Assembly: GCF_006352065.1 (NCBI RefSeq)
Contig: NZ_CP040915.1
Coordinates: 2,976,001 to 3,040,000 of the forward strand
Reading direction: 5' to 3'
DNA from: Georgenia yuyongxinii
GTDB lineage: Bacteria; Actinomycetota; Actinomycetes; Actinomycetales; Actinomycetaceae
DNA: 64,000 nt
The position numbers and the translations under genes were made by a program. The notes beneath the pieces were generated by a model. It saw nothing but the letters and a program-made list of their open reading frames with translations, searched no databases and had not been told where the DNA came from. Shown piece after piece: positions 1 through 64,000 of the stretch; position 1 is the first letter of the stretch, and each line of letters begins with the position of its first letter.

Positions 1-1065
1 CAGCGGCGCGAGCAGATGACCCGCGAGGGCGGGATCGACTGGGGCTTCGGCGAGATCCTCTCCTTCGGGTCGCTGCTCATGGAGGGCACGCCGGTGCGTC
101 TGGCCGGCCAGGACTCCCGGCGAGGCACGTTCACCCAGCGTCACGCGGTGCTGCACGACTACCACACCGGCGCCGAGTGGACGCCGCTGGTGTACCTCAC
201 ACCGGACCAGGCGAAGTTCTGGATCTACGACTCCTCGCTGAGCGAGTACGCGGCCCTGGCCTTCGAGTACGGCTACTCGGTGGAGCGCCCGGACGCCCTG
301 GTGCTGTGGGAGGCGCAGTTCGGCGACTTCGTCAACGGCGCGCAGACCGTCATCGACGAGTTCATCTCCTCCTCCGAGCAGAAGTGGGGCCAGAACTCCT
401 CCCTCGTGCTGCTGCTGCCGCACGGCTACGAGGGTCAGGGCCCGGACCACTCCTCGGCGCGCATCGAGCGGTTCCTCCAGATGTGCGCGGAGCAGAACAT
501 GGTGGTGGCGCAGCCGTCCACGCCGGCGAACCACTTCCACCTGCTGCGCCGGCAGGCCTACGCCCGCCCGCGGAAGCCGCTCGTGCTGTTCTCCCCCAAG
601 CAGCTGCTGCGCCTGAAGGCGGCGGCGTCCTCGGTGGAGGACTTCACCACGGGCACCTTCCGCCCGGTCGTGGGCGAGGTGGAGTCGCGCGTGCGGGACG
701 CGGCCGACAAGGTCCAGCGGGTCCTGCTGTGCTCGGGCAGGGTCTACTACGACCTCGCCGCGCACCGCCTGAAGACCGAGGACCCGACGACAGCGATCGT
801 CCGGCTCGAGCAGCTCTACCCGCTCGAGCTCGACCAGATCGCCGCCGAGCTGGCCGCGTTCCCGAACGCCGAGGTCGTGTGGGTGCAGGACGAGCCGGAG
901 AACCAGGGCCCCTGGACCTTCGTGTCCGACCACCTGGGTGAGGCCCTCGGGGGCCGCTCGCTTCGTGTGGTGTCCCGGCCCGCCGCGGCATCGCCGTCGA
1001 CCGGCTCGCACAAGCGGCACGTGGAGGAGAACGCCGACCTGATGACGCGGGCGTTCGCCCGCTGA
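1..1065 (+). CDS. kgd: 2-oxoglutarate dehydrogenase E1 / 2-oxoglutarate decarboxylase, C-terminal part (partial)
   Basis: The reading frame is open from base 1, so about 354 residues of the C-terminal end are present and the start lies outside the window. It carries the transketolase-like pyrimidine-binding domain with the signature LPHGYEGQGPDHSSARIERF and the E1o C-terminal stretch VVWVQDEPENQGPW. In actinobacteria Kgd is a large thiamine-diphosphate enzyme that oxidatively decarboxylates 2-oxoglutarate in the TCA cycle, usually fused to an E2-like N-terminal domain that cannot be seen here. The stop at 1063-1065 is followed after 16 bases by the first 19-bp repeat array. The family call is secure; the N-terminal architecture is inferred. 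Confidence 0.95.
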   Translation, partial: QRREQMTREGGIDWGFGEILSFGSLLMEGTPVRLAGQDSRRGTFTQRHAVLHDYHTGAEWTPLVYLTPDQAKFWIYDSSLSEYAALAFEYGYSVERPDALVLWEAQFGDFVNGAQTVIDEFISSSEQKWGQNSSLVLLLPHGYEGQGPDHSSARIERFLQMCAEQNMVVAQPSTPANHFHLLRRQAYARPRKPLVLFSPKQLLRLKAAASSVEDFTTGTFRPVVGEVESRVRDAADKVQRVLLCSGRVYYDLAAHRLKTEDPTTAIVRLEQLYPLELDQIAAELAAFPNAEVVWVQDEPENQGPWTFVSDHLGEALGGRSLRVVSRPAAASPSTGSHKRHVEENADLMTRAFAR

Positions 1066-1081
1066 CCCCTTCAGTGGAGTG

Positions 1082-1151
1082 GTGAGATGTCATCTCCTCC
1101 GTGAGATGTCATCTTCTCCGTGAGATGTCATCTCCTCCGTGAGATGTCATC
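1082..1151. repeat. 19-bp tandem repeat array, locus 1 (3.6 units)
   Basis: Units start at 1082, 1101, 1120 and 1139 and read GTGAGATGTCATCTCCTCC with one C-to-T change in the second; the fourth is cut off after GTGAGATGTCAT. Each unit contains the odd-centred inverted repeat GAGATG-T-CATCTC. Related arrays occur near 46793, 60330 and 61116, and an inverted hairpin version at 16980. No gene overlaps it. Apparent reading frames through the array are repeat artefacts. Confidence 0.9.
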
Positions 1152-1349
1152 ACGAGGGCCGGACCCGGACCATCCCGGGGCCGGCCCTCGGCCGTTGCAC
1201 GCCACCGACGCCGCCCCTCTCGGCCAAGCACCCGCCCTTCCGCGACACCGCCCCCGGCACGGACGCAGCGTCAGACTTCCCGCGCGGCGCCCCGGCGACG
1301 GCCGGTCGAGCGGGCAGGATGGGAACCACACCACCATGAAGGAGGACGT

Positions 1350-1946
1350 GTGGGCGACTCCCCGCTGCGGATCTGCGTGATCGGTGACGAGCTCACCGCC
1401 GGCATGGGGGACGCCCGCGGCCTGGGCTGGGTCGGCCGCGTCATCGCCCGCACCCCGACGGAGGAGCCCGCCTTCGTCGCGCAGCTCGCCGTGCCGCACG
1501 AGAACACCACCGAGCTGTCCGCCCGCTGGGAGACCGAGACCCAGCGCCGGTTCACCCCGATGGCCGACAACCGGCTCGTGCTGGGGCTCGGCGCGACCGA
1601 CCTCGAGGAGGGGCTCTCGCTCGCCCGCTCACGCCTGAACCTGGCGAACATCCTCGACGGCGCCTCCTCCAACCGCATCGCCTGCTTCGTGGTGGGACCG
1701 CCCCCGCGCACCGACCTCGACGCCGACACCCTCGCGGCCCTGTCCGACGCGTTCGCCGACGTGTGCCACCGCCGCCACATCCCCTACGTCGAGACGTTCG
1801 CGCCGCTGCGTGCCCACGAGCAGTGGCACGCGGACGTCGCCGCGTCCGACGGCGTGCACCCCGGCCAGGCCGGCTACGGGCTGCTCGCGTGGCTCGTGCT
1901 GCACAACGGGTGGCACTCCTGGCTGGGCCTTCCCGAGGCCGGGTGA
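1350..1946 (+). CDS. SGNH/GDSL-hydrolase-fold protein with GDEL in place of GDSL
   Basis: A 198-residue protein starting at GTG 1350 behind a strong AAGGAGG (1339-1345). Block I reads ICVIGDELTAGMGD, so the position of the usual nucleophilic serine of GDSL esterases is glutamate. A later GLGATDLEEG fits the glycine/asparagine blocks loosely, and DGVHPGQAGY near the C-terminus keeps the Asp-His pair typical of the fold. No signal peptide is seen, so it is probably cytoplasmic. Either it is not a serine esterase or it uses different chemistry. It stands alone between the kgd repeat array and moaA. The fold call is good; the substrate is unknown. Confidence 0.75.
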   Translation: MGDSPLRICVIGDELTAGMGDARGLGWVGRVIARTPTEEPAFVAQLAVPHENTTELSARWETETQRRFTPMADNRLVLGLGATDLEEGLSLARSRLNLANILDGASSNRIACFVVGPPPRTDLDADTLAALSDAFADVCHRRHIPYVETFAPLRAHEQWHADVAASDGVHPGQAGYGLLAWLVLHNGWHSWLGLPEAG

Positions 1947-2045
1947 CCCTGCGGGGGCACTCGCACCCCAACCGCACGATGCGCCCACGTCGCACCGCAC
2001 ACCCGCGAACCGGCGGCCAGGCGGAAGGTCCTAGACGCCCTTGGC

Positions 2046-2051
2046 TACAGT
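2046..2051 (+). promoter_or_regulatory. -10-like hexamer of moaA, probable leaderless start
   Basis: TACAGT lies 6 nt before the GTG start at 2058 and no Shine-Dalgarno sequence is visible. This is the same spacing pattern seen at several other genes in the window. Inferred, not demonstrated. Confidence 0.45.
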
Positions 2052-2057
2052 GGCAGG

Positions 2058-3188
2058 GTGCCCGTCGATCTCGGACTCCCCCTCCCGCGCGCCGCGACCG
2101 CTGCGCCGCCGGCGCCCGTCGTGGGCGCCGAGACGCGGCCGGCGGTGAGCACCGCCGCCCGCCCGGACACCTCCGCGCTCGTGGACCGGTTCGGCCGCGT
2201 CGCCCACGACCTCCGCGTCTCCCTCACCGATCGCTGCAACCTGCGCTGCGAGTACTGCATGCCGCCGGAGGGCTTCGACTGGATGCCAACGGCGCAGGTG
2301 CTCGCCGACGACGAGGTCATCCGCCTCATCACCATCGCCGTCGAGCACCTCGGCGTCCGCGAGGTGCGTTTCACGGGCGGGGAGCCGTTGCTCCGCAAGG
2401 GCCTCGAGCGGATCGTCGCCGCCACGTCAGCGCTGCGCACCGCCGACGGTGAGGTGCCGGAGTCGTCGCTCACCACCAACGGCCTGGGCCTGGCGCACCG
2501 CGCCGGCGCCCTGGCCGAGGCCGGCCTGGCGCGGGTGAACATCTCCCTCGACAGCCTCGACCGGGAGACCTACGCCACCCTCGCCCGCCGCGACCGCCTT
2601 CCCGACGTGCTCGCCGGTATCAACGCGGCCGACGCCGCCGGGCTCAAACCTGTGAAGATCAACTCCGTGCTCATGCGTGGGCTCAACGAGGCGCACGCGC
2701 CGGACCTGCTCGCCTTCGCGCTCCGGCGCGGCTTCGAGCTGCGGTTCATCGAGCAGATGCCACTCGGCCCGCCGGAGATGTGGAAGCGCGGGGACATGCT
2801 CACCGCCGAGGAGATCCTGCAGATTCTCGGCACCCGCTTCGACCTCACTCCCCAGGACCCCGCCGAGCGCGGCGCCGCACCGGCGGAGCTGTTCACCGTC
2901 GCCCCCACCGACGACGTCCCCGGCGGCACCGTGGGCGTCATCGCGTCGGTCACCCAGCCGTTCTGCGGTGCCTGCGACCGCACACGGCTGACGGCGGACG
3001 GCCAGGTCCGCACCTGTCTCTTCTCCCGGACCGAGACGGACCTGCGTGCGATGCTGCGCGGCGACGCCGACGACCAGTCGATCGCCGAGGTGTGGCGCAT
3101 CGCCATGTGGGGCAAGCTCGCCGGCCACGGCATCGACGATCCCGGATTCCTGCAGCCCCAACGCCCCATGAGTGCCATCGGAGGATGA
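2058..3188 (+). CDS. moaA: GTP 3',8-cyclase (molybdenum cofactor biosynthesis protein A)
   Basis: A 376-residue radical-SAM enzyme that rearranges GTP in the first step of molybdopterin synthesis, together with MoaC, which is not in this window. The N-terminal radical-SAM cluster motif is CNLRCEYCMP, followed by the SAM-binding FTGGEPLLRKG; the second C-terminal cluster is given by CGACDRTRLTADGQVRTCLF, and the conserved GG ends the protein. The first 40 or so residues are a low-complexity extension. It is followed after one base by moaD. Family and role are clear. Confidence 0.96.
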   Translation: MPVDLGLPLPRAATAAPPAPVVGAETRPAVSTAARPDTSALVDRFGRVAHDLRVSLTDRCNLRCEYCMPPEGFDWMPTAQVLADDEVIRLITIAVEHLGVREVRFTGGEPLLRKGLERIVAATSALRTADGEVPESSLTTNGLGLAHRAGALAEAGLARVNISLDSLDRETYATLARRDRLPDVLAGINAADAAGLKPVKINSVLMRGLNEAHAPDLLAFALRRGFELRFIEQMPLGPPEMWKRGDMLTAEEILQILGTRFDLTPQDPAERGAAPAELFTVAPTDDVPGGTVGVIASVTQPFCGACDRTRLTADGQVRTCLFSRTETDLRAMLRGDADDQSIAEVWRIAMWGKLAGHGIDDPGFLQPQRPMSAIGG

Positions 3189-3189
3189 C

Positions 3190-3486
3190 ATGAGCCTGAC
3201 CACCCACGACGCGACGGCGACCATGACCGTCCAGCTGCGCTACTTCGCCGCCGCCGCCGAAGCCGCCGGCGCCCCCTCGGAAGAGGTGACGCTGCCCGTT
3301 GGCGCTACCGCGAAGGACCTCCTCCAGGCGATCGGCGCCGAGCGCCCGGAGCTGCGCCGGGTGCTCGACATCTCGAGTCTGCTGGTCGACGGCGTCGTCC
3401 GCGAGGACCGCTCGCTCCCCCTTCAGACCGCCGGGACGCCGACCGCCCTTCGCGTAGACGTGCTTCCGCCCTTCGCGGGCGGCTGA
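3190..3486 (+). CDS. moaD: MoaD/ThiS-family sulfur carrier, molybdopterin synthase small subunit
   Basis: A 98-residue ubiquitin-like protein ending in the required Gly-Gly (PPFAGG), whose C-terminal thiocarboxylate donates sulfur to cyclic pyranopterin in the MoaD-MoaE complex. The ATG at 3190 is chosen because GGAGGA directly precedes it and it falls just after the moaA stop; an ATG at 3172 would overlap moaA. The partner moaE lies about 4 kb away on the other strand, so synthase subunits are split around the reductase operon. A perfect terminator follows 22 bases after the stop. Confidence 0.92.
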   Translation: MSLTTHDATATMTVQLRYFAAAAEAAGAPSEEVTLPVGATAKDLLQAIGAERPELRRVLDISSLLVDGVVREDRSLPLQTAGTPTALRVDVLPPFAGG

Positions 3487-3508
3487 GCCGACAAAGCAAA
3501 CCAACCGA

Positions 3509-3551
3509 ACGTAGGGCCCGCCGTTTCGACGGCGGGCCCTACGTCCTTTTT
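3509..3551 (+). terminator. Rho-independent terminator of moaA-moaD
   Basis: A perfect 16-bp stem (3509-3524 with 3529-3544) closes on a TTCG tetraloop and is followed by CCTTTTT. It isolates the moa genes from the reductase operon. Confidence 0.93.
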
Positions 3552-3737
3552 CGGACATGTCGGCGCAATTGACAGGCATTTGATTCGGGCTGTTCCAAGA
3601 GAAACAATTCCACAAGACTACGTGTTCTAAATACCCGGGACCAATCTCCCAGCAATTCGACCGATATCACGGGACAAGATGTCACAAGTCCGCCGCTGCG
3701 GTGCATTGTCGAGTCGAACCCCGAGAGGCCCCACCCC
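3552..3737 (+). promoter_or_regulatory. AT-richer upstream region of the reductase operon
   Basis: About 185 bases that are visibly poorer in G and C than the rest of the window, as expected of a regulated promoter. A TTGACA hexamer is at 3569-3574 and a TTCTAAAT stretch at about 3623, but they are not spaced as a standard -35/-10 pair. A single AGATGTCA, the core of the dispersed repeat, occurs near 3680. No FNR/CRP-type dyad could be recognised. GAGAGG near 3722 may serve as ribosome site for the next gene. Confidence 0.4.
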
Positions 3738-6185
3738 ATGTCCCAGACCGTCCAAGAGACAACCAGCGCGGTGCCACGCCGCAGGTTCCTGAAGTGGTCC
3801 GCCGCCGCCGGCGGCACGACCGCCCTGGTCGGGGCGGGAGCCTACTTCGGCGTACTGCCCGGCATCGGCGCTGCAAACGCGGCGACGGCAACCTCCGGCC
3901 TGGACGTCGACAAGACCGTGTGGTCCTCCTGCAACGTCAACTGCGGGTCCCGCTGCCCGCTGCGCATGCAGGTCAAGGACGGCCAGATCGTCCGAGTGCT
4001 ACCGGACAACACCGGCGACGATGAGATCGGCACCCAGCAGATCCGGGCCTGTGTGCGCGGTCGGTCGGTCCGGCACCGGATCTACAACCCGGACCGCCTC
4101 AAGACGCCGATGCGCCGCAAGCCGGGCACCAAGCGCGGCGGCGGCGAGTGGGAGGAGATCACCTGGGAGGAAGCGTTCGACACGGTGGCCGGGGAGCTCA
4201 AGCGCATCCTCGACGAGTACGGGAACGAGGCCGTCTACATCAATTACGGCACGGGCACCCTCGGGGGCACCATCGCCTGCAGCTGGCCGCCGAACCAGAG
4301 CCCGGTCGCCCGCCTGATGAACTGCCTCGGCGGTTACCTGAACCACTACAACACTTACTCCTCCGCTCAGATCACCTCGGCAACCCCCTACACCTACGGC
4401 ACTAACGCCTCGACGAACAGCAATGACGACTGGGCTAACGCCCGCCTCGTCGTGATGTTCGGGTACAACCCGCTCGAGGTCCGGATGTCCGGTGGTGGTG
4501 AGACCTTCGTCGCTCAGAAGGTCAAGAAGGACTCCAACGTCCGCATGATCGTCATCGATCCCCGTTACACCGACACGGCACTGGACCTCGCCGATGAGTG
4601 GATCCCGATCCGCCCCGGTACGGACGCTGCACTGGTGGCTGGCATCGCGCACGTGATGATCAGCGAGGGCCTGCAGGACCAGGCTTTCCTCGACTCCTAC
4701 TGCGTCGGCTTCGACGACGAGCATCTGCCCGAGGGCATCCCGGCGGGCAGCTCGTACAAGTCCTACATCATGGGCGCCGGCCCCGATGGCGTCGAGAAGA
4801 CCCCCGAATGGGCAGCCACAATCACAGGGATCCCCGCCCAGACGATCGTTCGGCTCGCCCGCGAGATCGGCGCCGGTCCGGTCGCGATCAACCAGGGCCT
4901 CGGTCCGCAACGCCACGCGAGTGGCGAGAACACAGTGCGCGCTGCACATGTCCTGGCCTGCATGACGGGTTCGGTGGGGATCTCCGGCGGCGGCACGGGC
5001 GGCCATTCCGGCAGCTACTCCCTGCCGATGGCCAACCCCTGGGTCAAGCAGAACCCGGTCGAGACCGCGATCTCCGTCTTTATGTGGACGGACGCCATCG
5101 ATCACGGTCCCGACATGACGGCGACGAAGGACGGCATCCGGGGCAAGGACAAGCTCGACGTCCCACTGAAGTTCATGTGGAACTACGGCGGCAACGCCCT
5201 GATCAACCAGCACTCCGACCACAACCGGACGGCTGCTCTCCTCCAGGATGAGTCGAAATGCGAACTCATCGTCGTCATCGACAACGTCATGACCTCATCG
5301 GCGCGGTTCGCCGACATCCTCCTGCCGGACGTCACCTCGGCGGAGCAGCTTGACATCATCAAGCAGGGTCAGTCAGGGACGCTCGGCTACACCATCGTCG
5401 CCGACCAGGTCATCGACCCTCTCTACGACTGCAAGACCACCTTCGAGATGATGTCCGAGATCGCAGAGCGACTCGGCGTCCTCGACGCCTTCACGGAGGG
5501 GCGGACGCAGGAGGGATGGGTCCGCCACGTCGTGGACGAGTCCCGGAAGGAAATTCCGGAGCTCCCGTCGTTCGACGAGCTGCGCGAGTCGGGAATCTGG
5601 AAGACCACGGGTACCACCAAGATCGCTCTGAAGGACTTCCGGGAGGACCCGGAGACGAACCCCCTCGAGACGCCGTCGGGAAAGATCGAGATCTTCTCCG
5701 AGAAATTGTGGGACCTGGCCAACGAGTGGGAGCTCACCGACGGCGACAAGATCACCGCCGTGCCGGAGTACGTGCCCACGTGGGAGGGCGCCGAGGAGGC
5801 GAAGACCAACCGCAAGTACCCCCTGCAGATGATCGGTCACCACTACAAGCAGCGCACCCACTCCTCCTACGGGAACGTCGACTGGATGCTCGAGGCACAC
5901 CCGCAGGTGGTGTGGGTCAACCCGATCGACGCAGGAGACCGTGGCATCGGCAATGACGATCTCGTCGAGGTCTTCAACGACCGTGGTCGCGTCCGGATCC
6001 CCGCGCGGGTGACCCCGCGCATTGCCCCTGGCGTCATCTCGATCCCGCAGGGCTCGTGGTACACGCCGGACAAGGACGGGGTCGACACCGGCGGGTCGGT
6101 CAACACGCTGACCACCTGGCGCCCCTCCGCACTGGCGAAGGGCAACCCGCAGCACACGAACCTCGTCAACGTCGAGAAGGCCTGA
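3738..6185 (+). CDS. dmsA: DMSO-reductase-family molybdopterin oxidoreductase, catalytic subunit (DmsA-like)
   Basis: An 815-residue bis-MGD enzyme. A twin-arginine signal RRRFLKW (residues 14-20) plus hydrophobic stretch ending near ANAA sends the folded protein across the membrane. Cysteines 65, 69, 73 and 105 (CNVNCGSRC ... ACVRGR) bind a 4Fe-4S cluster, and the NTYSSAQ segment near residue 207 matches the region supplying the serine Mo ligand in DmsA. The close match to E. coli DmsA over the cluster region favours reduction of DMSO or related S-/N-oxides, but substrate cannot be fixed by sequence. It heads the dmsABC operon; a TorD chaperone is encoded 3 kb downstream. Confidence 0.93.
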   Translation: MSQTVQETTSAVPRRRFLKWSAAAGGTTALVGAGAYFGVLPGIGAANAATATSGLDVDKTVWSSCNVNCGSRCPLRMQVKDGQIVRVLPDNTGDDEIGTQQIRACVRGRSVRHRIYNPDRLKTPMRRKPGTKRGGGEWEEITWEEAFDTVAGELKRILDEYGNEAVYINYGTGTLGGTIACSWPPNQSPVARLMNCLGGYLNHYNTYSSAQITSATPYTYGTNASTNSNDDWANARLVVMFGYNPLEVRMSGGGETFVAQKVKKDSNVRMIVIDPRYTDTALDLADEWIPIRPGTDAALVAGIAHVMISEGLQDQAFLDSYCVGFDDEHLPEGIPAGSSYKSYIMGAGPDGVEKTPEWAATITGIPAQTIVRLAREIGAGPVAINQGLGPQRHASGENTVRAAHVLACMTGSVGISGGGTGGHSGSYSLPMANPWVKQNPVETAISVFMWTDAIDHGPDMTATKDGIRGKDKLDVPLKFMWNYGGNALINQHSDHNRTAALLQDESKCELIVVIDNVMTSSARFADILLPDVTSAEQLDIIKQGQSGTLGYTIVADQVIDPLYDCKTTFEMMSEIAERLGVLDAFTEGRTQEGWVRHVVDESRKEIPELPSFDELRESGIWKTTGTTKIALKDFREDPETNPLETPSGKIEIFSEKLWDLANEWELTDGDKITAVPEYVPTWEGAEEAKTNRKYPLQMIGHHYKQRTHSSYGNVDWMLEAHPQVVWVNPIDAGDRGIGNDDLVEVFNDRGRVRIPARVTPRIAPGVISIPQGSWYTPDKDGVDTGGSVNTLTTWRPSALAKGNPQHTNLVNVEKA

Positions 6186-6203
6186 GGGTAGGAGAACACG
6201 ATC

Positions 6204-6821
6204 ATGGCTCAACAACTTGGATTCTCCTTCGACCAGACCCTGTGCAACGGCTGCAAGGCCTGCTCGGTCGCGTGCAAGGACAAGCACGACCTACCCGTGG
6301 GGGTGACCTGGCGCCGCGTCGCGGAGTACTCCGGCGGCACCTGGCAACAAGACGGCGACACCTTCGTCCCCAACGTCTTCGCCTACTACACCTCCATCGC
6401 CTGCAACCACTGCGAGAACCCCGTCTGCGTGCAGGTCTGTCCCACCACCGCGATGACCCAGGGCGAAGACGGCATCGTCACCGTCGACCAGGACAAGTGC
6501 GTCGGCTGCCGCTACTGCGAGTGGGCCTGCCCCTACTCCGCCCCCCAGTTCAACCCCGACACCGGACACATGACCAAGTGCGACATGTGCGCCGACTACC
6601 GCGCCGAGGGCGAAGACCCCGCCTGCGTCGCCGCCTGCCCCTCCCGCGCCCTGGGCTGGGGACCCATCGACGACCTGCGCGCCGAACACGGCACCCTCGC
6701 CGGCGTCGAACCCCTGCCCGACCCCACGATCACCCGGCCCCGCCTGGTCATCACCCCCCACCGCGACGCCCAACCCACCGGCACCGGCACCGGCGCCCTG
6801 GCCAACCCCGAGGAGCTCTAA
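6204..6821 (+). CDS. dmsB: DMSO-reductase-family 4Fe-4S electron-transfer subunit (DmsB-like)
   Basis: A 205-residue ferredoxin-like subunit with four cysteine groups: CNGCKACSVAC, CNHCENPVCVQVCP, CVGCRYCEWACP and CDMCADYRAEGEDPACVAACP spread over residues 14-150, enough for four cubane clusters. It carries electrons from the membrane anchor to the molybdenum subunit and, lacking its own signal, is exported with DmsA. GGTAGGAG lies just ahead of the ATG. It sits 18 bases after dmsA and 3 bases before dmsC. Family assignment is firm. Confidence 0.94.
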   Translation: MAQQLGFSFDQTLCNGCKACSVACKDKHDLPVGVTWRRVAEYSGGTWQQDGDTFVPNVFAYYTSIACNHCENPVCVQVCPTTAMTQGEDGIVTVDQDKCVGCRYCEWACPYSAPQFNPDTGHMTKCDMCADYRAEGEDPACVAACPSRALGWGPIDDLRAEHGTLAGVEPLPDPTITRPRLVITPHRDAQPTGTGTGALANPEEL

Positions 6822-6824
6822 GCC

Positions 6825-7757
6825 GTGAACACCCACGAGCTACCGATGATGATCTTCACCATCGCCGCCCAGATGTGCGTCGGCGCCTTCGTCGTCCTCG
6901 GCGTCATCCAGGTCGTCGCCGCCCGCCGCTACGGCAAGGACGCCATCGACAAGATCACCGACCCCACCCTCTACGCCATCGGCCCCGTCATGGTCCTCGG
7001 GCTCATCGCCTCGATGTTCCACATGAACGACGTGACCAACACCCTCAACGTCATCCGCCACGTCGACTCCTCCTGGCTGAGTCGCGAGATCGTCTTCGGC
7101 ACCGGCTTCGCCGCCCTCGGCTTCGCCTTCGCCGCCGCCCAGTGGTTCAAGTGGGGCACCACCCGCCTACGCCAGGCCCTGGCCCTGGTCACCGCCGCCG
7201 TCGGCCTGGGCCTGGTCTGGTCCATGTCGATGATCTACTACACCCTCACCACCGTCCCGGCCTGGAACACCTGGGCCACCCCCGCCCAGTTCTTCACCAC
7301 CACCTTCCTCCTCGGCGCCCTCGCCGTCGGCACCGCCTTGATGAGCACGCTCATGTGGCGCCGCCGCCAGGCCGCCAAGACCGGCACCGAATACACCACC
7401 GACGAACACGCCCGCACCATGCTCGCCACCACCCTGCGCAGCCTTGGCATCACCGCCATCGCCCTCCTCGGCGTCGAGTTCCTCATCGTGCCTCTCCACA
7501 TCGCCAACCTCTCCGCGACCGGCGGCGCCGCCGCCCAGTCCGCCACGGTCTTCACCGGCGCCTGGTTCATCGCCCGCCTCGTCCTGGTCTTCGCCGGCGC
7601 CGGCCTGCTCACCGTCTTCCTCATCCGCTACGCCACCACCCGCGCCAACCCCCGCACCCTCGCCATCCTCACCACCACCGCGTTCGTCCTCGTCCTCGCC
7701 GGCGAATTCATCGCCCGCTCCCAGTTCTACGAATCCATGACCCGCATCGGCATGTAG
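6825..7757 (+). CDS. dmsC: DMSO-reductase-family membrane anchor (DmsC-like)
   Basis: A 310-residue integral membrane protein with about eight hydrophobic segments, starting at GTG 6825 three bases after dmsB. DmsC-type anchors oxidise menaquinol and pass electrons to DmsB. The short soluble loop RRRQAAKTGTEYTTDEHAR lies mid-protein. Codons here are unusually uniform in C-ending choice even compared with neighbours. It closes the operon, and a large hairpin follows 27 bases later. The assignment rests on context plus topology. Confidence 0.88.
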   Translation: MNTHELPMMIFTIAAQMCVGAFVVLGVIQVVAARRYGKDAIDKITDPTLYAIGPVMVLGLIASMFHMNDVTNTLNVIRHVDSSWLSREIVFGTGFAALGFAFAAAQWFKWGTTRLRQALALVTAAVGLGLVWSMSMIYYTLTTVPAWNTWATPAQFFTTTFLLGALAVGTALMSTLMWRRRQAAKTGTEYTTDEHARTMLATTLRSLGITAIALLGVEFLIVPLHIANLSATGGAAAQSATVFTGAWFIARLVLVFAGAGLLTVFLIRYATTRANPRTLAILTTTAFVLVLAGEFIARSQFYESMTRIGM

Positions 7758-7784
7758 AACCGAGTACGCCGTCCAGACCGGCGA

Positions 7785-7828
7785 ACGACGGCGGCCCCGG
7801 CAGGATCACCTGCCGGGGCCGCCGTCGT
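7785..7828. terminator. 20-bp perfect hairpin between convergent dmsC and moaE
   Basis: Arms 7785-7804 and 7809-7828 pair perfectly around ATCA. No T-run follows on either strand, which is usual for actinobacterial bidirectional terminators. It separates two convergent genes. Confidence 0.8.
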
Positions 7829-7887
7829 GCGATTGCTGTGGGTGCTGTGCGGGCAACGCCGTTCGAAAGGCCTTCGCACTCTGAGGC

Positions 7888-8364
7888 TCAGGCGCTGCCG
7901 GTCCACTCGTGCGAGCCGTCGGGGAACACCTGACGCTTCCACACGGGCAGGCGGCGCTTGATCTCCTCGACCAGCTCCGCCGTCGCGGCGAACGCCTCGG
8001 CCCGGTGCGCGCCGGAGACGGCGGCCGCCAGCGCGACGTCTCCCACCCGCAGGATGCCCACCCGGTGCACGACGGCGACCGCGTCGATCGGGAACCGTGC
8101 GGCGACGTCGGCGGCCACCTCGGCCACCAGCTCGCCGGCGGAGGGGTGGCCGACGTACTCGATCTCGGTGACGGCGCGGCCGCCGTCGTGGTTGCGCACC
8201 ACCCCGCCGAAGGTGACGACGGCGCCCGCGGCGGCGTCGGCCACGGCGGCGGCGCACTCGGCGACGTCGACGACGCCGTCCCGCACCTCGGCGAGCACCA
8301 CCTTGCGGGCGGGCGGAGCCAGGCGGGAGGTGTCAGGGGTCGCGGGCACGGCGGGCTCGCTCAT
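7888..8364 (-). CDS. moaE: Molybdopterin synthase catalytic (large) subunit
   Basis: A 158-residue MoaE. The family core GAVVTFGGVVRNHDGG, the segment YVGHPSAGE, and the catalytic-lysine motif RLPVWKRQVFPDG near the C-terminus are all present. MoaE dimers bind two MoaD and insert the dithiolene sulfurs. About 20 N-terminal residues precede the fold and are poorly conserved in kind. The start at 8364 overlaps the stop of the DUF6457 gene by four bases (ATGA), so the three genes here are probably translated as one operon. Confidence 0.95.
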   Translation of the reverse strand: MSEPAVPATPDTSRLAPPARKVVLAEVRDGVVDVAECAAAVADAAAGAVVTFGGVVRNHDGGRAVTEIEYVGHPSAGELVAEVAADVAARFPIDAVAVVHRVGILRVGDVALAAAVSGAHRAEAFAATAELVEEIKRRLPVWKRQVFPDGSHEWTGSA

Positions 8365-8723
8365 GCGTCGGCCGTGGCGTCGGTCCGGCCCGCGGCGGTC
8401 GCCGGGGCCGCGACGGACGCCCCGGCGGTCGCCGGGGCCGCGGGCTGCCAGGCGGCGACGAGGCGCTCGACCTCGGCGATCCGCTCCCCCACCGCCACGG
8501 CCTGCGCGGCGCTGTCGCCACCGGCACGTGCGCCGGCCAAACCGACCAGGAACGCGGTCAGGGGCGCACCGGGCCGGGTGGGGCCGTGCGCGACGTCGCT
8601 GATGAGCCGGAGCAGCGGCGTGGAGTTGGCGTCCATGACGGCCCGGTCCACCCCGAGCTCGGCGCACACGCCGTCGAGCCAGCGGTTCATCGTGGCCATC
8701 TTCTCGGTCTCGTCGCCCCTCAT
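8361..8723 (-). CDS. DUF6457-type small protein of the molybdenum cofactor operon
   Basis: A 120-residue protein from ATG 8723, coupled by ATGA overlaps to the gene on each side. Its first 85 residues form a helical domain with NRWLDGVCAELG, LLRLISDVAHG and LTAFLVGLAGAR, the pattern of DUF6457, a family repeatedly seen next to actinobacterial molybdopterin genes. The remaining tail is alanine-rich. Function is unknown; the position suggests a helper in cofactor synthesis or insertion. No cysteines or metal motif stand out. Confidence 0.7.
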   Translation of the reverse strand: MRGDETEKMATMNRWLDGVCAELGVDRAVMDANSTPLLRLISDVAHGPTRPGAPLTAFLVGLAGARAGGDSAAQAVAVGERIAEVERLVAAWQPAAPATAGASVAAPATAAGRTDATADA

Positions 8724-9040
8724 GCCTGCTCCACCACGACCTCGTTCATCCACTTCCACGCGGCGACCGTCGCCGGGAACCCCCGGGTGGTCAGGCCGAA
8801 CAGGATCACCTGCTCGATCTCGGCCTCGCTCGCCCCCGCAGCCAGCGCCTTGCGCACGTTGGAGCGCACCGCGCCGTCGGCCTGCGAGCCGATGGCGATG
8901 CCCAGCTTCACCAACCGGGTGGTCTTCTCGTCCAGCGGGCCGGCCGCATCGACCGCCCGGGCCAGGGCGTCCTGCTGGTCGGCGATGTCGGCGAACCGCT
9001 CGCGGAAGCTGACGTACACATCGGGCAGGTGCTCGGGCAT
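8720..9040 (-). CDS. Carboxymuconolactone-decarboxylase/AhpD-fold protein without CxxC
   Basis: A 106-residue all-helical protein from ATG 9040 with AAGGAG ahead. The segment LVKLGIAIGSQADGAVRSNVRKALAAGAS matches the CMD/AhpD fold, but the CxxC used by AhpD peroxidases is absent (GSQADGAV at that position), so disulfide chemistry is not possible. It is the first gene of the operon CMD-DUF6457-moaE, joined by ATGA overlaps. A role in molybdenum cofactor or reductase function is suggested only by context. Motif quoted in parts: LVKLGIAIGSQADGAV, then RSNVRKALAAGAS. Confidence 0.75.
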   Translation of the reverse strand: MPEHLPDVYVSFRERFADIADQQDALARAVDAAGPLDEKTTRLVKLGIAIGSQADGAVRSNVRKALAAGASEAEIEQVILFGLTTRGFPATVAAWKWMNEVVVEQA

Positions 9041-9321
9041 GGGTGCTCCTTCACAGAACGGATCTGGCCTGTTGCCGGGCGGGCCCCATGGTCCCACAGG
9101 GCGCCCCTCCCATTCTGGCCCCCTCACGGCCGCAGGGGCTGGGGCCAACGACCCGGGACACCGGGCGCCGGGCCCGGACGCGACCGAAGGACGCTCCCCC
9201 CGGTGCGACGTCCGTCACCGGCGGTGGGGCGGCTCGTGGGGCGAAGGGCCCACGACCGGCGGTGATCGGCAGCGGAAGATAGGTGGATCAAAGACCCCGA
9301 CCAGCATGAAGGAGGAACGCC
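9041..9321. promoter_or_regulatory. Divergent promoter region between CMD operon and torD
   Basis: This 281-base gap holds the start signals for both operons. AGGAGG at 9312-9316 serves torD and AAGGAG serves the CMD gene. The middle is very G/C-rich with several short GGGCCC-like dyads. No operator could be identified. Confidence 0.4.
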
Positions 9322-10035
9322 ATGTCGGCCACGACGACGCCACCTCAGACCACGGCCACCCCGTCAGCCGCAGACCGTGCCTCCGCCGTGCTGACGGACC
9401 GCCAGGCGCTGCCCGCACACCTGGACGCGTTCGCCGGGGCGTTCACCGCCCTGGCCCAGCTGCTCCGGTCCGCTCCGGACGAGCAGGTGCTGGCCGGGCT
9501 GCGCGACCCCCAGCTGCTGGCCGAATGGCCCATCGAGGACGTCGACTGCCAGCGCGGGACGGCACTCCTGGCCGAGTCAGTGGGGGCGCGCGAGGACGTC
9601 GGGCGGATCCGTCGTGACTACAACCGGCTGTTCTTCGGCCCCGAGAAGATGAAGGCCCCGCCCTACGAGTCGGTGCACCGTTCGGACGAGCACCTGCTCT
9701 TCGAGCGCGAGACCATGCAGGTCCGTGCGGCCTACGCCACGTTCGGCCTGGCCGCGCCGCGGCTGAACCGCGAGCCCGACGACCACATCGCGCTCGAGCT
9801 GGAGTTCGTCGGCACCCTGTGCGTGCGCGGCCTGGACGCCCTCGAGACCGGGGACGAGGCCGAGCTCGCCCTCGTGGTCCGCGGCATCTGCGCGTTCCTG
9901 GACGAGCACCTCCTCGCCTGGGCGCCCCGCTGCCTGACCCAGGCCGCCAACGCCTCGACCACGTTCTTCTACCAGGGCGTCGCGGCGCTCGGGCTCGGAA
10001 CGCTCACCCGCGCCCGGGCCGTCTTCCTGCCATGA
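9322..10035 (+). CDS. TorD/DmsD-family molybdoenzyme maturation chaperone
   Basis: A 237-residue helical cytoplasmic protein. The family motifs PPYESVHRSDEHLLF, EPDDHIALELEFVGTLC and the helix following it are present. TorD/DmsD proteins bind the twin-arginine leader of an apo-molybdoenzyme and hold it until the cofactor is inserted, here presumably the DmsA-like subunit encoded at 3738. An N-terminal tail of about 25 Ala/Thr/Pro-rich residues is extra. Its stop overlaps the next start (ATGA), tying it to the ferredoxin gene. Choice of symbol is left open because DmsD and TorD subfamilies cannot be told apart by eye. Confidence 0.9.
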   Translation: MSATTTPPQTTATPSAADRASAVLTDRQALPAHLDAFAGAFTALAQLLRSAPDEQVLAGLRDPQLLAEWPIEDVDCQRGTALLAESVGAREDVGRIRRDYNRLFFGPEKMKAPPYESVHRSDEHLLFERETMQVRAAYATFGLAAPRLNREPDDHIALELEFVGTLCVRGLDALETGDEAELALVVRGICAFLDEHLLAWAPRCLTQAANASTTFFYQGVAALGLGTLTRARAVFLP

Positions 10036-10967
10036 GCCCCGCCGCGGGCCTGCGTGGCGTCCAGGGCTGGCTGCGCCACCTCGACGACGTCGACCTCGAG
10101 CTGGCGTGCACCGAGCATCCGGCGCCCGAGGCCGGGCCCGCGGGCCGCTCGGTGGTGCGCCTGACCACGTGCGCCGCCGCGGTGCCCGTGCACGAGCTCG
10201 TCGAGCTGCTGCTCCTGGGCGCGGACCGCGTGCGGGTGCGGCTGGACGGCTGCGGCGACGCCGACGGCGCCCGGGCCCACCTGGCGCCCGTGCTCGGCGT
10301 GCTGGCCGCGGCCGGCGTGGACCGGCTGTCGGTGAGCGAAGCCGCCGCGGCAGAGCCGGCGACCGGCAGCCCCGGACTCCGTCGCCTGCGGCACCCGCGC
10401 GGGCTCCGCCGGCGTCCAGTCCTGGACGCCGGCCACATGCCTCTGCCGCGCCGGCAGGTGCTGGGCCTGCCCGGGCGGCCCGGCCGCGACCTGCCCGGCG
10501 AGCACCTCGATCCTCAGGAGCGCCTGGTGGCGGCGGTACGGGCCCTCGTGCCCGACGGCGCCGCCGGGCTCGACACCCTCGCCTCCCCCGCGCCGCGGCT
10601 CGCGGCCCAGGGCTGCACCGCGTGCGGCGTGTGCGTGCAGGCGTGCCCCGCTGACGTTCTGCGGCTGCGGCACGCCGGCGGCGTGACCACGCTGCTGCAC
10701 GAGCCCGCCGGGTGCGACGGCTGCGGGGACTGCGTGGCGATGTGCCCGCAGGACGTGCTCACCCAGGTCGGGACCTGGCCCTGGGCGGACGTCCTGGCCG
10801 GGCCCACCGCGGCCGTGACCACCCTCATGACGGCGCGGTGCGAGCGGTGCCGCACCCGGTTCCCCACCACGAGCGGGGACCGGCTGTGCCCGGTGTGCCG
10901 GTACCGGCGGGCGAACCCGTTCGGGTCCTCCATGCCGCCGGGGGTGCTCGCAGGCGCGGGCCGGTAG
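10032..10967 (+). CDS. Dicluster 4Fe-4S ferredoxin-like protein with C-terminal zinc-ribbon
   Basis: A 311-residue protein. The N-terminal 100 residues (VRLTTCAAAVPVHELVELLL ... VRVRLDGC) resemble loosely the MvhD/hydrogenase-delta type domain. Residues around 195-240 carry two cluster motifs, CTACGVCVQACP and CDGCGDCVAMCP. The tail has CERC and CPVC pairs spaced as a zinc ribbon, ending RANPFGSSMPPG. It is translationally coupled to torD, so it probably supplies electrons to, or helps mature, the molybdenum reductase. No signal peptide or membrane segment is seen. The exact role is unknown. Confidence 0.8.
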   Translation: MSPAAGLRGVQGWLRHLDDVDLELACTEHPAPEAGPAGRSVVRLTTCAAAVPVHELVELLLLGADRVRVRLDGCGDADGARAHLAPVLGVLAAAGVDRLSVSEAAAAEPATGSPGLRRLRHPRGLRRRPVLDAGHMPLPRRQVLGLPGRPGRDLPGEHLDPQERLVAAVRALVPDGAAGLDTLASPAPRLAAQGCTACGVCVQACPADVLRLRHAGGVTTLLHEPAGCDGCGDCVAMCPQDVLTQVGTWPWADVLAGPTAAVTTLMTARCERCRTRFPTTSGDRLCPVCRYRRANPFGSSMPPGVLAGAGR

Positions 10968-11008
10968 GACGGATCCGCGGCCGGCCGCTCGGACGCCCGC
11001 GCCCGCCG

Positions 11009-11054
11009 CTACCGGCCGTTGTCCCCCAGCCACTACCGGCCGTTGTCCCCCAGC
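11009..11054. repeat. Tandem 24-bp duplication at the 3' end of the next gene
   Basis: The 22-base word beginning CTACCGGCCGTTGTCCCCCA occurs at 11009-11030 and again at 11033-11054. On the minus strand each copy encodes the last residues and stop of the following gene, so the gene end has been duplicated. Confidence 0.85.
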
Positions 11055-11656
11055 ACGGCGCGCTGGTAGTCCTTGCCGCTCTCCACGGACAACCATGCCA
11101 GCACGAGCCGGCCGAGGGTCTGCCACACCTTGACCTGGGCCTCCCGCGCGAGCCGGGACCCAAGCTCGGGCAGCACCGGCACGAGCTCGGCGTCGATGAC
11201 CTCGCGCTCACGGACCCGCAGCGCCTTGCCCTTGGCCATGTCCCCCGCGCCCCAGGCCGCCGCCTCCTGCCGGCACAGGTCGGCCACCTCACGCACGTAA
11301 GCGACGACGTCGAGCGCGGGCGCCACGATGGCCGCGTGGTCGCGGCCCAGGGACGCGGCGTCGGCGGCGGGCTGCCGGCGCCCGGCCCCGCGGGCGAAGG
11401 CGTCCAGGGTGATCAGGTCGGCCCAGAACATGCCCGCGTCGTCACCGAGCCAGCGGGCGCCGGCCCGCCAGGCCGCGGAGGGGCCGCCGTCGCGCAGGGC
11501 GGTGATCGCCGCCTCGTCCATCGTGAGCACCTGGCCGACGGCGGCCCACGCCTCGGCGCGGTCACCGGCGGCCTGCGCGACCTGCCGGGCGAAGGCGCCG
11601 ACGGTCTCGTCGGCCGGGGCCGGGGCGGGCTCCCAGTCACCGAGCCGGCCGGTCAC
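11033..11656 (-). CDS. Uncharacterised actinobacterial protein, 207 residues
   Basis: I do not recognise this protein. It starts at GTG 11656, with GGGAGG ahead and a four-base overlap with the DUF4097 gene. It appears soluble and mainly helical, with tryptophan-rich patches (GDWEPAPAP, AAWRAGARWLG, MFWADL) and a charged segment KGKALRVREREVIDAELVPV. No catalytic or metal motif stands out. The end GDNGR-stop is duplicated downstream in a 24-bp tandem repeat. The coupling suggests joint function with the DUF4097 protein. Confidence 0.7.
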   Translation of the reverse strand: MTGRLGDWEPAPAPADETVGAFARQVAQAAGDRAEAWAAVGQVLTMDEAAITALRDGGPSAAWRAGARWLGDDAGMFWADLITLDAFARGAGRRQPAADAASLGRDHAAIVAPALDVVAYVREVADLCRQEAAAWGAGDMAKGKALRVREREVIDAELVPVLPELGSRLAREAQVKVWQTLGRLVLAWLSVESGKDYQRAVLGDNGR

Positions 11657-12489
11657 GGGCGGTCCTCCCCGGCCGTGGGGGCACCCGGGGCGAGGACGGA
11701 CGTGCGGGCGACCGAGAGGGCGCCGGAGACGGACTTGGCGGTGAGGAAGCAGACGTCCTGGCCGCGCCGGTCCTCGAAAGTGGCGGCGGCCAGGCCGGAC
11801 GCGCGCCGGTCGACGCCGTCGACCGTGACCGCGCCGGAGACGGTGCGCGCGGTCATCGACAGCCCGCTGCCGGTGGGCAGGTCCACGCGCATGGCCCCGG
11901 AGACGGTGGCGAGATCGACCATCGAGGTCGCCGCGGAGGTGGCCACCGCGACGGCGCCGGTGACCGTGGAGACCTCCACCCGCGCCAGCAGGCCGGAGAG
12001 CGTGGTGCGCCCTGCGGCGGTGCTGACCCGGACGGGGCCGTCGTGCTCGAGCACCTCGACGGTCCCGGACGCGGACCGCACGGCCACGGCCCCACGGCAC
12101 CCGGTGGCCCGGAGCAGCGCGGAGGCGGTGGCGAGGGTGACGTCCTCGGTGACGCCCTGGACGACGGCGTCCGCGGTCGCCGTCGCGACCGTCACCACGG
12201 TGGCGGCCGGGACGAGCACGCGCAGGCGGGCGGTGTCGCCGGAGCGGAACGAGCGCAGCCGCTTGACCCAGCCGTCCCAGCCGAGGAACGGGTAGCCGAT
12301 GGTGAGCCGCCCGTCCTCGACCTCGAGCTCGAGCGGGTTGCCGGTCACCTTCTCCACGACGACGTGCACGTGCGGGGCGTCGTGGCGCTCGACGCTGACC
12401 CGGCCGGCGACGAGCTGCACCCGCAGCGCGCTGACCTGCTCGACGTCGTGGGCGGAGGGTCCGGGGACGATCCAGGAACGGGTAGCCAT
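11653..12489 (-). CDS. DUF4097-family beta-strand repeat protein
   Basis: A 278-residue protein made of repeated short strands with the recurring pattern VSGAxxV / TVSGAVTV / SVSGALSV, typical of DUF4097 adhesin-like beta-solenoids. The first 90 residues (VEQVSALRVQLVAGRVSVER and so on) form the opening strands. There is no signal peptide or membrane helix. Such genes often sit beside PadR or membrane regulators in actinobacteria, but none is here. Its start at 12489 is 10 bases after the stop of the upstream oxidoreductase. Function is unknown. Confidence 0.85.
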   Translation of the reverse strand: MATRSWIVPGPSAHDVEQVSALRVQLVAGRVSVERHDAPHVHVVVEKVTGNPLELEVEDGRLTIGYPFLGWDGWVKRLRSFRSGDTARLRVLVPAATVVTVATATADAVVQGVTEDVTLATASALLRATGCRGAVAVRSASGTVEVLEHDGPVRVSTAAGRTTLSGLLARVEVSTVTGAVAVATSAATSMVDLATVSGAMRVDLPTGSGLSMTARTVSGAVTVDGVDRRASGLAAATFEDRRGQDVCFLTAKSVSGALSVARTSVLAPGAPTAGEDRP

Positions 12490-12496
12490 GGGCCCG

Positions 12497-12502
12497 ACCC
12501 TA
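12497..12502 (-). promoter_or_regulatory. -10-like TAGGGT before the DUF4097 gene
   Basis: TAGGGT on the minus strand lies 7 nt before ATG 12489 and includes the TAG stop of the upstream gene. No Shine-Dalgarno is visible, so a leaderless transcript is possible in addition to read-through. Confidence 0.35.
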
Positions 12503-13474
12503 CGCGCCGGGCTGGACCACGAGCTTGCCGAACATGTCTCCGGCGGCGAGCCTGGCCAGCGCGTCACCGACCGCGTCCAGGGGCACGACGTCGTCGACGA
12601 CGGGCCGCGCGCCGGTGGCCAGGAGCATGCCCTGCAGGTCCTCGAGCTGGGCGCGGGTGCCCATGGTGGTGCCGATCACCCGCAGGGACCGGAAGAAGAT
12701 TCGGTTCAGCTCCGCCGGGGGCATGGCGCCCGACGTGGCACCGGCCAGCGCGACCGTGCCGCCCGGTCGCAGGGCCTTGAGCGAGTGCGACCAGGTGGCC
12801 GCGCCGACCGTCTCGATGACGGCGTCGACCTGCTCAGGCAGCCGCGCGCCGGTCTCGAAGGCGTCGTGGGCGCCGATGTCGGCGGCGAGGGCGCGGCGGG
12901 CCGCGCTGCGGGAGGTCACCCACACCCGCAGCCCCGCGGCCCGGCCGAGCACGATCGCGGCCGTGGCCACGCCCCCGCCGGCGCCCTGCACGAGCACGGT
13001 GTGCCCCGGCCGCAGAGCGGCCGCGTCGAAAAGCATCCGGTAGGCGGTCAGGTAGGCCGTGGGCAGGGACGCCGCCTCGGTCCAGCTCAGGGCGGGGTCC
13101 TTGGGCACCACGTTGCGGGCGGGGACCCAGACGTGCTCGGCGAGGGTGCCCGGGTGCAGCTCGGACAGCAGGGTCCGGCGGGGGTCGAGGGTCTCCTCGC
13201 CCTGCCAGGCGGGGCTGGGCACCACGGAGTGCACGATGACCTCGGTGCCGTCGTCGAGAACACCGGCGGCGTCGGTGCCCAGGATCATGGGTAGCCGGTC
13301 CGCCGGCAGGCCGACCCCGCGCAGGGAGAACAGGTCGTGCTGGTTCAGGGCCGCGGCCCGCACGGTCACCCGCACCCAGCCCGGCAGCGGTGGGCCGGCG
13401 TCCGGCAGATCTCCCACGCGCAGGCCGCGCAGCGGCTCCTCGGGATCCTGGCTCTCGACGTAGGCGCACCTCAT
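12500..13474 (-). CDS. Zinc-independent MDR-family NAD(P)-dependent oxidoreductase
   Basis: A 324-residue medium-chain dehydrogenase/reductase. The GroES-like part has AALNQHDLFSLRG and ILGTDAAGVLDDG; the Rossmann part has the nucleotide loop VLVQGAGGGVATAAIVLGRA. Catalytic-zinc cysteines and histidines of true alcohol dehydrogenases are missing, which suits quinone-reductase-like members acting on enones or quinones with NADPH. It starts at ATG 13474 with TAGGGT 7 nt upstream and no clear ribosome site. It precedes the DUF4097 gene on the same strand. Substrate unknown. Confidence 0.85.
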   Translation of the reverse strand: MRCAYVESQDPEEPLRGLRVGDLPDAGPPLPGWVRVTVRAAALNQHDLFSLRGVGLPADRLPMILGTDAAGVLDDGTEVIVHSVVPSPAWQGEETLDPRRTLLSELHPGTLAEHVWVPARNVVPKDPALSWTEAASLPTAYLTAYRMLFDAAALRPGHTVLVQGAGGGVATAAIVLGRAAGLRVWVTSRSAARRALAADIGAHDAFETGARLPEQVDAVIETVGAATWSHSLKALRPGGTVALAGATSGAMPPAELNRIFFRSLRVIGTTMGTRAQLEDLQGMLLATGARPVVDDVVPLDAVGDALARLAAGDMFGKLVVQPGA

Positions 13475-13481
13475 GGGGGTC

Positions 13482-13487
13482 ACCCTA
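13482..13487 (-). promoter_or_regulatory. -10-like TAGGGT, probable leaderless start of the oxidoreductase
   Basis: The hexamer lies 7 nt before ATG 13474 on the minus strand; no Shine-Dalgarno is seen. Inferred from the recurring spacing in this window. Confidence 0.4.
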
Positions 13488-13575
13488 GGCGGCCCTCCGG
13501 AGGCCCCGTGGGGTGATGGTCCCGCACCATGGGCCTCGGCCTGTGGGCAGCCCGCCTGGGCGCCGGGCATGCGAA

Positions 13576-13599
13576 AGGGCCGGCCAGATGGCCGGCCCT
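13576..13599. terminator. Terminator hairpin after bL37
   Basis: AGGGCCGGCCA and TGGCCGGCCCT form a perfect 11-bp stem (13576-13586 with 13589-13599) with a GA centre. It is 32 bases beyond the bL37 stop on the minus strand; the flank on that strand reads TTCGC. Confidence 0.75.
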
Positions 13600-13630
13600 C
13601 TTGCGGCGCGGAACCGTTTCCGCGCCTCGC

Positions 13631-13705
13631 TCAGGCGTTGGGACGCTTGCCGTGGTTGGCGGCGCTGCCCTTGCGGGAACGACGCTTGCGACCGCGCTTG
13701 CTCAT
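13631..13705 (-). CDS. Ribosomal protein bL37 (24 residues)
   Basis: A 24-residue, extremely basic protein with the sequence type SKRGRKRRSRKGSAANHGKR followed by PNA. This matches bL37, the small actinobacterial large-subunit protein found in mycobacterial ribosome structures, which shares the ANHGKRP end. The start ATG at 13705 has AGGAG 8 nt upstream, and a hairpin terminator follows. It is too short for ordinary gene finders. It lies downstream of rsrA on the same strand. Confidence 0.9.
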   Translation of the reverse strand: MSKRGRKRRSRKGSAANHGKRPNA

Positions 13706-13836
13706 GACGATTCTCCTGGGTTCGATGACACGTCCGCCGTCCGGCGGGTGAATTCTCGCCGTCCATGGTCCCACACTCGTGGGCCGGGCTCCTACCGCGA
13801 GGCTGTTGGCAGCGGGCGCCGGTCGAGCACGCGGCG

Positions 13837-14163
13837 TCAGTCGACGGCGCGGACACCGGTGACGCGCAGGACCGCCAGCTGGGACTCGACCCGCAGCCGC
13901 AGGGAGGACGGCGCCTTCTCCGCACAGGAGCGGCGCACCATCTCGCGGATGTGCTCCTCGGCGTCGGTCGCCTGGTGGCAGGTGGGGCACTCGGCGGCGT
14001 GCTGCCGGAACCGGGTGCACGTGTCCTCGTCGAGCTCGGAGTCGAGGAACTCCATGAGGTTCTCCAGGAGCTCCTCGCACGAACAGGCGCGGGTGCGGCC
14101 ACCTGTGAGGGCCAGCAGTGCGCGTTCTGCCCGGTCGACGAGGTCGGGGGTCTCCTCGCTCAT
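13837..14163 (-). CDS. rsrA: Mycothiol-system anti-sigma factor RsrA (ZAS family)
   Basis: A 108-residue zinc anti-sigma factor. The redox switch HAAECPTC gives the HxxxCxxC zinc site at about residues 54-61, and [11 protein letters not shown] near residue 27 supplies further cysteines. Under thiol oxidation a disulfide forms, zinc leaves and SigR is released. The start overlaps the sigR stop by four bases (ATGA), keeping the two proteins in step. The length and motif agree with RsrA of Streptomyces and RshA of mycobacteria. Confidence 0.95.
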
Positions 14164-14780
14164 GCTTTCGCCTCCGTCCGGATCCCCATGGCACGCGCGT
14201 GGTCGACGAGCAGCTCGCGGAGCTGCCGCCGTCCGCGGTGCAGACGGGACATCACGGTCCCGATCGGTGTGCCCATGATCTCGGCGATCTCCTTGTACGC
14301 GAAGCCCTCGACGTCGGCGAGGTACACCGCGAGCCGGAAATCCTCCTGAAGCTGGTTCAGCGCGTCCTTGATCTCGCTGTCCGGCAGCCGGTCCAGCGCC
14401 TCGGTCTCGGCCGAGCGCAGCCCGGTCGAGGTGTGCGAGGCGGCCCGGTGGATCTGCCAGTCCTCCACCTGCTCCGCGTCGGACTGCAGCGGCTGGCGCT
14501 GCTTCTTGCGGTAGGTGTTGATGAAGGTGTTGGTCAGGATCCGGTAGAGCCAGGCCTTGAGGTTGGTGCCCGGGCGGTACTGGTGGAACGCGGCAAACGC
14601 CTTGGCGAAGGTCTCCTGCACCAGGTCCTCGGCGTCGGTCGGGTTGCGCGTCATGCGCATCGCCGCCCCGTAGAGCTGGTCGAGGAAAGGCATGGCGTCG
14701 CGTTCGAAGCGGGCCGACCGCTCGGCGTCGGACTCACCGTCGGGGGCGCGATCGAGGTCGGCTTTGTGGCTCTCGGTCAT
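14160..14780 (-). CDS. sigR: ECF sigma factor SigR/SigH, thiol-oxidative-stress
   Basis: A 206-residue group IV sigma factor from ATG 14780. Region 2 contains [20 protein letters not shown] and [17 protein letters not shown]; region 4 contains [20 protein letters not shown] and [18 protein letters not shown]. It directs genes for thiol redox and proteostasis. An in-frame ATG at 14894 would add 38 residues and sits 9 nt after a SigR-type promoter, so a longer isoform like the sigma-R' of Streptomyces is plausible. TACGCT at 14789-14794 is placed for a second promoter giving the short form. Confidence 0.95.
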
Positions 14781-14903
14781 CACCCACGAGCGTATCCCGC
14801 GCTCGGAGAAGCCGACCCCCGGTGAGCCCCACGCGGGGCTGGCCTGGGGAAGGCCGACGGCGGCGCGCGGCACCTCGAGGACAAGACTGTTCATGCCCGA
14901 TAC

Positions 14904-14929
14904 AACTGGCATCGGTCCGGCTTCATTCC
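14904..14929 (-). promoter_or_regulatory. SigR-dependent promoter of sigR (GGAAT-N18-GTT)
   Basis: On the minus strand GGAAT (14929-14925) is followed by exactly 18 bases and GTT (14906-14904). This is the published SigR/SigH consensus and predicts autoregulation. The in-frame ATG at 14894 begins 9 nt after GTT, so a transcript from here could start at or very near that codon. Confidence 0.85.
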
Positions 14930-15062
14930 ATCCCTCGGACGCACACTCGCATGCTCTTCGGCCGTGCCGCGACGGATCGACGACTGGGTCGAGGCAAAAC
15001 GTCACAGCCTTTCCACGCCCAACCGGGTCGCCTCACCGGGCCGGTTGCGGTAGCAATGTGAC

Positions 15063-15560
15063 ATGACTCTCGTGAGCCCCCTCGCCCGTCCTCTGCTCGC
15101 CGCCACGTTCGTCGCCGACGGGGTCGACGCGGTGCTCCACCCGGACGCCCACACCGAGAAGTTCCATCGCATCAAGCCCGCGCTGGACAAGGCCGGAGTA
15201 CCGGCCGCCCTGACCGCCGACCCCCGGATGCTGGCCCGCGTCTCCGGCGCGGTGAGCGCCGTCTGCGGCCTGATGCTGGCCACCGGACGCAAGCCCCGGA
15301 CGGCCGCGATGACGTTGGCGGTGCTCAACATCCCGGTGACGGTGCTGAACAACCCCGTGTGGGACGCCCCCGACGCCCGGCAGCGCAAGCACTACGTCGC
15401 CGGGCTGCTGCGCGGGCTGAGCATCGGTGGCGGGCTGCTCTACGCGGCCGCCTACCGCGGCGGCAAGCCCTCGTGGAGCTGGCGGATGGAGAACGCGCGT
15501 GAGCACCGCGCCCAGGTGCGTGCGGCGACCGAGGCCGTGAAGGAGCGGTACAAGGCCTGA
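15063..15560 (+). CDS. DoxX-family membrane protein
   Basis: A 165-residue protein with about four hydrophobic segments. The opening SPLARPLLAATFVADGVDAV and VLNIPVTVLNNPVW are typical of DoxX-like proteins; the basic tail (RMENAREHRAQVRAATEAVK) is cytoplasmic. DoxX members are linked to thiol and oxidative-stress complexes in mycobacteria, which fits a place divergent from sigR, but no SigR promoter faces this gene. TAGCAAT at 15051-15057 may be its -10 element. Start at ATG 15063, five nt later. Confidence 0.85.
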   Translation: MTLVSPLARPLLAATFVADGVDAVLHPDAHTEKFHRIKPALDKAGVPAALTADPRMLARVSGAVSAVCGLMLATGRKPRTAAMTLAVLNIPVTVLNNPVWDAPDARQRKHYVAGLLRGLSIGGGLLYAAAYRGGKPSWSWRMENAREHRAQVRAATEAVKERYKA

Positions 15561-15599
15561 CGTGCTGGGCGCTGCCGGCACCGCGTCACCGGGGGCCAC

Positions 15600-15605
15600 T
15601 AACCT
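15600..15605 (+). promoter_or_regulatory. -10-like TAACCT of aroA, probable leaderless start
   Basis: TAACCT ends 7 nt before ATG 15613, and no ribosome-binding sequence is seen between them. Confidence 0.45.
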
Positions 15606-15612
15606 CGCAAGC

Positions 15613-16959
15613 ATGAGCCTGCTTGAAGACCCGTGGCCCGCACCCACCGCCGACGGCCCGCTGGACGTGACCGTGGACGTGCCGGGATCGAAATCGCTGA
15701 CCAACCGGTACCTGCTGCTCGCCGCCCTCGCCCAGGCGCCCACCGAGCTGGTCCGGCCGTTGCACTCGCGTGACTCGGCGCTGATGGTCGCGGCGCTGGA
15801 GGCACTCGGTGTGCGGGTCACGCCGTCCGGCGCCGACGGCGCGGACCTGACCATCGAGCCGGGCCAACTGCACGGGCCCGCCACGGTGGACTGCGGCCTG
15901 GCCGGCACGGTCATGCGGTTCGTGCCGGCGCTGGCGGTGCTGGCCGACGGCGAGGTCCGGCTCGACGGCGACGAGCGCGCCCGCGAGCGCCCCATGGCGC
16001 CCGTGGTCCAGGGCCTGCGCGACCTGGGGGCCCGTATCGACGCCGCCGAGGACGCCGCCGGGCGGGCGGTGCTGCCGCTGACCGTCCACGGCACCGGTGC
16101 GCTGGCCGGCGGGGAGGTCGAGGTGGACGCCTCGGGCTCGAGCCAGTTCGTCTCCGCGTTGCTGCTCGCCGCTCCCGCCTACGGCGCGGGCGTGGATCTG
16201 CGGCACACCGGCACCACCCTGCCCTCCGTGCCCCACATCGACATGACGGTGGCCGTGCTCCGCGAGCGCGGGGTCACCGTCGAGGAGCTCACCGCCGACG
16301 GCGCCCCGGCCGGCGGCACCACCGGGGTGTCCCCCACCCGGTGGCGCGTGCATCCGGGGCCGGTGGCGGGCGGGCGCATCGTCGTCGAGCCGGACCTGTC
16401 CAACGCGGGCCCGTTCCTGGCCGCGGCGGTGGCGGCGGGCGGCACGGTGCGGGTGCCCCGGTGGCCGGCGGTCACCACCCAGGGCGGGGACGAGCTGCGC
16501 GACCTGCTCGCCCGCATGGGTGCCGCCGTCGTGCTCGACGGCGGCACCCTGCACGTGACGGGCCCGGCGGACGGGCGCATCCTCGGCCTGGACGCGGACC
16601 TGCACGACGTCGGCGAGCTCGCCCCGACGGTCGCGGCGCTGTGCGCGCTGGCGGAGACGCCGTCACGGCTGCGGGGCATCGCCCACCTGCGCGGGCACGA
16701 GACCGACCGGCTGGCGGCGATCGTCGCGGAGATCACCCGGCTGGGCGGTCGCGCCCGCGAGACCGCGGACGGGGTCGAGATCGAGCCGGCGCCGCTGCAC
16801 GGCGCCGTGGTGGAGAGCTACCACGACCACCGCATGGCCACGTTCGGCGCGATCATCGGGCTGCGGGTGCCCGGAGTACGGGTGGTGGACGTGGCCACCA
16901 CCGCCAAGACCGTGCCGGACTTCCCGGGCATGTGGCAGACGATGCTGGCCGGGCGATGA
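15613..16959 (+). CDS. aroA: 3-phosphoshikimate 1-carboxyvinyltransferase (EPSP synthase)
   Basis: A 448-residue enzyme that joins shikimate 3-phosphate and phosphoenolpyruvate in aromatic amino acid synthesis. Seen are PGSKSLTNRYLLLAAL with the substrate lysine near residue 25, LAGTVMRF, the arginine pair in RARERPM, SSQFVSALLLAAP, PDLSNAGPFLAAA and the C-terminal YHDHRMATFGAIIGLRVPG. The normal GNAGTAMR is here CGLAGTVMR, a common actinobacterial variant. ATG 15613 is preferred over the upstream frame start at 15562 because the leaderless hexamer fits. Neighbours sigR, rsgA and hisN match mycobacterial order. Confidence 0.95.
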   Translation: MSLLEDPWPAPTADGPLDVTVDVPGSKSLTNRYLLLAALAQAPTELVRPLHSRDSALMVAALEALGVRVTPSGADGADLTIEPGQLHGPATVDCGLAGTVMRFVPALAVLADGEVRLDGDERARERPMAPVVQGLRDLGARIDAAEDAAGRAVLPLTVHGTGALAGGEVEVDASGSSQFVSALLLAAPAYGAGVDLRHTGTTLPSVPHIDMTVAVLRERGVTVEELTADGAPAGGTTGVSPTRWRVHPGPVAGGRIVVEPDLSNAGPFLAAAVAAGGTVRVPRWPAVTTQGGDELRDLLARMGAAVVLDGGTLHVTGPADGRILGLDADLHDVGELAPTVAALCALAETPSRLRGIAHLRGHETDRLAAIVAEITRLGGRARETADGVEIEPAPLHGAVVESYHDHRMATFGAIIGLRVPGVRVVDVATTAKTVPDFPGMWQTMLAGR

Positions 16960-16979
16960 CCCCACCCACCAACCCCGCC

Positions 16980-17035
16980 GAGATGTCATCTGCTCCGCGA
17001 CATATCATGACATCTCGCGGAGCAGATGACCTCTC
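16980..17035. repeat. Inverted version of the 19-bp repeat forming a 21-bp hairpin, locus 2
   Basis: The left arm 16980-17000 starts GAGATGTCATCTGCTCCGCG and the right arm 17015-17035 is its reverse complement with one mismatch; the loop is 14 bases. Both arms are units of the dispersed 19-bp family in opposite orientation. It sits 20 bases after aroA and ends 12 bases before the first rsgA ATG, so it may act as terminator or attenuator. Confidence 0.85.
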
Positions 17036-17047
17036 GCGCGCACGAGG

Positions 17048-18091
17048 ATGGGCCCGCTGATGGCCCGGGACACCGGCACCGACGACGACCGGGTGCGCGT
17101 GCGGCCCAACCCCCGCGGCACCCGCCCCCGGACGAAGAATCGCCCCGACCACGCCGACGCCGTCAGCGCGCTCGTGCTGGCCGTGGACCGCGGCCGCTAC
17201 CAGCTGCTCACCGACGACGGCACCAAGGTGGTGGGCATGAAGGCCCGCGAGCTGGGCCGCGGAGCGCGTACCGCCGTCGTGGTCGGGGACCGGGTGGGCG
17301 TGGTCGGCGACGTCTCGGGCCGCAAGGACAGCCTCGCCCGGATCGTGCGCGTGGAGGAGCGCACCGCCGTGCTGCGCCGCTCCGCCGAGGACGGCGACGC
17401 GCCGGGCGTCGAGCGCGTCATCGTCGCCAACGCCGACCAGCTGCTCATCGTCACCGCGCTGGCCGACCCCGAGCCCCGGCCCCGGATGGTCGACCGGTGC
17501 CTGGTCGCCGCCTACGACGCCGGCATGGAGCCGGTCCTGTGCCTGACCAAGGCCGACCTGGCAGACCCGGCCGAGTTTCTCGCCCAGTACGCGGCGCTCA
17601 AGGTCCCGGCGCTGGTCACCTCCATCGCGGGCGACGAGATCCACGGCCTCGACGCCGTCCGGGAGCGGCTCGCGGGCCGGGTCTCGGTGCTCATCGGGCA
17701 CTCCGGAGTGGGCAAGTCCACCCTCGTCAACGCCCTGATACCCGACGCCGCGCGGGCCACCGGGGTCGTCAACGTGGTCACCGGCCGCGGCCGGCACACC
17801 TCCTCCTCCGCGGTGGCGCTGGAGCTGCCCGGCGGCGGCTGGGCCATCGACACCCCCGGGGTGCGTTCCTTCGGCCTCAGCCACGTCGACGCGGACGGCC
17901 TGCTCCGGGCGTTCGCTGACCTGTCAGCCGTGGCCGCCGACTGCCCGCGCGGCTGCACGCACGCGGCCGAGGCCCCCGACTGCGCCCTGGACGAGTGGGT
18001 GACCTCCGGTGCGGCGGGCCCGGCCGGCGAGGCGCGGCTGGCCTCCTACCGCCGGCTGCTCGCCGCGAAGACCGAGGCCGCGGACGCCTGA
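17048..18091 (+). CDS. rsgA: Ribosome small-subunit-dependent GTPase RsgA
   Basis: A 347-residue circularly permuted GTPase that matures the 30S subunit. After an OB-fold N-terminal domain come NADQLLIVTAL, the G4 motif TKADLADP, the P-loop GHSGVGKST near residue 217 and DTPGVRSFGL (G3), in the permuted order. The C-terminal zinc knuckle is CPRGCTHAAEAPDC. ATG 17048 follows GAGG with no spacer; ATG 17060, 12 nt after GAGG, is an equal alternative and removes four residues. It is coupled to the next gene, one base apart. Confidence 0.93.
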   Translation: MGPLMARDTGTDDDRVRVRPNPRGTRPRTKNRPDHADAVSALVLAVDRGRYQLLTDDGTKVVGMKARELGRGARTAVVVGDRVGVVGDVSGRKDSLARIVRVEERTAVLRRSAEDGDAPGVERVIVANADQLLIVTALADPEPRPRMVDRCLVAAYDAGMEPVLCLTKADLADPAEFLAQYAALKVPALVTSIAGDEIHGLDAVRERLAGRVSVLIGHSGVGKSTLVNALIPDAARATGVVNVVTGRGRHTSSSAVALELPGGGWAIDTPGVRSFGLSHVDADGLLRAFADLSAVAADCPRGCTHAAEAPDCALDEWVTSGAAGPAGEARLASYRRLLAAKTEAADA

Positions 18092-18092
18092 G

Positions 18093-19250
18093 GTGCGCGC
18101 GCTCGTCACGTTCGCCGGTGGCACGGGCCACTACGGCCCGCTTGCGCCCATCGCCCGGGCCCTGTCCGACGCCGGGCACGAGGTGCGCGTGGCGTGTCAG
18201 GCGTCGGCCGCACCCGTGGTCGCCGCCGACGGGTTCGACGTCGTCGCCACGAGCGCCGAGACCGCCCGGCCGGTGCGGCTGACCGAGCTGTTGCCGCTGG
18301 ACCCGGACCGGGAGGACCGCGCCCTGCGGGAGGCCTACGCCGGCAGCGTCGCCCGATCACGGGCCCGCGAGCTGCTCGCCCTGGGCCAGACCTGGCGACC
18401 GGACGTGGTGGTGTGCGACGAGGTCGACTTCGGCGCCATGGTGGCCGCGGAGCGGCTGGGCGTCCCGCACGCCACCGTGCTCGTGATGGCCGCCGGCTCA
18501 TTCGTTCGTGAGGAGGTGATCGGTGAGCCGCTGCGCCGGCTGCGCGCCGAGCACGGCCTGCGCGACGAGCCGGGTCTCGCGATGCCCGCCCGGCACCTCG
18601 TGCTGTGCCCGTTCCCGCCGTCCTTCCGTGACCCCGCGTTCCCGCTGCCGGCGACGGCGCGGCTGCTGCGGCCGGCGGGTGTGGGGGTCGGTGGGCACGG
18701 CGTGGCCGACGGCGTACCCTCCTCCACCGGCGACGCGGCGCACCCGCTCGTCTACTTCTCCCTCGGCACCGTCTTCAACCTCGAGTCCGGTGACCTGTTC
18801 GCCCGGGTCGTCACCGGACTGCGTGACCTGCCGGCCGACGTGCTCGTGAGCCTGGGCGCGGACCTGGAAGCCGCCGTCGTCGGTCCGCAGCCGGACCACG
18901 TGCGGGTCGAGACGTACGTCGACCAGGCCGCGGTGGTTGCCCGGGCCGCCGTCGTGGTCACCCACGGCGGTTCGGGGACCGTGTCCGCGGCACTGGCGGC
19001 CGGGGTCCCGCTGGTGGTGCTGCCCATGGGCGCCGACCAGCCGCACAACGCTGCCCGGTGCACCGACCTGGGCGTCGGGCTGGTGCTCGACCCGGTGACG
19101 GTCCCCCCGGCCCAGGTGCGTGACGCCGTCGGGGCCATGCTGACGGATCCCGGGTACCGCCGTCGGGCACAGGGGGTCGCGGCGGAGGCGGCCACCCTCC
19201 CCGCCCCGGCCGTCGCCGTTGGTTGGCTGGAGGACCTCGCCATCCGGTGA
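18093..19250 (+). CDS. GT1-family (UGT/MGT-like) glycosyltransferase
   Basis: A 385-residue GT-B protein. GTG 18093 is chosen because it gives the family start MRALVTFAGGTGHYGPLAPI and follows the rsgA stop by one base. The C-terminal nucleotide-sugar site is VETYVDQAAVVARAAVVVTH plus HGGSGTVSAALAAGVPLVVL and PMGADQPHNA, as in macrolide and plant-type UGTs. YFSLGTVFNLESGDLF matches the interdomain loop. Acceptor is unknown; possible targets are natural products, glycolipids or xenobiotics. Nearby genes are housekeeping and give no hint. Confidence 0.9.
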   Translation: MRALVTFAGGTGHYGPLAPIARALSDAGHEVRVACQASAAPVVAADGFDVVATSAETARPVRLTELLPLDPDREDRALREAYAGSVARSRARELLALGQTWRPDVVVCDEVDFGAMVAAERLGVPHATVLVMAAGSFVREEVIGEPLRRLRAEHGLRDEPGLAMPARHLVLCPFPPSFRDPAFPLPATARLLRPAGVGVGGHGVADGVPSSTGDAAHPLVYFSLGTVFNLESGDLFARVVTGLRDLPADVLVSLGADLEAAVVGPQPDHVRVETYVDQAAVVARAAVVVTHGGSGTVSAALAAGVPLVVLPMGADQPHNAARCTDLGVGLVLDPVTVPPAQVRDAVGAMLTDPGYRRRAQGVAAEAATLPAPAVAVGWLEDLAIR

Positions 19251-19286
19251 CGGTGAGCCGCTCGCGGCCCCGCCCACCTGGGGCGA

Positions 19287-19292
19287 TACGGT
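19287..19292 (+). promoter_or_regulatory. -10-like TACGGT of hisN, probable leaderless start
   Basis: TACGGT lies 7 nt before ATG 19300, with no Shine-Dalgarno in between. Confidence 0.45.
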
Positions 19293-19299
19293 GCGCTCC

Positions 19300-20106
19300 A
19301 TGAGCATGCCCGGCGCGAGCCGCTTCACCGACGACCTGCGCCTGGCGCACGTCATCGCCGACCAGGTCGACGGTCAGACCATGGCCCGCTTCGGCGCCCT
19401 GGACCTTCGGGTGGAGACCAAGCCCGATCTGACGCCCGTCTCCGACGCCGACCGCAGCGCCGAGGAGATCGTGCGTGCCCAGCTCGCGCGCACCCGGCCG
19501 CGGGACTCCGTGCTCGGCGAGGAGTTCGGCGTCACCGGCCACTCCCCCCGCCAGTGGGTGATCGACCCCATCGACGGCACCAAGAACTTCGTGCGCGGCG
19601 TGCCCGTGTGGGCCACGCTCATCGGGCTGGTCGAGGACGGCGAGGTGGTCGTGGGCATCGTCTCCGCGCCGGCGCTGAACCGCCGGTGGTGGGCCGCCCG
19701 CGACTCCGGCGCGTGGACGGGACGGTCCCTGTCCTCCGCGCGGCAGCTCCACGTGTCCAAGGTTGCCGAGCTCACCGACGCCTCCCTGAGCTACTCCAGC
19801 CTGGACGGCTGGGCGGACCGCGGGAGCCTGCGCGCCTTCCTCGGCCTGGCCCAGCAGGTGTGGCGCACCCGCGCGTACGGGGACTTCTGGTCCTACATGC
19901 TGGCCGCCGAGGGCGCCGTGGACATCGCGTGCGAGCCGGACCTCGAGCTGTACGACATGGCCGCGCTGGTGCCCATCGTCACCGAGGCCGGCGGGCGGTT
20001 CACCAGCCTCGACGGCGCCGACGGGCCCTGGGGCGGCAACGCCGTCGTCACCAACGGGCTGCTGCACGACGCCGTGCTGGCGCAGCTGGCGTCGCAGGAG
20101 GACTGA
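19300..20106 (+). CDS. hisN: Inositol-monophosphatase-fold histidinol-phosphatase
   Basis: A 268-residue magnesium-dependent phosphatase. The metal sites are GEEFG near residue 69 and DPIDGTKNFVRGVPVW near residue 88; the C-terminal site is EPDLELYDMAALVPIVTEAG. The actinobacterial HisN subgroup removes phosphate from L-histidinol phosphate; FVRGVPVWATLIGL matches that subgroup better than inositol phosphatases. ATG 19300 has a leaderless signal; an earlier frame start at 19219 would overlap the previous gene. Substrate choice is by subgroup resemblance. Confidence 0.85.
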   Translation: MSMPGASRFTDDLRLAHVIADQVDGQTMARFGALDLRVETKPDLTPVSDADRSAEEIVRAQLARTRPRDSVLGEEFGVTGHSPRQWVIDPIDGTKNFVRGVPVWATLIGLVEDGEVVVGIVSAPALNRRWWAARDSGAWTGRSLSSARQLHVSKVAELTDASLSYSSLDGWADRGSLRAFLGLAQQVWRTRAYGDFWSYMLAAEGAVDIACEPDLELYDMAALVPIVTEAGGRFTSLDGADGPWGGNAVVTNGLLHDAVLAQLASQED

Positions 20107-20217
20107 ACGCCCCGGACGATGGGGCACGTAGCACCGGTACGCCTGCTCGATGACGCTGTGGGAGACGGCACCGCACAGCCCACCGTGTCCCTCCCGGGCG
20201 ATGTCAGTGCCCGGGGC

Positions 20218-20223
20218 TAGCGT
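20218..20223 (+). promoter_or_regulatory. -10-like TAGCGT of sbcD, probable leaderless start
   Basis: TAGCGT lies 7 nt before ATG 20231; the same hexamer and spacing precede the TetR gene at 61820. Confidence 0.45.
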
Positions 20224-20230
20224 CGCGGCC

Positions 20231-21442
20231 ATGAGGATCCTGCACACCTCCGACTGGCACCTGGGCCGCACCCTGCACGGGGTGGACCTGCACGGTGCCC
20301 ACGAGGTGTTCCTCGACCACCTGGTCGAGCTGGTCCGCGCCGAGGCGGTCGACGCCGTCGTCGTGGCCGGGGACGTCTACGACCGGGCGGTCCCCCCGGT
20401 GGCCTCCGTCGAGCTCCTCTCCGACGCGCTCGCCCGGCTCAGCGAGCTCACTCGGGTGGTGGTCACCCCCGGCAACCACGACTCCGCCACGAGGCTCGGG
20501 TTCGGTGCCGGCCTGTTCCGGGACCGTCTCCTGGTGCGCGCGCGGGTGGCGGACGTCGGCACGCCGGTTCTGCTGCCCGACGCCGACGGCGGCCCCGGGG
20601 CGCTCGTGTACGCCCTGCCCTACCTGGACCCGGACATGGTCCGCGACACCCTCACCGGCCCGGAGACCGGCGACGACGGCGCCCCGCTGCGCCCGGCCCG
20701 CTCGCACGAGGCGGTCACCGCCGCGGCGCTGCGGCGGGTGCAGGCAGACCTGGCCGGCCGCCGCGCCGCAGAAGGCCCACGGGTGCCCGCCGTCCTGGCC
20801 GCCCACGCCTTCGTCACCGGCGGCGCCGCGAGCGAGTCCGAGCGGGACATCCGGGTGGGCGGGGTCGACTCCGTCCCGTCCGGGGTGTTCGGCCCCGCCG
20901 CGGCGCTGGACTACGTCGCGCTGGGCCATCTGCACGGGCCCCAGCGGGTGGGACGCGAGGGCGTGGACCCGGTCATCCGCTATGCCGGCTCCCCGCTCGC
21001 CTTCTCCTTCTCCGAGGCGTACCACCACAAGTCCACCGCGCTGATCGACCTGGGTGCCGACGGCGTGCGCGACGTCGAGCTCGTGCCCACGCCGGTGCCG
21101 CGCCCGCTGGGCGACGTCGACGGCACACTCGCGGAGCTGCTCGGCCGCGGCTTCGACGACCGCGCCGGAAACTGGCTGCGGGTCACGGTGACCGACGATG
21201 TACGCCCGGCGCAGCTGTGGGAGCAGGTGGCTCGCCGGTTCCCGCACGCGCTGGTGGTCCAGCACATCCCCGCGCGGGTGCGCGAGCGTGCCGCCGCGTC
21301 GGCCGTGACCGCGGCCCAGGACCCGTTGGAGGTGGCGGCGCAGTTCCTGGAGGCCGCCGGCGGGCGGCCGGCCGACGCCGCCGAGCTCGCCGTGCTGCGC
21401 GAGGCCTACGAGTCCGTCCTCTCCGAGGCAAGGAGCGCCTGA
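20231..21442 (+). CDS. sbcD: SbcCD nuclease subunit D (Mre11-type)
   Basis: A 403-residue metallophosphoesterase. Metal-binding motifs are HTSDWHLGRTLHG at the very start, AGDVYDRAVPP, TPGNHDSATRLGFGA and GHLHGPQRVG; a capping domain follows YAGSPLAFSFSEAYHHKS. With SbcC it forms an ATP-dependent nuclease that cuts hairpins and DNA ends. Its stop shares the A of the sbcC start (TGATG). Length and order of motifs are standard. Confidence 0.95.
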   Translation: MRILHTSDWHLGRTLHGVDLHGAHEVFLDHLVELVRAEAVDAVVVAGDVYDRAVPPVASVELLSDALARLSELTRVVVTPGNHDSATRLGFGAGLFRDRLLVRARVADVGTPVLLPDADGGPGALVYALPYLDPDMVRDTLTGPETGDDGAPLRPARSHEAVTAAALRRVQADLAGRRAAEGPRVPAVLAAHAFVTGGAASESERDIRVGGVDSVPSGVFGPAAALDYVALGHLHGPQRVGREGVDPVIRYAGSPLAFSFSEAYHHKSTALIDLGADGVRDVELVPTPVPRPLGDVDGTLAELLGRGFDDRAGNWLRVTVTDDVRPAQLWEQVARRFPHALVVQHIPARVRERAAASAVTAAQDPLEVAAQFLEAAGGRPADAAELAVLREAYESVLSEARSA

Positions 21443-24400
21443 TGCGGGTCCACCGGCTCACCCTGCAGGCCATCGGCCCCTTCCCCGACGAGCACACCAT
21501 CGACTTCGACACCCTCGCCGCCGGCGGGCTGTTCCTGCTCGAGGGCCCGACGGGGTCGGGCAAGTCCACGATCATCGACGCCGTCGTCTTCGCCCTCTAC
21601 GGCACGGTCGCCGGCGCCGAGTCCTCCGAGGACCGCCTGCACTCGGACCACGCGGACCGGGAGGTCGAGCCGTTCGTCGAGCTGACGTTCTCCACCGCGG
21701 CGGGCATCTACAAGGTGCGCCGCACGCCGAAGTACCTGCGCCCGAAGAAGCGCGGTGACGGCTTCACCCGGCAGAACCCGACCGCGACGCTCTGGCGCCT
21801 GGCGACGGTCGACGACGAGCACGGCGAGCCGGTGTCGGCCCACGTGCAGGAGGCGTCCACCGAGGTGCGCCGGATCGTGGTCCTGGACCGCGCACAGTTC
21901 ACCCAGACCGTCGTGCTGCCGCAGGGCCAGTTCGCCTCGTTCCTGCGTGCCCGGCCCGAGGACCGCCGCCAGGTCCTCCAGGACGTCTTCGGCACCGAGA
22001 TCTACCAGCAGGTCCAGGACCGACTGGCGGCCATGGCACGGGAGGCACGCCGGGACGTCGACCAGCTCGCCACCCTCGTCGGCGGCCAGGCGGAGGCCTT
22101 CATCACCGCCGCGGGACTACCGGAGGACGACGACGCCGCGGCCCGCTCGGGCGACGACGCGGTCACCGACGCCGCCCCACAGGTCCGTCAGGATGCCGGC
22201 GCACGGCCGGAGGTCACCGCGCAGGAGATCCGCGACGCCGCCGCCGCGCTCGACGAGGCGGCCCTGGGCGATCGCACCGACGCCGTCTGCGTCGCCCTCG
22301 GCACTCTCGCGGCCGCGGCCGACGACGCCGAGAAGGGCGCATCGGCGATCGAGCGCGTCGCACGCGGTCACCTCGAGACCCAGGAGGCGTTGGACCGGCA
22401 CCTCGCTCGACGGGCCGTGCTTCTCAGCCGGCAAGCCTCCCTGGCCGCGGAGGAAGCACAGGTGGCCATTGATGCGGAGCGCCTCGGCCAGGCCCGCCGC
22501 GCCGCCGTCGCCCTGCCCAGCCTCCGTGCCCGCGAGGAAGCCGCACAAGCAGCCGGACGCACGACCGCCAGGTGGCAGCAGCTGGTGGCGGAGGCGAAAT
22601 CCGGGCCCCACGCAGACTTGCTTGCCCTCAGCTCGTCTGGCACCGACGTCGACGCCCTCGACGCCGCGGTCGACGCGGCGTCCGCCGAGCAGGGCTCGCT
22701 CACCGACCTGGTCGCTCTCGAGGCCGCCCTGGACCGCCGTGGCGAGGCCTTGGCAGCCACCGAGCGCAGCATCTCCACCGACCGTGAAGGCCTCGAGGAG
22801 CTCGACGAGCTCCTCGCCGTCCGGCCTGCCGCCCGGACGTCGCTCGCGGGCCGCCTCGAGACGGCCCGCACCGCGGCGGCCCCGCTGGCGGACGCGCGCA
22901 CCCGCGCCCATCTCGCCGCCACCGCGGCCGAGGCTGCCGCCGCCGCCGCGGCACTCGAGAGCGAGGTACAGACCGCCCGCGGCGTTGTTGGAGCGGCAGG
23001 CTCCCGCGCCAGCGAGGCGCTCGACGCTGAGCACGCGGTGCGCCGCCGTTGGGTCGACGGGATGGCGGGGACCCTGGCGGCCGGCCTCGTCGGCGGGCAG
23101 CCGTGCACCGTGTGCGGGTCGACTGCGCACCCGGCGCCGGCCGCTCCCGCCCCGGACGGCGCCTCGGCGGACGACGTCGAGGCCGCGCGCCAGGCGCGCG
23201 AACAGGCGGACAAGGACCTGGTCGCGGCCGTCACCGTCCACACCCGGCTCACCGAGCAGCTGCAAGCCCGCCGCGACGCGGCCGGTGGCCTGGACGTCCA
23301 GCAAGCCACCGTGCAGAAGGGCCAGGCGGACCAGGCCGTCGCCGAGGCCGCCGCGGGCGCGGAGCTCGCGAGCAGTCTCGAGGAGGCGCTGGGCCGCTTC
23401 GATGCCGAGACCGCCGCACTGACGGCGGAGGTCAACGAGACGCGTGGCAGCCTCGCCCAGCGCCAGACGCTGGCCACGGGCGTACGGGCCCGGCTCGAGG
23501 AGGACACCCGCCGGTGCACCCAGGCGCGTGGCACCGAGGGGTCCGTGGCCGCCCGAGCCGCGGTCCTGACGGCCCGGGCCGCCTGCGGGCACGCGCTGCG
23601 GGCGGCACGCCAGCAGGTCCTGACGGCGGAGCGGGCCCTCACCGAGGCCGCCGGCCGGGTCGCGGACGCACTTGCCGAAGCCGGTTTCGCCGACGAGGCC
23701 GCAGCGGTGGCCGCGGCGCTGCCTCCGGCGGAGATCACCCGCCTCGAGACGGTGGTGCTCGAGCACCGCACGGCGCTGGCGCAGGTGGCGGAGGGACTGG
23801 CCGAAGCCGAGATCGCCGCGCTCACCGGCACCGAGGTCGCGGACGTGGCCGGCGCGCACGCGGTGTTCGCCGCGGCCCACGCGGCCTGCACGCAGGCCAC
23901 CCGGCACGCGGAACGGGCCCGCGCGCACGCCGACCACGCCTACCGCGGTCGGGAGCGGCTGCTCACGGCGATGGCCGGGCACGCCGCCCGGGCCCGGGCG
24001 GTCGGTCCCCTCCTGCGGACCGCGAACCTGGCCAACGCCCAGGACGGCACGGAGACCGCCACCACGCTGGCGACCTACGTGCTGCTGCGCCGCTTCGAGG
24101 ACGTCGTCGCCGCCGCGAACGACCGCCTCACCACCATGTCCGACGGGCGTTACAGCCTGGAGCGGATCGACGAGCGCGAGGGTGGCCAGCGCTCCCGCAA
24201 GGCCGGCCTGGGTCTGCAGGTCCGCGACCATCTCACCGAGGCCCCGCGTGACCCCCACACTCTCTCCGGCGGGGAGACCTTCTATGTCTCCCTGTGCCTC
24301 GCGCTGGGGCTGGCGGACGTCGTGCGTGCGGAGGCGGGCGGCGTCGAGCTCGGCACGTTGTTCGTCGACGAGGGGTTCGGCTCCCTGGACCCGGGCACGC

Positions 24401-24555
24401 TCGACGCGGTCATGACCGAGCTGGGCCGGCTCCGCGAGGGCGGCCGGGCGGTCGGCATCGTCTCCCACGTCGCCGAGCTGAAGGACCGCATCGCCGAGCG
24501 GATCGAGGTGCGCCGGCTGCCCTCTGGGGCCTCGACGCTCACGGTGCGAGCCTGA
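21442..24555 (+). CDS. sbcC: SbcCD nuclease subunit C (Rad50-type SMC ATPase)
   Basis: A 1037-residue SMC-like ATPase. The Walker A is EGPTGSGKSTIIDAVVFALYG near residue 35 (quoted in part GPTGSGKST); long Ala/Glu/Arg-rich coiled coils flank the zinc hook GGQPCTVCGSTAHPAP near residue 555; the C-terminal lobe has the signature LSGGETFYVSLCLALGLAD and Walker B LFVDEGFGSLDPG. ATG 21442 has AGGAG at 21431-21435 and overlaps the sbcD stop by one base. Coiled coils make the opposite strand appear open for over 800 codons, but that is not a gene. Confidence 0.95.
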   Translation: MRVHRLTLQAIGPFPDEHTIDFDTLAAGGLFLLEGPTGSGKSTIIDAVVFALYGTVAGAESSEDRLHSDHADREVEPFVELTFSTAAGIYKVRRTPKYLRPKKRGDGFTRQNPTATLWRLATVDDEHGEPVSAHVQEASTEVRRIVVLDRAQFTQTVVLPQGQFASFLRARPEDRRQVLQDVFGTEIYQQVQDRLAAMAREARRDVDQLATLVGGQAEAFITAAGLPEDDDAAARSGDDAVTDAAPQVRQDAGARPEVTAQEIRDAAAALDEAALGDRTDAVCVALGTLAAAADDAEKGASAIERVARGHLETQEALDRHLARRAVLLSRQASLAAEEAQVAIDAERLGQARRAAVALPSLRAREEAAQAAGRTTARWQQLVAEAKSGPHADLLALSSSGTDVDALDAAVDAASAEQGSLTDLVALEAALDRRGEALAATERSISTDREGLEELDELLAVRPAARTSLAGRLETARTAAAPLADARTRAHLAATAAEAAAAAAALESEVQTARGVVGAAGSRASEALDAEHAVRRRWVDGMAGTLAAGLVGGQPCTVCGSTAHPAPAAPAPDGASADDVEAARQAREQADKDLVAAVTVHTRLTEQLQARRDAAGGLDVQQATVQKGQADQAVAEAAAGAELASSLEEALGRFDAETAALTAEVNETRGSLAQRQTLATGVRARLEEDTRRCTQARGTEGSVAARAAVLTARAACGHALRAARQQVLTAERALTEAAGRVADALAEAGFADEAAAVAAALPPAEITRLETVVLEHRTALAQVAEGLAEAEIAALTGTEVADVAGAHAVFAAAHAACTQATRHAERARAHADHAYRGRERLLTAMAGHAARARAVGPLLRTANLANAQDGTETATTLATYVLLRRFEDVVAAANDRLTTMSDGRYSLERIDEREGGQRSRKAGLGLQVRDHLTEAPRDPHTLSGGETFYVSLCLALGLADVVRAEAGGVELGTLFVDEGFGSLDPGTLDAVMTELGRLREGGRAVGIVSHVAELKDRIAERIEVRRLPSGASTLTVRA

Positions 24556-24639
24556 CTTCACCCCGACCTGCGCGACCTGGCACACCGGCTCGACCGGCCC
24601 GCTCGCCCTGGCTCGCCGCGTGTCCAGGGCCCACGGGTC

Positions 24640-25116
24640 CTACTGCGCCGCGCCGCCCAGCTCGCGACGCAGCTCGGCCAGCTCGACCGCGTCGAACCAG
24701 AGCAGGTCCCGGTCGGCGGCACGGTCGAGTGCGGCGTCCTCGCCGGCGGCGGCCGCGGCGACGTCAGCGGTGGCGTCGGCCTCATCGACCAGGATCGCCA
24801 CGACGGCCGACCACGGCACCGGCGCGACCACCTCGACGGCAGTCTCCAGCTGGTCCTCGCCCAGCACCTCGGGTGGGGCCACGGACGCGTCCGGTACGTC
24901 GGCAGCCACGACCACCCGCCGCGGCACCGACCCGTCGGCGGCGAGCCGGGCGACGGACTCGTCGGCCGCCGCGAGGGTGGCGGACATCTCCAGCCCCTCC
25001 TCGTCCTCCTCGGGCAGGGCGCCACGCAGGGCGGGGGTGACGGCGTGCGCCCAGCGCGGGGCGAGCCCCGTCTCCTCGCGCAGGTCGGCGGCGGTCGCAG
25101 GCAGGTAGACGCGCAT
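24640..25116 (-). CDS. DUF6912-type protein, unknown function
   Basis: A 158-residue acidic protein starting MRVYLPATAADLREETGLAP, the usual opening of the actinobacterial DUF6912 family. Middle blocks are AADESVARLAADGSVPRRVV and APVPWSAVVAILVDEADA, and the end is WFDAVELAELRRELGG. No signal peptide, transmembrane helix or catalytic motif is seen. GGGGGAGA lies 8 nt before the ATG. It is convergent with sbcC and upstream of nothing on its own strand. Function unknown. Confidence 0.75.
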   Translation of the reverse strand: MRVYLPATAADLREETGLAPRWAHAVTPALRGALPEEDEEGLEMSATLAAADESVARLAADGSVPRRVVVAADVPDASVAPPEVLGEDQLETAVEVVAPVPWSAVVAILVDEADATADVAAAAAGEDAALDRAADRDLLWFDAVELAELRRELGGAAQ

Positions 25117-25137
25117 GGACGTAGTCTCCCCCGTCGT

Positions 25138-26712
25138 TCAGCGTCGGCGCGCCAGGCCCAGCCGGGCGCGCCGCCGACCCGCCGTCGGCTCCCCGACCAG
25201 CCGCGCCGCAAGGGCCTGGAGTGCGTGCCGCGCGGGTGATCCCGGTGCGGCCGCGGTGAGGGTGCTGCCGAGCAGCACCGCCTTGTCGAGGGAGGGCCGG
25301 TCGTCCGGGACCAGCACCGCGTCCGTCACCCCGGCGAACCTGGTCAGCGCCTCGAGGATGGACCGCGTCGGGTGCGGTCCGGCGGCGGAAGGCCGCACCC
25401 GGTTGACGACGACCACTCGCTCGACGTCCGGGCGCAGCACCGCGCGATCGGCCAGGTCGCTGAGCGCCATCACCAGCCGGCGCATGCCCACCGGCTCCCC
25501 GGCCCCGACGACCACGACGACGTCGGCCGCCGCCAGTGCGGAGGTGGCCGCCTGGTGCCGCTGCGGACCGTACACCGGGTCGAACCCCGCGTCATCGCCC
25601 AGACCCGCGCCGACGTCGACCACGCTCCACGGGCTCACCCGCCGCGCCGTCTCCCACACCACCTCCAGCGCGGCACCGGGCAGCTCACGCCACCGGTCGG
25701 CGCGGGTCAGCCCGGTGAGCACCCGCAGGTCGTCGTCGACGATCGGGCACAGGCGCCCGAGCGTCGCGGGGTCGAGACGGCCGTGGCTGGCGTGGCGCGC
25801 GGCGACGGCGATGGCCGAGGAGTCGTCGAGCAGGCCGAGGACCTGGGTGACCGACGGAGCCTCGGTGTCCGCGTCGACGAGGAGCGCGCCGGGGCGTAGC
25901 CGGGCCATCTCGGCGGCGAGCGTCACCGCCACGGTGGTCCGGCCCGGTGCACCGGGCGGACCCCAGACGACGACGAGGCGGCCCGCGGCGTCGTCGGGCT
26001 TGCGGGCGTAGTCGGGCTTGCGGGCGTCGCCGGGTTTGCGGGCGTCGTCGGGCTGGGGGGCATCGTCCGTCGCGGGCGTGGCGTGCATCGCTGCGGCGTC
26101 CGTCGCGCCGGCGGTCCTGTCGCCACGTCGCGCACCCGTGGGTTCGCCCACTGCGCCGCGGCCGCGGTCCGACCTGAACTCCACACGAGCGGCACCGCCC
26201 GCGACCTGCGGGTCCCCGGCGCCGTCACCGGCGCCGGGTCCGCCGCCGTCACCGCCGCCGGAGCTCGTACCGGAGTGGTGGGGCTCGGGGTACGACAGGT
26301 CGGCGGGCGGGAGCGCGGTAGGCGCACTGCCGACGTCGGTGGGTGCGGCGTCGGTGCCTGGCGCCGCCCGGGCCAACGCGATCACCTGCGCCGCCAGGAA
26401 CCCGGGGTCGGCGCCGGCGCTGCCCACGGCGTCCGCGCCCAGCGCGGCGCACCGCTCCCGGTCCTGGTCCCGGGCGACGAGCAACGTACGCACCCCCGTG
26501 GCGCGCAGGCGGGCGGTGACGGTGCGGTCCACGCCAGGCAGGTCCGCGGCGAGCACGGCCACGGCACCGAGCCCGGCCGAGGCGGCGGCGAGCACTTCCG
26601 GGACGTCGGCGCAGCGGCGCACCACCCGCATCCCGGTGCCCGGTGCGTCGAGCGCTCGGACGACGGCGCCCTCCTCCGCCCCGGTGAGTGCCAGCAGTAC
26701 GCCGGTGGTCAC
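25138..26712 (-). CDS. CpaE/MinD-like P-loop ATPase with receiver-like N-terminus
   Basis: A 524-residue protein. Residues 1-120 form a receiver-like domain without obvious phosphorylation site; residues 125-245 are a low-complexity linker containing RKPDD-type 6-residue repeats; residues 250-510 are a deviant-Walker ATPase with VVWGPPGAPGRTTVAVTLA, LLVDADTEAPSVTQVLGL and VVDVGAGLGDD. This is the layout of CpaE proteins, which place Flp/Tad pili, though no other tad genes are here. Its start overlaps the SAF-protein stop (ATGA), so the two are one operon. Confidence 0.8.
   Translation of the reverse strand: MTTGVLLALTGAEEGAVVRALDAPGTGMRVVRRCADVPEVLAAASAGLGAVAVLAADLPGVDRTVTARLRATGVRTLLVARDQDRERCAALGADAVGSAGADPGFLAAQVIALARAAPGTDAAPTDVGSAPTALPPADLSYPEPHHSGTSSGGGDGGGPGAGDGAGDPQVAGGAARVEFRSDRGRGAVGEPTGARRGDRTAGATDAAAMHATPATDDAPQPDDARKPGDARKPDYARKPDDAAGRLVVVWGPPGAPGRTTVAVTLAAEMARLRPGALLVDADTEAPSVTQVLGLLDDSSAIAVAARHASHGRLDPATLGRLCPIVDDDLRVLTGLTRADRWRELPGAALEVVWETARRVSPWSVVDVGAGLGDDAGFDPVYGPQRHQAATSALAAADVVVVVGAGEPVGMRRLVMALSDLADRAVLRPDVERVVVVNRVRPSAAGPHPTRSILEALTRFAGVTDAVLVPDDRPSLDKAVLLGSTLTAAAPGSPARHALQALAARLVGEPTAGRRRARLGLARRR
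25990..26055. repeat. 18-bp minisatellite inside the CpaE-like gene
   Basis: Three full units start at 25990, 26008 and 26026, such as GTCGTCGGGCTTGCGGGC, and a partial fourth follows. They encode six-residue repeats (DDARKP, DYARKP, GDARKP) in the linker, so unit gain or loss would keep the frame. Confidence 0.85.
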
Positions 26713-27413
26713 TGCTCCTCCGCGGCGGCAGGTCCGCCGTCGTCCGGGGTGCCGGCCGGCGGCCTGCCGCCGAAGGTGGGCACCGCGACCAGCTGCCCGT
26801 CGCTGGAGAGCGCACCGAGCACGTCCGGCAGGTCCAGCCGGGGAACGAGCAGCTCCACCGACACACCGGTCCCGCCGGAGAACATCGAGTCGTCCTCGAG
26901 CACCTCGGCGACGACCAGGTCGGCGGCCAGCAGCTCCGGCTTGGCGGGCTCCTCGGCGGCGAGCCCGCCGGTGACCGGCGCTGGCGTCAGCCAGAGGTCG
27001 ACCACGGCGCCCGGTCCGAGGCCGGCCGGCACCGACAGGCCCAGCGGCACCACGACCGGGCGCAGGTCGACTGCGTCGGAGGCGCCGACGGCACTGACCG
27101 GCACGAGCTCGCCGGCAGCCACGGTCCGGATCGTGACGGCGCCGTCGGGCAGCCCGTCGGCGACGCGCAGGTAGTGCTCGCCCGGCGCCCCGAGCCGGAC
27201 CTCGGTGACGACCACGGCATCGGCGTCGAGCGCGTCACCCGGGGTCAGGTCCTGCCGTGCGGCGTAGACCGCGGTGGTGGCGGCCGCGTCCTGGACCGCC
27301 CACGTCCCGAGGGCCACCGAGCCCGCGACCAGCAGCACACCAACCCCCAGGCGGGGGTCGCGCCAGGTGGGCCGGCGCAGACGCCGGGCCTGCGGGGCGT
27401 CGTCGAGGCTCAT
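26709..27413 (-). CDS. SAF-domain protein (CpaB/RcpC-like)
   Basis: A 234-residue protein from ATG 27413 with GGGAG ahead. A single N-terminal membrane helix (GVGVLLVAGSVALGTWAV) is followed by a SAF domain beginning VYAARQDLTPGDALDADAVV, the module of CpaB-type pilus assembly proteins and of antifreeze/flagellar FlgA chaperones. A proline/glycine-rich tail ends it. It is the first gene before the CpaE-like ATPase, so the pair may make part of a cell-surface or division-linked machine. The rest of a Tad locus is absent. Confidence 0.82.
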   Translation of the reverse strand: MSLDDAPQARRLRRPTWRDPRLGVGVLLVAGSVALGTWAVQDAAATTAVYAARQDLTPGDALDADAVVVTEVRLGAPGEHYLRVADGLPDGAVTIRTVAAGELVPVSAVGASDAVDLRPVVVPLGLSVPAGLGPGAVVDLWLTPAPVTGGLAAEEPAKPELLAADLVVAEVLEDDSMFSGGTGVSVELLVPRLDLPDVLGALSSDGQLVAVPTFGGRPPAGTPDDGGPAAAEEQ

Positions 27414-27532
27414 CGTGTGCTCCCTGTGGATGGGCGTCCCATGGTGCCGGTCGGTGCCGCTGCGTGCGGTCCGTTGTGCACAGGCGCCGGTCGGTGCCCG
27501 AGAGTGCACGCCGATGATGGAAGGATGGGCGC

Positions 27533-27742
27533 ATGGCGCGCTTTCTCACCCTCGCGGACGTCGCCGAGGAGCTCGCGGTCTCGGTCGCCCAGGTGCGTGT
27601 CCTCGTGCGCACGGGCGAGCTGCCCGCCATCCAGGTGGGTGGACGGAACCAGTGGCGGGTGGAGACCACCTCGCTCGAGGACTACATCCAGCGCCAGTAC
27701 GCCCGCAACCGCGCCCGCATCGAGGCCGAGCACGGATCCTGA
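27533..27742 (+). CDS. Small excisionase/MerR-type helix-turn-helix DNA-binding protein
   Basis: A 69-residue protein with one winged HTH: FLTLADVAEELAVSVAQVRV then LVRTGELPAIQVGGRNQWRV and a short C-terminal helix EDYIQRQYARNR. Such BldC/excisionase-like proteins bind DNA as oligomers. GGAAGGA lies 7 nt ahead of ATG 27533. No integrase or mobile element is nearby, so a chromosomal regulator is more likely than a phage excisionase. It is divergent from the SAF/CpaE operon and may control it. Confidence 0.85.
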   Translation: MARFLTLADVAEELAVSVAQVRVLVRTGELPAIQVGGRNQWRVETTSLEDYIQRQYARNRARIEAEHGS

Positions 27743-27744
27743 CC

Positions 27745-28275
27745 TCATGCCGTGCTCACCGTCTCGAGCGCCGAAAGGGCGATGGTGACGACGTCGCCGG
27801 GCCCGCCGCCGGCGGCACGGGCGTCGGTGCGCAGGTCCACGTGGTCGGCGCCGACGCGGGTGAGCCAGCCGGTGTAGGCGTGCACGCCACAGGTCAGCCG
27901 GACCGGCGCACCCTGTCGTGCCAGCGCCCGCAGCGCATGGGTGATGCGCAGGCGCTGCTCCACGTGCCCCTCCCGGGGCGCTGCCGGGCCGAGCGGCCGG
28001 GCGAGCACCACGGCGTCGGCGGGCACCAGCGTGCGCCGCTCGTCGGCGGCGAGCAGGAGCCACTGCGGTGCCGCGTCGAGCAGCCGGCCGTGGACGTCGG
28101 CACCCGAGCGCAGCCGGAGGGTGACCTGCTCGCCGAGCCGGGCCAGGAGCCGGTCCGCGAGGCGCACGCTGCCGATCTCGGCCTCGGCCAGCTCGGCCGC
28201 GGCATCGTCGTCGGCCGACCGCACGGCGGCGTCGTACTGGCTCTCGAGGTCGGCGATGAGGGCTTCCCAGCGCAT
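27745..28275 (-). CDS. Uncharacterised actinobacterial protein, 176 residues
   Basis: I do not recognise a named family. ATG 28275 is preferred to the upstream ATG 28302 because TACGGT lies 6 nt before it and no ribosome site serves either. The protein starts MRWEALIADLESQYDAAVRS with an acidic helix, then small beta domains (VTLRLRSGADVHGRLLDAAP, VRLTCGVHAYTGWLTRVGAD) that look like two Sm/SH3-like barrels. It converges on the HTH gene with two bases between stops. Role unknown. Confidence 0.65.
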   Translation of the reverse strand: MRWEALIADLESQYDAAVRSADDDAAAELAEAEIGSVRLADRLLARLGEQVTLRLRSGADVHGRLLDAAPQWLLLAADERRTLVPADAVVLARPLGPAAPREGHVEQRLRITHALRALARQGAPVRLTCGVHAYTGWLTRVGADHVDLRTDARAAGGGPGDVVTIALSALETVSTA

Positions 28276-28281
28276 CTTCGC

Positions 28282-28287
28282 ACCGTA
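28282..28287 (-). promoter_or_regulatory. -10-like TACGGT for the 176-residue protein
   Basis: TACGGT on the minus strand lies 6 nt before ATG 28275, matching other probable leaderless starts here. Confidence 0.4.
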
Positions 28288-28328
28288 GGGCACCTCCACC
28301 ATGGCGGACGTGGTTTTCCCCGATTCGT

Positions 28329-28484
28329 GTGGGCAAAGCAGTCGACGCCCTGTGGATCGTCGATGTCGAGGGCCAGCGCATCACCGTCGACCTGTCCTTC
28401 CCGCCGGGCACGCCCACGGAACAAGTGGATGAGCTCACGGTGATCGTCACCACCGCGACGTTTATCCGTCGGGAAGGCCGCTGA
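28329..28484 (+). pseudogene. Probable 3' remnant of a secreted-protein gene (51 codons)
   Basis: A frame from GTG 28329 to TGA 28484 encodes DALWIVDVEGQRITVDLSFP followed by PGTPTEQVDELTVIV. This has the look of the C-terminal beta-strand/helix end of larger actinobacterial lipoproteins, whose last lines typically read WILDVDGxRLVVDA. No start with a ribosome site, no signal peptide and no upstream partner are present, so I read it as the surviving end of a deleted gene. A genuine 51-residue protein is possible but less likely. It lies in a 416-base gap that otherwise holds only the regulatory region of the LysM gene. Confidence 0.4.
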
Positions 28485-28622
28485 GAACCGCGATGCCGCG
28501 CGCAGGCGGGCCCCGCTACACGCGCGGTGGCCGGGTCCCCTCCGCGCACGGTGGCCGGGCCCCGCGTCGGTCGCGCCGTCCACATGCCTGCCGCAGGCCT
28601 TTACAGAACCACCCCGCACCGC

Positions 28623-28636
28623 GTACATCTATGTAC
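28623..28636. promoter_or_regulatory. Inverted repeat GTACAT-CT-ATGTAC upstream of the LysM gene
   Basis: A perfect 6-2-6 dyad in a locally AT-rich stretch (28610-28680) that also holds TGTACACGTACACGTATCAA. It lies 56 nt before ATG 28692 and may be an operator; the binder is unknown. Confidence 0.45.
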
Positions 28637-28691
28637 ACGTACACGTATCAAACTGCATCCTCGTGCAACATCGTTGAGGGTTGGGGGCAGC

Positions 28692-29420
28692 ATGGGCCGT
28701 TCGCGAGACGCATCCCGGGCGGCCGCGGGCCTGGCAGTGACGGCGACAGCCGGGCTGCTGGGCGTCGCTCTTTCGCGGCAGGCCTGGTCGGCGACCACGT
28801 CCCTGATCGCGGTCCACCGCTCCCCCGCAGGACTGACGGCAACGGACCTGGCAGACGTGGTGCTGCTCGCCGTCGTCGCCGTCGGCGCGTGCGTCGCTGC
28901 CTGGTTCGCCCTGACGGCCGCGGGCGCCGTCGTGGTCGCGCTTTTGCCACGCACCGGGTCGGTCCTCGATCTGGCGCTGCGCCGGTACGGCGCACCCGTC
29001 CTGCGACGGGTGCTGCTGACCACCGCGGTCACGGGTCTCGGCGTCGCGTCCTCGTTCGGGCCGGCGCTCGCCACGACGGCCGATCAGGCCACCGTCCCGG
29101 CAGATCTGGGGTGGGGCGCACCGCTCACCCCGGTGATGGACGGCGTCCCGCCCGCACCGTCCACCCCGGAGCCCGCCCCGCCCTCTACGGCTCCGGCGCC
29201 CGTCGCACCCCCAGCCGCGGCGCGCGACGCTCACGTGGTGAGGGCCGGCGACAGCCTGTGGTCGATCACCGCCTCCCACCTCCCGGACGGCGCCACCGCC
29301 GCGGAGATCGCCGTGGCGTGGCCACGGTGGTACGAGGCAAACCGAGAGGTCGTCGGCTCCGACCCCGATCTCATCCGCCCGGGTCAGCAGCTGCGCGCGC
29401 CCATCGAGGAGACATCATGA
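28692..29420 (+). CDS. LysM-domain membrane protein
   Basis: A 242-residue protein with two to three N-terminal hydrophobic segments (LAVTATAGLLGVALS, VVLLAVVAVGACVAAWFALT, VLLTTAVTGLGVASSFG), a Pro/Ala-rich linker, and a C-terminal LysM domain from VVRAGDSLWSITASHLPDG to LIRPGQQLRAP. LysM binds peptidoglycan, so the protein probably tethers membrane to wall. It is coupled (ATGA) to the Rv3235-like gene. GGGTTGGGGGCAG lies just before the ATG. Confidence 0.88.
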   Translation: MGRSRDASRAAAGLAVTATAGLLGVALSRQAWSATTSLIAVHRSPAGLTATDLADVVLLAVVAVGACVAAWFALTAAGAVVVALLPRTGSVLDLALRRYGAPVLRRVLLTTAVTGLGVASSFGPALATTADQATVPADLGWGAPLTPVMDGVPPAPSTPEPAPPSTAPAPVAPPAAARDAHVVRAGDSLWSITASHLPDGATAAEIAVAWPRWYEANREVVGSDPDLIRPGQQLRAPIEETS

Positions 29421-30052
29421 GCACGACGACGCTCGTCCGGCCGGCCCCCGTCGGCCGGCACCTGGCGACCCCCATCGCGGTCCCCCACGCGACGGCGCCG
29501 GCTCCGCCGCAGACCGTCACGACGACCACGCCGGGCACGGACACCACCTGCCTGCACCCGGCGCCGCCGCCCGCGGTCCGCACCACCGTTCCGTGGCTCC
29601 CCACCCGCTGGGACCCCGTCCGCTTCACCGGCCCCGCCGCCCCGCCCCCGCCGGTCCCCAAGGGCTCACCGTTCGTCGCCGCCAGTGCCCTCGTAGCCGC
29701 CGCACGCAGCACCCCGCCGGAGCTGCCACCGGCCGGTCCGTGGGCTGCCGCGCTGGCCCGTTGCGCCGTCGAGGTGCTGGTGGGTCTGCGCCCCGCCACC
29801 CAGCTCGCGCGGTACCTCACCACCGAGCTGTACGAGTCGCTGGCACGTCGCGCCGACCTCGCGGGGCGGATCCTCGCCCGGCCGGCGCGCAGCCGGCACA
29901 CCGCTGTCCGGCGCGTGCATCTGTGCCAGGTAGGCCCGCGCACGGTGGAGGCGTCCGTCGTCGTGCACGACGGCGTCCGGGTCCGGGCCGCCGCGGTACG
30001 CCTCGAGGCCCACCAGGGCAGGTGGCGCGCCACGGCGCTGGAGATCGGGTGA
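29417..30052 (+). CDS. Rv3235-family protein
   Basis: A 211-residue protein. The N-terminal 105 residues are Pro/Thr-rich and disordered; the C-terminal half has WAAALARCAVEVLVGLRPAT, QLARYLTTELYESLARRADL and RRVHLCQVGPRTVEASVVVH, the blocks of Rv3235-like proteins. In mycobacteria this family is encoded just upstream of the secA region, as here. Function is not established. Start overlaps the LysM gene stop by four bases. Confidence 0.82.
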   Translation: MSTTTLVRPAPVGRHLATPIAVPHATAPAPPQTVTTTTPGTDTTCLHPAPPPAVRTTVPWLPTRWDPVRFTGPAAPPPPVPKGSPFVAASALVAAARSTPPELPPAGPWAAALARCAVEVLVGLRPATQLARYLTTELYESLARRADLAGRILARPARSRHTAVRRVHLCQVGPRTVEASVVVHDGVRVRAAAVRLEAHQGRWRATALEIG

Positions 30053-30115
30053 CCTTCGCAGCACGGGAGGCGCGGCCCCGACGTGCCGCTCCCCACGACG
30101 CGCACCACCATGGCT

Positions 30116-30178
30116 GTCATGTCACCGACGAGGGCTGCCGTGTCACCGACGAAGGCCGCCATGTCAGCGACGATGCTG
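30116..30178. repeat. Three 21-bp direct repeats at the 5' end of the quinone-reductase-like gene
   Basis: Units start at 30116, 30137 and 30158 with the shared word RTGTCACCGACGA or close to it. In frame they would encode repeats of SPTRAAV/SPTKAAM/SATMLAA. They end inside the first codons of the gene, so they are more likely leader DNA than protein. Confidence 0.75.
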
Positions 30179-31183
30179 GCCGCGTACGTCCCGGTGCCGG
30201 GGCCGGTGGAGACCATCCGCGTGGGCGAGCTGCCGGTGCCACCGCTCGGCGCGGACGAGGTGCTGGTCACCGTGGAGACGGTGGCGGCCGACCCGGTCGA
30301 CACGCTCGTACGCTCCGGGGCCTACCCCACCCGGGTCCCGCGGCCGCTGGTCCTCGGCCGTGACCTCGTCGGGACGGTCCTGGAAGCGGGCAGCGCGGTC
30401 ACCGACTTCAAGCCCGGGGACCGCGTGTGGTCCAACAGCATGGGGCACGACGGCCGGCAGGGGTCCTTCGCCCAGTACGCGAGCGTGCCGGCCCCGCGGC
30501 TGTACCACCTGCCCGCGCACGTCGACCCGCGGGTGGCGGTCGCCATCGCACACCCCGCCGCGACGGCGTACCTGGCTTGGTTCGTCCGCGCCCGTCTGCG
30601 GCCGGGCGAGACCGTCCTGGTGGGCGGCGGCGTCGGCAACGTCGGCACCGCGGCGACCCAGCTCGCCGTCCGCGCCGGCGTCCGGGTGCTGGCCACCGCC
30701 CGCCCCGAGGACCACGACCGGTGCCGGGCCGCCGGCGCCGACGTGGTGCTCGACTACCGCGACCCGTGCCTGGCAACGGCGGTCCTCGATCATGCCCCGG
30801 ACGGCGTCGACGTCGTCTGGGACACCTCGGGCCGGCAGGACATCGAGGTCTCCGCCACCGTGGTCGCCGACGGCGGACGCATCGTGGTGACGGCCGCGCC
30901 GGAGCGGGCCACGGTGCCGCTGCGCCGGCTCTACACCCGAGACGTCGCCGTGCTGGGCATGGTGATCAGCCGCGCCCGCAGCCGCGACCTCGCGGCGGCC
31001 GCGGCCGTGATCAACCAGATGCTCACCGAGAACCGGCTGACCGCTCGCATCGTCGCGGAACTGCCGCTGGAGGCCGCCGCGTACGCGCACCGCCTGCTGG
31101 AGTCGGGCGACGTCGCAGGCAGGCAGCTGCTGCACCCCTGGAACCGCGAGGGCGAGGCGGTGTGGACCGGTCAGGCGTCGTGA
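30173..31183 (+). CDS. Quinone-reductase-like NADPH:enone oxidoreductase (MDR, zinc-free)
   Basis: A 336-residue medium-chain dehydrogenase. ATG 30173 gives MLAAYVPVPGPVETIRVGEL, the expected fold start; the frame extends up to 30083 through the 21-bp repeats, so a longer form cannot be excluded. GroES-like domain: VLGRDLVGTVLEAGSAVTDF and KPGDRVW. Rossmann loop: VLVGGGVGNVGTAATQLAVR. Zinc ligands are missing. It likely reduces quinones or alpha,beta-unsaturated carbonyls. No clear ribosome site precedes it. Confidence 0.85.
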   Translation: MLAAYVPVPGPVETIRVGELPVPPLGADEVLVTVETVAADPVDTLVRSGAYPTRVPRPLVLGRDLVGTVLEAGSAVTDFKPGDRVWSNSMGHDGRQGSFAQYASVPAPRLYHLPAHVDPRVAVAIAHPAATAYLAWFVRARLRPGETVLVGGGVGNVGTAATQLAVRAGVRVLATARPEDHDRCRAAGADVVLDYRDPCLATAVLDHAPDGVDVVWDTSGRQDIEVSATVVADGGRIVVTAAPERATVPLRRLYTRDVAVLGMVISRARSRDLAAAAAVINQMLTENRLTARIVAELPLEAAAYAHRLLESGDVAGRQLLHPWNREGEAVWTGQAS

Positions 31184-31286
31184 TCACGGGGCCTGAGGCC
31201 CAGGATGCGGGCCGAAGGTCTCGGTCGGGACGGTCCGGCACCCCCTAGCGCCGGAGGCGACGGCACAGTCGCCGTCACCCGAGCGC

Positions 31287-31633
31287 GTGAGGTTCTTCGT
31301 GAACATTCGCCTACGAACGTCGGACGAGGTGCCGGTGCATCGTGCGACCGGCGGGGCGACCTGCCTGGGCACGACGCTCTCGCCACCAAGCCGGCCGGGC
31401 CCACGGCGCCGTGGATCTGGTGCTCGCACTCTCCGAGGCGTTCCTCGCGGACGGCGTTCTTCGTCCTGCGGTCCTTCTACGGCATGCGCATCGGCAGCGG
31501 GGTCGCGGCGACCGGAGAGGGCGTCCCGGCGAATCTCGTCGGACCGCCCGATCTGGTCGACGGCCCCGCGGCAGCACCGGTCGCGGCTGAAGCCCTCGAG
31601 CCGGCCAACTCCGGAGCGGGTGAGCGGCGATGA
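31287..31633 (+). pseudogene. Degraded coding remnant upstream of the broken glycosyltransferase
   Basis: This stretch has no intact gene. Plausible coding pieces appear in three successive frames: RFFVNIRLRTSDEVPVHRA (about 31287-31345), AVDLVLALSEAFLADGVL (about 31405-31460) and RSFYGMRIGSGVAATGEGVP (from about 31470). The last frame ends at TGA 31631-31633, overlapping the next ATG as in a coupled operon. I cannot name the ancestral family. Frame shifts could also be sequencing errors. The low confidence reflects that pieces this short may be chance. Confidence 0.35.
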
Positions 31634-32720
31634 GCATCGCAGTACGGCTGGGGCAGGTCCGGATCACCCCTGAGGGTCGGGTGGGCGGGCATGACGCCGG
31701 CGCGACCCTGGTGCGCCGGCTCCTGCGCGTATTCCCCGGCGCCCAGGTGGTCGGCCCGCCCGCCCGGCGCAGCGAGGGAGTCGACGTCGTCCCCCTCACC
31801 GAGCTCGACGGCGCGCGCACCTGGTCGTCAACATGGACGTCCTCGACTCGGTCGCCGTCTGGCAGACCGTCGGGGCTCGGTGCCCAAACCCTGCGGTGAT
31901 GAACTTCGTGTGGTGGCCGCCATCGCGGTACACCCGCACGGCCGACGTCGCCGCGCTGGCCCTGTCCTGCGCGCTCTTTCCCACGTTCTGCAACTCTGAG
32001 CGCACGGCCAGGGAGTTCCACGAGATCGTCGCGGCATGGACGGTGCCCCGGTTGGCCGAGCGGGCGCGGATCGCCTGGGTCAATCTCGGGGTGCGGCTCA
32101 AACACGCCCGGCCGCGGCAGGAGCCGGACGTCCCGGTGATCCTATATCCGGCGATCTCCCTGTCCGACCGCAAGCGCCCCGACCTGTTCCTCCACGTGGT
32201 CGAGCGGGTCGCGGCCCGCACCCCCGTCCTCGTCGAGGCACGCCTGGGCGAGGAGCACCTGGTCTCCGAACGAGCCATGACCCTCTCCCGCAGAGAGTGG
32301 GCATGGGTCGGGCCGCTCACCGCGAGCCGGCAGACCTACTGGGAGCGGCTCGGGCGGACGACGGCGTTCCTCGCCACCGCGGACGAGGAGTCCTACGGCC
32401 TGGAGTACGTCGAGGCGCTCCTGGCGGGCGTCGTGGGCGTGTTCCCGGACCGCCCGTGGGTGCACGCCATCGTGCGCGCGGCCCACCCCTTCGTCTACCG
32501 CGACGCCGCTGAGGCCGAGGCGATGCTGCACCGGGCGGTGACGGCGACGGCTGCGTGCCGACGGGAGGCCGACCGGTCCGTGGGCGGGGACCTCGGGGCG
32601 TGACTGCGCGCCCGGCACGACGACGACGCGTTCGACCGGGCGGTGAGCGCCCGGCCCCGCGAGTGGTTCGGGGCACGGGTCGATGCGCTGCCCGCAGTGC
32701 CGGCTACCGCGACCACCTGA
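31630..32720 (+). pseudogene. GT4-like glycosyltransferase, broken by a frameshift and an internal stop
   Basis: From ATG 31630 the frame reads to about 31815 (VGGHDAGATLVRRLLRVFPG), then the sense jumps to another frame inside a GCGCGCGC run, where two extra bases or one lost base fit: it continues HLVVNMDVLDSVAVWQTVG. A TGA at 32601 stops this frame, yet the same frame goes on with RARHDDDAFDRAVSARPREW to TGA 32718-32720. ESYGLEYVEALLAGVVGVFP is the EX7E nucleotide-sugar motif of GT-B retaining enzymes. Two independent lesions argue for a true pseudogene, although sequence error is possible. Acceptor unknown. Confidence 0.7.
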
Positions 32721-32785
32721 CCCGGGCACGCCACGACGAGGCCCGAAGGCCGGCAGACCAAACCGGACATGCCGGAACACCGACA

Positions 32786-32808
32786 GCCGCGCCCATTGTG
32801 GGCGCGGC
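32786..32808. terminator. Hairpin after the broken glycosyltransferase gene
   Basis: GCCGCGCCCA and TGGGCGCGGC pair over 10 bp around a TTG loop. No T-run follows. Together with the next hairpin it lies between convergent genes. Confidence 0.55.
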
Positions 32809-32825
32809 CGCCGGTGCGGACCTGA

Positions 32826-32855
32826 GGTAGCGAGCCGCTCACGCGGCCCGCTACC
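32826..32855. terminator. Hairpin after the flavin reductase gene
   Basis: GGTAGCG (32826-32832) pairs with CGCTACC (32849-32855), and an inner GCCGC/GCGGC extends the stem. It ends six bases after the stop of the minus-strand reductase gene. Confidence 0.5.
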
Positions 32856-32860
32856 CGCGG

Positions 32861-33478
32861 TCAGACGTTGCCGAGCATCTGGTCGAAGGAGGGGACGCCG
32901 TCGTACAGGTCAGCCGGTCCGGCGTTCTCCCGGGCGGCGACCATCTCGGCGAGCTCGCGGCCGGCGCGGCGGATGCGGCCCGGCAGCGGGTTGACCTGGT
33001 CACCCTCGCCCGCCCAGTCGTCGGTCGCCGCGAAGACCGAGGTGGTCGCGACGTCGGCGCGCAGGTAGGTCAGCAGCGGGCGCATCGAGTACTCCAGCGC
33101 CAACGAGTGGCGGGGGGTGCCACCGGTGGCGCCGAGCAGGACGGGCATGTCCGTCAAGGCGTCCTTGTCGATGATGTCGATGAAGGACTTGAACAGGCCC
33201 GAGTAGGTGGTGGTGAACAGCGGCGTGACGAGGATGAGCCCGTCCGCGGCGGTCAGCTTCTCCAGCACCCCGCTCAGCTCGCCGGTCGCGAACCCGGTGA
33301 GCATGGTGTTGACGATCTCGTGGGCGACGTCACGCAGCTCCACGGCCTCCACCGTGGCGTTCACGCCACGTGCCTCGAGCTCGGTGACGGTGGCCTCGGA
33401 GAGCCGGTCCGCCAGCAGGCGGGTGGACGACGGCTGGCCGAGGCCGGCCGAGACCGTGACGATAGTGCGCTCGCTCAT
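32861..33478 (-). CDS. NAD(P)H-dependent FMN reductase (MsuE/SsuE-like)
   Basis: A 205-residue flavodoxin-fold protein. The FMN-phosphate loop is SAGLGQPSSTRLLADRL near the N-terminus, followed by ILVTPLFTTTYSGLFKSFID and VLLGATGGTPRHSLALEY, hallmarks of the SsuE/MsuE group associated with luciferase-like monooxygenases. It would supply reduced FMN to the LLM protein encoded 31 bases upstream on the same strand. AAGGAG precedes ATG 33478. The tail VPSFDQMLGNV is typical for actinobacterial members. Likely in a SigR-controlled operon (see 34751). Confidence 0.92.
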   Translation of the reverse strand: MSERTIVTVSAGLGQPSSTRLLADRLSEATVTELEARGVNATVEAVELRDVAHEIVNTMLTGFATGELSGVLEKLTAADGLILVTPLFTTTYSGLFKSFIDIIDKDALTDMPVLLGATGGTPRHSLALEYSMRPLLTYLRADVATTSVFAATDDWAGEGDQVNPLPGRIRRAGRELAEMVAARENAGPADLYDGVPSFDQMLGNV

Positions 33479-33509
33479 GCGTTCTCCTTGAAGAGTGTTC
33501 GGGGGAAGG

Positions 33510-34706
33510 TCACAGCCCGAAGGCTGCGCCCTTCTTGGTGGCGGCGTCGGCCGCGGTGGCGTCGTCCTCGGCGGTCTTGCCCGTCCAGCGGTCCTCGCCG
33601 GCGACGTGCTCGCCGGTGACCTTGCCCGCGGCCCGGGCGGCGGCGACGCGCTCGACGTGGCTGGGCGGGTCGGACGGCACGTGGGCGGGGCGCTTGGCCT
33701 CATTCTCCTTGCGCAGCGCGGGCACGATCTCCTCGGCGAGGATGTCGATCTGCTCGAGGACGGTCTTCAGCGGCAGACCGGCGTGGTCGATGAGGAACAG
33801 CTGACGCTGGTAGTCCCCGACCTCCTCGCGCATCTTCGCGTAGCGGTCGATGATCTCCTGCGGCGAGCCCACGGTCAGCGGGGTCTCGGTCGTGAACTCC
33901 TCCATCGACGGGCCGTGCCCGTAGACCGGCGCGTTGTCGAAGTAGGGGCGGAACTCCCGCTTGGCGTCCTGGGAGTTCTTCCGGACGAAGAACTGCCCGC
34001 CGAGGCCGACGATGGCCTGGTCGGCCTGGCCGTGGCCGTAGTGCTCGAAGCGCTGGCGGTAGTACTGGACCATCCGCTTGGTGTGGCTCATCGGCCAGAA
34101 GATGTTGTTGTGGAAGAAGCCGTCGCCGTAGTACGCGGCCTGCTCGGCGATCTCGGGGCTGCGGATGGAGCCGTGCCACACGAACGGTGCCACGCCGTCG
34201 AGCGGGCGGGGCGTGGCGGTGAAGCCCTGCAGCGGCGTGCGGAACTTGCCCTGCCAGTCCACCACGTCCTCCTCCCACAGCCGACGCAGGAGGGCGTAGT
34301 TCTCGATGGCCAGGTTGATGCCCTGGCGGATGTCCTTGCCGAACCAGGGGTAGACCGGGCCGGTGTTGCCGCGGCCCATCATCAGGTCCATCCGCCCGTC
34401 GGAGATGACCTGGAGCATCGCGTAGTCCTCGGCGATCTTCACCGGGTCGTTGGTGGTGATCAACGTGGTGGCCGTCGACAGGGTGATGTTCTTCGTCGTG
34501 CCGGCGAGGTAGCCCAGCATCGTCGTCGGCGAGGACGCCACGAACGGCGGGTTGTGGTGCTCACCGGTGGCGAAGACGTCCAGCCCCGCCTGGTCGGCGT
34601 GCTGGGCGATCTTCAGGATGGCGCGCACGCGCTCGGTGTCGTCCGGGGTGTGCCCGGTGGTCGGGTCGGTCGTGACGTCACTGACCGTGAAGATTCCGAA
34701 CTGCAT
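33510..34706 (-). CDS. LLM-class (bacterial-luciferase-like) FMN-dependent monooxygenase
   Basis: A 398-residue TIM-barrel monooxygenase. Seen are MQFGIFTVSDVTTDPTTGHT, FATGEHHNPPFVASSPTTML, LITTNDPVKIAEDYAMLQVI and GRMDLMMGRGNTGPVYPWFG, family blocks for FMN and substrate pocket. An alanine-rich C-terminal tail (about 50 residues) is extra. It uses FMNH2 from the reductase encoded downstream; the natural substrate is unknown, and such pairs may act on sulfonates, ketones or electrophiles. ATG 34706 lies 44 nt after a SigR-type promoter, suggesting induction by thiol stress. Confidence 0.92.
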   Translation of the reverse strand: MQFGIFTVSDVTTDPTTGHTPDDTERVRAILKIAQHADQAGLDVFATGEHHNPPFVASSPTTMLGYLAGTTKNITLSTATTLITTNDPVKIAEDYAMLQVISDGRMDLMMGRGNTGPVYPWFGKDIRQGINLAIENYALLRRLWEEDVVDWQGKFRTPLQGFTATPRPLDGVAPFVWHGSIRSPEIAEQAAYYGDGFFHNNIFWPMSHTKRMVQYYRQRFEHYGHGQADQAIVGLGGQFFVRKNSQDAKREFRPYFDNAPVYGHGPSMEEFTTETPLTVGSPQEIIDRYAKMREEVGDYQRQLFLIDHAGLPLKTVLEQIDILAEEIVPALRKENEAKRPAHVPSDPPSHVERVAAARAAGKVTGEHVAGEDRWTGKTAEDDATAADAATKKGAAFGL

Positions 34707-34750
34707 GGTGGCCCTCGCTAGATCGATGCGTTTGCATGTACATCCGCTCC

Positions 34751-34776
34751 AACGGTGGGACCTTGGTCTGTATTCC
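34751..34776 (-). promoter_or_regulatory. SigR-dependent promoter of the LLM/FMN-reductase operon (GGAAT-N18-GTT)
   Basis: On the minus strand GGAAT (34776-34772) is followed by exactly 18 bases and GTT (34753-34751), the same element as at sigR (14904-14929). The predicted leader is about 38 nt. This was found by matching the consensus; no experiment backs it. Confidence 0.8.
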
Positions 34777-35002
34777 GCCTTCAGCACCCCAGCACGTGAG
34801 CATGGTCACGCCACGGGCGGGCGGGCGCCTCCGGCACTGGTGAGGCCCCGAAGGCGCACGCTGGCGACGCTGCGTGTCTCGCCGGTGCTGCTGTCTCGAG
34901 GTGCAAGGAGGGGAGCCGACGGCGCGAGCGTCACACTCGGGCGGTCCGACGGAGCGCGTGCCTCGAGTGCCTCGACGAGGCGCGCCGAGGCCACAACGCG
35001 GC

Positions 35003-35032
35003 CCGGCCCCCACCAAGGTTGGTGGGGGCCGG
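35003..35032. terminator. Terminator hairpin of secA
   Basis: CCGGCCCCCACCAA (35003-35016) pairs with TTGGTGGGGGCCGG (35019-35032). It is 26 bases past the secA stop on the minus strand. The rest of the 352-base gap 34707-35058 holds only the SigR promoter and no gene I can support. Confidence 0.8.
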
Positions 35033-35058
35033 ACCATGTCGTGCGGGAGCGCGCGGGG

Positions 35059-37947
<2,889 letters not shown>

Positions 37948-38118
37948 GCGCCGGCTCCTGGTCTGTCGTCTCCGCCAGGACTTCTCCCCCGGCGCGGTGG
38001 CCCGGCCGGGCACACCCGTCCCCATGGTAGGCGCAGCGGCGCACCGCCCGCGCCCATGGTTCGCCGACGGCGAGCAGGTGGGCGCGAGGAGTGCGTCACT
38101 CGTGCCCGACGGCGGAGC

Positions 38119-39423
38119 TCACCTCAGGGTGAGCGCAGCGGTCAGGTCATCCGGCAAGTCCCCGCCGGCGTCGTCGTCCACCACCATCTCTCCCAGCCCG
38201 AGCCAGCGGGCCATCTCGGCCAGCTCGGCGGCGAGCCCGGTCGCCACCTCGCCCCTTCCCGGCCACGTCCCCGCACCGGTCCGCACGAGGCCGGGCACGC
38301 CGTCGGGCTCCTCGCTGTGCACGGCCCGCACGCGGAGCAGCCCGGCCTGCCGGTCGGCCTTGACGTCGACCCGGGCCACCAGGTGCTCGCCGAGCAGGAA
38401 CGGCAGCGGGTAGTAGCCGTGGGTGCGCTGCGCGGCGGGGGTGTAGATCCCGATCCGGTAGTGCATGCCCCACAGGGCCTGCAGCCGCCGTCGTTCGAAG
38501 ACCAGCGGGTCGAAGGGTGCGAGGAGCGCGCGGGCCGGAACCCGCCTGGGCAGGCGAGCGTCGGCGGCGAGGTAGGCGTCCTTCCAGCCCCGCACGTGCA
38601 CCGGTTCGAGGGTGCCGTCCTCGACCAGGTCGGCGACGGCGGCGGCCGTCGTGGCGGTGGGCAGCCGGAAGTAGTCGGCGAGGCAGCGGAGGGTGGCGAC
38701 GCCGTGGGCGCGGGCGCTGATGGTGACCAGCTGGCGCACGGCCTCGTCAGGGTCGGGCACCGGCGTCGCGAGCACCGCGGGCGGCAGCACCCGGGCGGTG
38801 AGGTCGTAGGCGCGCTCGAACTGCGGGGTGCGGCCGGCGGCGGCGATCTCGCCGATGTTGAAGAGGTGCTCGAGGGCGTGCTTGGCCGGTGTCCAGTTCC
38901 AGCCCCAGTGCTCCTTCTCGCCGCGGGCGTGGCCCAGCGCCGCATGGACCTCGGTGGCGGTGACCGGACCGGACGAGGCGACGAACTCCCGCACCGCCTC
39001 GAGGACAACGGGGGTGTGGTCGCGCTCGCGGCCCCAATGGTCACGCTGGCGGTAGCCCTCCATCCGCCAGCGCAACAGCTGGAAGGTGGCCGGCGGGATG
39101 TAGGACGCCTCGTGCGCCCAGAACTCCACCAGGCGGCGCGGGGAGCGGCCGCTCGCCCGGTCCACCAGGGCCGGGTCGTACGGACCCAGCCGCGAGAACA
39201 GCGGCAGCAGGTGCGCGCGGGCGACGACATTCACCGAGTCGATCTGGAGCAGGGCGATGCGGTCGACCACCCGCTGCAGGTGCGAGATCGTGACGGGGCC
39301 GGCGGGCCGCGGCCGGTCCAGGCCCTGCGCGGCGACGGCGATGCGGCGGGCCTGACCGGGCGTGAGGGTGCGCGGGGCCCTCCTGGCGCGGGGCACCCGC
39401 CGCAGCGGGGTGGTGACGCTCAT
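38119..39423 (-). CDS. HTH_42/YcaQ-family DNA glycosylase-like protein
   Basis: A 434-residue winged-helix protein from ATG 39423. It contains RVVDRIALLQIDSVNVVARA, the family catalytic segment with Q-hydrophobic-D, then FWAHEASYIPPATFQLLRWR and, near the end, ALLAPFDPLVFERRRLQALW and GMHYRIGIYTPAAQRTHGYY. The QxQ version defines AlkZ enzymes that open interstrand cross-links and the QxD version the AlkX/YcaQ group; the present motif is QID, so the latter is likelier. It presumably removes bulky alkylated bases. It is divergent from the sugar importer. Confidence 0.87.
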   Translation of the reverse strand: MSVTTPLRRVPRARRAPRTLTPGQARRIAVAAQGLDRPRPAGPVTISHLQRVVDRIALLQIDSVNVVARAHLLPLFSRLGPYDPALVDRASGRSPRRLVEFWAHEASYIPPATFQLLRWRMEGYRQRDHWGRERDHTPVVLEAVREFVASSGPVTATEVHAALGHARGEKEHWGWNWTPAKHALEHLFNIGEIAAAGRTPQFERAYDLTARVLPPAVLATPVPDPDEAVRQLVTISARAHGVATLRCLADYFRLPTATTAAAVADLVEDGTLEPVHVRGWKDAYLAADARLPRRVPARALLAPFDPLVFERRRLQALWGMHYRIGIYTPAAQRTHGYYPLPFLLGEHLVARVDVKADRQAGLLRVRAVHSEEPDGVPGLVRTGAGTWPGRGEVATGLAAELAEMARWLGLGEMVVDDDAGGDLPDDLTAALTLR

Positions 39424-39454
39424 CTGCCCATCGTGCCCGAGCCTCACCGTCGTC

Positions 39455-39503
39455 CGTCACCTCGATGGTCCGGCGACCCGTCACCTCGATGGGTCCGGCG
39501 ACC
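39455..39503. repeat. Direct repeat of about 24 bp between ycaQ-like and importer genes
   Basis: CGTCACCTCGATGGTCCGGC plus GACC at 39455-39478 is repeated at 39479-39503 with one extra G. It lies 100-150 nt ahead of the substrate-binding gene and may be a duplicated operator or a relic. Confidence 0.75.
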
Positions 39504-39600
39504 CGGCACGGCACGCCCGTCGCCCTCCGGTCGTACCTTCGCGGCTATCGATCTACGCTGACCGCAAACCGACACCCGTTGACGACTCTACGACGAGGCG

Positions 39601-40935
39601 GTGGTGGTGACGATGACGACGTTGTCACGCAGGGACTTTCTCGCGCTCAGCGCGGTGACCGGGGCAGGAGCCCTGCTCGCCGCGTGCGGCAGCTCGGTCC
39701 CGCTGGCGGCTACCGGGCCGCCTGTCGAGGGCGACTACGACGGGCCCCCCGTCACGCTGGAGTACTGGAACGGGTTCACCGGCGGCGACGGACCGGCGAT
39801 GCGTCAGCTCGTGACGGACTTCAACAACAGCCAGGACCGCATCACCGTCCGGATGAACGTGGTCCAGTGGGCGCAGTACTACCAGCGGGTGGTCGCGGCG
39901 GTGCACGCCGGTCAGGGCCCGGACGTGGGGGCCATGCACGTGGAGCAGCTGGCCACGCAGGCGGTCCGGCGGTCCATCACCCCGATCGACGAGGTCATCA
40001 CCGAGCTCGGGCTCTCCGCGGAGGAGTACCCCGCGGACGTGTGGGAGGCCGGCGTCTACGACGGCAAGCGCTACGGCATCCCGCTGGACGTGCACTCCCT
40101 CGGCTCCTACGCCAACACGGCACTGCTGAAGCAGGCCGGGCTGTCCGGGGAACCGGGCGCCGGCGCCGACCTGGAGAGAGCGCTGACCACGCTGGTCGGT
40201 GCCGGCGTCGAGACGCCCTTCTGGATGCCGAACCGGTGGCCGGCGCACCTGATCTTCCTGTCGCTGCTGTGGCAGTTCGGCGGCGAGCCCTACGCCGAGG
40301 ACGGCTCGGCGGCCACGTTCGACAGCGACGCCGGCGTGCAGGCCCTGACCTGGATGCGCAGCCAGATCGACAACAAGTTCAGCCCGCCGAACGTGGCCCA
40401 GGACTCCCAGTACACCGCATTCAAGAACGGTGAGGGCGCCTTCACCTGGGACGGCATATGGCAGATCAACGACCTCGGCTCCACCGCCCCGGATCTGGCC
40501 TGGTCGCTAGCACCGGTGCCAACGATCGGCACCGAGCCTGCCGTCTGGGCCAACTCCCACCAGCTCGTCATGTTCCGCAGCAGGCAGCCCGACGACGACC
40601 GGTTGGTGGCCTCGAAGACATTCATCCGCTTCCTCATCGAGAACTCCGCGAGCTGGGCGGCCGCCGGCATGATCCCCGCCCGCTCCCAGGCCCGGGAGAG
40701 CAAGGACTTTCTTGCCAGCCCGCAGGCCGCCGTCGCCGAGGCCATCCCGAGCATGCGGTTCCTGCCGCCCATCCCGGCGCTCGGCGAGGTCCAGGCCCAG
40801 ACGCTGGAGACCGCCGTCTCCAACGCCATCCTCGGCGTCAACGAGCCGCAGGCCGCCCTCGCCGCCGCCGCGGAGCAGGCCAGTGCACTCATGCAAGGAA
40901 ACCTGCGCAAGTTCGCGAGGGGGGAAGCACTATGA
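39601..40935 (+). CDS. Sugar ABC transporter substrate-binding lipoprotein
   Basis: A 444-residue solute-binding protein of the MalE/CUT1 type. RRDFLALSAVTGAGALLAAC combines a twin-arginine-like n-region with the lipobox LAAC, so it is exported and lipid-anchored. Family blocks include LEYWNGFTGGDGPAMRQLVT, AFKNGEGAFTWDGIWQINDL and FIRFLIENSASWAAAGMIPA. GTG 39601, 39604 and 39607 and ATG 39613 are all possible starts; the GAGG at 39595-39598 fits 39604 or 39607 best. It is coupled to the permease genes. Substrate is likely an oligosaccharide of arabinose or xylose, judged from the GH43 gene. Confidence 0.9.
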   Translation: MVVTMTTLSRRDFLALSAVTGAGALLAACGSSVPLAATGPPVEGDYDGPPVTLEYWNGFTGGDGPAMRQLVTDFNNSQDRITVRMNVVQWAQYYQRVVAAVHAGQGPDVGAMHVEQLATQAVRRSITPIDEVITELGLSAEEYPADVWEAGVYDGKRYGIPLDVHSLGSYANTALLKQAGLSGEPGAGADLERALTTLVGAGVETPFWMPNRWPAHLIFLSLLWQFGGEPYAEDGSAATFDSDAGVQALTWMRSQIDNKFSPPNVAQDSQYTAFKNGEGAFTWDGIWQINDLGSTAPDLAWSLAPVPTIGTEPAVWANSHQLVMFRSRQPDDDRLVASKTFIRFLIENSASWAAAGMIPARSQARESKDFLASPQAAVAEAIPSMRFLPPIPALGEVQAQTLETAVSNAILGVNEPQAALAAAAEQASALMQGNLRKFARGEAL

Positions 40936-41912
40936 GCGAGGCAGTTCTGCGCACCGCGGCGACGAGCAACGCCGTCGACCGCGCCGACCTTCAGGCTCGA
41001 CCACGCACGGCCACCGGCGCGAAGGACAACCGCGACGGCTGGATCTTCATGGCGCCCTATCTGGTGCTGTTCACCGCCTTCGTCATCGTCCCCACGGTGC
41101 TCGGCATCTGGATCAGCCTGCACGAGTACGACTACACCCTCCCGGAGAAGCCGTGGGTGGGGCTGGACAACTACGTCGGGCTGCTGGGCGGCGACTCCCC
41201 GTTCTACGCCCCGTTCTGGCAGGGCATCCGCGCCACCGCGATCTTCACCGCGGGCGCCGTACCGTTGCTGCTGGTGCTGCCGCTCCTGGTGGCGCTCGCA
41301 ATGAACCTGAAGTTCAAGGGCCGCAACTTTTTCCGGGCCATGTATTTCGCACCGTTCGTCCTCGGCGTGGCCGTGGTGGCCGTGCTCTGGCGGTACCTGC
41401 TCGACACGAACATCGGCCTGGTCAACCACTACCTCGGCGTGATCGGGCTCTCCGAGAGCGTCCCGTGGCTGACCCAGCTGCCCTGGGCGTGGATCTCCCT
41501 CATCGGCGTGACGGTCTGGTGGACGCTCGGGTTCAACACGGTGATCTACCTCGCCGCCCTGCAGGACATCTCGCCGGAGCTCTACGAGGCCGCGAAGATG
41601 GACGGCGCCAACGCCTGGCAGCGGTTCTGGAGCATCACGCTCCCGGGGCTTCGGCCCGTGCTGCTGTTCGTCACCAGCGTCACGATCATCGCCTCGGTGA
41701 ACATGTTCGGGCAGTCCTACCTCATGACAATCGGCGGTCCTGGCCAGGAGACCCGCACTGCCATCTACCAGATCGCCGAGACCGGGCTGACGAGCTTCAA
41801 CTCCGGCGTCGCCTCAGCGATGTCGATGATCTTCACCGTCTTCCTGGCGATCGTGAGCATCGCGGTCTTCTTCCTCTTCCGTGAGCGTGACCCGAAGGGA
41901 GGTGGGCGCTGA
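40932..41912 (+). CDS. Sugar ABC transporter permease (MalF-like)
   Basis: A 326-residue permease with six or so membrane helices after a 40-residue polar N-terminus. The EAA loop that contacts the ATPase is LYEAAKMDGANAWQRFWSIT followed by LPGLRP. The start ATGA overlaps the binding-protein stop. No ATP-binding subunit is encoded in the operon; CUT1 systems often borrow a shared MsmK/MsiK-type ATPase encoded elsewhere. Partner is the following permease. Confidence 0.93.
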   Translation: MSEAVLRTAATSNAVDRADLQARPRTATGAKDNRDGWIFMAPYLVLFTAFVIVPTVLGIWISLHEYDYTLPEKPWVGLDNYVGLLGGDSPFYAPFWQGIRATAIFTAGAVPLLLVLPLLVALAMNLKFKGRNFFRAMYFAPFVLGVAVVAVLWRYLLDTNIGLVNHYLGVIGLSESVPWLTQLPWAWISLIGVTVWWTLGFNTVIYLAALQDISPELYEAAKMDGANAWQRFWSITLPGLRPVLLFVTSVTIIASVNMFGQSYLMTIGGPGQETRTAIYQIAETGLTSFNSGVASAMSMIFTVFLAIVSIAVFFLFRERDPKGGGR

Positions 41913-42802
41913 TGAGCACGGCGACCGCACCGCGTACCTCGCAGGCGTCCGCACCCGAGCCCACCAGTCGGCGGCGGCGCGGCGGCGGGCGCAGGGGGCT
42001 GCTCTACGCCCTCCTGGTGATCCTCACGCTGATCTTCGTCTCCCCGCTGCTCTACATGTTGTCGACGTCCTTCAAGACGACGGCGGACGCCGCGGCACCG
42101 AACCCGCAGTGGATCCCGCAGGAGCCCACGCTGCAGGCGTACGACTCCATTCTCACCACCAGCGGGACACCGGTCGTGCGCTGGCTGATCAACAGCCTCC
42201 TCGCCGCGTCCTTCCAGACCCTCCTGATCCTGATCACCGCCTCCATGGCCGCCTACGCCCTCGCGCGCATCGACTTCCGCGGCAAGAAGATCGTGTTCGG
42301 CGTCATCATCGGCACCCTGTTCGTGCCGCCCGTGATCCTGCTCATCCCCAACTACCTCGTGGTGGGCCGGCTGGGCTGGCTGGACACCTTGCTCGCCGTC
42401 ATCCTCCCCGGCGCGGCGGGGGCCTTCGGGGTCTTCTTCCTGCGTCAGTTCTTCCTCAGCCTGCCCATCGAGCTGGAGGAGGCCGCCCGGATCGACGGCG
42501 CCACGCGGTGGCGCACGTTCCGCCAGATCATCCTGCCGCTGTCACGGCCGGCGCTGGTGACCCTGGCGCTGCTGTCGTTCCTGACGAACTGGAACGACTT
42601 CCTGTGGCCGGTGTACGTGCTGTTCTCCCCGGAGAACCAGACGCTGCCCGCGGGGCTGTCCACCCTCCAGAACGCCAACGCCGTGCGCTACGACCTCCTC
42701 ATGGCGGGCGCCGTCATCGCGAGCGTCCCCGTCCTCGCGATGTACTTCTTCGCCCAGCGCTACATCGTGGAGGGCGTGGGGCGGGCAGGCCTGAAGGGAT
42801 GA
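41912..42802 (+). CDS. Sugar ABC transporter permease (MalG-like)
   Basis: A 296-residue permease with an Arg-rich N-terminus and six helices. The EAA loop is LEEAARIDGATRWRTFRQII followed by LPLSRP. It overlaps the previous stop by one base (TGATG) and the GH43 start by four (ATGA), so all four genes form one unit. It pairs with the MalF-like protein to make the channel. Confidence 0.93.
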   Translation: MSTATAPRTSQASAPEPTSRRRRGGGRRGLLYALLVILTLIFVSPLLYMLSTSFKTTADAAAPNPQWIPQEPTLQAYDSILTTSGTPVVRWLINSLLAASFQTLLILITASMAAYALARIDFRGKKIVFGVIIGTLFVPPVILLIPNYLVVGRLGWLDTLLAVILPGAAGAFGVFFLRQFFLSLPIELEEAARIDGATRWRTFRQIILPLSRPALVTLALLSFLTNWNDFLWPVYVLFSPENQTLPAGLSTLQNANAVRYDLLMAGAVIASVPVLAMYFFAQRYIVEGVGRAGLKG

Positions 42803-43758
42803 CCGCGGCTACCTACACCAACCCGGTCTTCGGCGGCTACTTCGCCGACCCCTTCGTCCTGGCGGCGCAGGGCCGCTACTACGCGTTCGGCACCGGCGCG
42901 GGCACCACGGCGCAGTCGCTGCTGGGGCTGGTGTCCGACGACCTGGTGGCGTGGACGGACCTCGGCACCGTGCTCACGCCCGGCGACCTCGACGGCGCCA
43001 CCCACCTGTGGGCCCCGGAGGTCGCGCGCGTGGGCGAGGAGTACGTCATGTACTACTCGGCCGGCGTGGGCGACAAGGCCCACCGCCTCCGCGTCGCCAC
43101 GGCCGCGCATCCGGGGGGTCCCTACCGGGACCTCGGCGTGAACCTGGCACCGCAGGAGCCGTTCGCGATCGACCCGCACCCGTTCCAGGACCCCGACGGC
43201 TCCTGGTACCTGTACTACGCGGTCGACCGGCTGAAGTCGGACCGGGTGGGCACGGCGGTGGTGGTGGACCGGCTGGTCGCGCCCGACCGGCTCGCCGGGG
43301 ATCCTCAGCCGGTGATCGTGCCGTCGGCGGACTGGCAGCTCTTTCTGGCGGGCCGCGCCATGTACGACGCGGTGTACGACTGGCACACCTGCGAGGGCCC
43401 GTTCGTGTTGTACCGCCAGGGCCGGTACTGGTGCCTGTACTCGGGCGGCAACTGGCAGCAGCCCTCCTACGGCGTCTCGGTCGCCTCCGCGTCGCACCCG
43501 CTGGGCCCCTGGGCGGAGGCGCCGTCCGAGGGGCCGCTGGTGGTGCGCACCAGGCCGGGCGTGGTGCACGGGCCGGGCCACGCCAGCGTGGTCACCGATG
43601 ACGTCGGCACGGACTGGCTCGTCTATCACGCCTGGGACCCGGCGGGCACCGCGAGACGGATGTGCCTGGACCGGCTGGAGTGGACGGATCGGGGACCCGT
43701 CTGCGGGGGGCCGACGACGGACCCGCAGCCCGCCCCGACGGTCCGGTCCGCACGGTGA
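42799..43758 (+). CDS. Glycoside hydrolase family 43 protein
   Basis: A 319-residue five-bladed propeller glycosidase without signal peptide, so it acts on imported sugar. NPVFGGYFADPFVLAAQGRY holds the catalytic base aspartate, APEVARVGEEYVMYYSAGVG and IDPHPFQDPDGSWYLYYAVD the middle blade aspartate, and YDWHTCEGPFVLYRQGRYW the general acid glutamate. HGPGHASVVTDDVGTDWLVY completes the pocket. Known activities are beta-xylosidase and alpha-L-arabinofuranosidase. It is the last gene of the importer operon and points to hemicellulose fragments as cargo. Confidence 0.92.
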   Translation: MTAATYTNPVFGGYFADPFVLAAQGRYYAFGTGAGTTAQSLLGLVSDDLVAWTDLGTVLTPGDLDGATHLWAPEVARVGEEYVMYYSAGVGDKAHRLRVATAAHPGGPYRDLGVNLAPQEPFAIDPHPFQDPDGSWYLYYAVDRLKSDRVGTAVVVDRLVAPDRLAGDPQPVIVPSADWQLFLAGRAMYDAVYDWHTCEGPFVLYRQGRYWCLYSGGNWQQPSYGVSVASASHPLGPWAEAPSEGPLVVRTRPGVVHGPGHASVVTDDVGTDWLVYHAWDPAGTARRMCLDRLEWTDRGPVCGGPTTDPQPAPTVRSAR

Positions 43759-43820
43759 CTATTCGACCGCCGGGCGCTGACTTCTCGGCCGCCCGCGCTC
43801 CGGTTCGGGGGCAATCGCCG

Positions 43821-44663
43821 TCACCGCGCCGCGACGACGTCGCCCGTGAGGTCGGGCAACCGGGCCACGAGCGCGAGCGCGTCGACGGGGGCACGGACCT
43901 TGACGTCGTTGTCGAAGTAGACGTAGACGTCCCGCCCCGCCCCGTGCCAGGCACGGATCTTCTCGGCCCACACGTCCAGGGAGGCGGCGGTGTACCCGCT
44001 GACGTAGAGCTCCTTGTCCCCGTGCAGCCGCACGTAGACGTAGTCGGCGGTGACGTCCTCGAGCAGCGGCCACCGGCCGGCGGTGTCCGCCACCACGGTG
44101 GCGATACCGTGCTCGCGCAGCACGGTCGCGAACGCCGGGTCGCGGAAGGTGGCGTGGCGCACCTCCATCGCGTGGCGCAGCGGCCGGTCGACGGCGGTGG
44201 TGACGACGGCGTTCTCCTCCCGCACGCGATTGTCGTGCCGGGCGGCGAGCTCGGCCGCGGCCGCGGTGGTGCGCGGGAGCCGGGTGAGGAAGGCGTCGAG
44301 CCGCGCGGCGTCGAACGGCAGCTGGGGCGGCAGCTGCCAGAGGATCGGTCCGAGCTTGTCCTCCAGGGTCAGGAGGCCGGAGGCGAAGAAGTTCGCGAGC
44401 GGGGCGTCGACGTCGACGAGCTTCTTCATGTGAGTGATGAAGCGCCCACCCTTGACGGCGAACACGAAGCCCGGCGGGGTCTGGTCGTACCAGGCGCGGA
44501 AGCTCGCGGGCCGCTGCAGGGAGTAGAAGGAGCCGTTGATCTCCACCGTGGCGAGGTGGGAGGCGACGTAGGCCAGCTCGCGGCGCTGCGGCAGCCCGCG
44601 CGGGTAGAACATCCCGCGCCACGGGGCATAGCGCCAGCCGGAGATGCCGACTCGTACAACCAT
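43821..44663 (-). CDS. DUF72 (YecE-like) TIM-barrel protein
   Basis: A 280-residue protein starting MVVRVGISGWRYAPWRGMFY, the DUF72 opening. Further blocks are EINGSFYSLQRPASFRAWYD, FVFAVKGGRFITHMKKL, MEVRHATFRDPAFATVLREH and YVYVRLHGDKELYVSGYT, then DVYVYFDNDVKVRAPVDA. The fold is TIM-barrel-like with unknown activity. The start at 44663 has TACAGT 7 nt ahead and no ribosome site. It is convergent with the GH43 gene. Confidence 0.9.
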   Translation of the reverse strand: MVVRVGISGWRYAPWRGMFYPRGLPQRRELAYVASHLATVEINGSFYSLQRPASFRAWYDQTPPGFVFAVKGGRFITHMKKLVDVDAPLANFFASGLLTLEDKLGPILWQLPPQLPFDAARLDAFLTRLPRTTAAAAELAARHDNRVREENAVVTTAVDRPLRHAMEVRHATFRDPAFATVLREHGIATVVADTAGRWPLLEDVTADYVYVRLHGDKELYVSGYTAASLDVWAEKIRAWHGAGRDVYVYFDNDVKVRAPVDALALVARLPDLTGDVVAAR

Positions 44664-44670
44664 GGCGACG

Positions 44671-44676
44671 ACTGTA
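44671..44676 (-). promoter_or_regulatory. -10-like TACAGT, probable leaderless start of the DUF72 gene
   Basis: TACAGT on the minus strand lies 7 nt before ATG 44663, the same hexamer as before moaA. Confidence 0.45.
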
Positions 44677-44717
44677 GGCAGCCCGCGCGCGTGCGGCACG
44701 GTGAGCGGACGCAGCGA

Positions 44718-44746
44718 GGCCCGCCGTCGGTGGTCGACGGCGGGCC
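44718..44746. terminator. Terminator hairpin of hpf
   Basis: GGCCCGCCGTCG (44718-44729) pairs perfectly with CGACGGCGGGCC (44735-44746) around GTGGT. It begins 15 bases past the hpf stop on the minus strand. Confidence 0.8.
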
Positions 44747-44761
44747 CCGGGTGCGGGTCGG

Positions 44762-45448
44762 TCAGCGGGCGGCGCCGGCTTCGGCCAGGCGCGCGCTGGT
44801 CACGTGGTTGGTGGACTCAGCCTGCCCGGCGACAACGGTGTTGAGGCGGATCACGCCATAGGTCCAGCCGTGGCGGTGGTATACCACGCAGGGTTGACCG
44901 GTCTCGTCGTCGATGAAGAGGTAGAACGGGTGCCCGACGAGCTCCATCTCGTACAGGGCCTGGTCTACCGTCATGGGGGTCGCCTCGTGCAGCTTCTGGC
45001 GCACGATCACCGGGGAGTCACCGAGCTGGGCCTCGACGCTCTGGCCCAGCTCGGTCGGCGGAACGGGGCGCTCGGGTGCCTCGTCGGGGGCCTGCTCGGG
45101 GACGGCCACGAGTGCCTCGGCCGGTGCGGGTGGGGAGTAGCGGTGGTGGTCCTTGCGCCGGTCTCGTGAGCGGCGCAGCCGTTCCAGCAGCTTTCCTGCT
45201 GCCACGTCAAGGGCTCCGTAACGGTCGGAGGCCTTCGCTTCTGCTCGGATCACCGGCCCCTTGTCACGCACGGTGATCTCGATCCGTTCCGCCTGGTCGG
45301 CCTGTCGCGGGTTCTTCTCGTGCGTGAGCTCGACCTCGACCCGCTGAGCACGTGGGGCTAGCTGCTCAATCTTGGCCAGCTTCTCCTGCACGTGCGTCCG
45401 AAAGCGGTCGGCGATCTCGGTGTTGCGACCCTTGACGACGATCTCCAT
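44762..45448 (-). CDS. hpf: Long-form ribosome hibernation promoting factor
   Basis: A 228-residue protein. The N-terminal S30AE domain (MEIVVKGRNTEIADRFRTHV ... RIEITVRDKGPVIRAEAKAS) binds between the ribosomal subunits; a basic/proline linker follows; the C-terminal dimerisation domain is MTVDQALYEMELVGHPFYLF then VVYHRHGWTYGVIRL. Long HPF pairs ribosomes into inactive 100S particles. GGAGG lies 8 nt before the ATG. In many actinobacteria it follows secA closely, but here a foreign cassette lies between them. Confidence 0.95.
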   Translation of the reverse strand: MEIVVKGRNTEIADRFRTHVQEKLAKIEQLAPRAQRVEVELTHEKNPRQADQAERIEITVRDKGPVIRAEAKASDRYGALDVAAGKLLERLRRSRDRRKDHHRYSPPAPAEALVAVPEQAPDEAPERPVPPTELGQSVEAQLGDSPVIVRQKLHEATPMTVDQALYEMELVGHPFYLFIDDETGQPCVVYHRHGWTYGVIRLNTVVAGQAESTNHVTSARLAEAGAAR

Positions 45449-45731
45449 GGTGACCTCCAGCGGTCCTTAGGATGTGGGGGCTCTGCGGCCCCGGACTGAT
45501 GCGAGCTCGCCGGCTTCAGAGGCGAGCGTTGGGGTGGGGACCACCTCCCTCGGGAACTCGTCCGCTTCCGGTGGGCACGGTGATCGCGCCTCTGCGACGG
45601 GTGGGACGGTGCTCCATGCACCAACGCTAGTCGCTCTGCGAACCAGGTTCATCTCCTTGGTCCCATCTGCGCGTTTACCGGCGGCCTTAGGATGGGAGAC
45701 GGTGCCGGTTTCGCTCGGTGCGGGCGCCCTT
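45449..45731. promoter_or_regulatory. Upstream region of hpf with repeated CCTTAGGATG
   Basis: A 283-base gap. CCTTAGGATG occurs at 45465-45474 and 45685-45694; on the hpf strand both read CATCCTAAGG, possibly -10-type elements of two promoters. No gene is supported here. Confidence 0.4.
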
Positions 45732-46682
45732 CTACGGGAGCGTCGGCCCGGGCCCGTAGCCCTTCATGACAGCGTTCGGCCGGGCAGGTTCGCCACGTGA
45801 CTTCGCCACGTGACCCGGCGCGGGCGTCGAAGCGAGGACGAGGGCCGCAGCCACGAGACCTCCGGCCTCCTCGATCGCGCCGCGGGAGGCGGCGAGCGTG
45901 GCCCCGGTGGTCAGCACGTCGTCCACCAGCACGACCACGGCGCCCTCTAGCGCCGTCAGGCACGCGATGTTCCCGGCGCGGTTGGCGGCGCGTCCCCGCG
46001 CGCCGAGTCCGGCCTGGTGGGCGCCGCCGCGTCGACGACGTAGTGCGTCGACCACGACCACCCGGCCCACCGGTGGCCTCTCTTCCTCACGGAACCCCGT
46101 GGCCAGGCCGTGCCCGACGGCGTCGGCGAGCGCGGCGACCACCAGGCGGCGCATGAGCCGCCGGCGCCACCCCGACGGGGCGGGGACGACGAGCACGTCG
46201 GGCGCGCGGATCTGCGGGGTGGACGGTGCCGCCGCGTCCGTCGTGCCGAAGGCGTCCTCCGTCGTGCCGAAGGCGTCCTTCGTGGTCGCCGCGTCCGCCG
46301 TGCCGAACACGTCGGCCGTGCCGAACGCGTGGGCGAGCGCCGCGCGCAGCTGCGGGTCGCCCGCCCAGGTCCTGGCCGCTGCGGCAGCGCCGGCAAGCAC
46401 CGCCGGGGCGATGTCCTCGCGGCGGTGGTTCTTCCACGCCAGGACGATCGACCGCAGGGCGCCGCGGTACGGACCGAGCGACCAGGTGGGCAGCGGACGT
46501 CCGGACCAGTCCCCCGCCAGCATCGGCGCGTCATGCTCGCATCGCGCGGGCGGTGCGCCGAGCAGCGCCCGGCAGGCGGGGCACAGCGCGACGTCCCACC
46601 GGCCGCACCCGGCGCACGCCACCGGCACCACGAGCCCGGCGGCCTCCGTCAGCGCCGCCACGGCCCCGGCCCGTACGTCCAT
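45732..46682 (-). CDS. comF: ComF-family phosphoribosyltransferase-like protein with repeat insertion
   Basis: A 316-residue protein from ATG 46682, chosen over the longer frame start at 46817, which lies in the 19-bp repeats. The N-terminal zinc finger is CAGCGRWDVALCPACRALLG, the PRPP site is GAVVVLVDDVLTTGATLAAS, and SWSLGPYRGALRSIVLAWKN is the usual middle block. Between them an insertion of FGTAD/AFGTTED-type repeats (bases 46234-46329) is peculiar to this copy. ComF helps DNA uptake in competent bacteria; in actinobacteria the role is uncertain. Gene order hpf-comF-lpqB matches mycobacteria. Confidence 0.9.
   Translation of the reverse strand: MDVRAGAVAALTEAAGLVVPVACAGCGRWDVALCPACRALLGAPPARCEHDAPMLAGDWSGRPLPTWSLGPYRGALRSIVLAWKNHRREDIAPAVLAGAAAAARTWAGDPQLRAALAHAFGTADVFGTADAATTKDAFGTTEDAFGTTDAAAPSTPQIRAPDVLVVPAPSGWRRRLMRRLVVAALADAVGHGLATGFREEERPPVGRVVVVDALRRRRGGAHQAGLGARGRAANRAGNIACLTALEGAVVVLVDDVLTTGATLAASRGAIEEAGGLVAAALVLASTPAPGHVAKSRGEPARPNAVMKGYGPGPTLP
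46234..46329. repeat. 18-21-bp minisatellite inside comF
   Basis: Degenerate copies of GCGTCCGTCGTGCCGAAG and GCGTCCTCCGTCGTGCCGAA follow one another, all multiples of three. They encode AFGTT, DVFGTAD and similar, with A/D/T/G/F only. Confidence 0.8.
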
Positions 46683-46792
46683 GCCCGCAGCGTGGCAGGT
46701 GGTGAATGCGCTGCGGGACGCCGGTGCCCGAGGCTGTGGGAATCCGGTCGCGAGCGGCGATCGGTTCGACAACTTCCCGAGAAGCCGCGCCA

Positions 46793-46844
46793 TGACATCT
46801 GGCGGAGAAGATGACATCTGGCGGAGAAGATGACATCTCGCGGG
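46793..46844. repeat. 19-bp tandem repeat array, locus 3 (2.7 units, opposite orientation)
   Basis: Units start at 46793, 46812 and 46831 and read TGACATCTGGCGGAGAAGA; the reverse complement is a variant of the unit at 1082. It ends 29 bases before the lpqB stop, in the 191-base gap between lpqB and comF. Confidence 0.9.
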
Positions 46845-46873
46845 CAGGGGTGGGGGCGGGCGGTGAGGGGGCT

Positions 46874-48667
46874 CTACCCGGGCAGCGCGGGGTCGAACAC
46901 GTCGTCGTGGACGGCTCGCCAGGCGGCGCCGGTGCGCTCGTACAGCCGCCCGTCGCCCGTGCCGAGCAGGATCGACCGTTCCCCGCGCCCGGCAGCGATG
47001 GACACCGCCCCCTCGACCACCGGCAGCCGGGACGTGGGCCCGCCAAGCGGGAGCAGGTGCACCGTGGGCTCGGAGTCACCGCCGGAGTCGCCCAGCACGG
47101 CGACGGTGTTCTCGTCGACCCACGCCAGGTCGGCCGCGGCCGTGACGCGGTCACCGATCCGGACGGGCTCGGCGAGCGCGCGGGGCGTGCCGTCGACGTC
47201 GCGCACGACGGCGGCGGCGTCGATCACGGTCGACCCGGCGGCCTGCCAGACGACCACGGCGCGGGCCCCCTCGCGCGAGATCCGCAGCGAGACAACCGTG
47301 CCGCCGTCGAGCCAGGGGGCGGCGACGCCCACGCGGGTGCGGTCCGGCCGGACGGCCACGAGCGTGCCGTCGTTGGCGGCCGGGGTGGTCCAGACCCAAC
47401 CGCGCAGGTCCACCGACGGGGGGACCAGCCCGGCGCCGGTTACCAGCTCGACCGGCGCGTCGGCCCCGGCGGCCGCCATGAGCCGGTCGGCGCCGTCGAG
47501 GAAGACGGTGGTGGGGTTCTGCTGCTCGTACCCCACGGCGGGGTGGCGGGGGTCTAGCCCAGCGAGCTGGTCGGCACCCGGGCGCGGGACGACCTCGCCG
47601 CCGTCGACCTCGGCGAGGGCGCCGTCGGCGACCACCACCGGGTTGCGCGAGGAGTATGGGTAGGCGGGCAGCTCGGGGACGTCGTCGGTGATCTCGTAGG
47701 GCGCACCGGCGGCGGTCAGCTGCACCTCCTGGACGCCCGGCACCTCGCGCAGCGTGCGGGTGAGCTGAGCGGCGAACAGCGCCCGTTCCTCGGACTCGGC
47801 GGCCAGGGACTCGGCGGAGAGGTTCACCTGCGCGATGCCGTCGGTCACCGCGACGGACTCGACGGTCATCCGGGTGCCGGTGGGCGCCACGTTCACCACG
47901 CCGGGCGAGAGCCACGGGGAGGGACCCTGCAGCAGGCCCCGCACGAGCGCCGTCGCGAGGTTCTCCCGCGGGAACCAGCGCACCTCGGGCACGAACGCCT
48001 GCCGGTCAGGGGTGACGAAGTACAGGGCGCTCTGGACGTACACCGAGGAGAAGATCGCGAACGGGACCAGCACGCCGTCGTCGAGCTCGATGATGCGCCA
48101 CTCCCCGTCGGCGTCGCGGACGAGGGTGAACTCGGTCTCGATGGCGGCCTGCGGCCCGGACTCGGTGAAACGCCCGTCGGAGTCCACCGTGGCCTGCGAG
48201 GCCACGGACAGGCGGACAGCACCGTCGGGCGTGCGGGTGTACTGCGGTTGGGCGTCGGCGAAGATCCGCACCTGGGCGAGCGGCTGCCAGGTCTGCTCGG
48301 CGGTGCCGGCGAGGAACTGCCGGGCGACGAGGAAGTCGTCGGAGTAGCCGGCGGCGGACGCCGCCAGGAAGCCGTCGACGATCTCCTGCGGGCTGGCGCC
48401 GACCTCGGGGCCCCGGGCGAACAGGCCGATGCCCTGCGCGGCGGGCAGGTCGGGGTCTGAGGCGGTGACCGGTCCGGAGCGGGGCAGGCTCGCGCACCCG
48501 GCGAGCACCACGAGGGCGGCGACGACGACGGCGAGCACGGCTGCCGGGCGACGGCGCGGGTCCGGGCGACGGCGCGGGTCCGGGCGACGGCGCGGGCTGG
48601 GGCGGCCGGCGAGGCGCAAGCGCGGGCCTGGGAGGGCGGCGTGGTGGGAGTCCGCGGCGGCGGTCAC
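46874..48667 (-). CDS. lpqB: LpqB lipoprotein of the MtrAB system
   Basis: A 597-residue lipoprotein from GTG 48667, overlapping the mtrB stop by four bases. The lipobox LAGC ends a signal whose n-region is stretched by repeated PRRRPD units. A GerMN domain follows (VDGFLAASAAGYSDDFLVAR, VESVAVTDGIAQVNLSAESL) and then a beta-propeller-like LpqB region (VELVTGAGLVPPSVDLRGW, ISREGARAVVVWQAAGSTV). LpqB binds the extracellular part of MtrB and tunes its signalling, affecting cell wall and division. The N-terminal residues HHAALPGPRLRLAGR are unusual. Confidence 0.93.
   Translation of the reverse strand: MTAAADSHHAALPGPRLRLAGRPSPRRRPDPRRRPDPRRRPAAVLAVVVAALVVLAGCASLPRSGPVTASDPDLPAAQGIGLFARGPEVGASPQEIVDGFLAASAAGYSDDFLVARQFLAGTAEQTWQPLAQVRIFADAQPQYTRTPDGAVRLSVASQATVDSDGRFTESGPQAAIETEFTLVRDADGEWRIIELDDGVLVPFAIFSSVYVQSALYFVTPDRQAFVPEVRWFPRENLATALVRGLLQGPSPWLSPGVVNVAPTGTRMTVESVAVTDGIAQVNLSAESLAAESEERALFAAQLTRTLREVPGVQEVQLTAAGAPYEITDDVPELPAYPYSSRNPVVVADGALAEVDGGEVVPRPGADQLAGLDPRHPAVGYEQQNPTTVFLDGADRLMAAAGADAPVELVTGAGLVPPSVDLRGWVWTTPAANDGTLVAVRPDRTRVGVAAPWLDGGTVVSLRISREGARAVVVWQAAGSTVIDAAAVVRDVDGTPRALAEPVRIGDRVTAAADLAWVDENTVAVLGDSGGDSEPTVHLLPLGGPTSRLPVVEGAVSIAAGRGERSILLGTGDGRLYERTGAAWRAVHDDVFDPALPG
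48545..48597. repeat. 18-bp minisatellite in the lpqB signal region
   Basis: Identical units CGGGCGACGGCGCGGGTC at 48545 and 48563, then a partial copy at 48581. They encode RRRPDP repeats ahead of the hydrophobic core, making an unusually long arginine-rich n-region. Confidence 0.85.
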
Positions 48668-50565
48668 GGCGCCTCCTCCACGAGGGCGCCCACGTTCGCG
48701 GGGCCCTCCTCCCCGTCGACCTCGATCGTCGTGGTCTCCGGCACGTCGTTGGGCCGCAGCGGCACAGGCCGCTTGCCCATCGCCGAGCCGGCGCGACGGG
48801 GCAGGGTGAGCACGAAGGACGAGCCGATCCCGGGGCGGCCGGCCGCCTCGAGGGTGCCGCCGTGCAGGCGGGTGTCCTCCCGCGAGATGGACAGGCCCAG
48901 CCCGGTGCCCCCGGTGGTCCGGGCCCGCGCGGGGTCCGCTCGCCAGAACCGGTCGAAGACGTGCGTCGCTTCCTCGTCCGACATGCCCACACCGTGGTCG
49001 AGCACCCGCACACCGACGGCGGTGGGGGTGCGCCCGACCGTGATGTCGATGGGGCGGCCCTCGCCGTGCTCGATGGCGTTGTTCACCAGGTTGCGCACGA
49101 CTCGCTCGATGCGGCGGGGGTCGATGTCGGCGGTGCAGGGTTCCTCGGGCGCGGTGACACGGACCTCCGAGCCCTTGCGTTCGGCGAGGATGGCAGACAT
49201 CTCCACCACCCGGGCGACGATGTCGCGCACGTCGCGGTCCTCGACGTCGAGGACCGCGGCGCCGGCGTCGAACCGCGAGATCTCGAGCAGGTCCGCGAGC
49301 ATGGACTCGAAGCGGTCCAGCTGGGTCTGCATCAGCTCGGCGGAGCGGCGGACCACCGGATCGAAGGAGTCCTTGTTGTCGTGAATGACCTCGCTGGCCA
49401 TGCGGATGGTGGTCAGCGGGGTGCGCAGCTCGTGGGAGACGTCGGAGACGAAGCGCTGCTGGAGCCGGGAGAGCTCCTCCATCTGCTCGATCTGGCGCTG
49501 CAGGGACCCCGCCATCTCGTTGAAGGACTCCCCGAGCAGGGCCAGCTCGTCGCGGCCGCGCACGTCCATGCGCTCGTCGAGCATGCCGTCGGCGATGCGC
49601 TCGGCGGTGTGGGCGGCATCGGTCACCGGGCGCAGCACCCAACGGGTGATCACCCACGTCAGCGCGGCGAGCAACGCGACCAGGGCGACGGCGCCCACCG
49701 AGAGGATCCGCAGGACGAGGAAGATCGTCTGCTCCTCGGGGTCGAGCGTGTAGACCATGTACAGCTCGTACGCCCCGGCCGCGGGCAGGGTCACCGGTGA
49801 CCCGACCACGATGCCCGGCCCCTCGCCGTCGGCCGTGGGCACGCTGACGGCCTGCCAGTGCTGCCCGCCGGCCCCCTGAACGGCCTGGCGCATCTCGGGG
49901 CTGACGAGGTTGCGCACGGCGCCGTTGGTGGCCGGCTCGATGATGCTCACCGAGGAGATCGCCTGGGGCGAGCGCATGAGCACGGCGCCGACCGCGCCGG
50001 AGCTGGCCGACTGCAGGGACCTGATCCACTGGACGGCGACGGACTGGACCTGCTGGCTGGTGACCGCGGTGGCGGAGTCGAAGTCCTTCTGGGCGTCGGC
50101 GGTGCGCAGGGCCGCGTCGGCGAGCATCTGCTCGACCCGCTGGTTGTACAGGCCGTCGCGGATCTGCGAGGCCAGGACGCCGCCGAGCAGCCCGAGCGCG
50201 ACGAAGCCGCCGACGATCGTGGCGGTGACCACCCGCAGGCTCAGCGAGGTCCGCCAGCGCCGGGCGATGCGCAGCAGCTTGCGGCGCAGGCGGATGCGCA
50301 GGCTGCGCCGGCGGCGGGGCCGGTAGGTGGTGGCCGGGCCGGCGGGGTGCGGGATGGCGCCGAGGTCGTGCTGCGGGGCACCCGGGACGGCGGGTATGTC
50401 GGGGTCGAGCATCTCGGCGGCGAGCGCCGGGGGGATGGTGTGCTCCAGGCCGAGGCCGAGGAGGTGGTCGCCGTCGGGTGCCACGGGGTCGCCGGGGCCG
50501 GGACGGTCCTTCTCGGTCCGTCCCGGCTCGGCGGGGAGCAGCGGCCCCGCGGCCGGCTGGGTCAC
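48664..50565 (-). CDS. mtrB: MtrB sensor histidine kinase
   Basis: A 633-residue kinase from GTG 50565. After a 110-residue polar N-terminus come TM1 (VVTATIVGGFVALGLLGGVL), a sensor domain of about 170 residues, TM2 (VGAVALVALLAALTWVI), HAMP, the H-box SHELRTPLTTIRMASEVIHD, the N-box LVNNAIEHG and the G-box GGTGLGLSISRED. It phosphorylates MtrA to couple wall status to division. Overlaps of four bases with mtrA and lpqB link all three. Confidence 0.95.
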   Translation of the reverse strand: MTQPAAGPLLPAEPGRTEKDRPGPGDPVAPDGDHLLGLGLEHTIPPALAAEMLDPDIPAVPGAPQHDLGAIPHPAGPATTYRPRRRRSLRIRLRRKLLRIARRWRTSLSLRVVTATIVGGFVALGLLGGVLASQIRDGLYNQRVEQMLADAALRTADAQKDFDSATAVTSQQVQSVAVQWIRSLQSASSGAVGAVLMRSPQAISSVSIIEPATNGAVRNLVSPEMRQAVQGAGGQHWQAVSVPTADGEGPGIVVGSPVTLPAAGAYELYMVYTLDPEEQTIFLVLRILSVGAVALVALLAALTWVITRWVLRPVTDAAHTAERIADGMLDERMDVRGRDELALLGESFNEMAGSLQRQIEQMEELSRLQQRFVSDVSHELRTPLTTIRMASEVIHDNKDSFDPVVRRSAELMQTQLDRFESMLADLLEISRFDAGAAVLDVEDRDVRDIVARVVEMSAILAERKGSEVRVTAPEEPCTADIDPRRIERVVRNLVNNAIEHGEGRPIDITVGRTPTAVGVRVLDHGVGMSDEEATHVFDRFWRADPARARTTGGTGLGLSISREDTRLHGGTLEAAGRPGIGSSFVLTLPRRAGSAMGKRPVPLRPNDVPETTTIEVDGEEGPANVGALVEEAP

Positions 50566-51248
50566 GCCTGCAGGGCCCCCGCCCGGTAGCCGACCCCGCG
50601 CACGGTCACGACGACCTCGGGGTGCTCCGGGTCCTTCTCGACCTTGGCGCGCAAGCGCTGCACGTGGACGTTGACCAGGCGGGTGTCCGCCGCGTGGCGG
50701 TAGCCCCAGACCTGCTCGAGCAGCACCTCACGGCTGAACACCTGCCACGGCTTGCGGGCCAGGGCGACGATGAGGTCGAACTCCAGCGGGGTCAAGGAGA
50801 TGGACTCCTCCCCGCGCTTGACCTCGTGGCCGGCGACGTCGATCTCCAGGTCGCCGATGCGCAGCTTCTCCGGCTCGGGCACGTCCTGGCGGCGCAGCCG
50901 CGCGCGCACACGGGCGACGAGCTCCTTGGGCTTGAACGGCTTGGCGATGTAGTCGTCCGCGCCTGCCTCCAGCCCCGCGACGACGTCGAGCGTGTCGGAC
51001 TTGGCGGTGAGCATGACGATCGGGACGTCGGACTCCGCGCGGATCGTCCGGCACACCTGGATTGCCGTCCATGCCCGGGAGCATGAGGTCGAGCAGGATC
51101 AGGTCGGGGTTCTCGGCGCGAAAGACGTCGGGCGCCAGGGCGGCCGTCGGCGCAGAAGATCGGGCTCGAAGCCCTCGGCCTCGAGCACGATGCCGATCAT
51201 CTCGGCGAGCGCAACGTCGTCGTCGACCACTAGGAGACGAGAATTCAT
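50562..51248 (-). CDS. mtrA: MtrA response regulator, interrupted by frame breaks
   Basis: An OmpR-type regulator. The receiver begins MNSRLLVVDDDVALAEMIGI at 51248, and IRAESDVPIVMLTAKSDTLD to the winged-helix end GVGYRAGALQA is intact. Between 51160 and 51063 the meaning switches frame at three points: near 51160 (an extra A before TCTTCTGC), near 51140 and near 51063 (an extra A before TCCAGGTG). The middle piece PDLILLDLMLPGMDG is in a different frame and a TGA at 51101 interrupts. The net change is three bases, so the ends are in frame with each other. As MtrA is normally essential, sequence error is the best explanation. Confidence 0.85.
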
Positions 51249-51462
51249 GCCCTTATGCTCCCAGATCTGCGGACATGGCCGTGCACGACGCCGCTCCCGG
51301 CGTCGTGTAGCCGGCCTCGCACCGGCCTGGGGTGGGGTTCCTGACCTGGTAGGACACCGGTCCCGTCCCGCGGGGCTTGCCCGCGACGTGAGGTGCGGCA
51401 TGGGACGATTGGCCCGACTGCACGATCTGGACGCGGGACTGCCCCGCGGAGGAGGCGCCGAG

Positions 51463-52705
51463 ATGTCGACAAACGAGCCCGTTCCGGGCGAGCCGGGCCG
51501 CGAGGCCGGTCCCGAGCGCGACGGCGGCACGCCCTGGGTGGGTCAGGGTCCCGGGTCCGCCCCGTCCGGGCAGCAGCCGCAGTACGGGCAGTACGGGCAG
51601 CCCGCCCCGCAGTTCGGCCAACAGCCACCGGCCGGTCAGCAGTACGGCCAGTACGGGCAGCAGCAGCCCACCGGCCCTCAGCCTCCCATGGGCCAGTACG
51701 GCCAGCCGGCCCCCCGGTACGGCCAGTACGGCGCCGGCATGCCGTACGCGCCCGTGCCCCAGGGGTACGGGCGCCGCACAGCCGGGCATCGTCCCGCTAC
51801 GACCCATCAACGTCGGGGAGATCCTCGACGGTGCGTTCCGCTCGATCCGCGCCAACCCGAAGGTGATGTTCGGGCTGTCGCTGCTGGTCATGGGCGTGCT
51901 CGCGGTCATCGAGGCCGTCGTGCTGGCCATCTTCCTCGACGAGGCCATGCCGTTGCTGGACCCCACCGCCTCCCCGGAGGCGCTGGCAACCGTCGGCGTC
52001 GGCAGCATGCTCGGCTATCTCACGGCGACGCTGGCCATCTCCTTCGCGTCCGTGGTGCTCACCGGGCTGCTCATCATCTCGGTGAGCCAGTCGGTGCTCG
52101 GCCGTGTCATCTCAGTGCAGGACCTGTGGACCCAGGCGAAGAGCCAGGTCTGGCGGCTCATCGGGCTCACCCTGCTGCTCGGGCTGATCAGCATCGCCGT
52201 AGCAGCGGTCCTCACGCTGGTGCTCGCCCTGCTCATCGGCGGCGCGATCGCCAGCGGGAACGACGGCTCCGCCGGCGTCATGGTCGTCCTGGCCCTGCTG
52301 CTCATGCTCGCCACGGCGGTGCTCGCGGTCTTCCTCTCCGTGCGCCTCGGCCTCGCCGCCCCGGCTCTCATGCTCGAGAAGACCGGGGTGCTCACGTCGA
52401 TCAAGCGTTCCTGGTCGCTGACCTCGCGGAACTTCTGGCGGATCTTCGGGGTGCTGGCCCTGGCCGTGATCATCGTGGCGGTGCTCTCCTCCATCCTGAT
52501 GATCCCCGTCGCGATCATCACCGCCCTCATGCCCACCTCGGCCGTGTCGGGCGCCGCGCTGCTGGTCAGCACGGTGCTGTCCGTCCTGATCTCCGCCCTG
52601 ACCACACCTTTCCTCTCGGCCGTGCTCGCGCTCGTCTACATCGACGTGCGCATGCGAAAGGAGGGCCTGGACGTCGAGCTGGCACGGGCCGCGGAGGCCG
52701 CCTGA
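51463..52705 (+). CDS. Glycerophosphodiester-phosphodiesterase-membrane-domain-like protein (frame break)
   Basis: ATG 51463 follows GGAGGAGG. The first 105 residues are a Gln/Gly/Tyr-rich tail (QYGQYGQPAPQFGQQ); the rest is a membrane domain of about six helices (MFGLSLLVMGVLAVIEAVVL onward) ending at 52705. The two are in different frames. Removing one A near 51778 joins them as GRRQPGIVPLRPINVGEILD. The domain resembles the GPDPase-associated membrane family found upstream of DUF4129 genes in actinobacteria. Function unknown. Frame break is probably a sequence error. Confidence 0.75.
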
Positions 52706-52706
52706 G

Positions 52707-53367
52707 GTGCCAGTCGCAGTCCCTGTCCTGCTCGGTGTGCCGGTCGACCCCGACGCCGCCGAGGCGCGCCGGCTCGCTGAGGAGGAGCTCGCCAAGGCGA
52801 TCTACGACCACTCCCCCAGCCTCATCGACCGGCTCCTCACCTGGCTCCAGCAGCTGTACGAGGCGCTCACCCGGCTGGGTGGGCAGACCCCCTCCGGCGT
52901 CGTCCCGCTGCTCCTCGTCCTCGCCTTCGCGGCCGTCGTGGCCCTCGGCCTGCTCCTCGGTGGTCGTGCCCGACGGCGCCGCCTAGCCCGGACCGCCGGC
53001 GCCTCGGCCGGGCTGTTCGAGGACGCCCGCACCAGCGCCGACCTCACCCGCGAGGCTGACGCCGCCGCCCGGCGCGGGGACTACTCCCTGGCCGTGCTCG
53101 AGCGCTTCCGCGCGACCATCCGGAGTCTCGACGAGCGCGCCCTGCTGGGACGACCGTCCCGGGCTGACCGCCCACGAGGCCACCGTCCTCGCGACCGCGG
53201 CGCTGCCCGGCCTCTCGGCCGAGCTGGACCGGGCCGGCCGGCTGTTCGACGACGTCCGCTACGGCCACGCCGTCGCCGACGCGCGAGACGACCAGGCCAT
53301 GCGCCACCTCGCCGAGCAGGTCGGCCGCACCCACACCCGCGCCGTCGCCCCGGTGGCGGTCCCGTGA
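52707..53367 (+). CDS. DUF4129 membrane protein (frame break)
   Basis: Starts at GTG 52707, one base after the previous stop. The first frame gives EARRLAEEELAKAIYDHSPS, one membrane helix (VVPLLLVLAFAAVVALGLLL) and DLTREADAAARRGDYSLAVL as in DUF4129; one extra G near 53148 shifts it, and the true end is in another frame (LTAHEATVLATAALPGLSAE to AVAPVAVP) with stop at 53365-53367. Corrected length is about 219 residues. In mycobacteria the same gene precedes DUF4350 and moxR. Confidence 0.75.
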
Positions 53368-54617
53368 GCGCCCCCGTCACCGACCCCACCGCATCGGCTC
53401 CCGCCCGCGCCGATGCCCACGGCGCCGCAGGTCCCGAGGGCCCGTGGCCCGACGGCGCAGCCCAGCCGGCCGGGGGGTCCCGGACCCGCGCGCCCACGCC
53501 GGGCCGGTTGGTGGCGCCGGCACCGGCTCGCCGTCGTCGTCGTGGTCGCGTTCCTGCTCCTCACCGTCCTGGCGTGGGCGCTGTCGGCGCGCACCTCGGC
53601 CCGCCCGCTCGCCCCGGACAACCCCGCCCCCGACGGCGCCCGGGCAGCCGCGCAGCTGCTCTCCGACCAGGGCGTGCGCGTGCAGGAGGCCACCACCCTT
53701 GCCGAGGTGGGTACCTTGGCCGGGCCTGGCAGCACCGTGCTGATCACCGACCCGTCGCTGCTCCTGGACGACCAGCGCACCGCCCTGCTCAGCACCGGCG
53801 CGGACCTGGTGGTCGTCGGCGCGACCTTCAGCAACCTGGACGCCTTCGACGGCGACGTCACGCCCGGCGGCGCCGGCTCCGCCGAGCCCGTGACCGCCCG
53901 GTGCGCCGACCCGGACGCCGCGGCCGCCGGAGAGATCTCCTTCAGCCGCGGCTCCGTCAGCGCCGACCCGGGCTCGGCCGCCGTCGTCTGCTTCCCGGTG
54001 GGTGACAACGGCGCCGGCGCCTACGCCGTGTGGGAGCGCGGCGAGCAGACCGTGCGCTACCTCGCCGACGCCCGGCTTCTGTCGAACGCCCACCTCGCCG
54101 AGGACGGCAACGCCGCCCTGACGCTCCGGGCCCTGGGGCACCACCCGGATCTGGTCTGGTACCTGCCGTCGCCGCTGGACCTGGGCACCTCCGTCGACGA
54201 GCCGGTCCCCGCCCTGCCGGTCCGGCTGCAGCTGGTGCTGGCCGCGCTGGCCGCCGCCGCCGTCCTGCTCGCGCTCGCGCACGGCCGGGCGCTGGGCCCG
54301 GTGGTCACCGAGGTGATGCCGGTGGTGGTGCGCGCGGCCGAGACCACCCGCGGGCGTGGCCGGCTCTACCGACGTTCCCGCGCCCACGGCCACGCCGCCG
54401 CGGCGTTGCGCGCCGGCACCGCGGCGCGGCTGGCGCGGGCGCTGGGGCTCGCGCACTCGGCCGGCGCCGACACCCTGCTGGACGCCCTCACCCGGGCCAC
54501 GGGGCACCCCGCCGAGCTGCTGCGTGCGCTGCTCTACGGCCCGCCCCCCACCGACGACGCCGGCCTGCTGGCGCTCACCGCCGCCCTCGACACCCTGGAA
54601 AGCGAGGTTCACCGATC

Positions 54618-54621
<4 letters not shown>
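53364..54621 (+). CDS. DUF4350 membrane protein (frame break)
   Basis: GTG 53364 overlaps the previous stop. A disordered Ala/Pro-rich N-terminus runs to about 53480, where one base is gained; the body reads WWRRHRLAVVVVVAFLLLTV (helix), then ARPLAPDNPAPDGARAAAQL and LLDDQRTALLSTGADLVVVG typical of DUF4350, with a second helix VRLQLVLAALAAAAVLLALA near 54230. About 418 residues when joined. The soluble domain faces outward. It likely works with MoxR and DUF58 proteins in an envelope-linked AAA complex, function unknown. Confidence 0.75.
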
Positions 54622-55779
<1,158 letters not shown>

Positions 55780-55780
<1 letters not shown>

Positions 55781-57072
55781 TGGTGCCCACTCCCCGGGCG
55801 GCGGCGCTGGTCGCCGCCGGCGTGGTGCCCGTGCTGCTGTGGCCGCGCTGGTCGACGTTGTGGGCGTGGCTGGCGCTGGTGGTGCTCGGGTGCCTGGTCG
55901 ACGCGGCGTTGGCCGCCCCGCCCCGTGGTGTGCGTGTCCGCCGGGAGGTGCCGGCATCGGTGCGCCTCGGCGAGCCGACGACGTCGACCCTCACCGTGGC
56001 ACATCCCGGCCCGCGGGTGCTGCGCGCCCTGGTGCGTGACGCGTGGCCGCCGTCGGCCGGTGCTTCCGGCAACCGGCACCGCGTCCGCGTGCCAGCCGGT
56101 GAGCGCCGTCGGGTGCGCACTTCCCTGGTGCCCACCCGCCGCGGCGATCGCCCCGCGGACCAGGTGACCGTCCGCGCCTTCGGCCCGCTCGGGCTGGCGG
56201 CGCGGCAGGCGTCCCTGCCCGCCCCGGCCACGCTGCGGGTGCTGCCGGCCTTCGCCTCCCGCAAGCACCTGCCCTCCCGGCTGGCCCGGCTGCGGGAGCT
56301 GGACGGCCGTGCGGCGGTCCAGCTGCGCGGGCAGGGCACGGAGTTCGACTCGCTGCGCGAGTACGTCATCGGCGACGACGTGCGCGCCATCGACTGGCGC
56401 GCCACCGCCCGCGGCGGCGACGTCGTCGTGCGCACATGGCGGCCCGAGCGGGACCGGCGAGTGCTGCTCGTGCTGGACGTCGCGCGGCTGTCCGCCGCCC
56501 GGCTGGGCGACGCGCCGCGTCTGGACGCCCAGATCGAGGCGGCGCTGCTGCTGGGGGCGCTGGCGTCACGGGCCGGGGACCGGGTGGACCTGGTGGCCAT
56601 GGACACCCAGGTGCGTGCGCGGGTGGCCGGTGTGCACGGGCCCCGCCTGGTGGGCGCGCTGGCCTCGGCGATGGCGCCGCTGGAGCCGTCGCTGGTGGAG
56701 CTGCGGTGGACCGGGGTGACGCAGGTGGTCCGTGACACCCTCTCCCAGCGGGCGCTGGTGGTGCTGCTCTCCGCGCTCGAGCCCAGCGCGGTGACCTCGG
56801 GGCTGCTGCCGGTGGCCCAGGCGCTGAGCCGGGACCACACCGTGGTCCTCGCTTCCGCTTCGGACCCGGAGGTGGAGGCGATGCGTCGGGACCGGTCCAG
56901 CTCGGAGGCGGTGTTCGACGCCGCCGCGGCCGAGCGCGGTGAGCTCGAGCGGCAGGCCGTGGCGGCCCGGCTGCGCCGGCGCGGCGTGGAGGTGGTGGAG
57001 GCGGGCCCGGACGGCCTTGCCCCGGCCCTGGTGGACACCTATCTGGCGCTCAAGGCGGCCGGTCGGCTCTGA
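55780..57072 (+). CDS. DUF58 (von Willebrand A-like) protein
   Basis: A 430-residue protein starting in the MoxR stop (TGATG). Two N-terminal helices ([18 protein letters not shown] and [19 protein letters not shown]) are followed by a beta domain and the DUF58 signature [24 protein letters not shown], then a VWA-like part with [18 protein letters not shown] and [20 protein letters not shown]. It is the partner of MoxR in this conserved operon. Unlike the genes before it, this frame is intact. Confidence 0.92.
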
Positions 57073-57191
57073 GGGGCGTTGGCGCGCGGCCTCGTTCGCC
57101 CTCCACTCCCCCTTCCGTTTGCCCACTCCCCTCCGCCTCCGCTGCCCTCCACCAGCCCGCCCCATTCTCATCGACGGCGCGCATGCCCCGT

Positions 57192-57265
57192 CATCGACCG
57201 ACTGTCGCCGGGCCGAGCGAGGGTGGCCGGCCACCGTCGCTCGGCCCGGCGACAGTCGGTCGATG
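57192..57265. repeat. Nearly perfect 74-bp palindrome
   Basis: Arms 57192-57220 and 57237-57265 are perfect 29-bp reverse complements (CATCGACCGACTGTCGCCGG and so on), and the centre GGTGGCC-GGCCACC is itself palindromic, leaving only one G-G mismatch pair. It starts 119 bases past the DUF58 stop in a 293-base gap. As RNA it would form a very stable terminator; as DNA it can form a cruciform. Confidence 0.95.
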
Positions 57266-57365
57266 GAGCGAGGCCGGGACCGAAGGGCGACGGCCCCGCC
57301 ACATCGTGACCCAAGGGCAACCGGCCGCCCTGGTGCCGCCCCCAGGGAAAGCGCAGAATCTGGCC

Positions 57366-58388
57366 ATGAGGCCCTCCGGCGCGCGGTTCAGCCGCGACAC
57401 GGGGCGGCGGACGCCGCTCGCCGCCGCGCTGGGCCTTGCGCTGGGCCTTGAACTGCTCCTCGGTGCGTGCAGCGGACCCGGTACGGGCACTGGTACCGCC
57501 GGGCCGGGCGGTCCCGCCGAGAACCCCGGCATCGTGCCCACGGAGACGGCGCCGACGCTGGTTGCCTCCTCTGGACCTCTCGCTCCCAAGCCGGTGCCCA
57601 CCGCCCACGCCGCCGCCCCGGAGCCGTCGCCGTCACCGTCGACCACGCGGCCGCCGTCCGCCGCCCCGGCAACCGCGACCGAGCCGGCACCGAGCCTGTC
57701 CACCACGCCCACGCCAGCACCGGGCCCGAGCTCCGCGGCGTCCGGTGTGCCCGCCGCCTGGCGTGGTCAGGACGTCGAGGTGCTGCCGACGTCGTCGAAC
57801 GTGGTGGCGCTGACCTTCGACGGTGGTGGGTCGGACGCGGGTGTGGCCTCGGTGCTGGCCACGCTGGACCGCTACGACGTGCCGGCGACCTTCTTCGTCA
57901 CCGGCGCCTTCGCCCGCGCCTACCCCGAGGCGGTGCGGTTGATGGCCGCCGCCGGACACCCGGTGGGCAACCACTCCGACACCCACCCGTCGTTCCCGGA
58001 CAGCACGAATAGCGAGATCCGTGACCAGCTGGGAAGCGCCGAGGCGTCGATCGCCGCGGTGACCGGCCGCAGCACCAAGCCGCTGTTCCGCTTCCCGTTC
58101 GGCGCCCGCACGCCCGCGGACATCGCCATCGTCAACGACGCCGGGTACATCCCCTTCCGCTGGACCGTGGACTCGCTCGGCTGGCAGGGCACCGCCAAGG
58201 GGCTCACCGCCGACGGCGTGCGCCAGCGGGTGCTCGACGCCGCCCGCCCTGGGGAGATCGTGCTCATGCACGTCGGCGCCAACCCGGACGACGGCACCAC
58301 CTTCGACGCCGACGCGCTGCCCGGCATCATCGAGGGCTTCCAGGCCATGGGGTACGGGTTCGTGAACCTGCGGGAGTTCGTGGGCTGA
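57366..58388 (+). CDS. Polysaccharide deacetylase lipoprotein (NodB/CE4)
   Basis: A 340-residue lipoprotein. The lipobox is LLLGAC, followed by a long Pro/Ser/Thr/Ala linker (residues 40-130) and a CE4 domain with VALTFDGGGSD (Motif 1), GNHSDTHPSF (metal histidines), PLFRFPFGARTP and EIVLMHVGANPDDG. Motif 1 has GGG where most have DDGP, but the metal residues needed are present. It probably deacetylates peptidoglycan or cell-wall glycans. ATG 57366 has AGAATCT 5-7 nt ahead and no ribosome site. It is inserted between DUF58 and SpoIIM genes that are adjacent in mycobacteria. Confidence 0.9.
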   Translation: MRPSGARFSRDTGRRTPLAAALGLALGLELLLGACSGPGTGTGTAGPGGPAENPGIVPTETAPTLVASSGPLAPKPVPTAHAAAPEPSPSPSTTRPPSAAPATATEPAPSLSTTPTPAPGPSSAASGVPAAWRGQDVEVLPTSSNVVALTFDGGGSDAGVASVLATLDRYDVPATFFVTGAFARAYPEAVRLMAAAGHPVGNHSDTHPSFPDSTNSEIRDQLGSAEASIAAVTGRSTKPLFRFPFGARTPADIAIVNDAGYIPFRWTVDSLGWQGTAKGLTADGVRQRVLDAARPGEIVLMHVGANPDDGTTFDADALPGIIEGFQAMGYGFVNLREFVG

Positions 58389-58411
58389 GCAGCCGGCTCC
58401 GCAGGAGTCCC

Positions 58412-58429
58412 GCTCGCGTCGCCGCGAGC
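58412..58429. terminator. Hairpin between convergent deacetylase and SpoIIM genes
   Basis: GCTCGCG (58412-58418) pairs with CGCGAGC (58423-58429) around TCGC. Short and without T-run. Confidence 0.45.
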
Positions 58430-58436
58430 CGCGCGC

Positions 58437-59453
58437 TCAGCCCGCCTGCGCCAGCGTGTGCCCGGCGAGGTCCTCCTCGAGGTCGCCGGTCTCCCCCGCG
58501 GCCACGGCCCGCCGGCCCAGCACGATCGTGTAGGCCCAGTACCCGGCGAGCACCAGCGCACCGATGGCGACCTTCGCCCAGCCCGGCAGTGCCGACGGCG
58601 TCACGAAGCCCTCCACCAGCCCGGAGACGGCGAGCACGAGCACCAGCCCGACCGCCACGGTGATCAGCGCCCGGCCCTCCTCGGCCAGCGCCCGGGCCCG
58701 TGTGCGCCGGCCCGGCGCCACCGCCGTCCAGAACAGCTTCAGCCCCGTGCCACCGGCGATGAAGATCGCCGTGAGCTCCATGAGGCCGTGCGGGAGGATC
58801 AGCCCGAAGAACACCGTCAGGTCTCCGTGGGCCGCCATGATCGCACCCGCCTGCCCCACGCCGATCGCGTTGGCGCCGAGCACGTAGACGGGAAAGACCC
58901 CGGTGATGCCCAGGCCGATGCACTGGGCGGCGATCCAGGCGTTGTTGGTCCACACCTGTGCGGCGAAGTCCGGCGCGGGGAAGTTGGAGTAGTACGCGGC
59001 GAAGGCCTCGTCGGCGTACCGCTCGAGCTCCGCCGGGCTGCCCAGACCGGCCAGGACCGCCGGCGTGCTCGCGGTCCACGCGCCCACGACGACGGCGAGC
59101 GCCACGAACGCCACCATCACCACAACCGTCCACCACCGCACCCGGTAGAACGCGGCGGGCAGCGAGACGACGAAGAAGCGGGCGACGTCGGACAGGCGCA
59201 GCTCGTGGGCGCCGGCGATCCGGCCGCGGGCCAGCCCGAGCAGGGCGGACAGGCGCCCGACGAGGTACGGGTCGGGGGCGGCGGTGCGCACGGCGGAGAG
59301 GTGCCCGGCGGTGGCTTGGTAGAGGCGCACGAGCTCGTCGGCCTCGGCACCGGTCAGCCGCCGCTGCTTGCTGAGCTGCTCGAGCCGATCCCAGTCGGCC
59401 TCGTGCACCGCGGCGAAGGCGTCGGTGTCCACAGCCGTTACCCTGCCACACAT
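58437..59453 (-). CDS. Stage II sporulation protein M-like membrane protein
   Basis: A 338-residue protein with a 100-residue cytoplasmic N-terminus (FAAVHEADWDRLEQLSKQRR) and five to six membrane helices; APDFAAQVWTNNAWIAAQCI and PHGLMELTAIFIAGGTGLKL are the SpoIIM family blocks. Non-sporulating actinobacteria keep it beside RDD and MoxR genes, perhaps for membrane or wall remodelling. The ATG at 59453 has GGGAGGGGG ahead; GTG 59432 is a second choice. Its start codon shares the CATG palindrome with the divergent RDD gene. Confidence 0.9.
   Translation of the reverse strand: MCGRVTAVDTDAFAAVHEADWDRLEQLSKQRRLTGAEADELVRLYQATAGHLSAVRTAAPDPYLVGRLSALLGLARGRIAGAHELRLSDVARFFVVSLPAAFYRVRWWTVVVMVAFVALAVVVGAWTASTPAVLAGLGSPAELERYADEAFAAYYSNFPAPDFAAQVWTNNAWIAAQCIGLGITGVFPVYVLGANAIGVGQAGAIMAAHGDLTVFFGLILPHGLMELTAIFIAGGTGLKLFWTAVAPGRRTRARALAEEGRALITVAVGLVLVLAVSGLVEGFVTPSALPGWAKVAIGALVLAGYWAYTIVLGRRAVAAGETGDLEEDLAGHTLAQAG
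59439..59444 (+). promoter_or_regulatory. -10-like TACCCT of the RDD gene, probable leaderless start
   Basis: TACCCT lies 7 nt before ATG 59452 and falls inside the 5' coding region of the divergent SpoIIM gene. Confidence 0.4.
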
Positions 59454-60315
59454 GACCACCCCCTCCCGGCGCACCGGTCCGGAGGCCGCACTGACACGTG
59501 CCCGGCTCCACGAGGACCTCATCGTCACCGGGGAGGCCGTGGCGCTGGAGGTGCGGCCCACCTCCGTGGGCCTGCGGGTGCTCGGGGCGATGGTCGACGC
59601 CGTCGTCTACGTTCTCGCGGCCGTGGGGCTGATCGCGCTGGCCACCCAACTGCTCGAGGGACTGAACGAGGCCCAGCTGGGCGTGGTGCAGGTGAGTACC
59701 TTCGCCGTCGTCATGGTGATCGCGCCGACGGCGGTCGAGACGCTCAGCCGCGGGCGGTCCCTGGGCAAGCTCGCCACCGGCATCCGGGTGGTCCGCGACG
59801 ACGGCGGACCGGTGCGTCTGCGGCACGCGCTGGCGCGGGCGCTGACCGGCGTGGGCGAGCTGTGGCTGTCGGCCGGCTCGATCGCCGTCATCGCGGCGGC
59901 GGTGAACAAGCGCGGCAAACGGCTCGGCGACCTCCTCGCCGGCACCTACGCGGTGCGGGTGCGCGAGGGCGCCCGCCGCCCCGCCCCGCTGATGATGCCG
60001 CCGGAGCTGGCCGCGTGGGCGGCCGGCGCGGACATCCGGGCCCTGCCGGACGGTCTGGGGCTCGCCGCACGCACCTACGCCTCGCGTACCTCGATGACCC
60101 CGCAGCACCGGGCCGAGCTGGGCGCGCGGCTGGCCGCGCAGGTGGAGCCGTTCGTGGCCCCGCCGCCGCCCTGGGGCACCGCGCCCGAGCGATTCCTCAC
60201 CGCGGTGCTCGTGGCGCGGCGGGACCGGGAGTACGCGGCCGGGCTGCGCGCGCGGGAGCGGGAGACGACCGAGGCGGCGCAGATCGCCCGCCTCCCCCAC
60301 GAGATCCCCGGCTGA
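59452..60315 (+). CDS. RDD-family membrane protein
   Basis: A 287-residue protein. Three helices with the RDD signature residues (VGLRVLGAMVDAVVYVLAA, ETLSRGRSLGKLATGIRVVR, GKRLGDLLAGTYAVRV) are followed by a 110-residue soluble tail rich in Arg and Ala. RDD proteins are small membrane proteins of uncertain activity, some acting as transporters. The pair SpoIIM/RDD in divergent order matches mycobacteria. Confidence 0.92.
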   Translation: MTTPSRRTGPEAALTRARLHEDLIVTGEAVALEVRPTSVGLRVLGAMVDAVVYVLAAVGLIALATQLLEGLNEAQLGVVQVSTFAVVMVIAPTAVETLSRGRSLGKLATGIRVVRDDGGPVRLRHALARALTGVGELWLSAGSIAVIAAAVNKRGKRLGDLLAGTYAVRVREGARRPAPLMMPPELAAWAAGADIRALPDGLGLAARTYASRTSMTPQHRAELGARLAAQVEPFVAPPPPWGTAPERFLTAVLVARRDREYAAGLRARERETTEAAQIARLPHEIPG

Positions 60316-60329
60316 CCGGCCCCAGCCCC

Positions 60330-60398
60330 GCGAGACGTCAACTCCTCCACGAGACGTCAGGTCCTCCACGAGACGTCAAGTCCTCCACGAGACGTCAC
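60330..60398. repeat. 19-bp tandem repeat array, locus 4 (3.6 units, variant)
   Basis: Units start at 60330, 60349, 60368 and 60387 and read ACGAGACGTCAACTCCTCC, with changes only in two bases after GTCA (AA, GG, AG). It lies between the convergent RDD and glycolipid-binding genes, 15 bases after the RDD stop. The core is GACGTC here, not GATGTC. Confidence 0.9.
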
Positions 60399-60409
60399 CG
60401 GCCGCGTTC

Positions 60410-61015
60410 CTATCGCACGCGCACGGCCAGGCCCGGGTAGTCGACCACCAGCCCGGCACCGTCGAACCGAAGCTCATGGGCCGTGTCGAACGTCGGCGCG
60501 GCATAGGCGAACCGTCGCTCACCCCCTGGCAACCGCTCGTAGGTCTGCTCGAGCCGTTCCACGGCGAGTCCGTCCGCACGGACGTACGCCGCGGGCGCGG
60601 CCGCCGGCTCGCCTGGCGCCAGCGGCAAACGGTGGACCGGCAGAGAGTTGGTCATCGCCGAGGCCTCGAGGTCGACGTCCAGGCAACCCTGCAGCCGAGG
60701 CGCCGGGCGCCCGTCCACCCGCCAGCTGCCGTGGGCGTCGCCCTCCAGCTCGACGTGGAACAGCCCGGCCACGGACCGCGAGGTCACCCGGGCGTGCAGG
60801 GTGCGCCATCCGGCGTCGACCTCGATCGTGTACTCCACTATCCACGCCTGACCAGCCTCAACGGCGGCGGTGCTGCCCTGCAACCGCCAGCCAGACCCGT
60901 GCCGCCGGAAGAACGTGACTTCGAACCCCTCGCGTGCGTCGTTATGACGCCAGGCGGCCACTGACGGTGGCGACTGCCAGGCGCCAGCCGCTGCAGACGG
61001 CGTCGGTGCCGTCAC
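60410..61015 (-). CDS. Putative glycolipid-binding domain protein (DUF1089-like)
   Basis: A 201-residue protein from GTG 61015, with GGAGGG 8 nt ahead; the frame extends to 61051. Family blocks are WIVEYTIEVDAGWRTLHARV, CLDVDLEASAMTNSLPVHRL and RFDGAGLVVDYPGLAVRV, plus the EQTYERLPGGERRFAYAAPT segment. Related proteins bind glycolipids in a lipocalin-like barrel. No signal peptide. Role unknown. It lies between two arrays of the 19-bp repeat. Confidence 0.85.
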   Translation of the reverse strand: MTAPTPSAAAGAWQSPPSVAAWRHNDAREGFEVTFFRRHGSGWRLQGSTAAVEAGQAWIVEYTIEVDAGWRTLHARVTSRSVAGLFHVELEGDAHGSWRVDGRPAPRLQGCLDVDLEASAMTNSLPVHRLPLAPGEPAAAPAAYVRADGLAVERLEQTYERLPGGERRFAYAAPTFDTAHELRFDGAGLVVDYPGLAVRVR

Positions 61016-61115
61016 TGGGCGTCCCTCCGAAGTGGTGACACCGGCGAGCACGCGCCCGCCCTAGACCGGCCCGGGCCGGCGCCTCGTGATGTGAGAGCGA
61101 CGAGCCACGCGGCCA

Positions 61116-61175
61116 TGACATCTCGCGGAGGAGTTGACATCTCGACATCTCGCGGAGGAGTTGACATCTCGCCGG
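61116..61175. repeat. 19-bp repeat array, locus 5 (with an 8-bp insertion)
   Basis: TGACATCTCGCGGAGGAGT occurs at 61116-61134; the next unit (61135-61161) contains an extra GACATCTC, and a partial TGACATCTCG follows at 61162. Read on the minus strand it has the GAGATGTCA core. It is in the 178-base gap between the glycolipid-binding and isochorismatase genes. Confidence 0.88.
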
Positions 61176-61193
61176 CATGTTGGCGGAGGCCTC

Positions 61194-61709
61194 TCAGAAC
61201 CGCACCTCCTCGACGGGCACGATCGCCACGCCCTCGGCGGCGAGCTCCTCCTCGACGGCGCGCGCCAGCTCGGTGGCCGGGGCCTCGTCGTCGTACGTGG
61301 CGTGCGCGCCGCTGGGGATCGTCACGCGGAAGCCGGCCTGCAGGGCCGAGCGGCTGGTGGCGCGCACGCAGTAGTCGCTCTGCATGCCGGCGATGACGAG
61401 GTGGTCGACGCCGCGGCCGCGCAGGGTGTCGGCGAGGTCGTCGTTGGCGGCGAACGTGTCGGAGGCGGTCTTGCGCAGCGTGAGCTCGCCGGGCCGGGTG
61501 TCGAAGACCAGCCCCCAGCCGGCGGTTCCCGGCTCGTCGGGGTACCCAGGACGGCCGTCGTTCTGCACGTGGATCACCGGGCTGCCGGCCGCCCGGGCCC
61601 GGGCGAGGAGGTCCGCGAGCGCGGCGCGCACGGTCGTGGCCGCCGGTACCGCGCCGGCGCCCTCGAGCACGGTGCGTTGGGCGTCGAGCACGAGCAGCGC
61701 CGTCGTCAT
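61194..61709 (-). CDS. Isochorismatase-like cysteine hydrolase
   Basis: A 171-residue enzyme from ATG 61709. The Asp-Lys-Cys triad is in LLVLDAQRT (Asp8), RKTASDTFA and VIAGMQSDYCVRATSRSAL. Family members hydrolyse amides such as nicotinamide or N-carbamoyl compounds, or isochorismate; the pocket does not tell which. A VIHVQNDGRPGYPDEPGTAG segment is typical of this subgroup. It stands alone between a repeat array and the divergent TetR gene. Confidence 0.9.
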   Translation of the reverse strand: MTTALLVLDAQRTVLEGAGAVPAATTVRAALADLLARARAAGSPVIHVQNDGRPGYPDEPGTAGWGLVFDTRPGELTLRKTASDTFAANDDLADTLRGRGVDHLVIAGMQSDYCVRATSRSALQAGFRVTIPSGAHATYDDEAPATELARAVEEELAAEGVAIVPVEEVRF

Positions 61710-61797
61710 GACCATCAGTGTCGCCCCCGACGGCGGCGCGAACCAGAGCGAATTGTGCCTTCTCCCGGACCACCTGTGACTTCTCGACACCAACTGA

Positions 61798-61828
61798 ACA
61801 CGCGTGTAGCGTCTTGAACATGAGTTCA
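61798..61828 (+). promoter_or_regulatory. Promoter/operator of the tetR-ABC operon
   Basis: ACACGCGTGT (61798-61807) is a perfect palindrome; TAGCGT (61807-61812) is a -10-like hexamer 7 nt before ATG 61820; TGAAC-ATGA-GTTCA (61815-61828) is a perfect 5-4-5 dyad spanning the start codon. The dyads are candidate TetR operators, and repression would block a leaderless transcript. Confidence 0.55.
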
Positions 61829-62524
61829 GCCCGGTCCTCGCGGACCGCGGCGGACCTGACCGCCCGGGCCCGGATCCGCGACGCGGCCATCCGTCGCTTC
61901 GCCACGGAGGGCATGAACGCCTCGCTCCGCAGGGTCGCCGCGGACGCCGGGGTCAGCGCGGCACTGATCCTTCACCACTTCGGCTCGCGCGCCGGACTGC
62001 GCACGGCCTGCGACGAGCACGTGCTCGCCGAGATCCGCGAGACCAAGTCCGCGGTGCTCGGCACGGGGGGCGGCAACGGCGGCGCCGCGGGCGTCATGCT
62101 GGCGCAGCTCGCCCAGGTCGAGGGCTACGCCCCGCTGGTGGGTTACGTCCTGCGCTGCATGCAGTCCGGCGGCACGCTCGCGGCCGACTTCGTCGAGCAC
62201 CTCGTCGCCGACGCCGTCGCCTACCTCGAGGAGGCGGTGGCCGCCGGCACCGTCCGGCCCAGCCGCGGTCCGGAGGCCCGGGCCCGGCTGCTGGTCGAGC
62301 AGGGCATCGGCGCCCTCCTCCTCCAGCTCCCCGCCCACCAGGACCACCTCGACCTCCGGGAGCTGCCCGGCTGGCTGCGTGGCTACATGGACCGCATCGC
62401 CCTGCCGCTCCTCGAGCTTTACACCGAACCCCTGCTCATGGACGCCAGCCTGCTCGACGCCTACCTCGCGACGAGCACCCCCGCACATCCGGCCGACCCA
62501 TCCCCCATCCGGAGCTCCTCATGA
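61820..62524 (+). CDS. TetR/AcrR-family regulator
   Basis: A 234-residue repressor. The HTH is [20 protein letters not shown] then [20 protein letters not shown], with a ligand domain typical of regulators next to polyketide-type exporters. It likely represses the operon by binding the dyads at its own start. The start ATG 61820 is within the operator. Its stop overlaps the ABC ATPase start (ATGA). Confidence 0.93.
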
Positions 62525-63441
62525 CCGATCTTGCCCTCGAGGCCCGCGGCCTCGAGAAGTCCTTCGGCACCACCCGCGCCCTCGACGGCTTCGACCTGAC
62601 CGTGCGCACCGGCGAGGTCGCCGGCTTCCTCGGACCCAACGGCGCCGGGAAGTCGACAACCATCCGCGTGCTGCTCGGGCTGCTGCGCGCCGACGCCGGC
62701 ACCGCCCGGGTGCTTGGCCGCGACCCGTGGGTGGACGCCGTCGACGTGCACCGCCGCTCCGCCTACGTGGCCGGTGACACCACCCTGTGGCCCAACCTCA
62801 CCGGCGGGGAGACCATCGACCTGCTCACCCGCCTGCACGGCGGCCCGGCCCGCACCCGACGGCGCGCCGAGCTGCTCGAGCGGTTCGAGCTCGACCCCAC
62901 CAAGAAGGCCCGCACCTACTCCAAGGGCAACCGGCAGAAGGTGGCCCTCGTCGCGGCGCTGGCCTCCGACGCCGAGCTGTTCCTGCTCGACGAGCCGACC
63001 GCCGGCCTCGACCCCCTCATGGAGGCCGTCTTCACCGACGAGGTGCGCGCGCTGCAGAGTCAGGGGCGCACGGTGCTGCTCTCCAGCCACATCCTCGCCG
63101 AGGTGGAGAAGCTCTGCGACACCGTGACGATCATCCGCGCGGGCCGCGCCGTCGAGACCGGCACCCTCGCCCAGCTGCGCCATCTCACCCGCTCCACCAT
63201 CACCGCGACGACGACGGCGGACCTTGCCTCCCTGCGCACGTTGCCCGGGGTCCACCACCTGACCCATTCGGGCGGCTACCTCGCCTTCGACGTCGACGAC
63301 GTGCACATCGCCGCCGTCCTACGGGTGCTGGCCGACACGGGCGTGCAGAACCTCACCATCGCCCCGCCGTCGCTGGAGGAGCTCTTCCTGCGCCACTACG
63401 GCGACGAGCTCCGCGCACCCGAGGAGGTACCGGTGCGATGA
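62521..63441 (+). CDS. ABC transporter ATP-binding protein (drug-export type)
   Basis: A 306-residue ATPase. Walker [22 protein letters not shown]/loop region, signature-like [20 protein letters not shown] and Walker [20 protein letters not shown] are seen; the signature YSKGNRQK replaces LSGGQ, as in many DrrA-type and BcrA-type exporters. Coupled by four-base overlaps to the regulator and to the permease. It likely exports a toxic lipophilic compound. Confidence 0.94.
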
Positions 63442-64000
63442 CCGTCACGCTCACCGCTCCCCCGCCCGGCGTGACGGCGCGCGGGCGGCGCACGAACCGG
63501 CCGTGGTCCGGCACCGGCGCCCTGGTGCGGCTGTACCTGCGCCTGGACCGGGTGCGGATCGTCATCTGGGTGCTCGCCCTCGGCCTGACCGTCGCCGCGA
63601 CGGTGCCCGCGCTCGAGACCGCCTATCCCGACGCCGCGGCCCGCCAGACCCGCGCCACCCTCATGTCCAACCCGTCCGCCGTCCTCATGAGCGGACCCAG
63701 CTTCGGCCTGGACCACTACACCTTCGGCGCCATGGTCGCCAACGAGGTGAGCCTGACGGTGCTCGTCGCGACCTCGATCATGGCCATCCTGCTCGTCGCG
63801 CGTCACACCCGCGCCGACGAGGAGGCCGGCCGCACCGAGGTCCTGCGAGCCCTGCCGGTGGGCCGCTACGCCCCTGCCGCCGCGGCACTCGCAGCCGTGA
63901 CCGTCGCCACCCTCGCCGTCGGCGCCGCGGTCGCCGCCGGGCTGGCGAGCGCCGGCCTAGAGACGGCGAGCTCGCTCGCGATGGGCCTGGGAACGGCGCT
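63438..64000 (+). CDS. ABC transporter permease, exporter of polyketide/tetronasin type (partial)
   Basis: From ATG 63438, overlapping the ATPase stop by four bases, an open frame runs off the window after about 187 residues. It begins with a polar tail, then [20 protein letters not shown], a first helix ([19 protein letters not shown]) and [20 protein letters not shown] with [20 protein letters not shown], typical of large permeases with two repeated halves that pair with DrrA-like ATPases. The end is missing because of the window boundary. Confidence 0.9.

Follow-up and report, generated by a model that had tools for sequence, protein, structure and literature searches.

The window analysed here, a 64,000-nucleotide stretch at positions 2,976,001-3,040,000 of the 4.17-Mb single-contig genome of Georgenia yuyongxinii, carries short tandem arrays behind stop codons, which raises the question of what these repeats are and how they came to lie there. 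The first-pass annotation had described them as a dispersed family at five intergenic loci with two possible readings, namely that the family could be a protein-binding array or a mobile short repeat. All five loci are present where it had put them and are listed below with their neighbours; distances are to the nearest same-strand stop codon.

1084..1149, plus strand: four cores GAGATGTCA with a period of 19, 18 bp 3' of the stop of a 2-oxoglutarate dehydrogenase gene (Pfam OxoGdeHyase_C)
1153..1190, plus strand: terminator-like G+C-rich inverted repeat directly 3' of this array, read from the sequence
16980..17035, both orientations: head-to-head palindromic form with one plus core and inverted minus cores, in a 100-base gap between aroA-like and rsgA-like genes (Pfam EPSP_synthase and RsgA_GTPase); the plus unit is 20 bp from the stop
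46793..46839, minus strand: three cores, one GAGATGTCA and two CAGATGTCA, 34 bp 3' of the stop of an lpqB-like gene
46874-48538, minus strand: the lpqB-like gene (Pfam Gmad1 and Germane)
59452-60315, plus strand: RDD-family gene (Pfam RDD)
60332..60397, plus strand: four cores GAGACGTCA in a convergent gap, 16 bp 3' of the RDD-family stop
61116..61170, minus strand: four cores with spacings of 19, 8, and 19, 23 bp 3' of the stop of an isochorismatase-like gene
61194-61715, minus strand: the isochorismatase-like gene (Pfam Isochorismatase)

The first-pass pattern, with up to two mismatches, matched the window 12 times versus a mean of 0.28 in shuffled sequences, and none of 100 shuffles reached 12. 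TRF reported a period of 19 at 1082, 46792, and 60331 and of 27 at 61117; the strict 19-bp period described earlier thus holds at three loci but not at 61116, with its unequal spacings. Likewise, the core GAGAYGTCA given for 46793 applies to one core there but not to the other two, and GAGACGTCA is exclusive to 60330 inside the window but has further copies elsewhere in the genome. A dyad had also been stressed. Its full 13-bp form, GAGATGTCATCTC, is exact in just two sense units of the window, and most units in two relatives lack it, so that, among the units compared, the dyad is not the conserved feature. At 1087-1104 and 1106-1123, the T-type units that end in GT contain an ATG...TGA frame of five codons (M S S S/P P-like), which seems incidental because the C-type cores of the relatives have no ATG there.

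The unit consists of a 9-bp core, R (GAGAYGTCA), and a 10-bp spacer, S, and is most often grouped as R-S-R (28 bp). The count in the complete genome, which had been proposed as a check, gave 76 forward and 75 reverse copies of the exact unit GAGAYGTCANNTNCTCC, and none of the reversed pattern on either strand; with 151 copies the family is far from confined to one assembly region. An unbiased 864-kb stretch contained 42 exact units, 59 with up to one mismatch, and 69 with up to two, in 38 clusters, and the reversed pattern matched 0, 0, and 3 times at the same thresholds. Only 3 of these 42 exact units lie in a predicted gene, which is not the random placement, genes included, that would speak against a functional family. 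Of the 151 exact units, 135 are in the merged G. yuyongxinii segments analysed, spread over 118 clusters. Among 142 same-strand groups, those with two cores are commonest (85), 119 have at least two cores on the same strand, and 94 lie outside palindromic clusters. In the other form, units meet head to head in a palindrome of about 56 bp; in clusters of mixed orientation the plus unit mostly precedes the minus unit, with exceptions such as 827301.

Gene ends were predicted with a simple codon-usage caller trained on G. yuyongxinii, and single gene ends and individual 'in gene' cases are accordingly uncertain. By these calls, 104 of the 142 groups follow a stop on their own strand and 28 do not, with 9 more in a predicted gene and 1 at an edge, which bears out the description of a dispersed intergenic family adjoining stop codons. 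The median distance from stop to group is 23 bp (104 groups; 9 at 0-15 bp, 61 at 16-31 bp, and 17 at 32-47 bp). When the 132 intergenic groups with both neighbours were sorted by gap, 55 were convergent, 49 same-direction in sense, 26 same-direction in antisense, and 2 divergent; of the 104,634 intergenic bases in the 864-kb stretch, 27,065 belong to divergent and 13,808 to convergent gaps. Among groups of a single orientation, 37 were sense vs 15 antisense in same-direction gaps (p = 0.003), and 24 of 34 in convergent gaps were nearer the sense stop. The units therefore follow the sense strand of the upstream gene in the majority of cases, and divergent gaps are nearly empty. The 15 bases 3' of 34 array-bearing stops have C and G fractions of 0.50 and 0.27, versus 0.41 and 0.34 at 348 array-free stops. 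In G. thermotolerans NBRC 104148 (G397), a same-strand stop precedes 39 of 52 intergenic arrays, with 22 sense vs 8 antisense in same-direction gaps, 17 in convergent gaps, and 5 of the 52 in divergent gaps; 12 of 67 arrays are inside predicted genes. In G398, 15 of 21 intergenic arrays follow a same-strand stop, 12 are convergent and 1 is divergent, and same-direction gaps show no sense bias (3 sense vs 5 antisense).

These positions could reflect a selected 3'-UTR binding site, at which an RNA- or DNA-binding factor would read R just behind the last codon. Such a factor might act in termination, as a roadblock, or at the mRNA end; tandem copies would raise its occupancy, and drift in its specificity would give rise to species dialects of S. 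Both the sense preference in same-direction gaps and the clustering of distances, with 61 of 104 groups at 16-31 bp and few nearer the stop, are consistent with this possibility, whereas the 26 antisense groups, the absence of sense bias in G398, and the mixed kinds of arrayed genes in the window are not. We consider a selected site possible, although on balance unlikely.

The palindromic copies suggest another role, that of bidirectional terminators, with the palindromes acting as hairpins and the direct arrays being their remnants. A palindromic copy has, as RNA, a folding energy of -42.9 kcal/mol, and convergent gaps contain 21 of the 44 palindromic half-groups. However, two-thirds of the groups (94 of 142) are outside palindromic clusters, the direct arrays fold weakly (mean z -0.74 and -1.5), and the array at 1084 has a separate hairpin on its 3' side; congeners that have no array there carry a similar one behind the stop codon. 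We therefore regard a terminator origin as improbable. An RNA hairpin was also rejected as the conserved feature, since the folds (40 of 53 two-core and all 31 longer groups) were weak and differed between species, and so were arrays as partners of strong hairpins, since no excess was found (27 arrays, median -19.1, vs 168 array-free stops, median -22.6). Rfam gave no match at the gathering threshold in the window.

To what extent the family is shared was evaluated by counting GAGNNGTCA-N10-GAGNNGTCA across Georgenia. It occurs 109 times in G. yuyongxinii, 195 times in G. thermotolerans, and 147 times in G398, but 7 times in Georgenia sp. EYE_87 (G396), 3 times in G. ruanii JCM 15130 (G399), and not at all in G400-G403; the reversed control matched once in G. 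yuyongxinii and nowhere else. G396, G397, and G399 take their names from records with which they have exact 200-base stretches in common. The tree pairs G. thermotolerans with G. ruanii and EYE_87 with G398 as sisters (bootstrap 100; deeper nodes 60-72), and the count differs up to ~65-fold between sister species. On these counts, the arrays of G. ruanii and EYE_87 were lost or never gained. Outside the genus, GAGAYGTCA-N10-GAGAYGTCA was absent from 140 genomes of the family and order, a scan for three spaced cores in 394 genomes of the class found G. yuyongxinii and one unrelated unit (with two control matches in another genome), and a strict-pattern scan of 396 genomes of the phylum had matches in G. 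yuyongxinii alone. Among the 80 stretches listed by a genome scan, 23 from outside Georgenia carried single or unrelated tandem matches.

Other repeats were seen at gene ends in the genus. G403 has a sparse single-unit relative, GAGCGGTCAAGT, at three loci in 200 kb (C1:100001-300000; L452 and L455 among them), where the first copies start 4, 10, and 11 bp 3' of predicted stops in sense orientation. Tandem repeats of ~18-20 bp, different in sequence in each genome, lie right 3' of stops in G396 (L431), G398 (L420), G400 (L441), and G403 (L378). It is possible that repeat turnover 3' of stop codons is a habit of the genus. The short tandem repeats that congeners carry at these gene ends, together with local homogenisation of S, would also fit neutral slippage products that are tolerated 3' of stops and involve no trans-acting factor. 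One sequence at 118 separate clusters cannot come from slippage alone, however, and intergenic 12-mers recur at three places at most in 200 kb of G403, 100 kb of G401, and 100 kb of G400, as against 26 in 864 kb of G. yuyongxinii, so that slippage is a doubtful explanation.

The core and the spacer behave differently. The three array-rich species share the core letters GAG and GTCA, a T at position 12, and G and C/T just 5' of the first core, while the consensus units are GAGATGTCATCTtCTCCGc in G. yuyongxinii, GAGACGTCAAgT.GggCGC in G. thermotolerans, and GAGacGTCAAcTcCTCC.C in G398. In the earlier comparison of units and dyad between relatives, the G398 list includes five EYE_87 loci; the consensus and the other G398 counts are of G398 loci only. 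G. thermotolerans and G398 thus keep R, each with its own S. In arrays of at least three cores, the likeness of S within vs between arrays was 7.76 vs 6.61 of 10 in G. yuyongxinii (23 arrays), 7.63 vs 5.89 in G. thermotolerans (50 arrays), and 8.45 vs 6.78 in G398 (17 arrays), whereas that of R was 8.09 vs 7.93, 8.13 vs 8.20, and 7.89 vs 7.44 of 9, respectively. Accordingly, S is homogenised inside arrays and R hardly is, modestly so in G398, and the earlier suggestion of local copying stands for the spacer but hardly for the core. That R is equally alike within and between arrays in G. yuyongxinii and G. thermotolerans and is kept across species favours a selected 3'-UTR site, as does the best preservation of the core nearest the stop (mean matches to seven fixed letters, first/last core, of 6.91/6.43, 6.98/6.68, and 6.88/6.76).

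The 500-bp upstream flanks of 100 arrays of relatives (69 from G. thermotolerans, 25 from G398, and 6 from EYE_87) were then sought in the G. yuyongxinii segments. In the unbiased stretch, 11 of the 69 G. thermotolerans flanks were matched, and 7 of these 11 had a G. yuyongxinii array within 150 bp, in the same orientation in all 7, against a background of 38 clusters per 748 predicted genes. Another 24 G. thermotolerans flanks matched segments that had been chosen for holding arrays, a biased sample in which an array was at the place in 20. Seven of the 25 G398 flanks were matched, 4 with an array in G. yuyongxinii, and one of the 6 EYE_87 flanks, with an array. In paired arrays, the spacer in each is that species' own. 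In the converse direction, five of five G. yuyongxinii arrays off the shared list lacked an array at the corresponding place in G. thermotolerans, a sixth being without a match, and sharing is therefore lower from the G. yuyongxinii side (at least 7 of the 38 clusters of the 864-kb stretch). The coincidence of 7 of 11 arrays in position and of all 7 in orientation also favours a selected site, whereas the sharing of only 4 of 25 queried G398 arrays, the five off-list arrays, and the four congeners lacking any pattern match argue against it. Neighbouring G. yuyongxinii arrays within 6 kb (1709500-1719200, L173) have counterparts at the matching gene ends of G. thermotolerans (L270).

At 12 sites common to G. 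yuyongxinii and G. thermotolerans, G. ruanii has, by our own judgement in sorting them, a decayed in-register array at sites 1, 6, and 10, a gap at sites 0, 4, 5, and 11, and other sequence at sites 2, 3, 7, 8, and 9. At site 9 (L408), behind the stop orthologous to G. yuyongxinii 568055, it has a different tandem repeat of ~17-18 bp, CTGACAGTCAGCGTCCG-like. Between the sisters G. thermotolerans and G. ruanii, the array blocks at sites 1 and 6 are identical at 46 of 66 and 23 of 46 positions, but the downstream flanks at 95 of 100 and 96 of 100. This contrast is not general, as it is unseen at site 10 (block 22/28 vs flank 67/98) and at the first site of the window (24/43 vs 65/100). At the latter, G. 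thermotolerans has four cores separated by three copies of a single new spacer, G. ruanii has just one intact core, a G. yuyongxinii-like spacer, and a damaged core, and EYE_87, G398, and G400-G403 have no such array before the hairpin. The aroA-rsgA gap, with its 100 bases and palindromic form in G. yuyongxinii, contains an array in none of eight congeners; the two genes nearly touch in most of them and are a few tens of bases apart in G403. At this gap, the one clean empty site, no target duplication was visible; flanks at sites compared between congeners were mostly not alignable. Flanking duplications (score at least 14) were found at 0 of 115 G. yuyongxinii, 1 of 69 G. thermotolerans, and 2 of 28 G398 arrays. 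On the 3' side of the G. thermotolerans array L375, 31 bases of the end of its gene recur (CCTCGCACGCGTGCTGCTCGACGGCGAGGCC, with up to one mismatch), and so this array sits inside a local duplication, the sole case among the 69.

Searches for a mobilising gene gave no candidate. The Y1 transposase domain (Y1_Tnp, PF01797) was found in none of nine genomes, seven of them Georgenia, while control matches appeared in 5 of 14, so GTAG REPs with a RAYT gene were rejected. No R-S-R unit was found at 26 loci around PF13011 matches, which excludes ends of IS481-type transposons there; the single broken PF13011 match of G. yuyongxinii has no units either, and its PF00665 matches, one of three above cut-off, have no array within the three loci. 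The frames enclosed by four of five widely spaced plus and minus unit pairs of G. yuyongxinii, read by eye, showed no transposase-like gene, and unit pairs as transposon ends were also discarded. Viral, plasmid, and phage collections had no match to the patterns or query used.

The location behind stops, the sense preference, the avoidance of divergent gaps, the constant R with a species-specific S, and the count gap between sisters are read from the genome sequences. To explain them we tentatively favour, with a confidence somewhat short of even, a genus-specific REP-like 3'-end repeat that is re-copied or rewritten in place by a putative trans-acting activity recognising R. The element would be R-S-R, which tandem duplication in steps of 19 bp would lengthen and head-to-head doubling would turn into the ~56-bp palindrome. 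The putative activity would recognise R and add or rewrite units, with a preference for gene ends where one is present, so that old arrays would take the current spacer; where a lineage lost it, arrays would decay or be removed. Any influence on termination or on the stability of the mRNA may be a by-product. In favour of rewriting are the counts (195 vs 3 and 147 vs 7 in the sister pairs, 109 in G. yuyongxinii, and 0 in G400-G403), the homogenised spacers, the palindrome in the aroA-rsgA gap, the diverged blocks beside near-identical flanks at sites 1 and 6, and the spacers of G. ruanii and G. thermotolerans at the first site of the window; the location near upstream 3' ends is that described for REPs in passages of PMC3733652. 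Against it are the absence of Y1_Tnp from nine genomes and of units from the 26 IS481-type loci, the lack of a target duplication at the clean empty site and of long flanking duplications, the 7 of 11 shared positions, which would need strong hot spots or descent, and the two sites at which the block/flank contrast is unseen. Next after rewriting by an R-recognising activity ranks the selected 3'-UTR site, which is its main rival and which we hold somewhat less probable.

REP-like repeats are usually credited to RAYT transposases or left unexplained. According to passages of Di Nocera et al. (2013, PMC3733652), REPs are mostly found in convergent or same-direction gaps, near the 3' end of the gene upstream, and CGTC-tagged REPs are hairpins whose CGTC tag is left unpaired by a stem of 8-9 bp, have no dedicated transposase, and occur predominantly as head-to-head dimers, head-to-tail ones being negligible; the passages on CGTC REPs make no mention of Actinobacteria. 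As far as described there, the Georgenia repeat resembles CGTC REPs in its many dispersed intergenic copies near upstream 3' ends in convergent or same-direction gaps, avoidance of divergent gaps, head-to-head dimers, and the absence of a dedicated transposase among the genes searched for, and thus corresponds to a REP in the wide sense. Unlike them, its single units are not hairpins, the folds being weak and variable between species, and arrays running head to tail in steps of 19 bp predominate (119 of 142 groups with at least two same-strand cores, 94 non-palindromic). DNA uptake sequences are recognised in transformation. Passages of PMC3630211 describe those of Neisseriaceae as short cores with species dialects and inverted pairs near terminators, present in thousands of copies and common inside genes. 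The constant core, species-specific surroundings, and inverted pairs are similar, but the Georgenia repeat has 151 exact units, 3 of 42 in predicted genes, tandem arrays, and a sense bias, and so differs in copy number and location. MITEs, for their part, have terminal inverted repeats with target-site duplication. The inverted 28-bp arms of the palindrome and the presence or absence between species recall MITE-type remnants, but no parent transposon or transposase-flanking copy was found and no target duplication was seen at the one clean empty site. We file the repeat as a REP-like kind that probably works like a REP, and place it in neither the GTAG nor the CGTC family. Literature searches found nothing combining Georgenia, repeat, and intergenic, and nothing on intergenic tandem repeats downstream of bacterial stop codons; among the matches listed, no paper containing the core letters had a title on this subject.

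Beyond the first-pass annotation, the analysis thus adds the sense polarity, the near-empty divergent gaps, the species-specific spacer, the partly shared positions, and the near absence from sister species. A more speculative and rather unlikely reading is that of a polar 3'-end code, in which a putative factor would read R, in transcript or DNA, behind the last codon of partly shared gene sets, the spacer dialect would co-evolve with it, and the set would vanish upon loss of the factor. If true, this would amount to a system of regulation or termination placed behind stop codons; to our knowledge, a system of this type is known from no other actinomycete, and a literature search for post-stop-codon repeat systems in actinomycetes found none. 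The value of the genus lies in its close sister species with and without the family, in gene ends held in common, and in spacers that differ at them, so that gain, rewriting, and loss can be traced at single loci. The Georgenia family thereby makes testable what spreads gene-end repeats that have no transposase.
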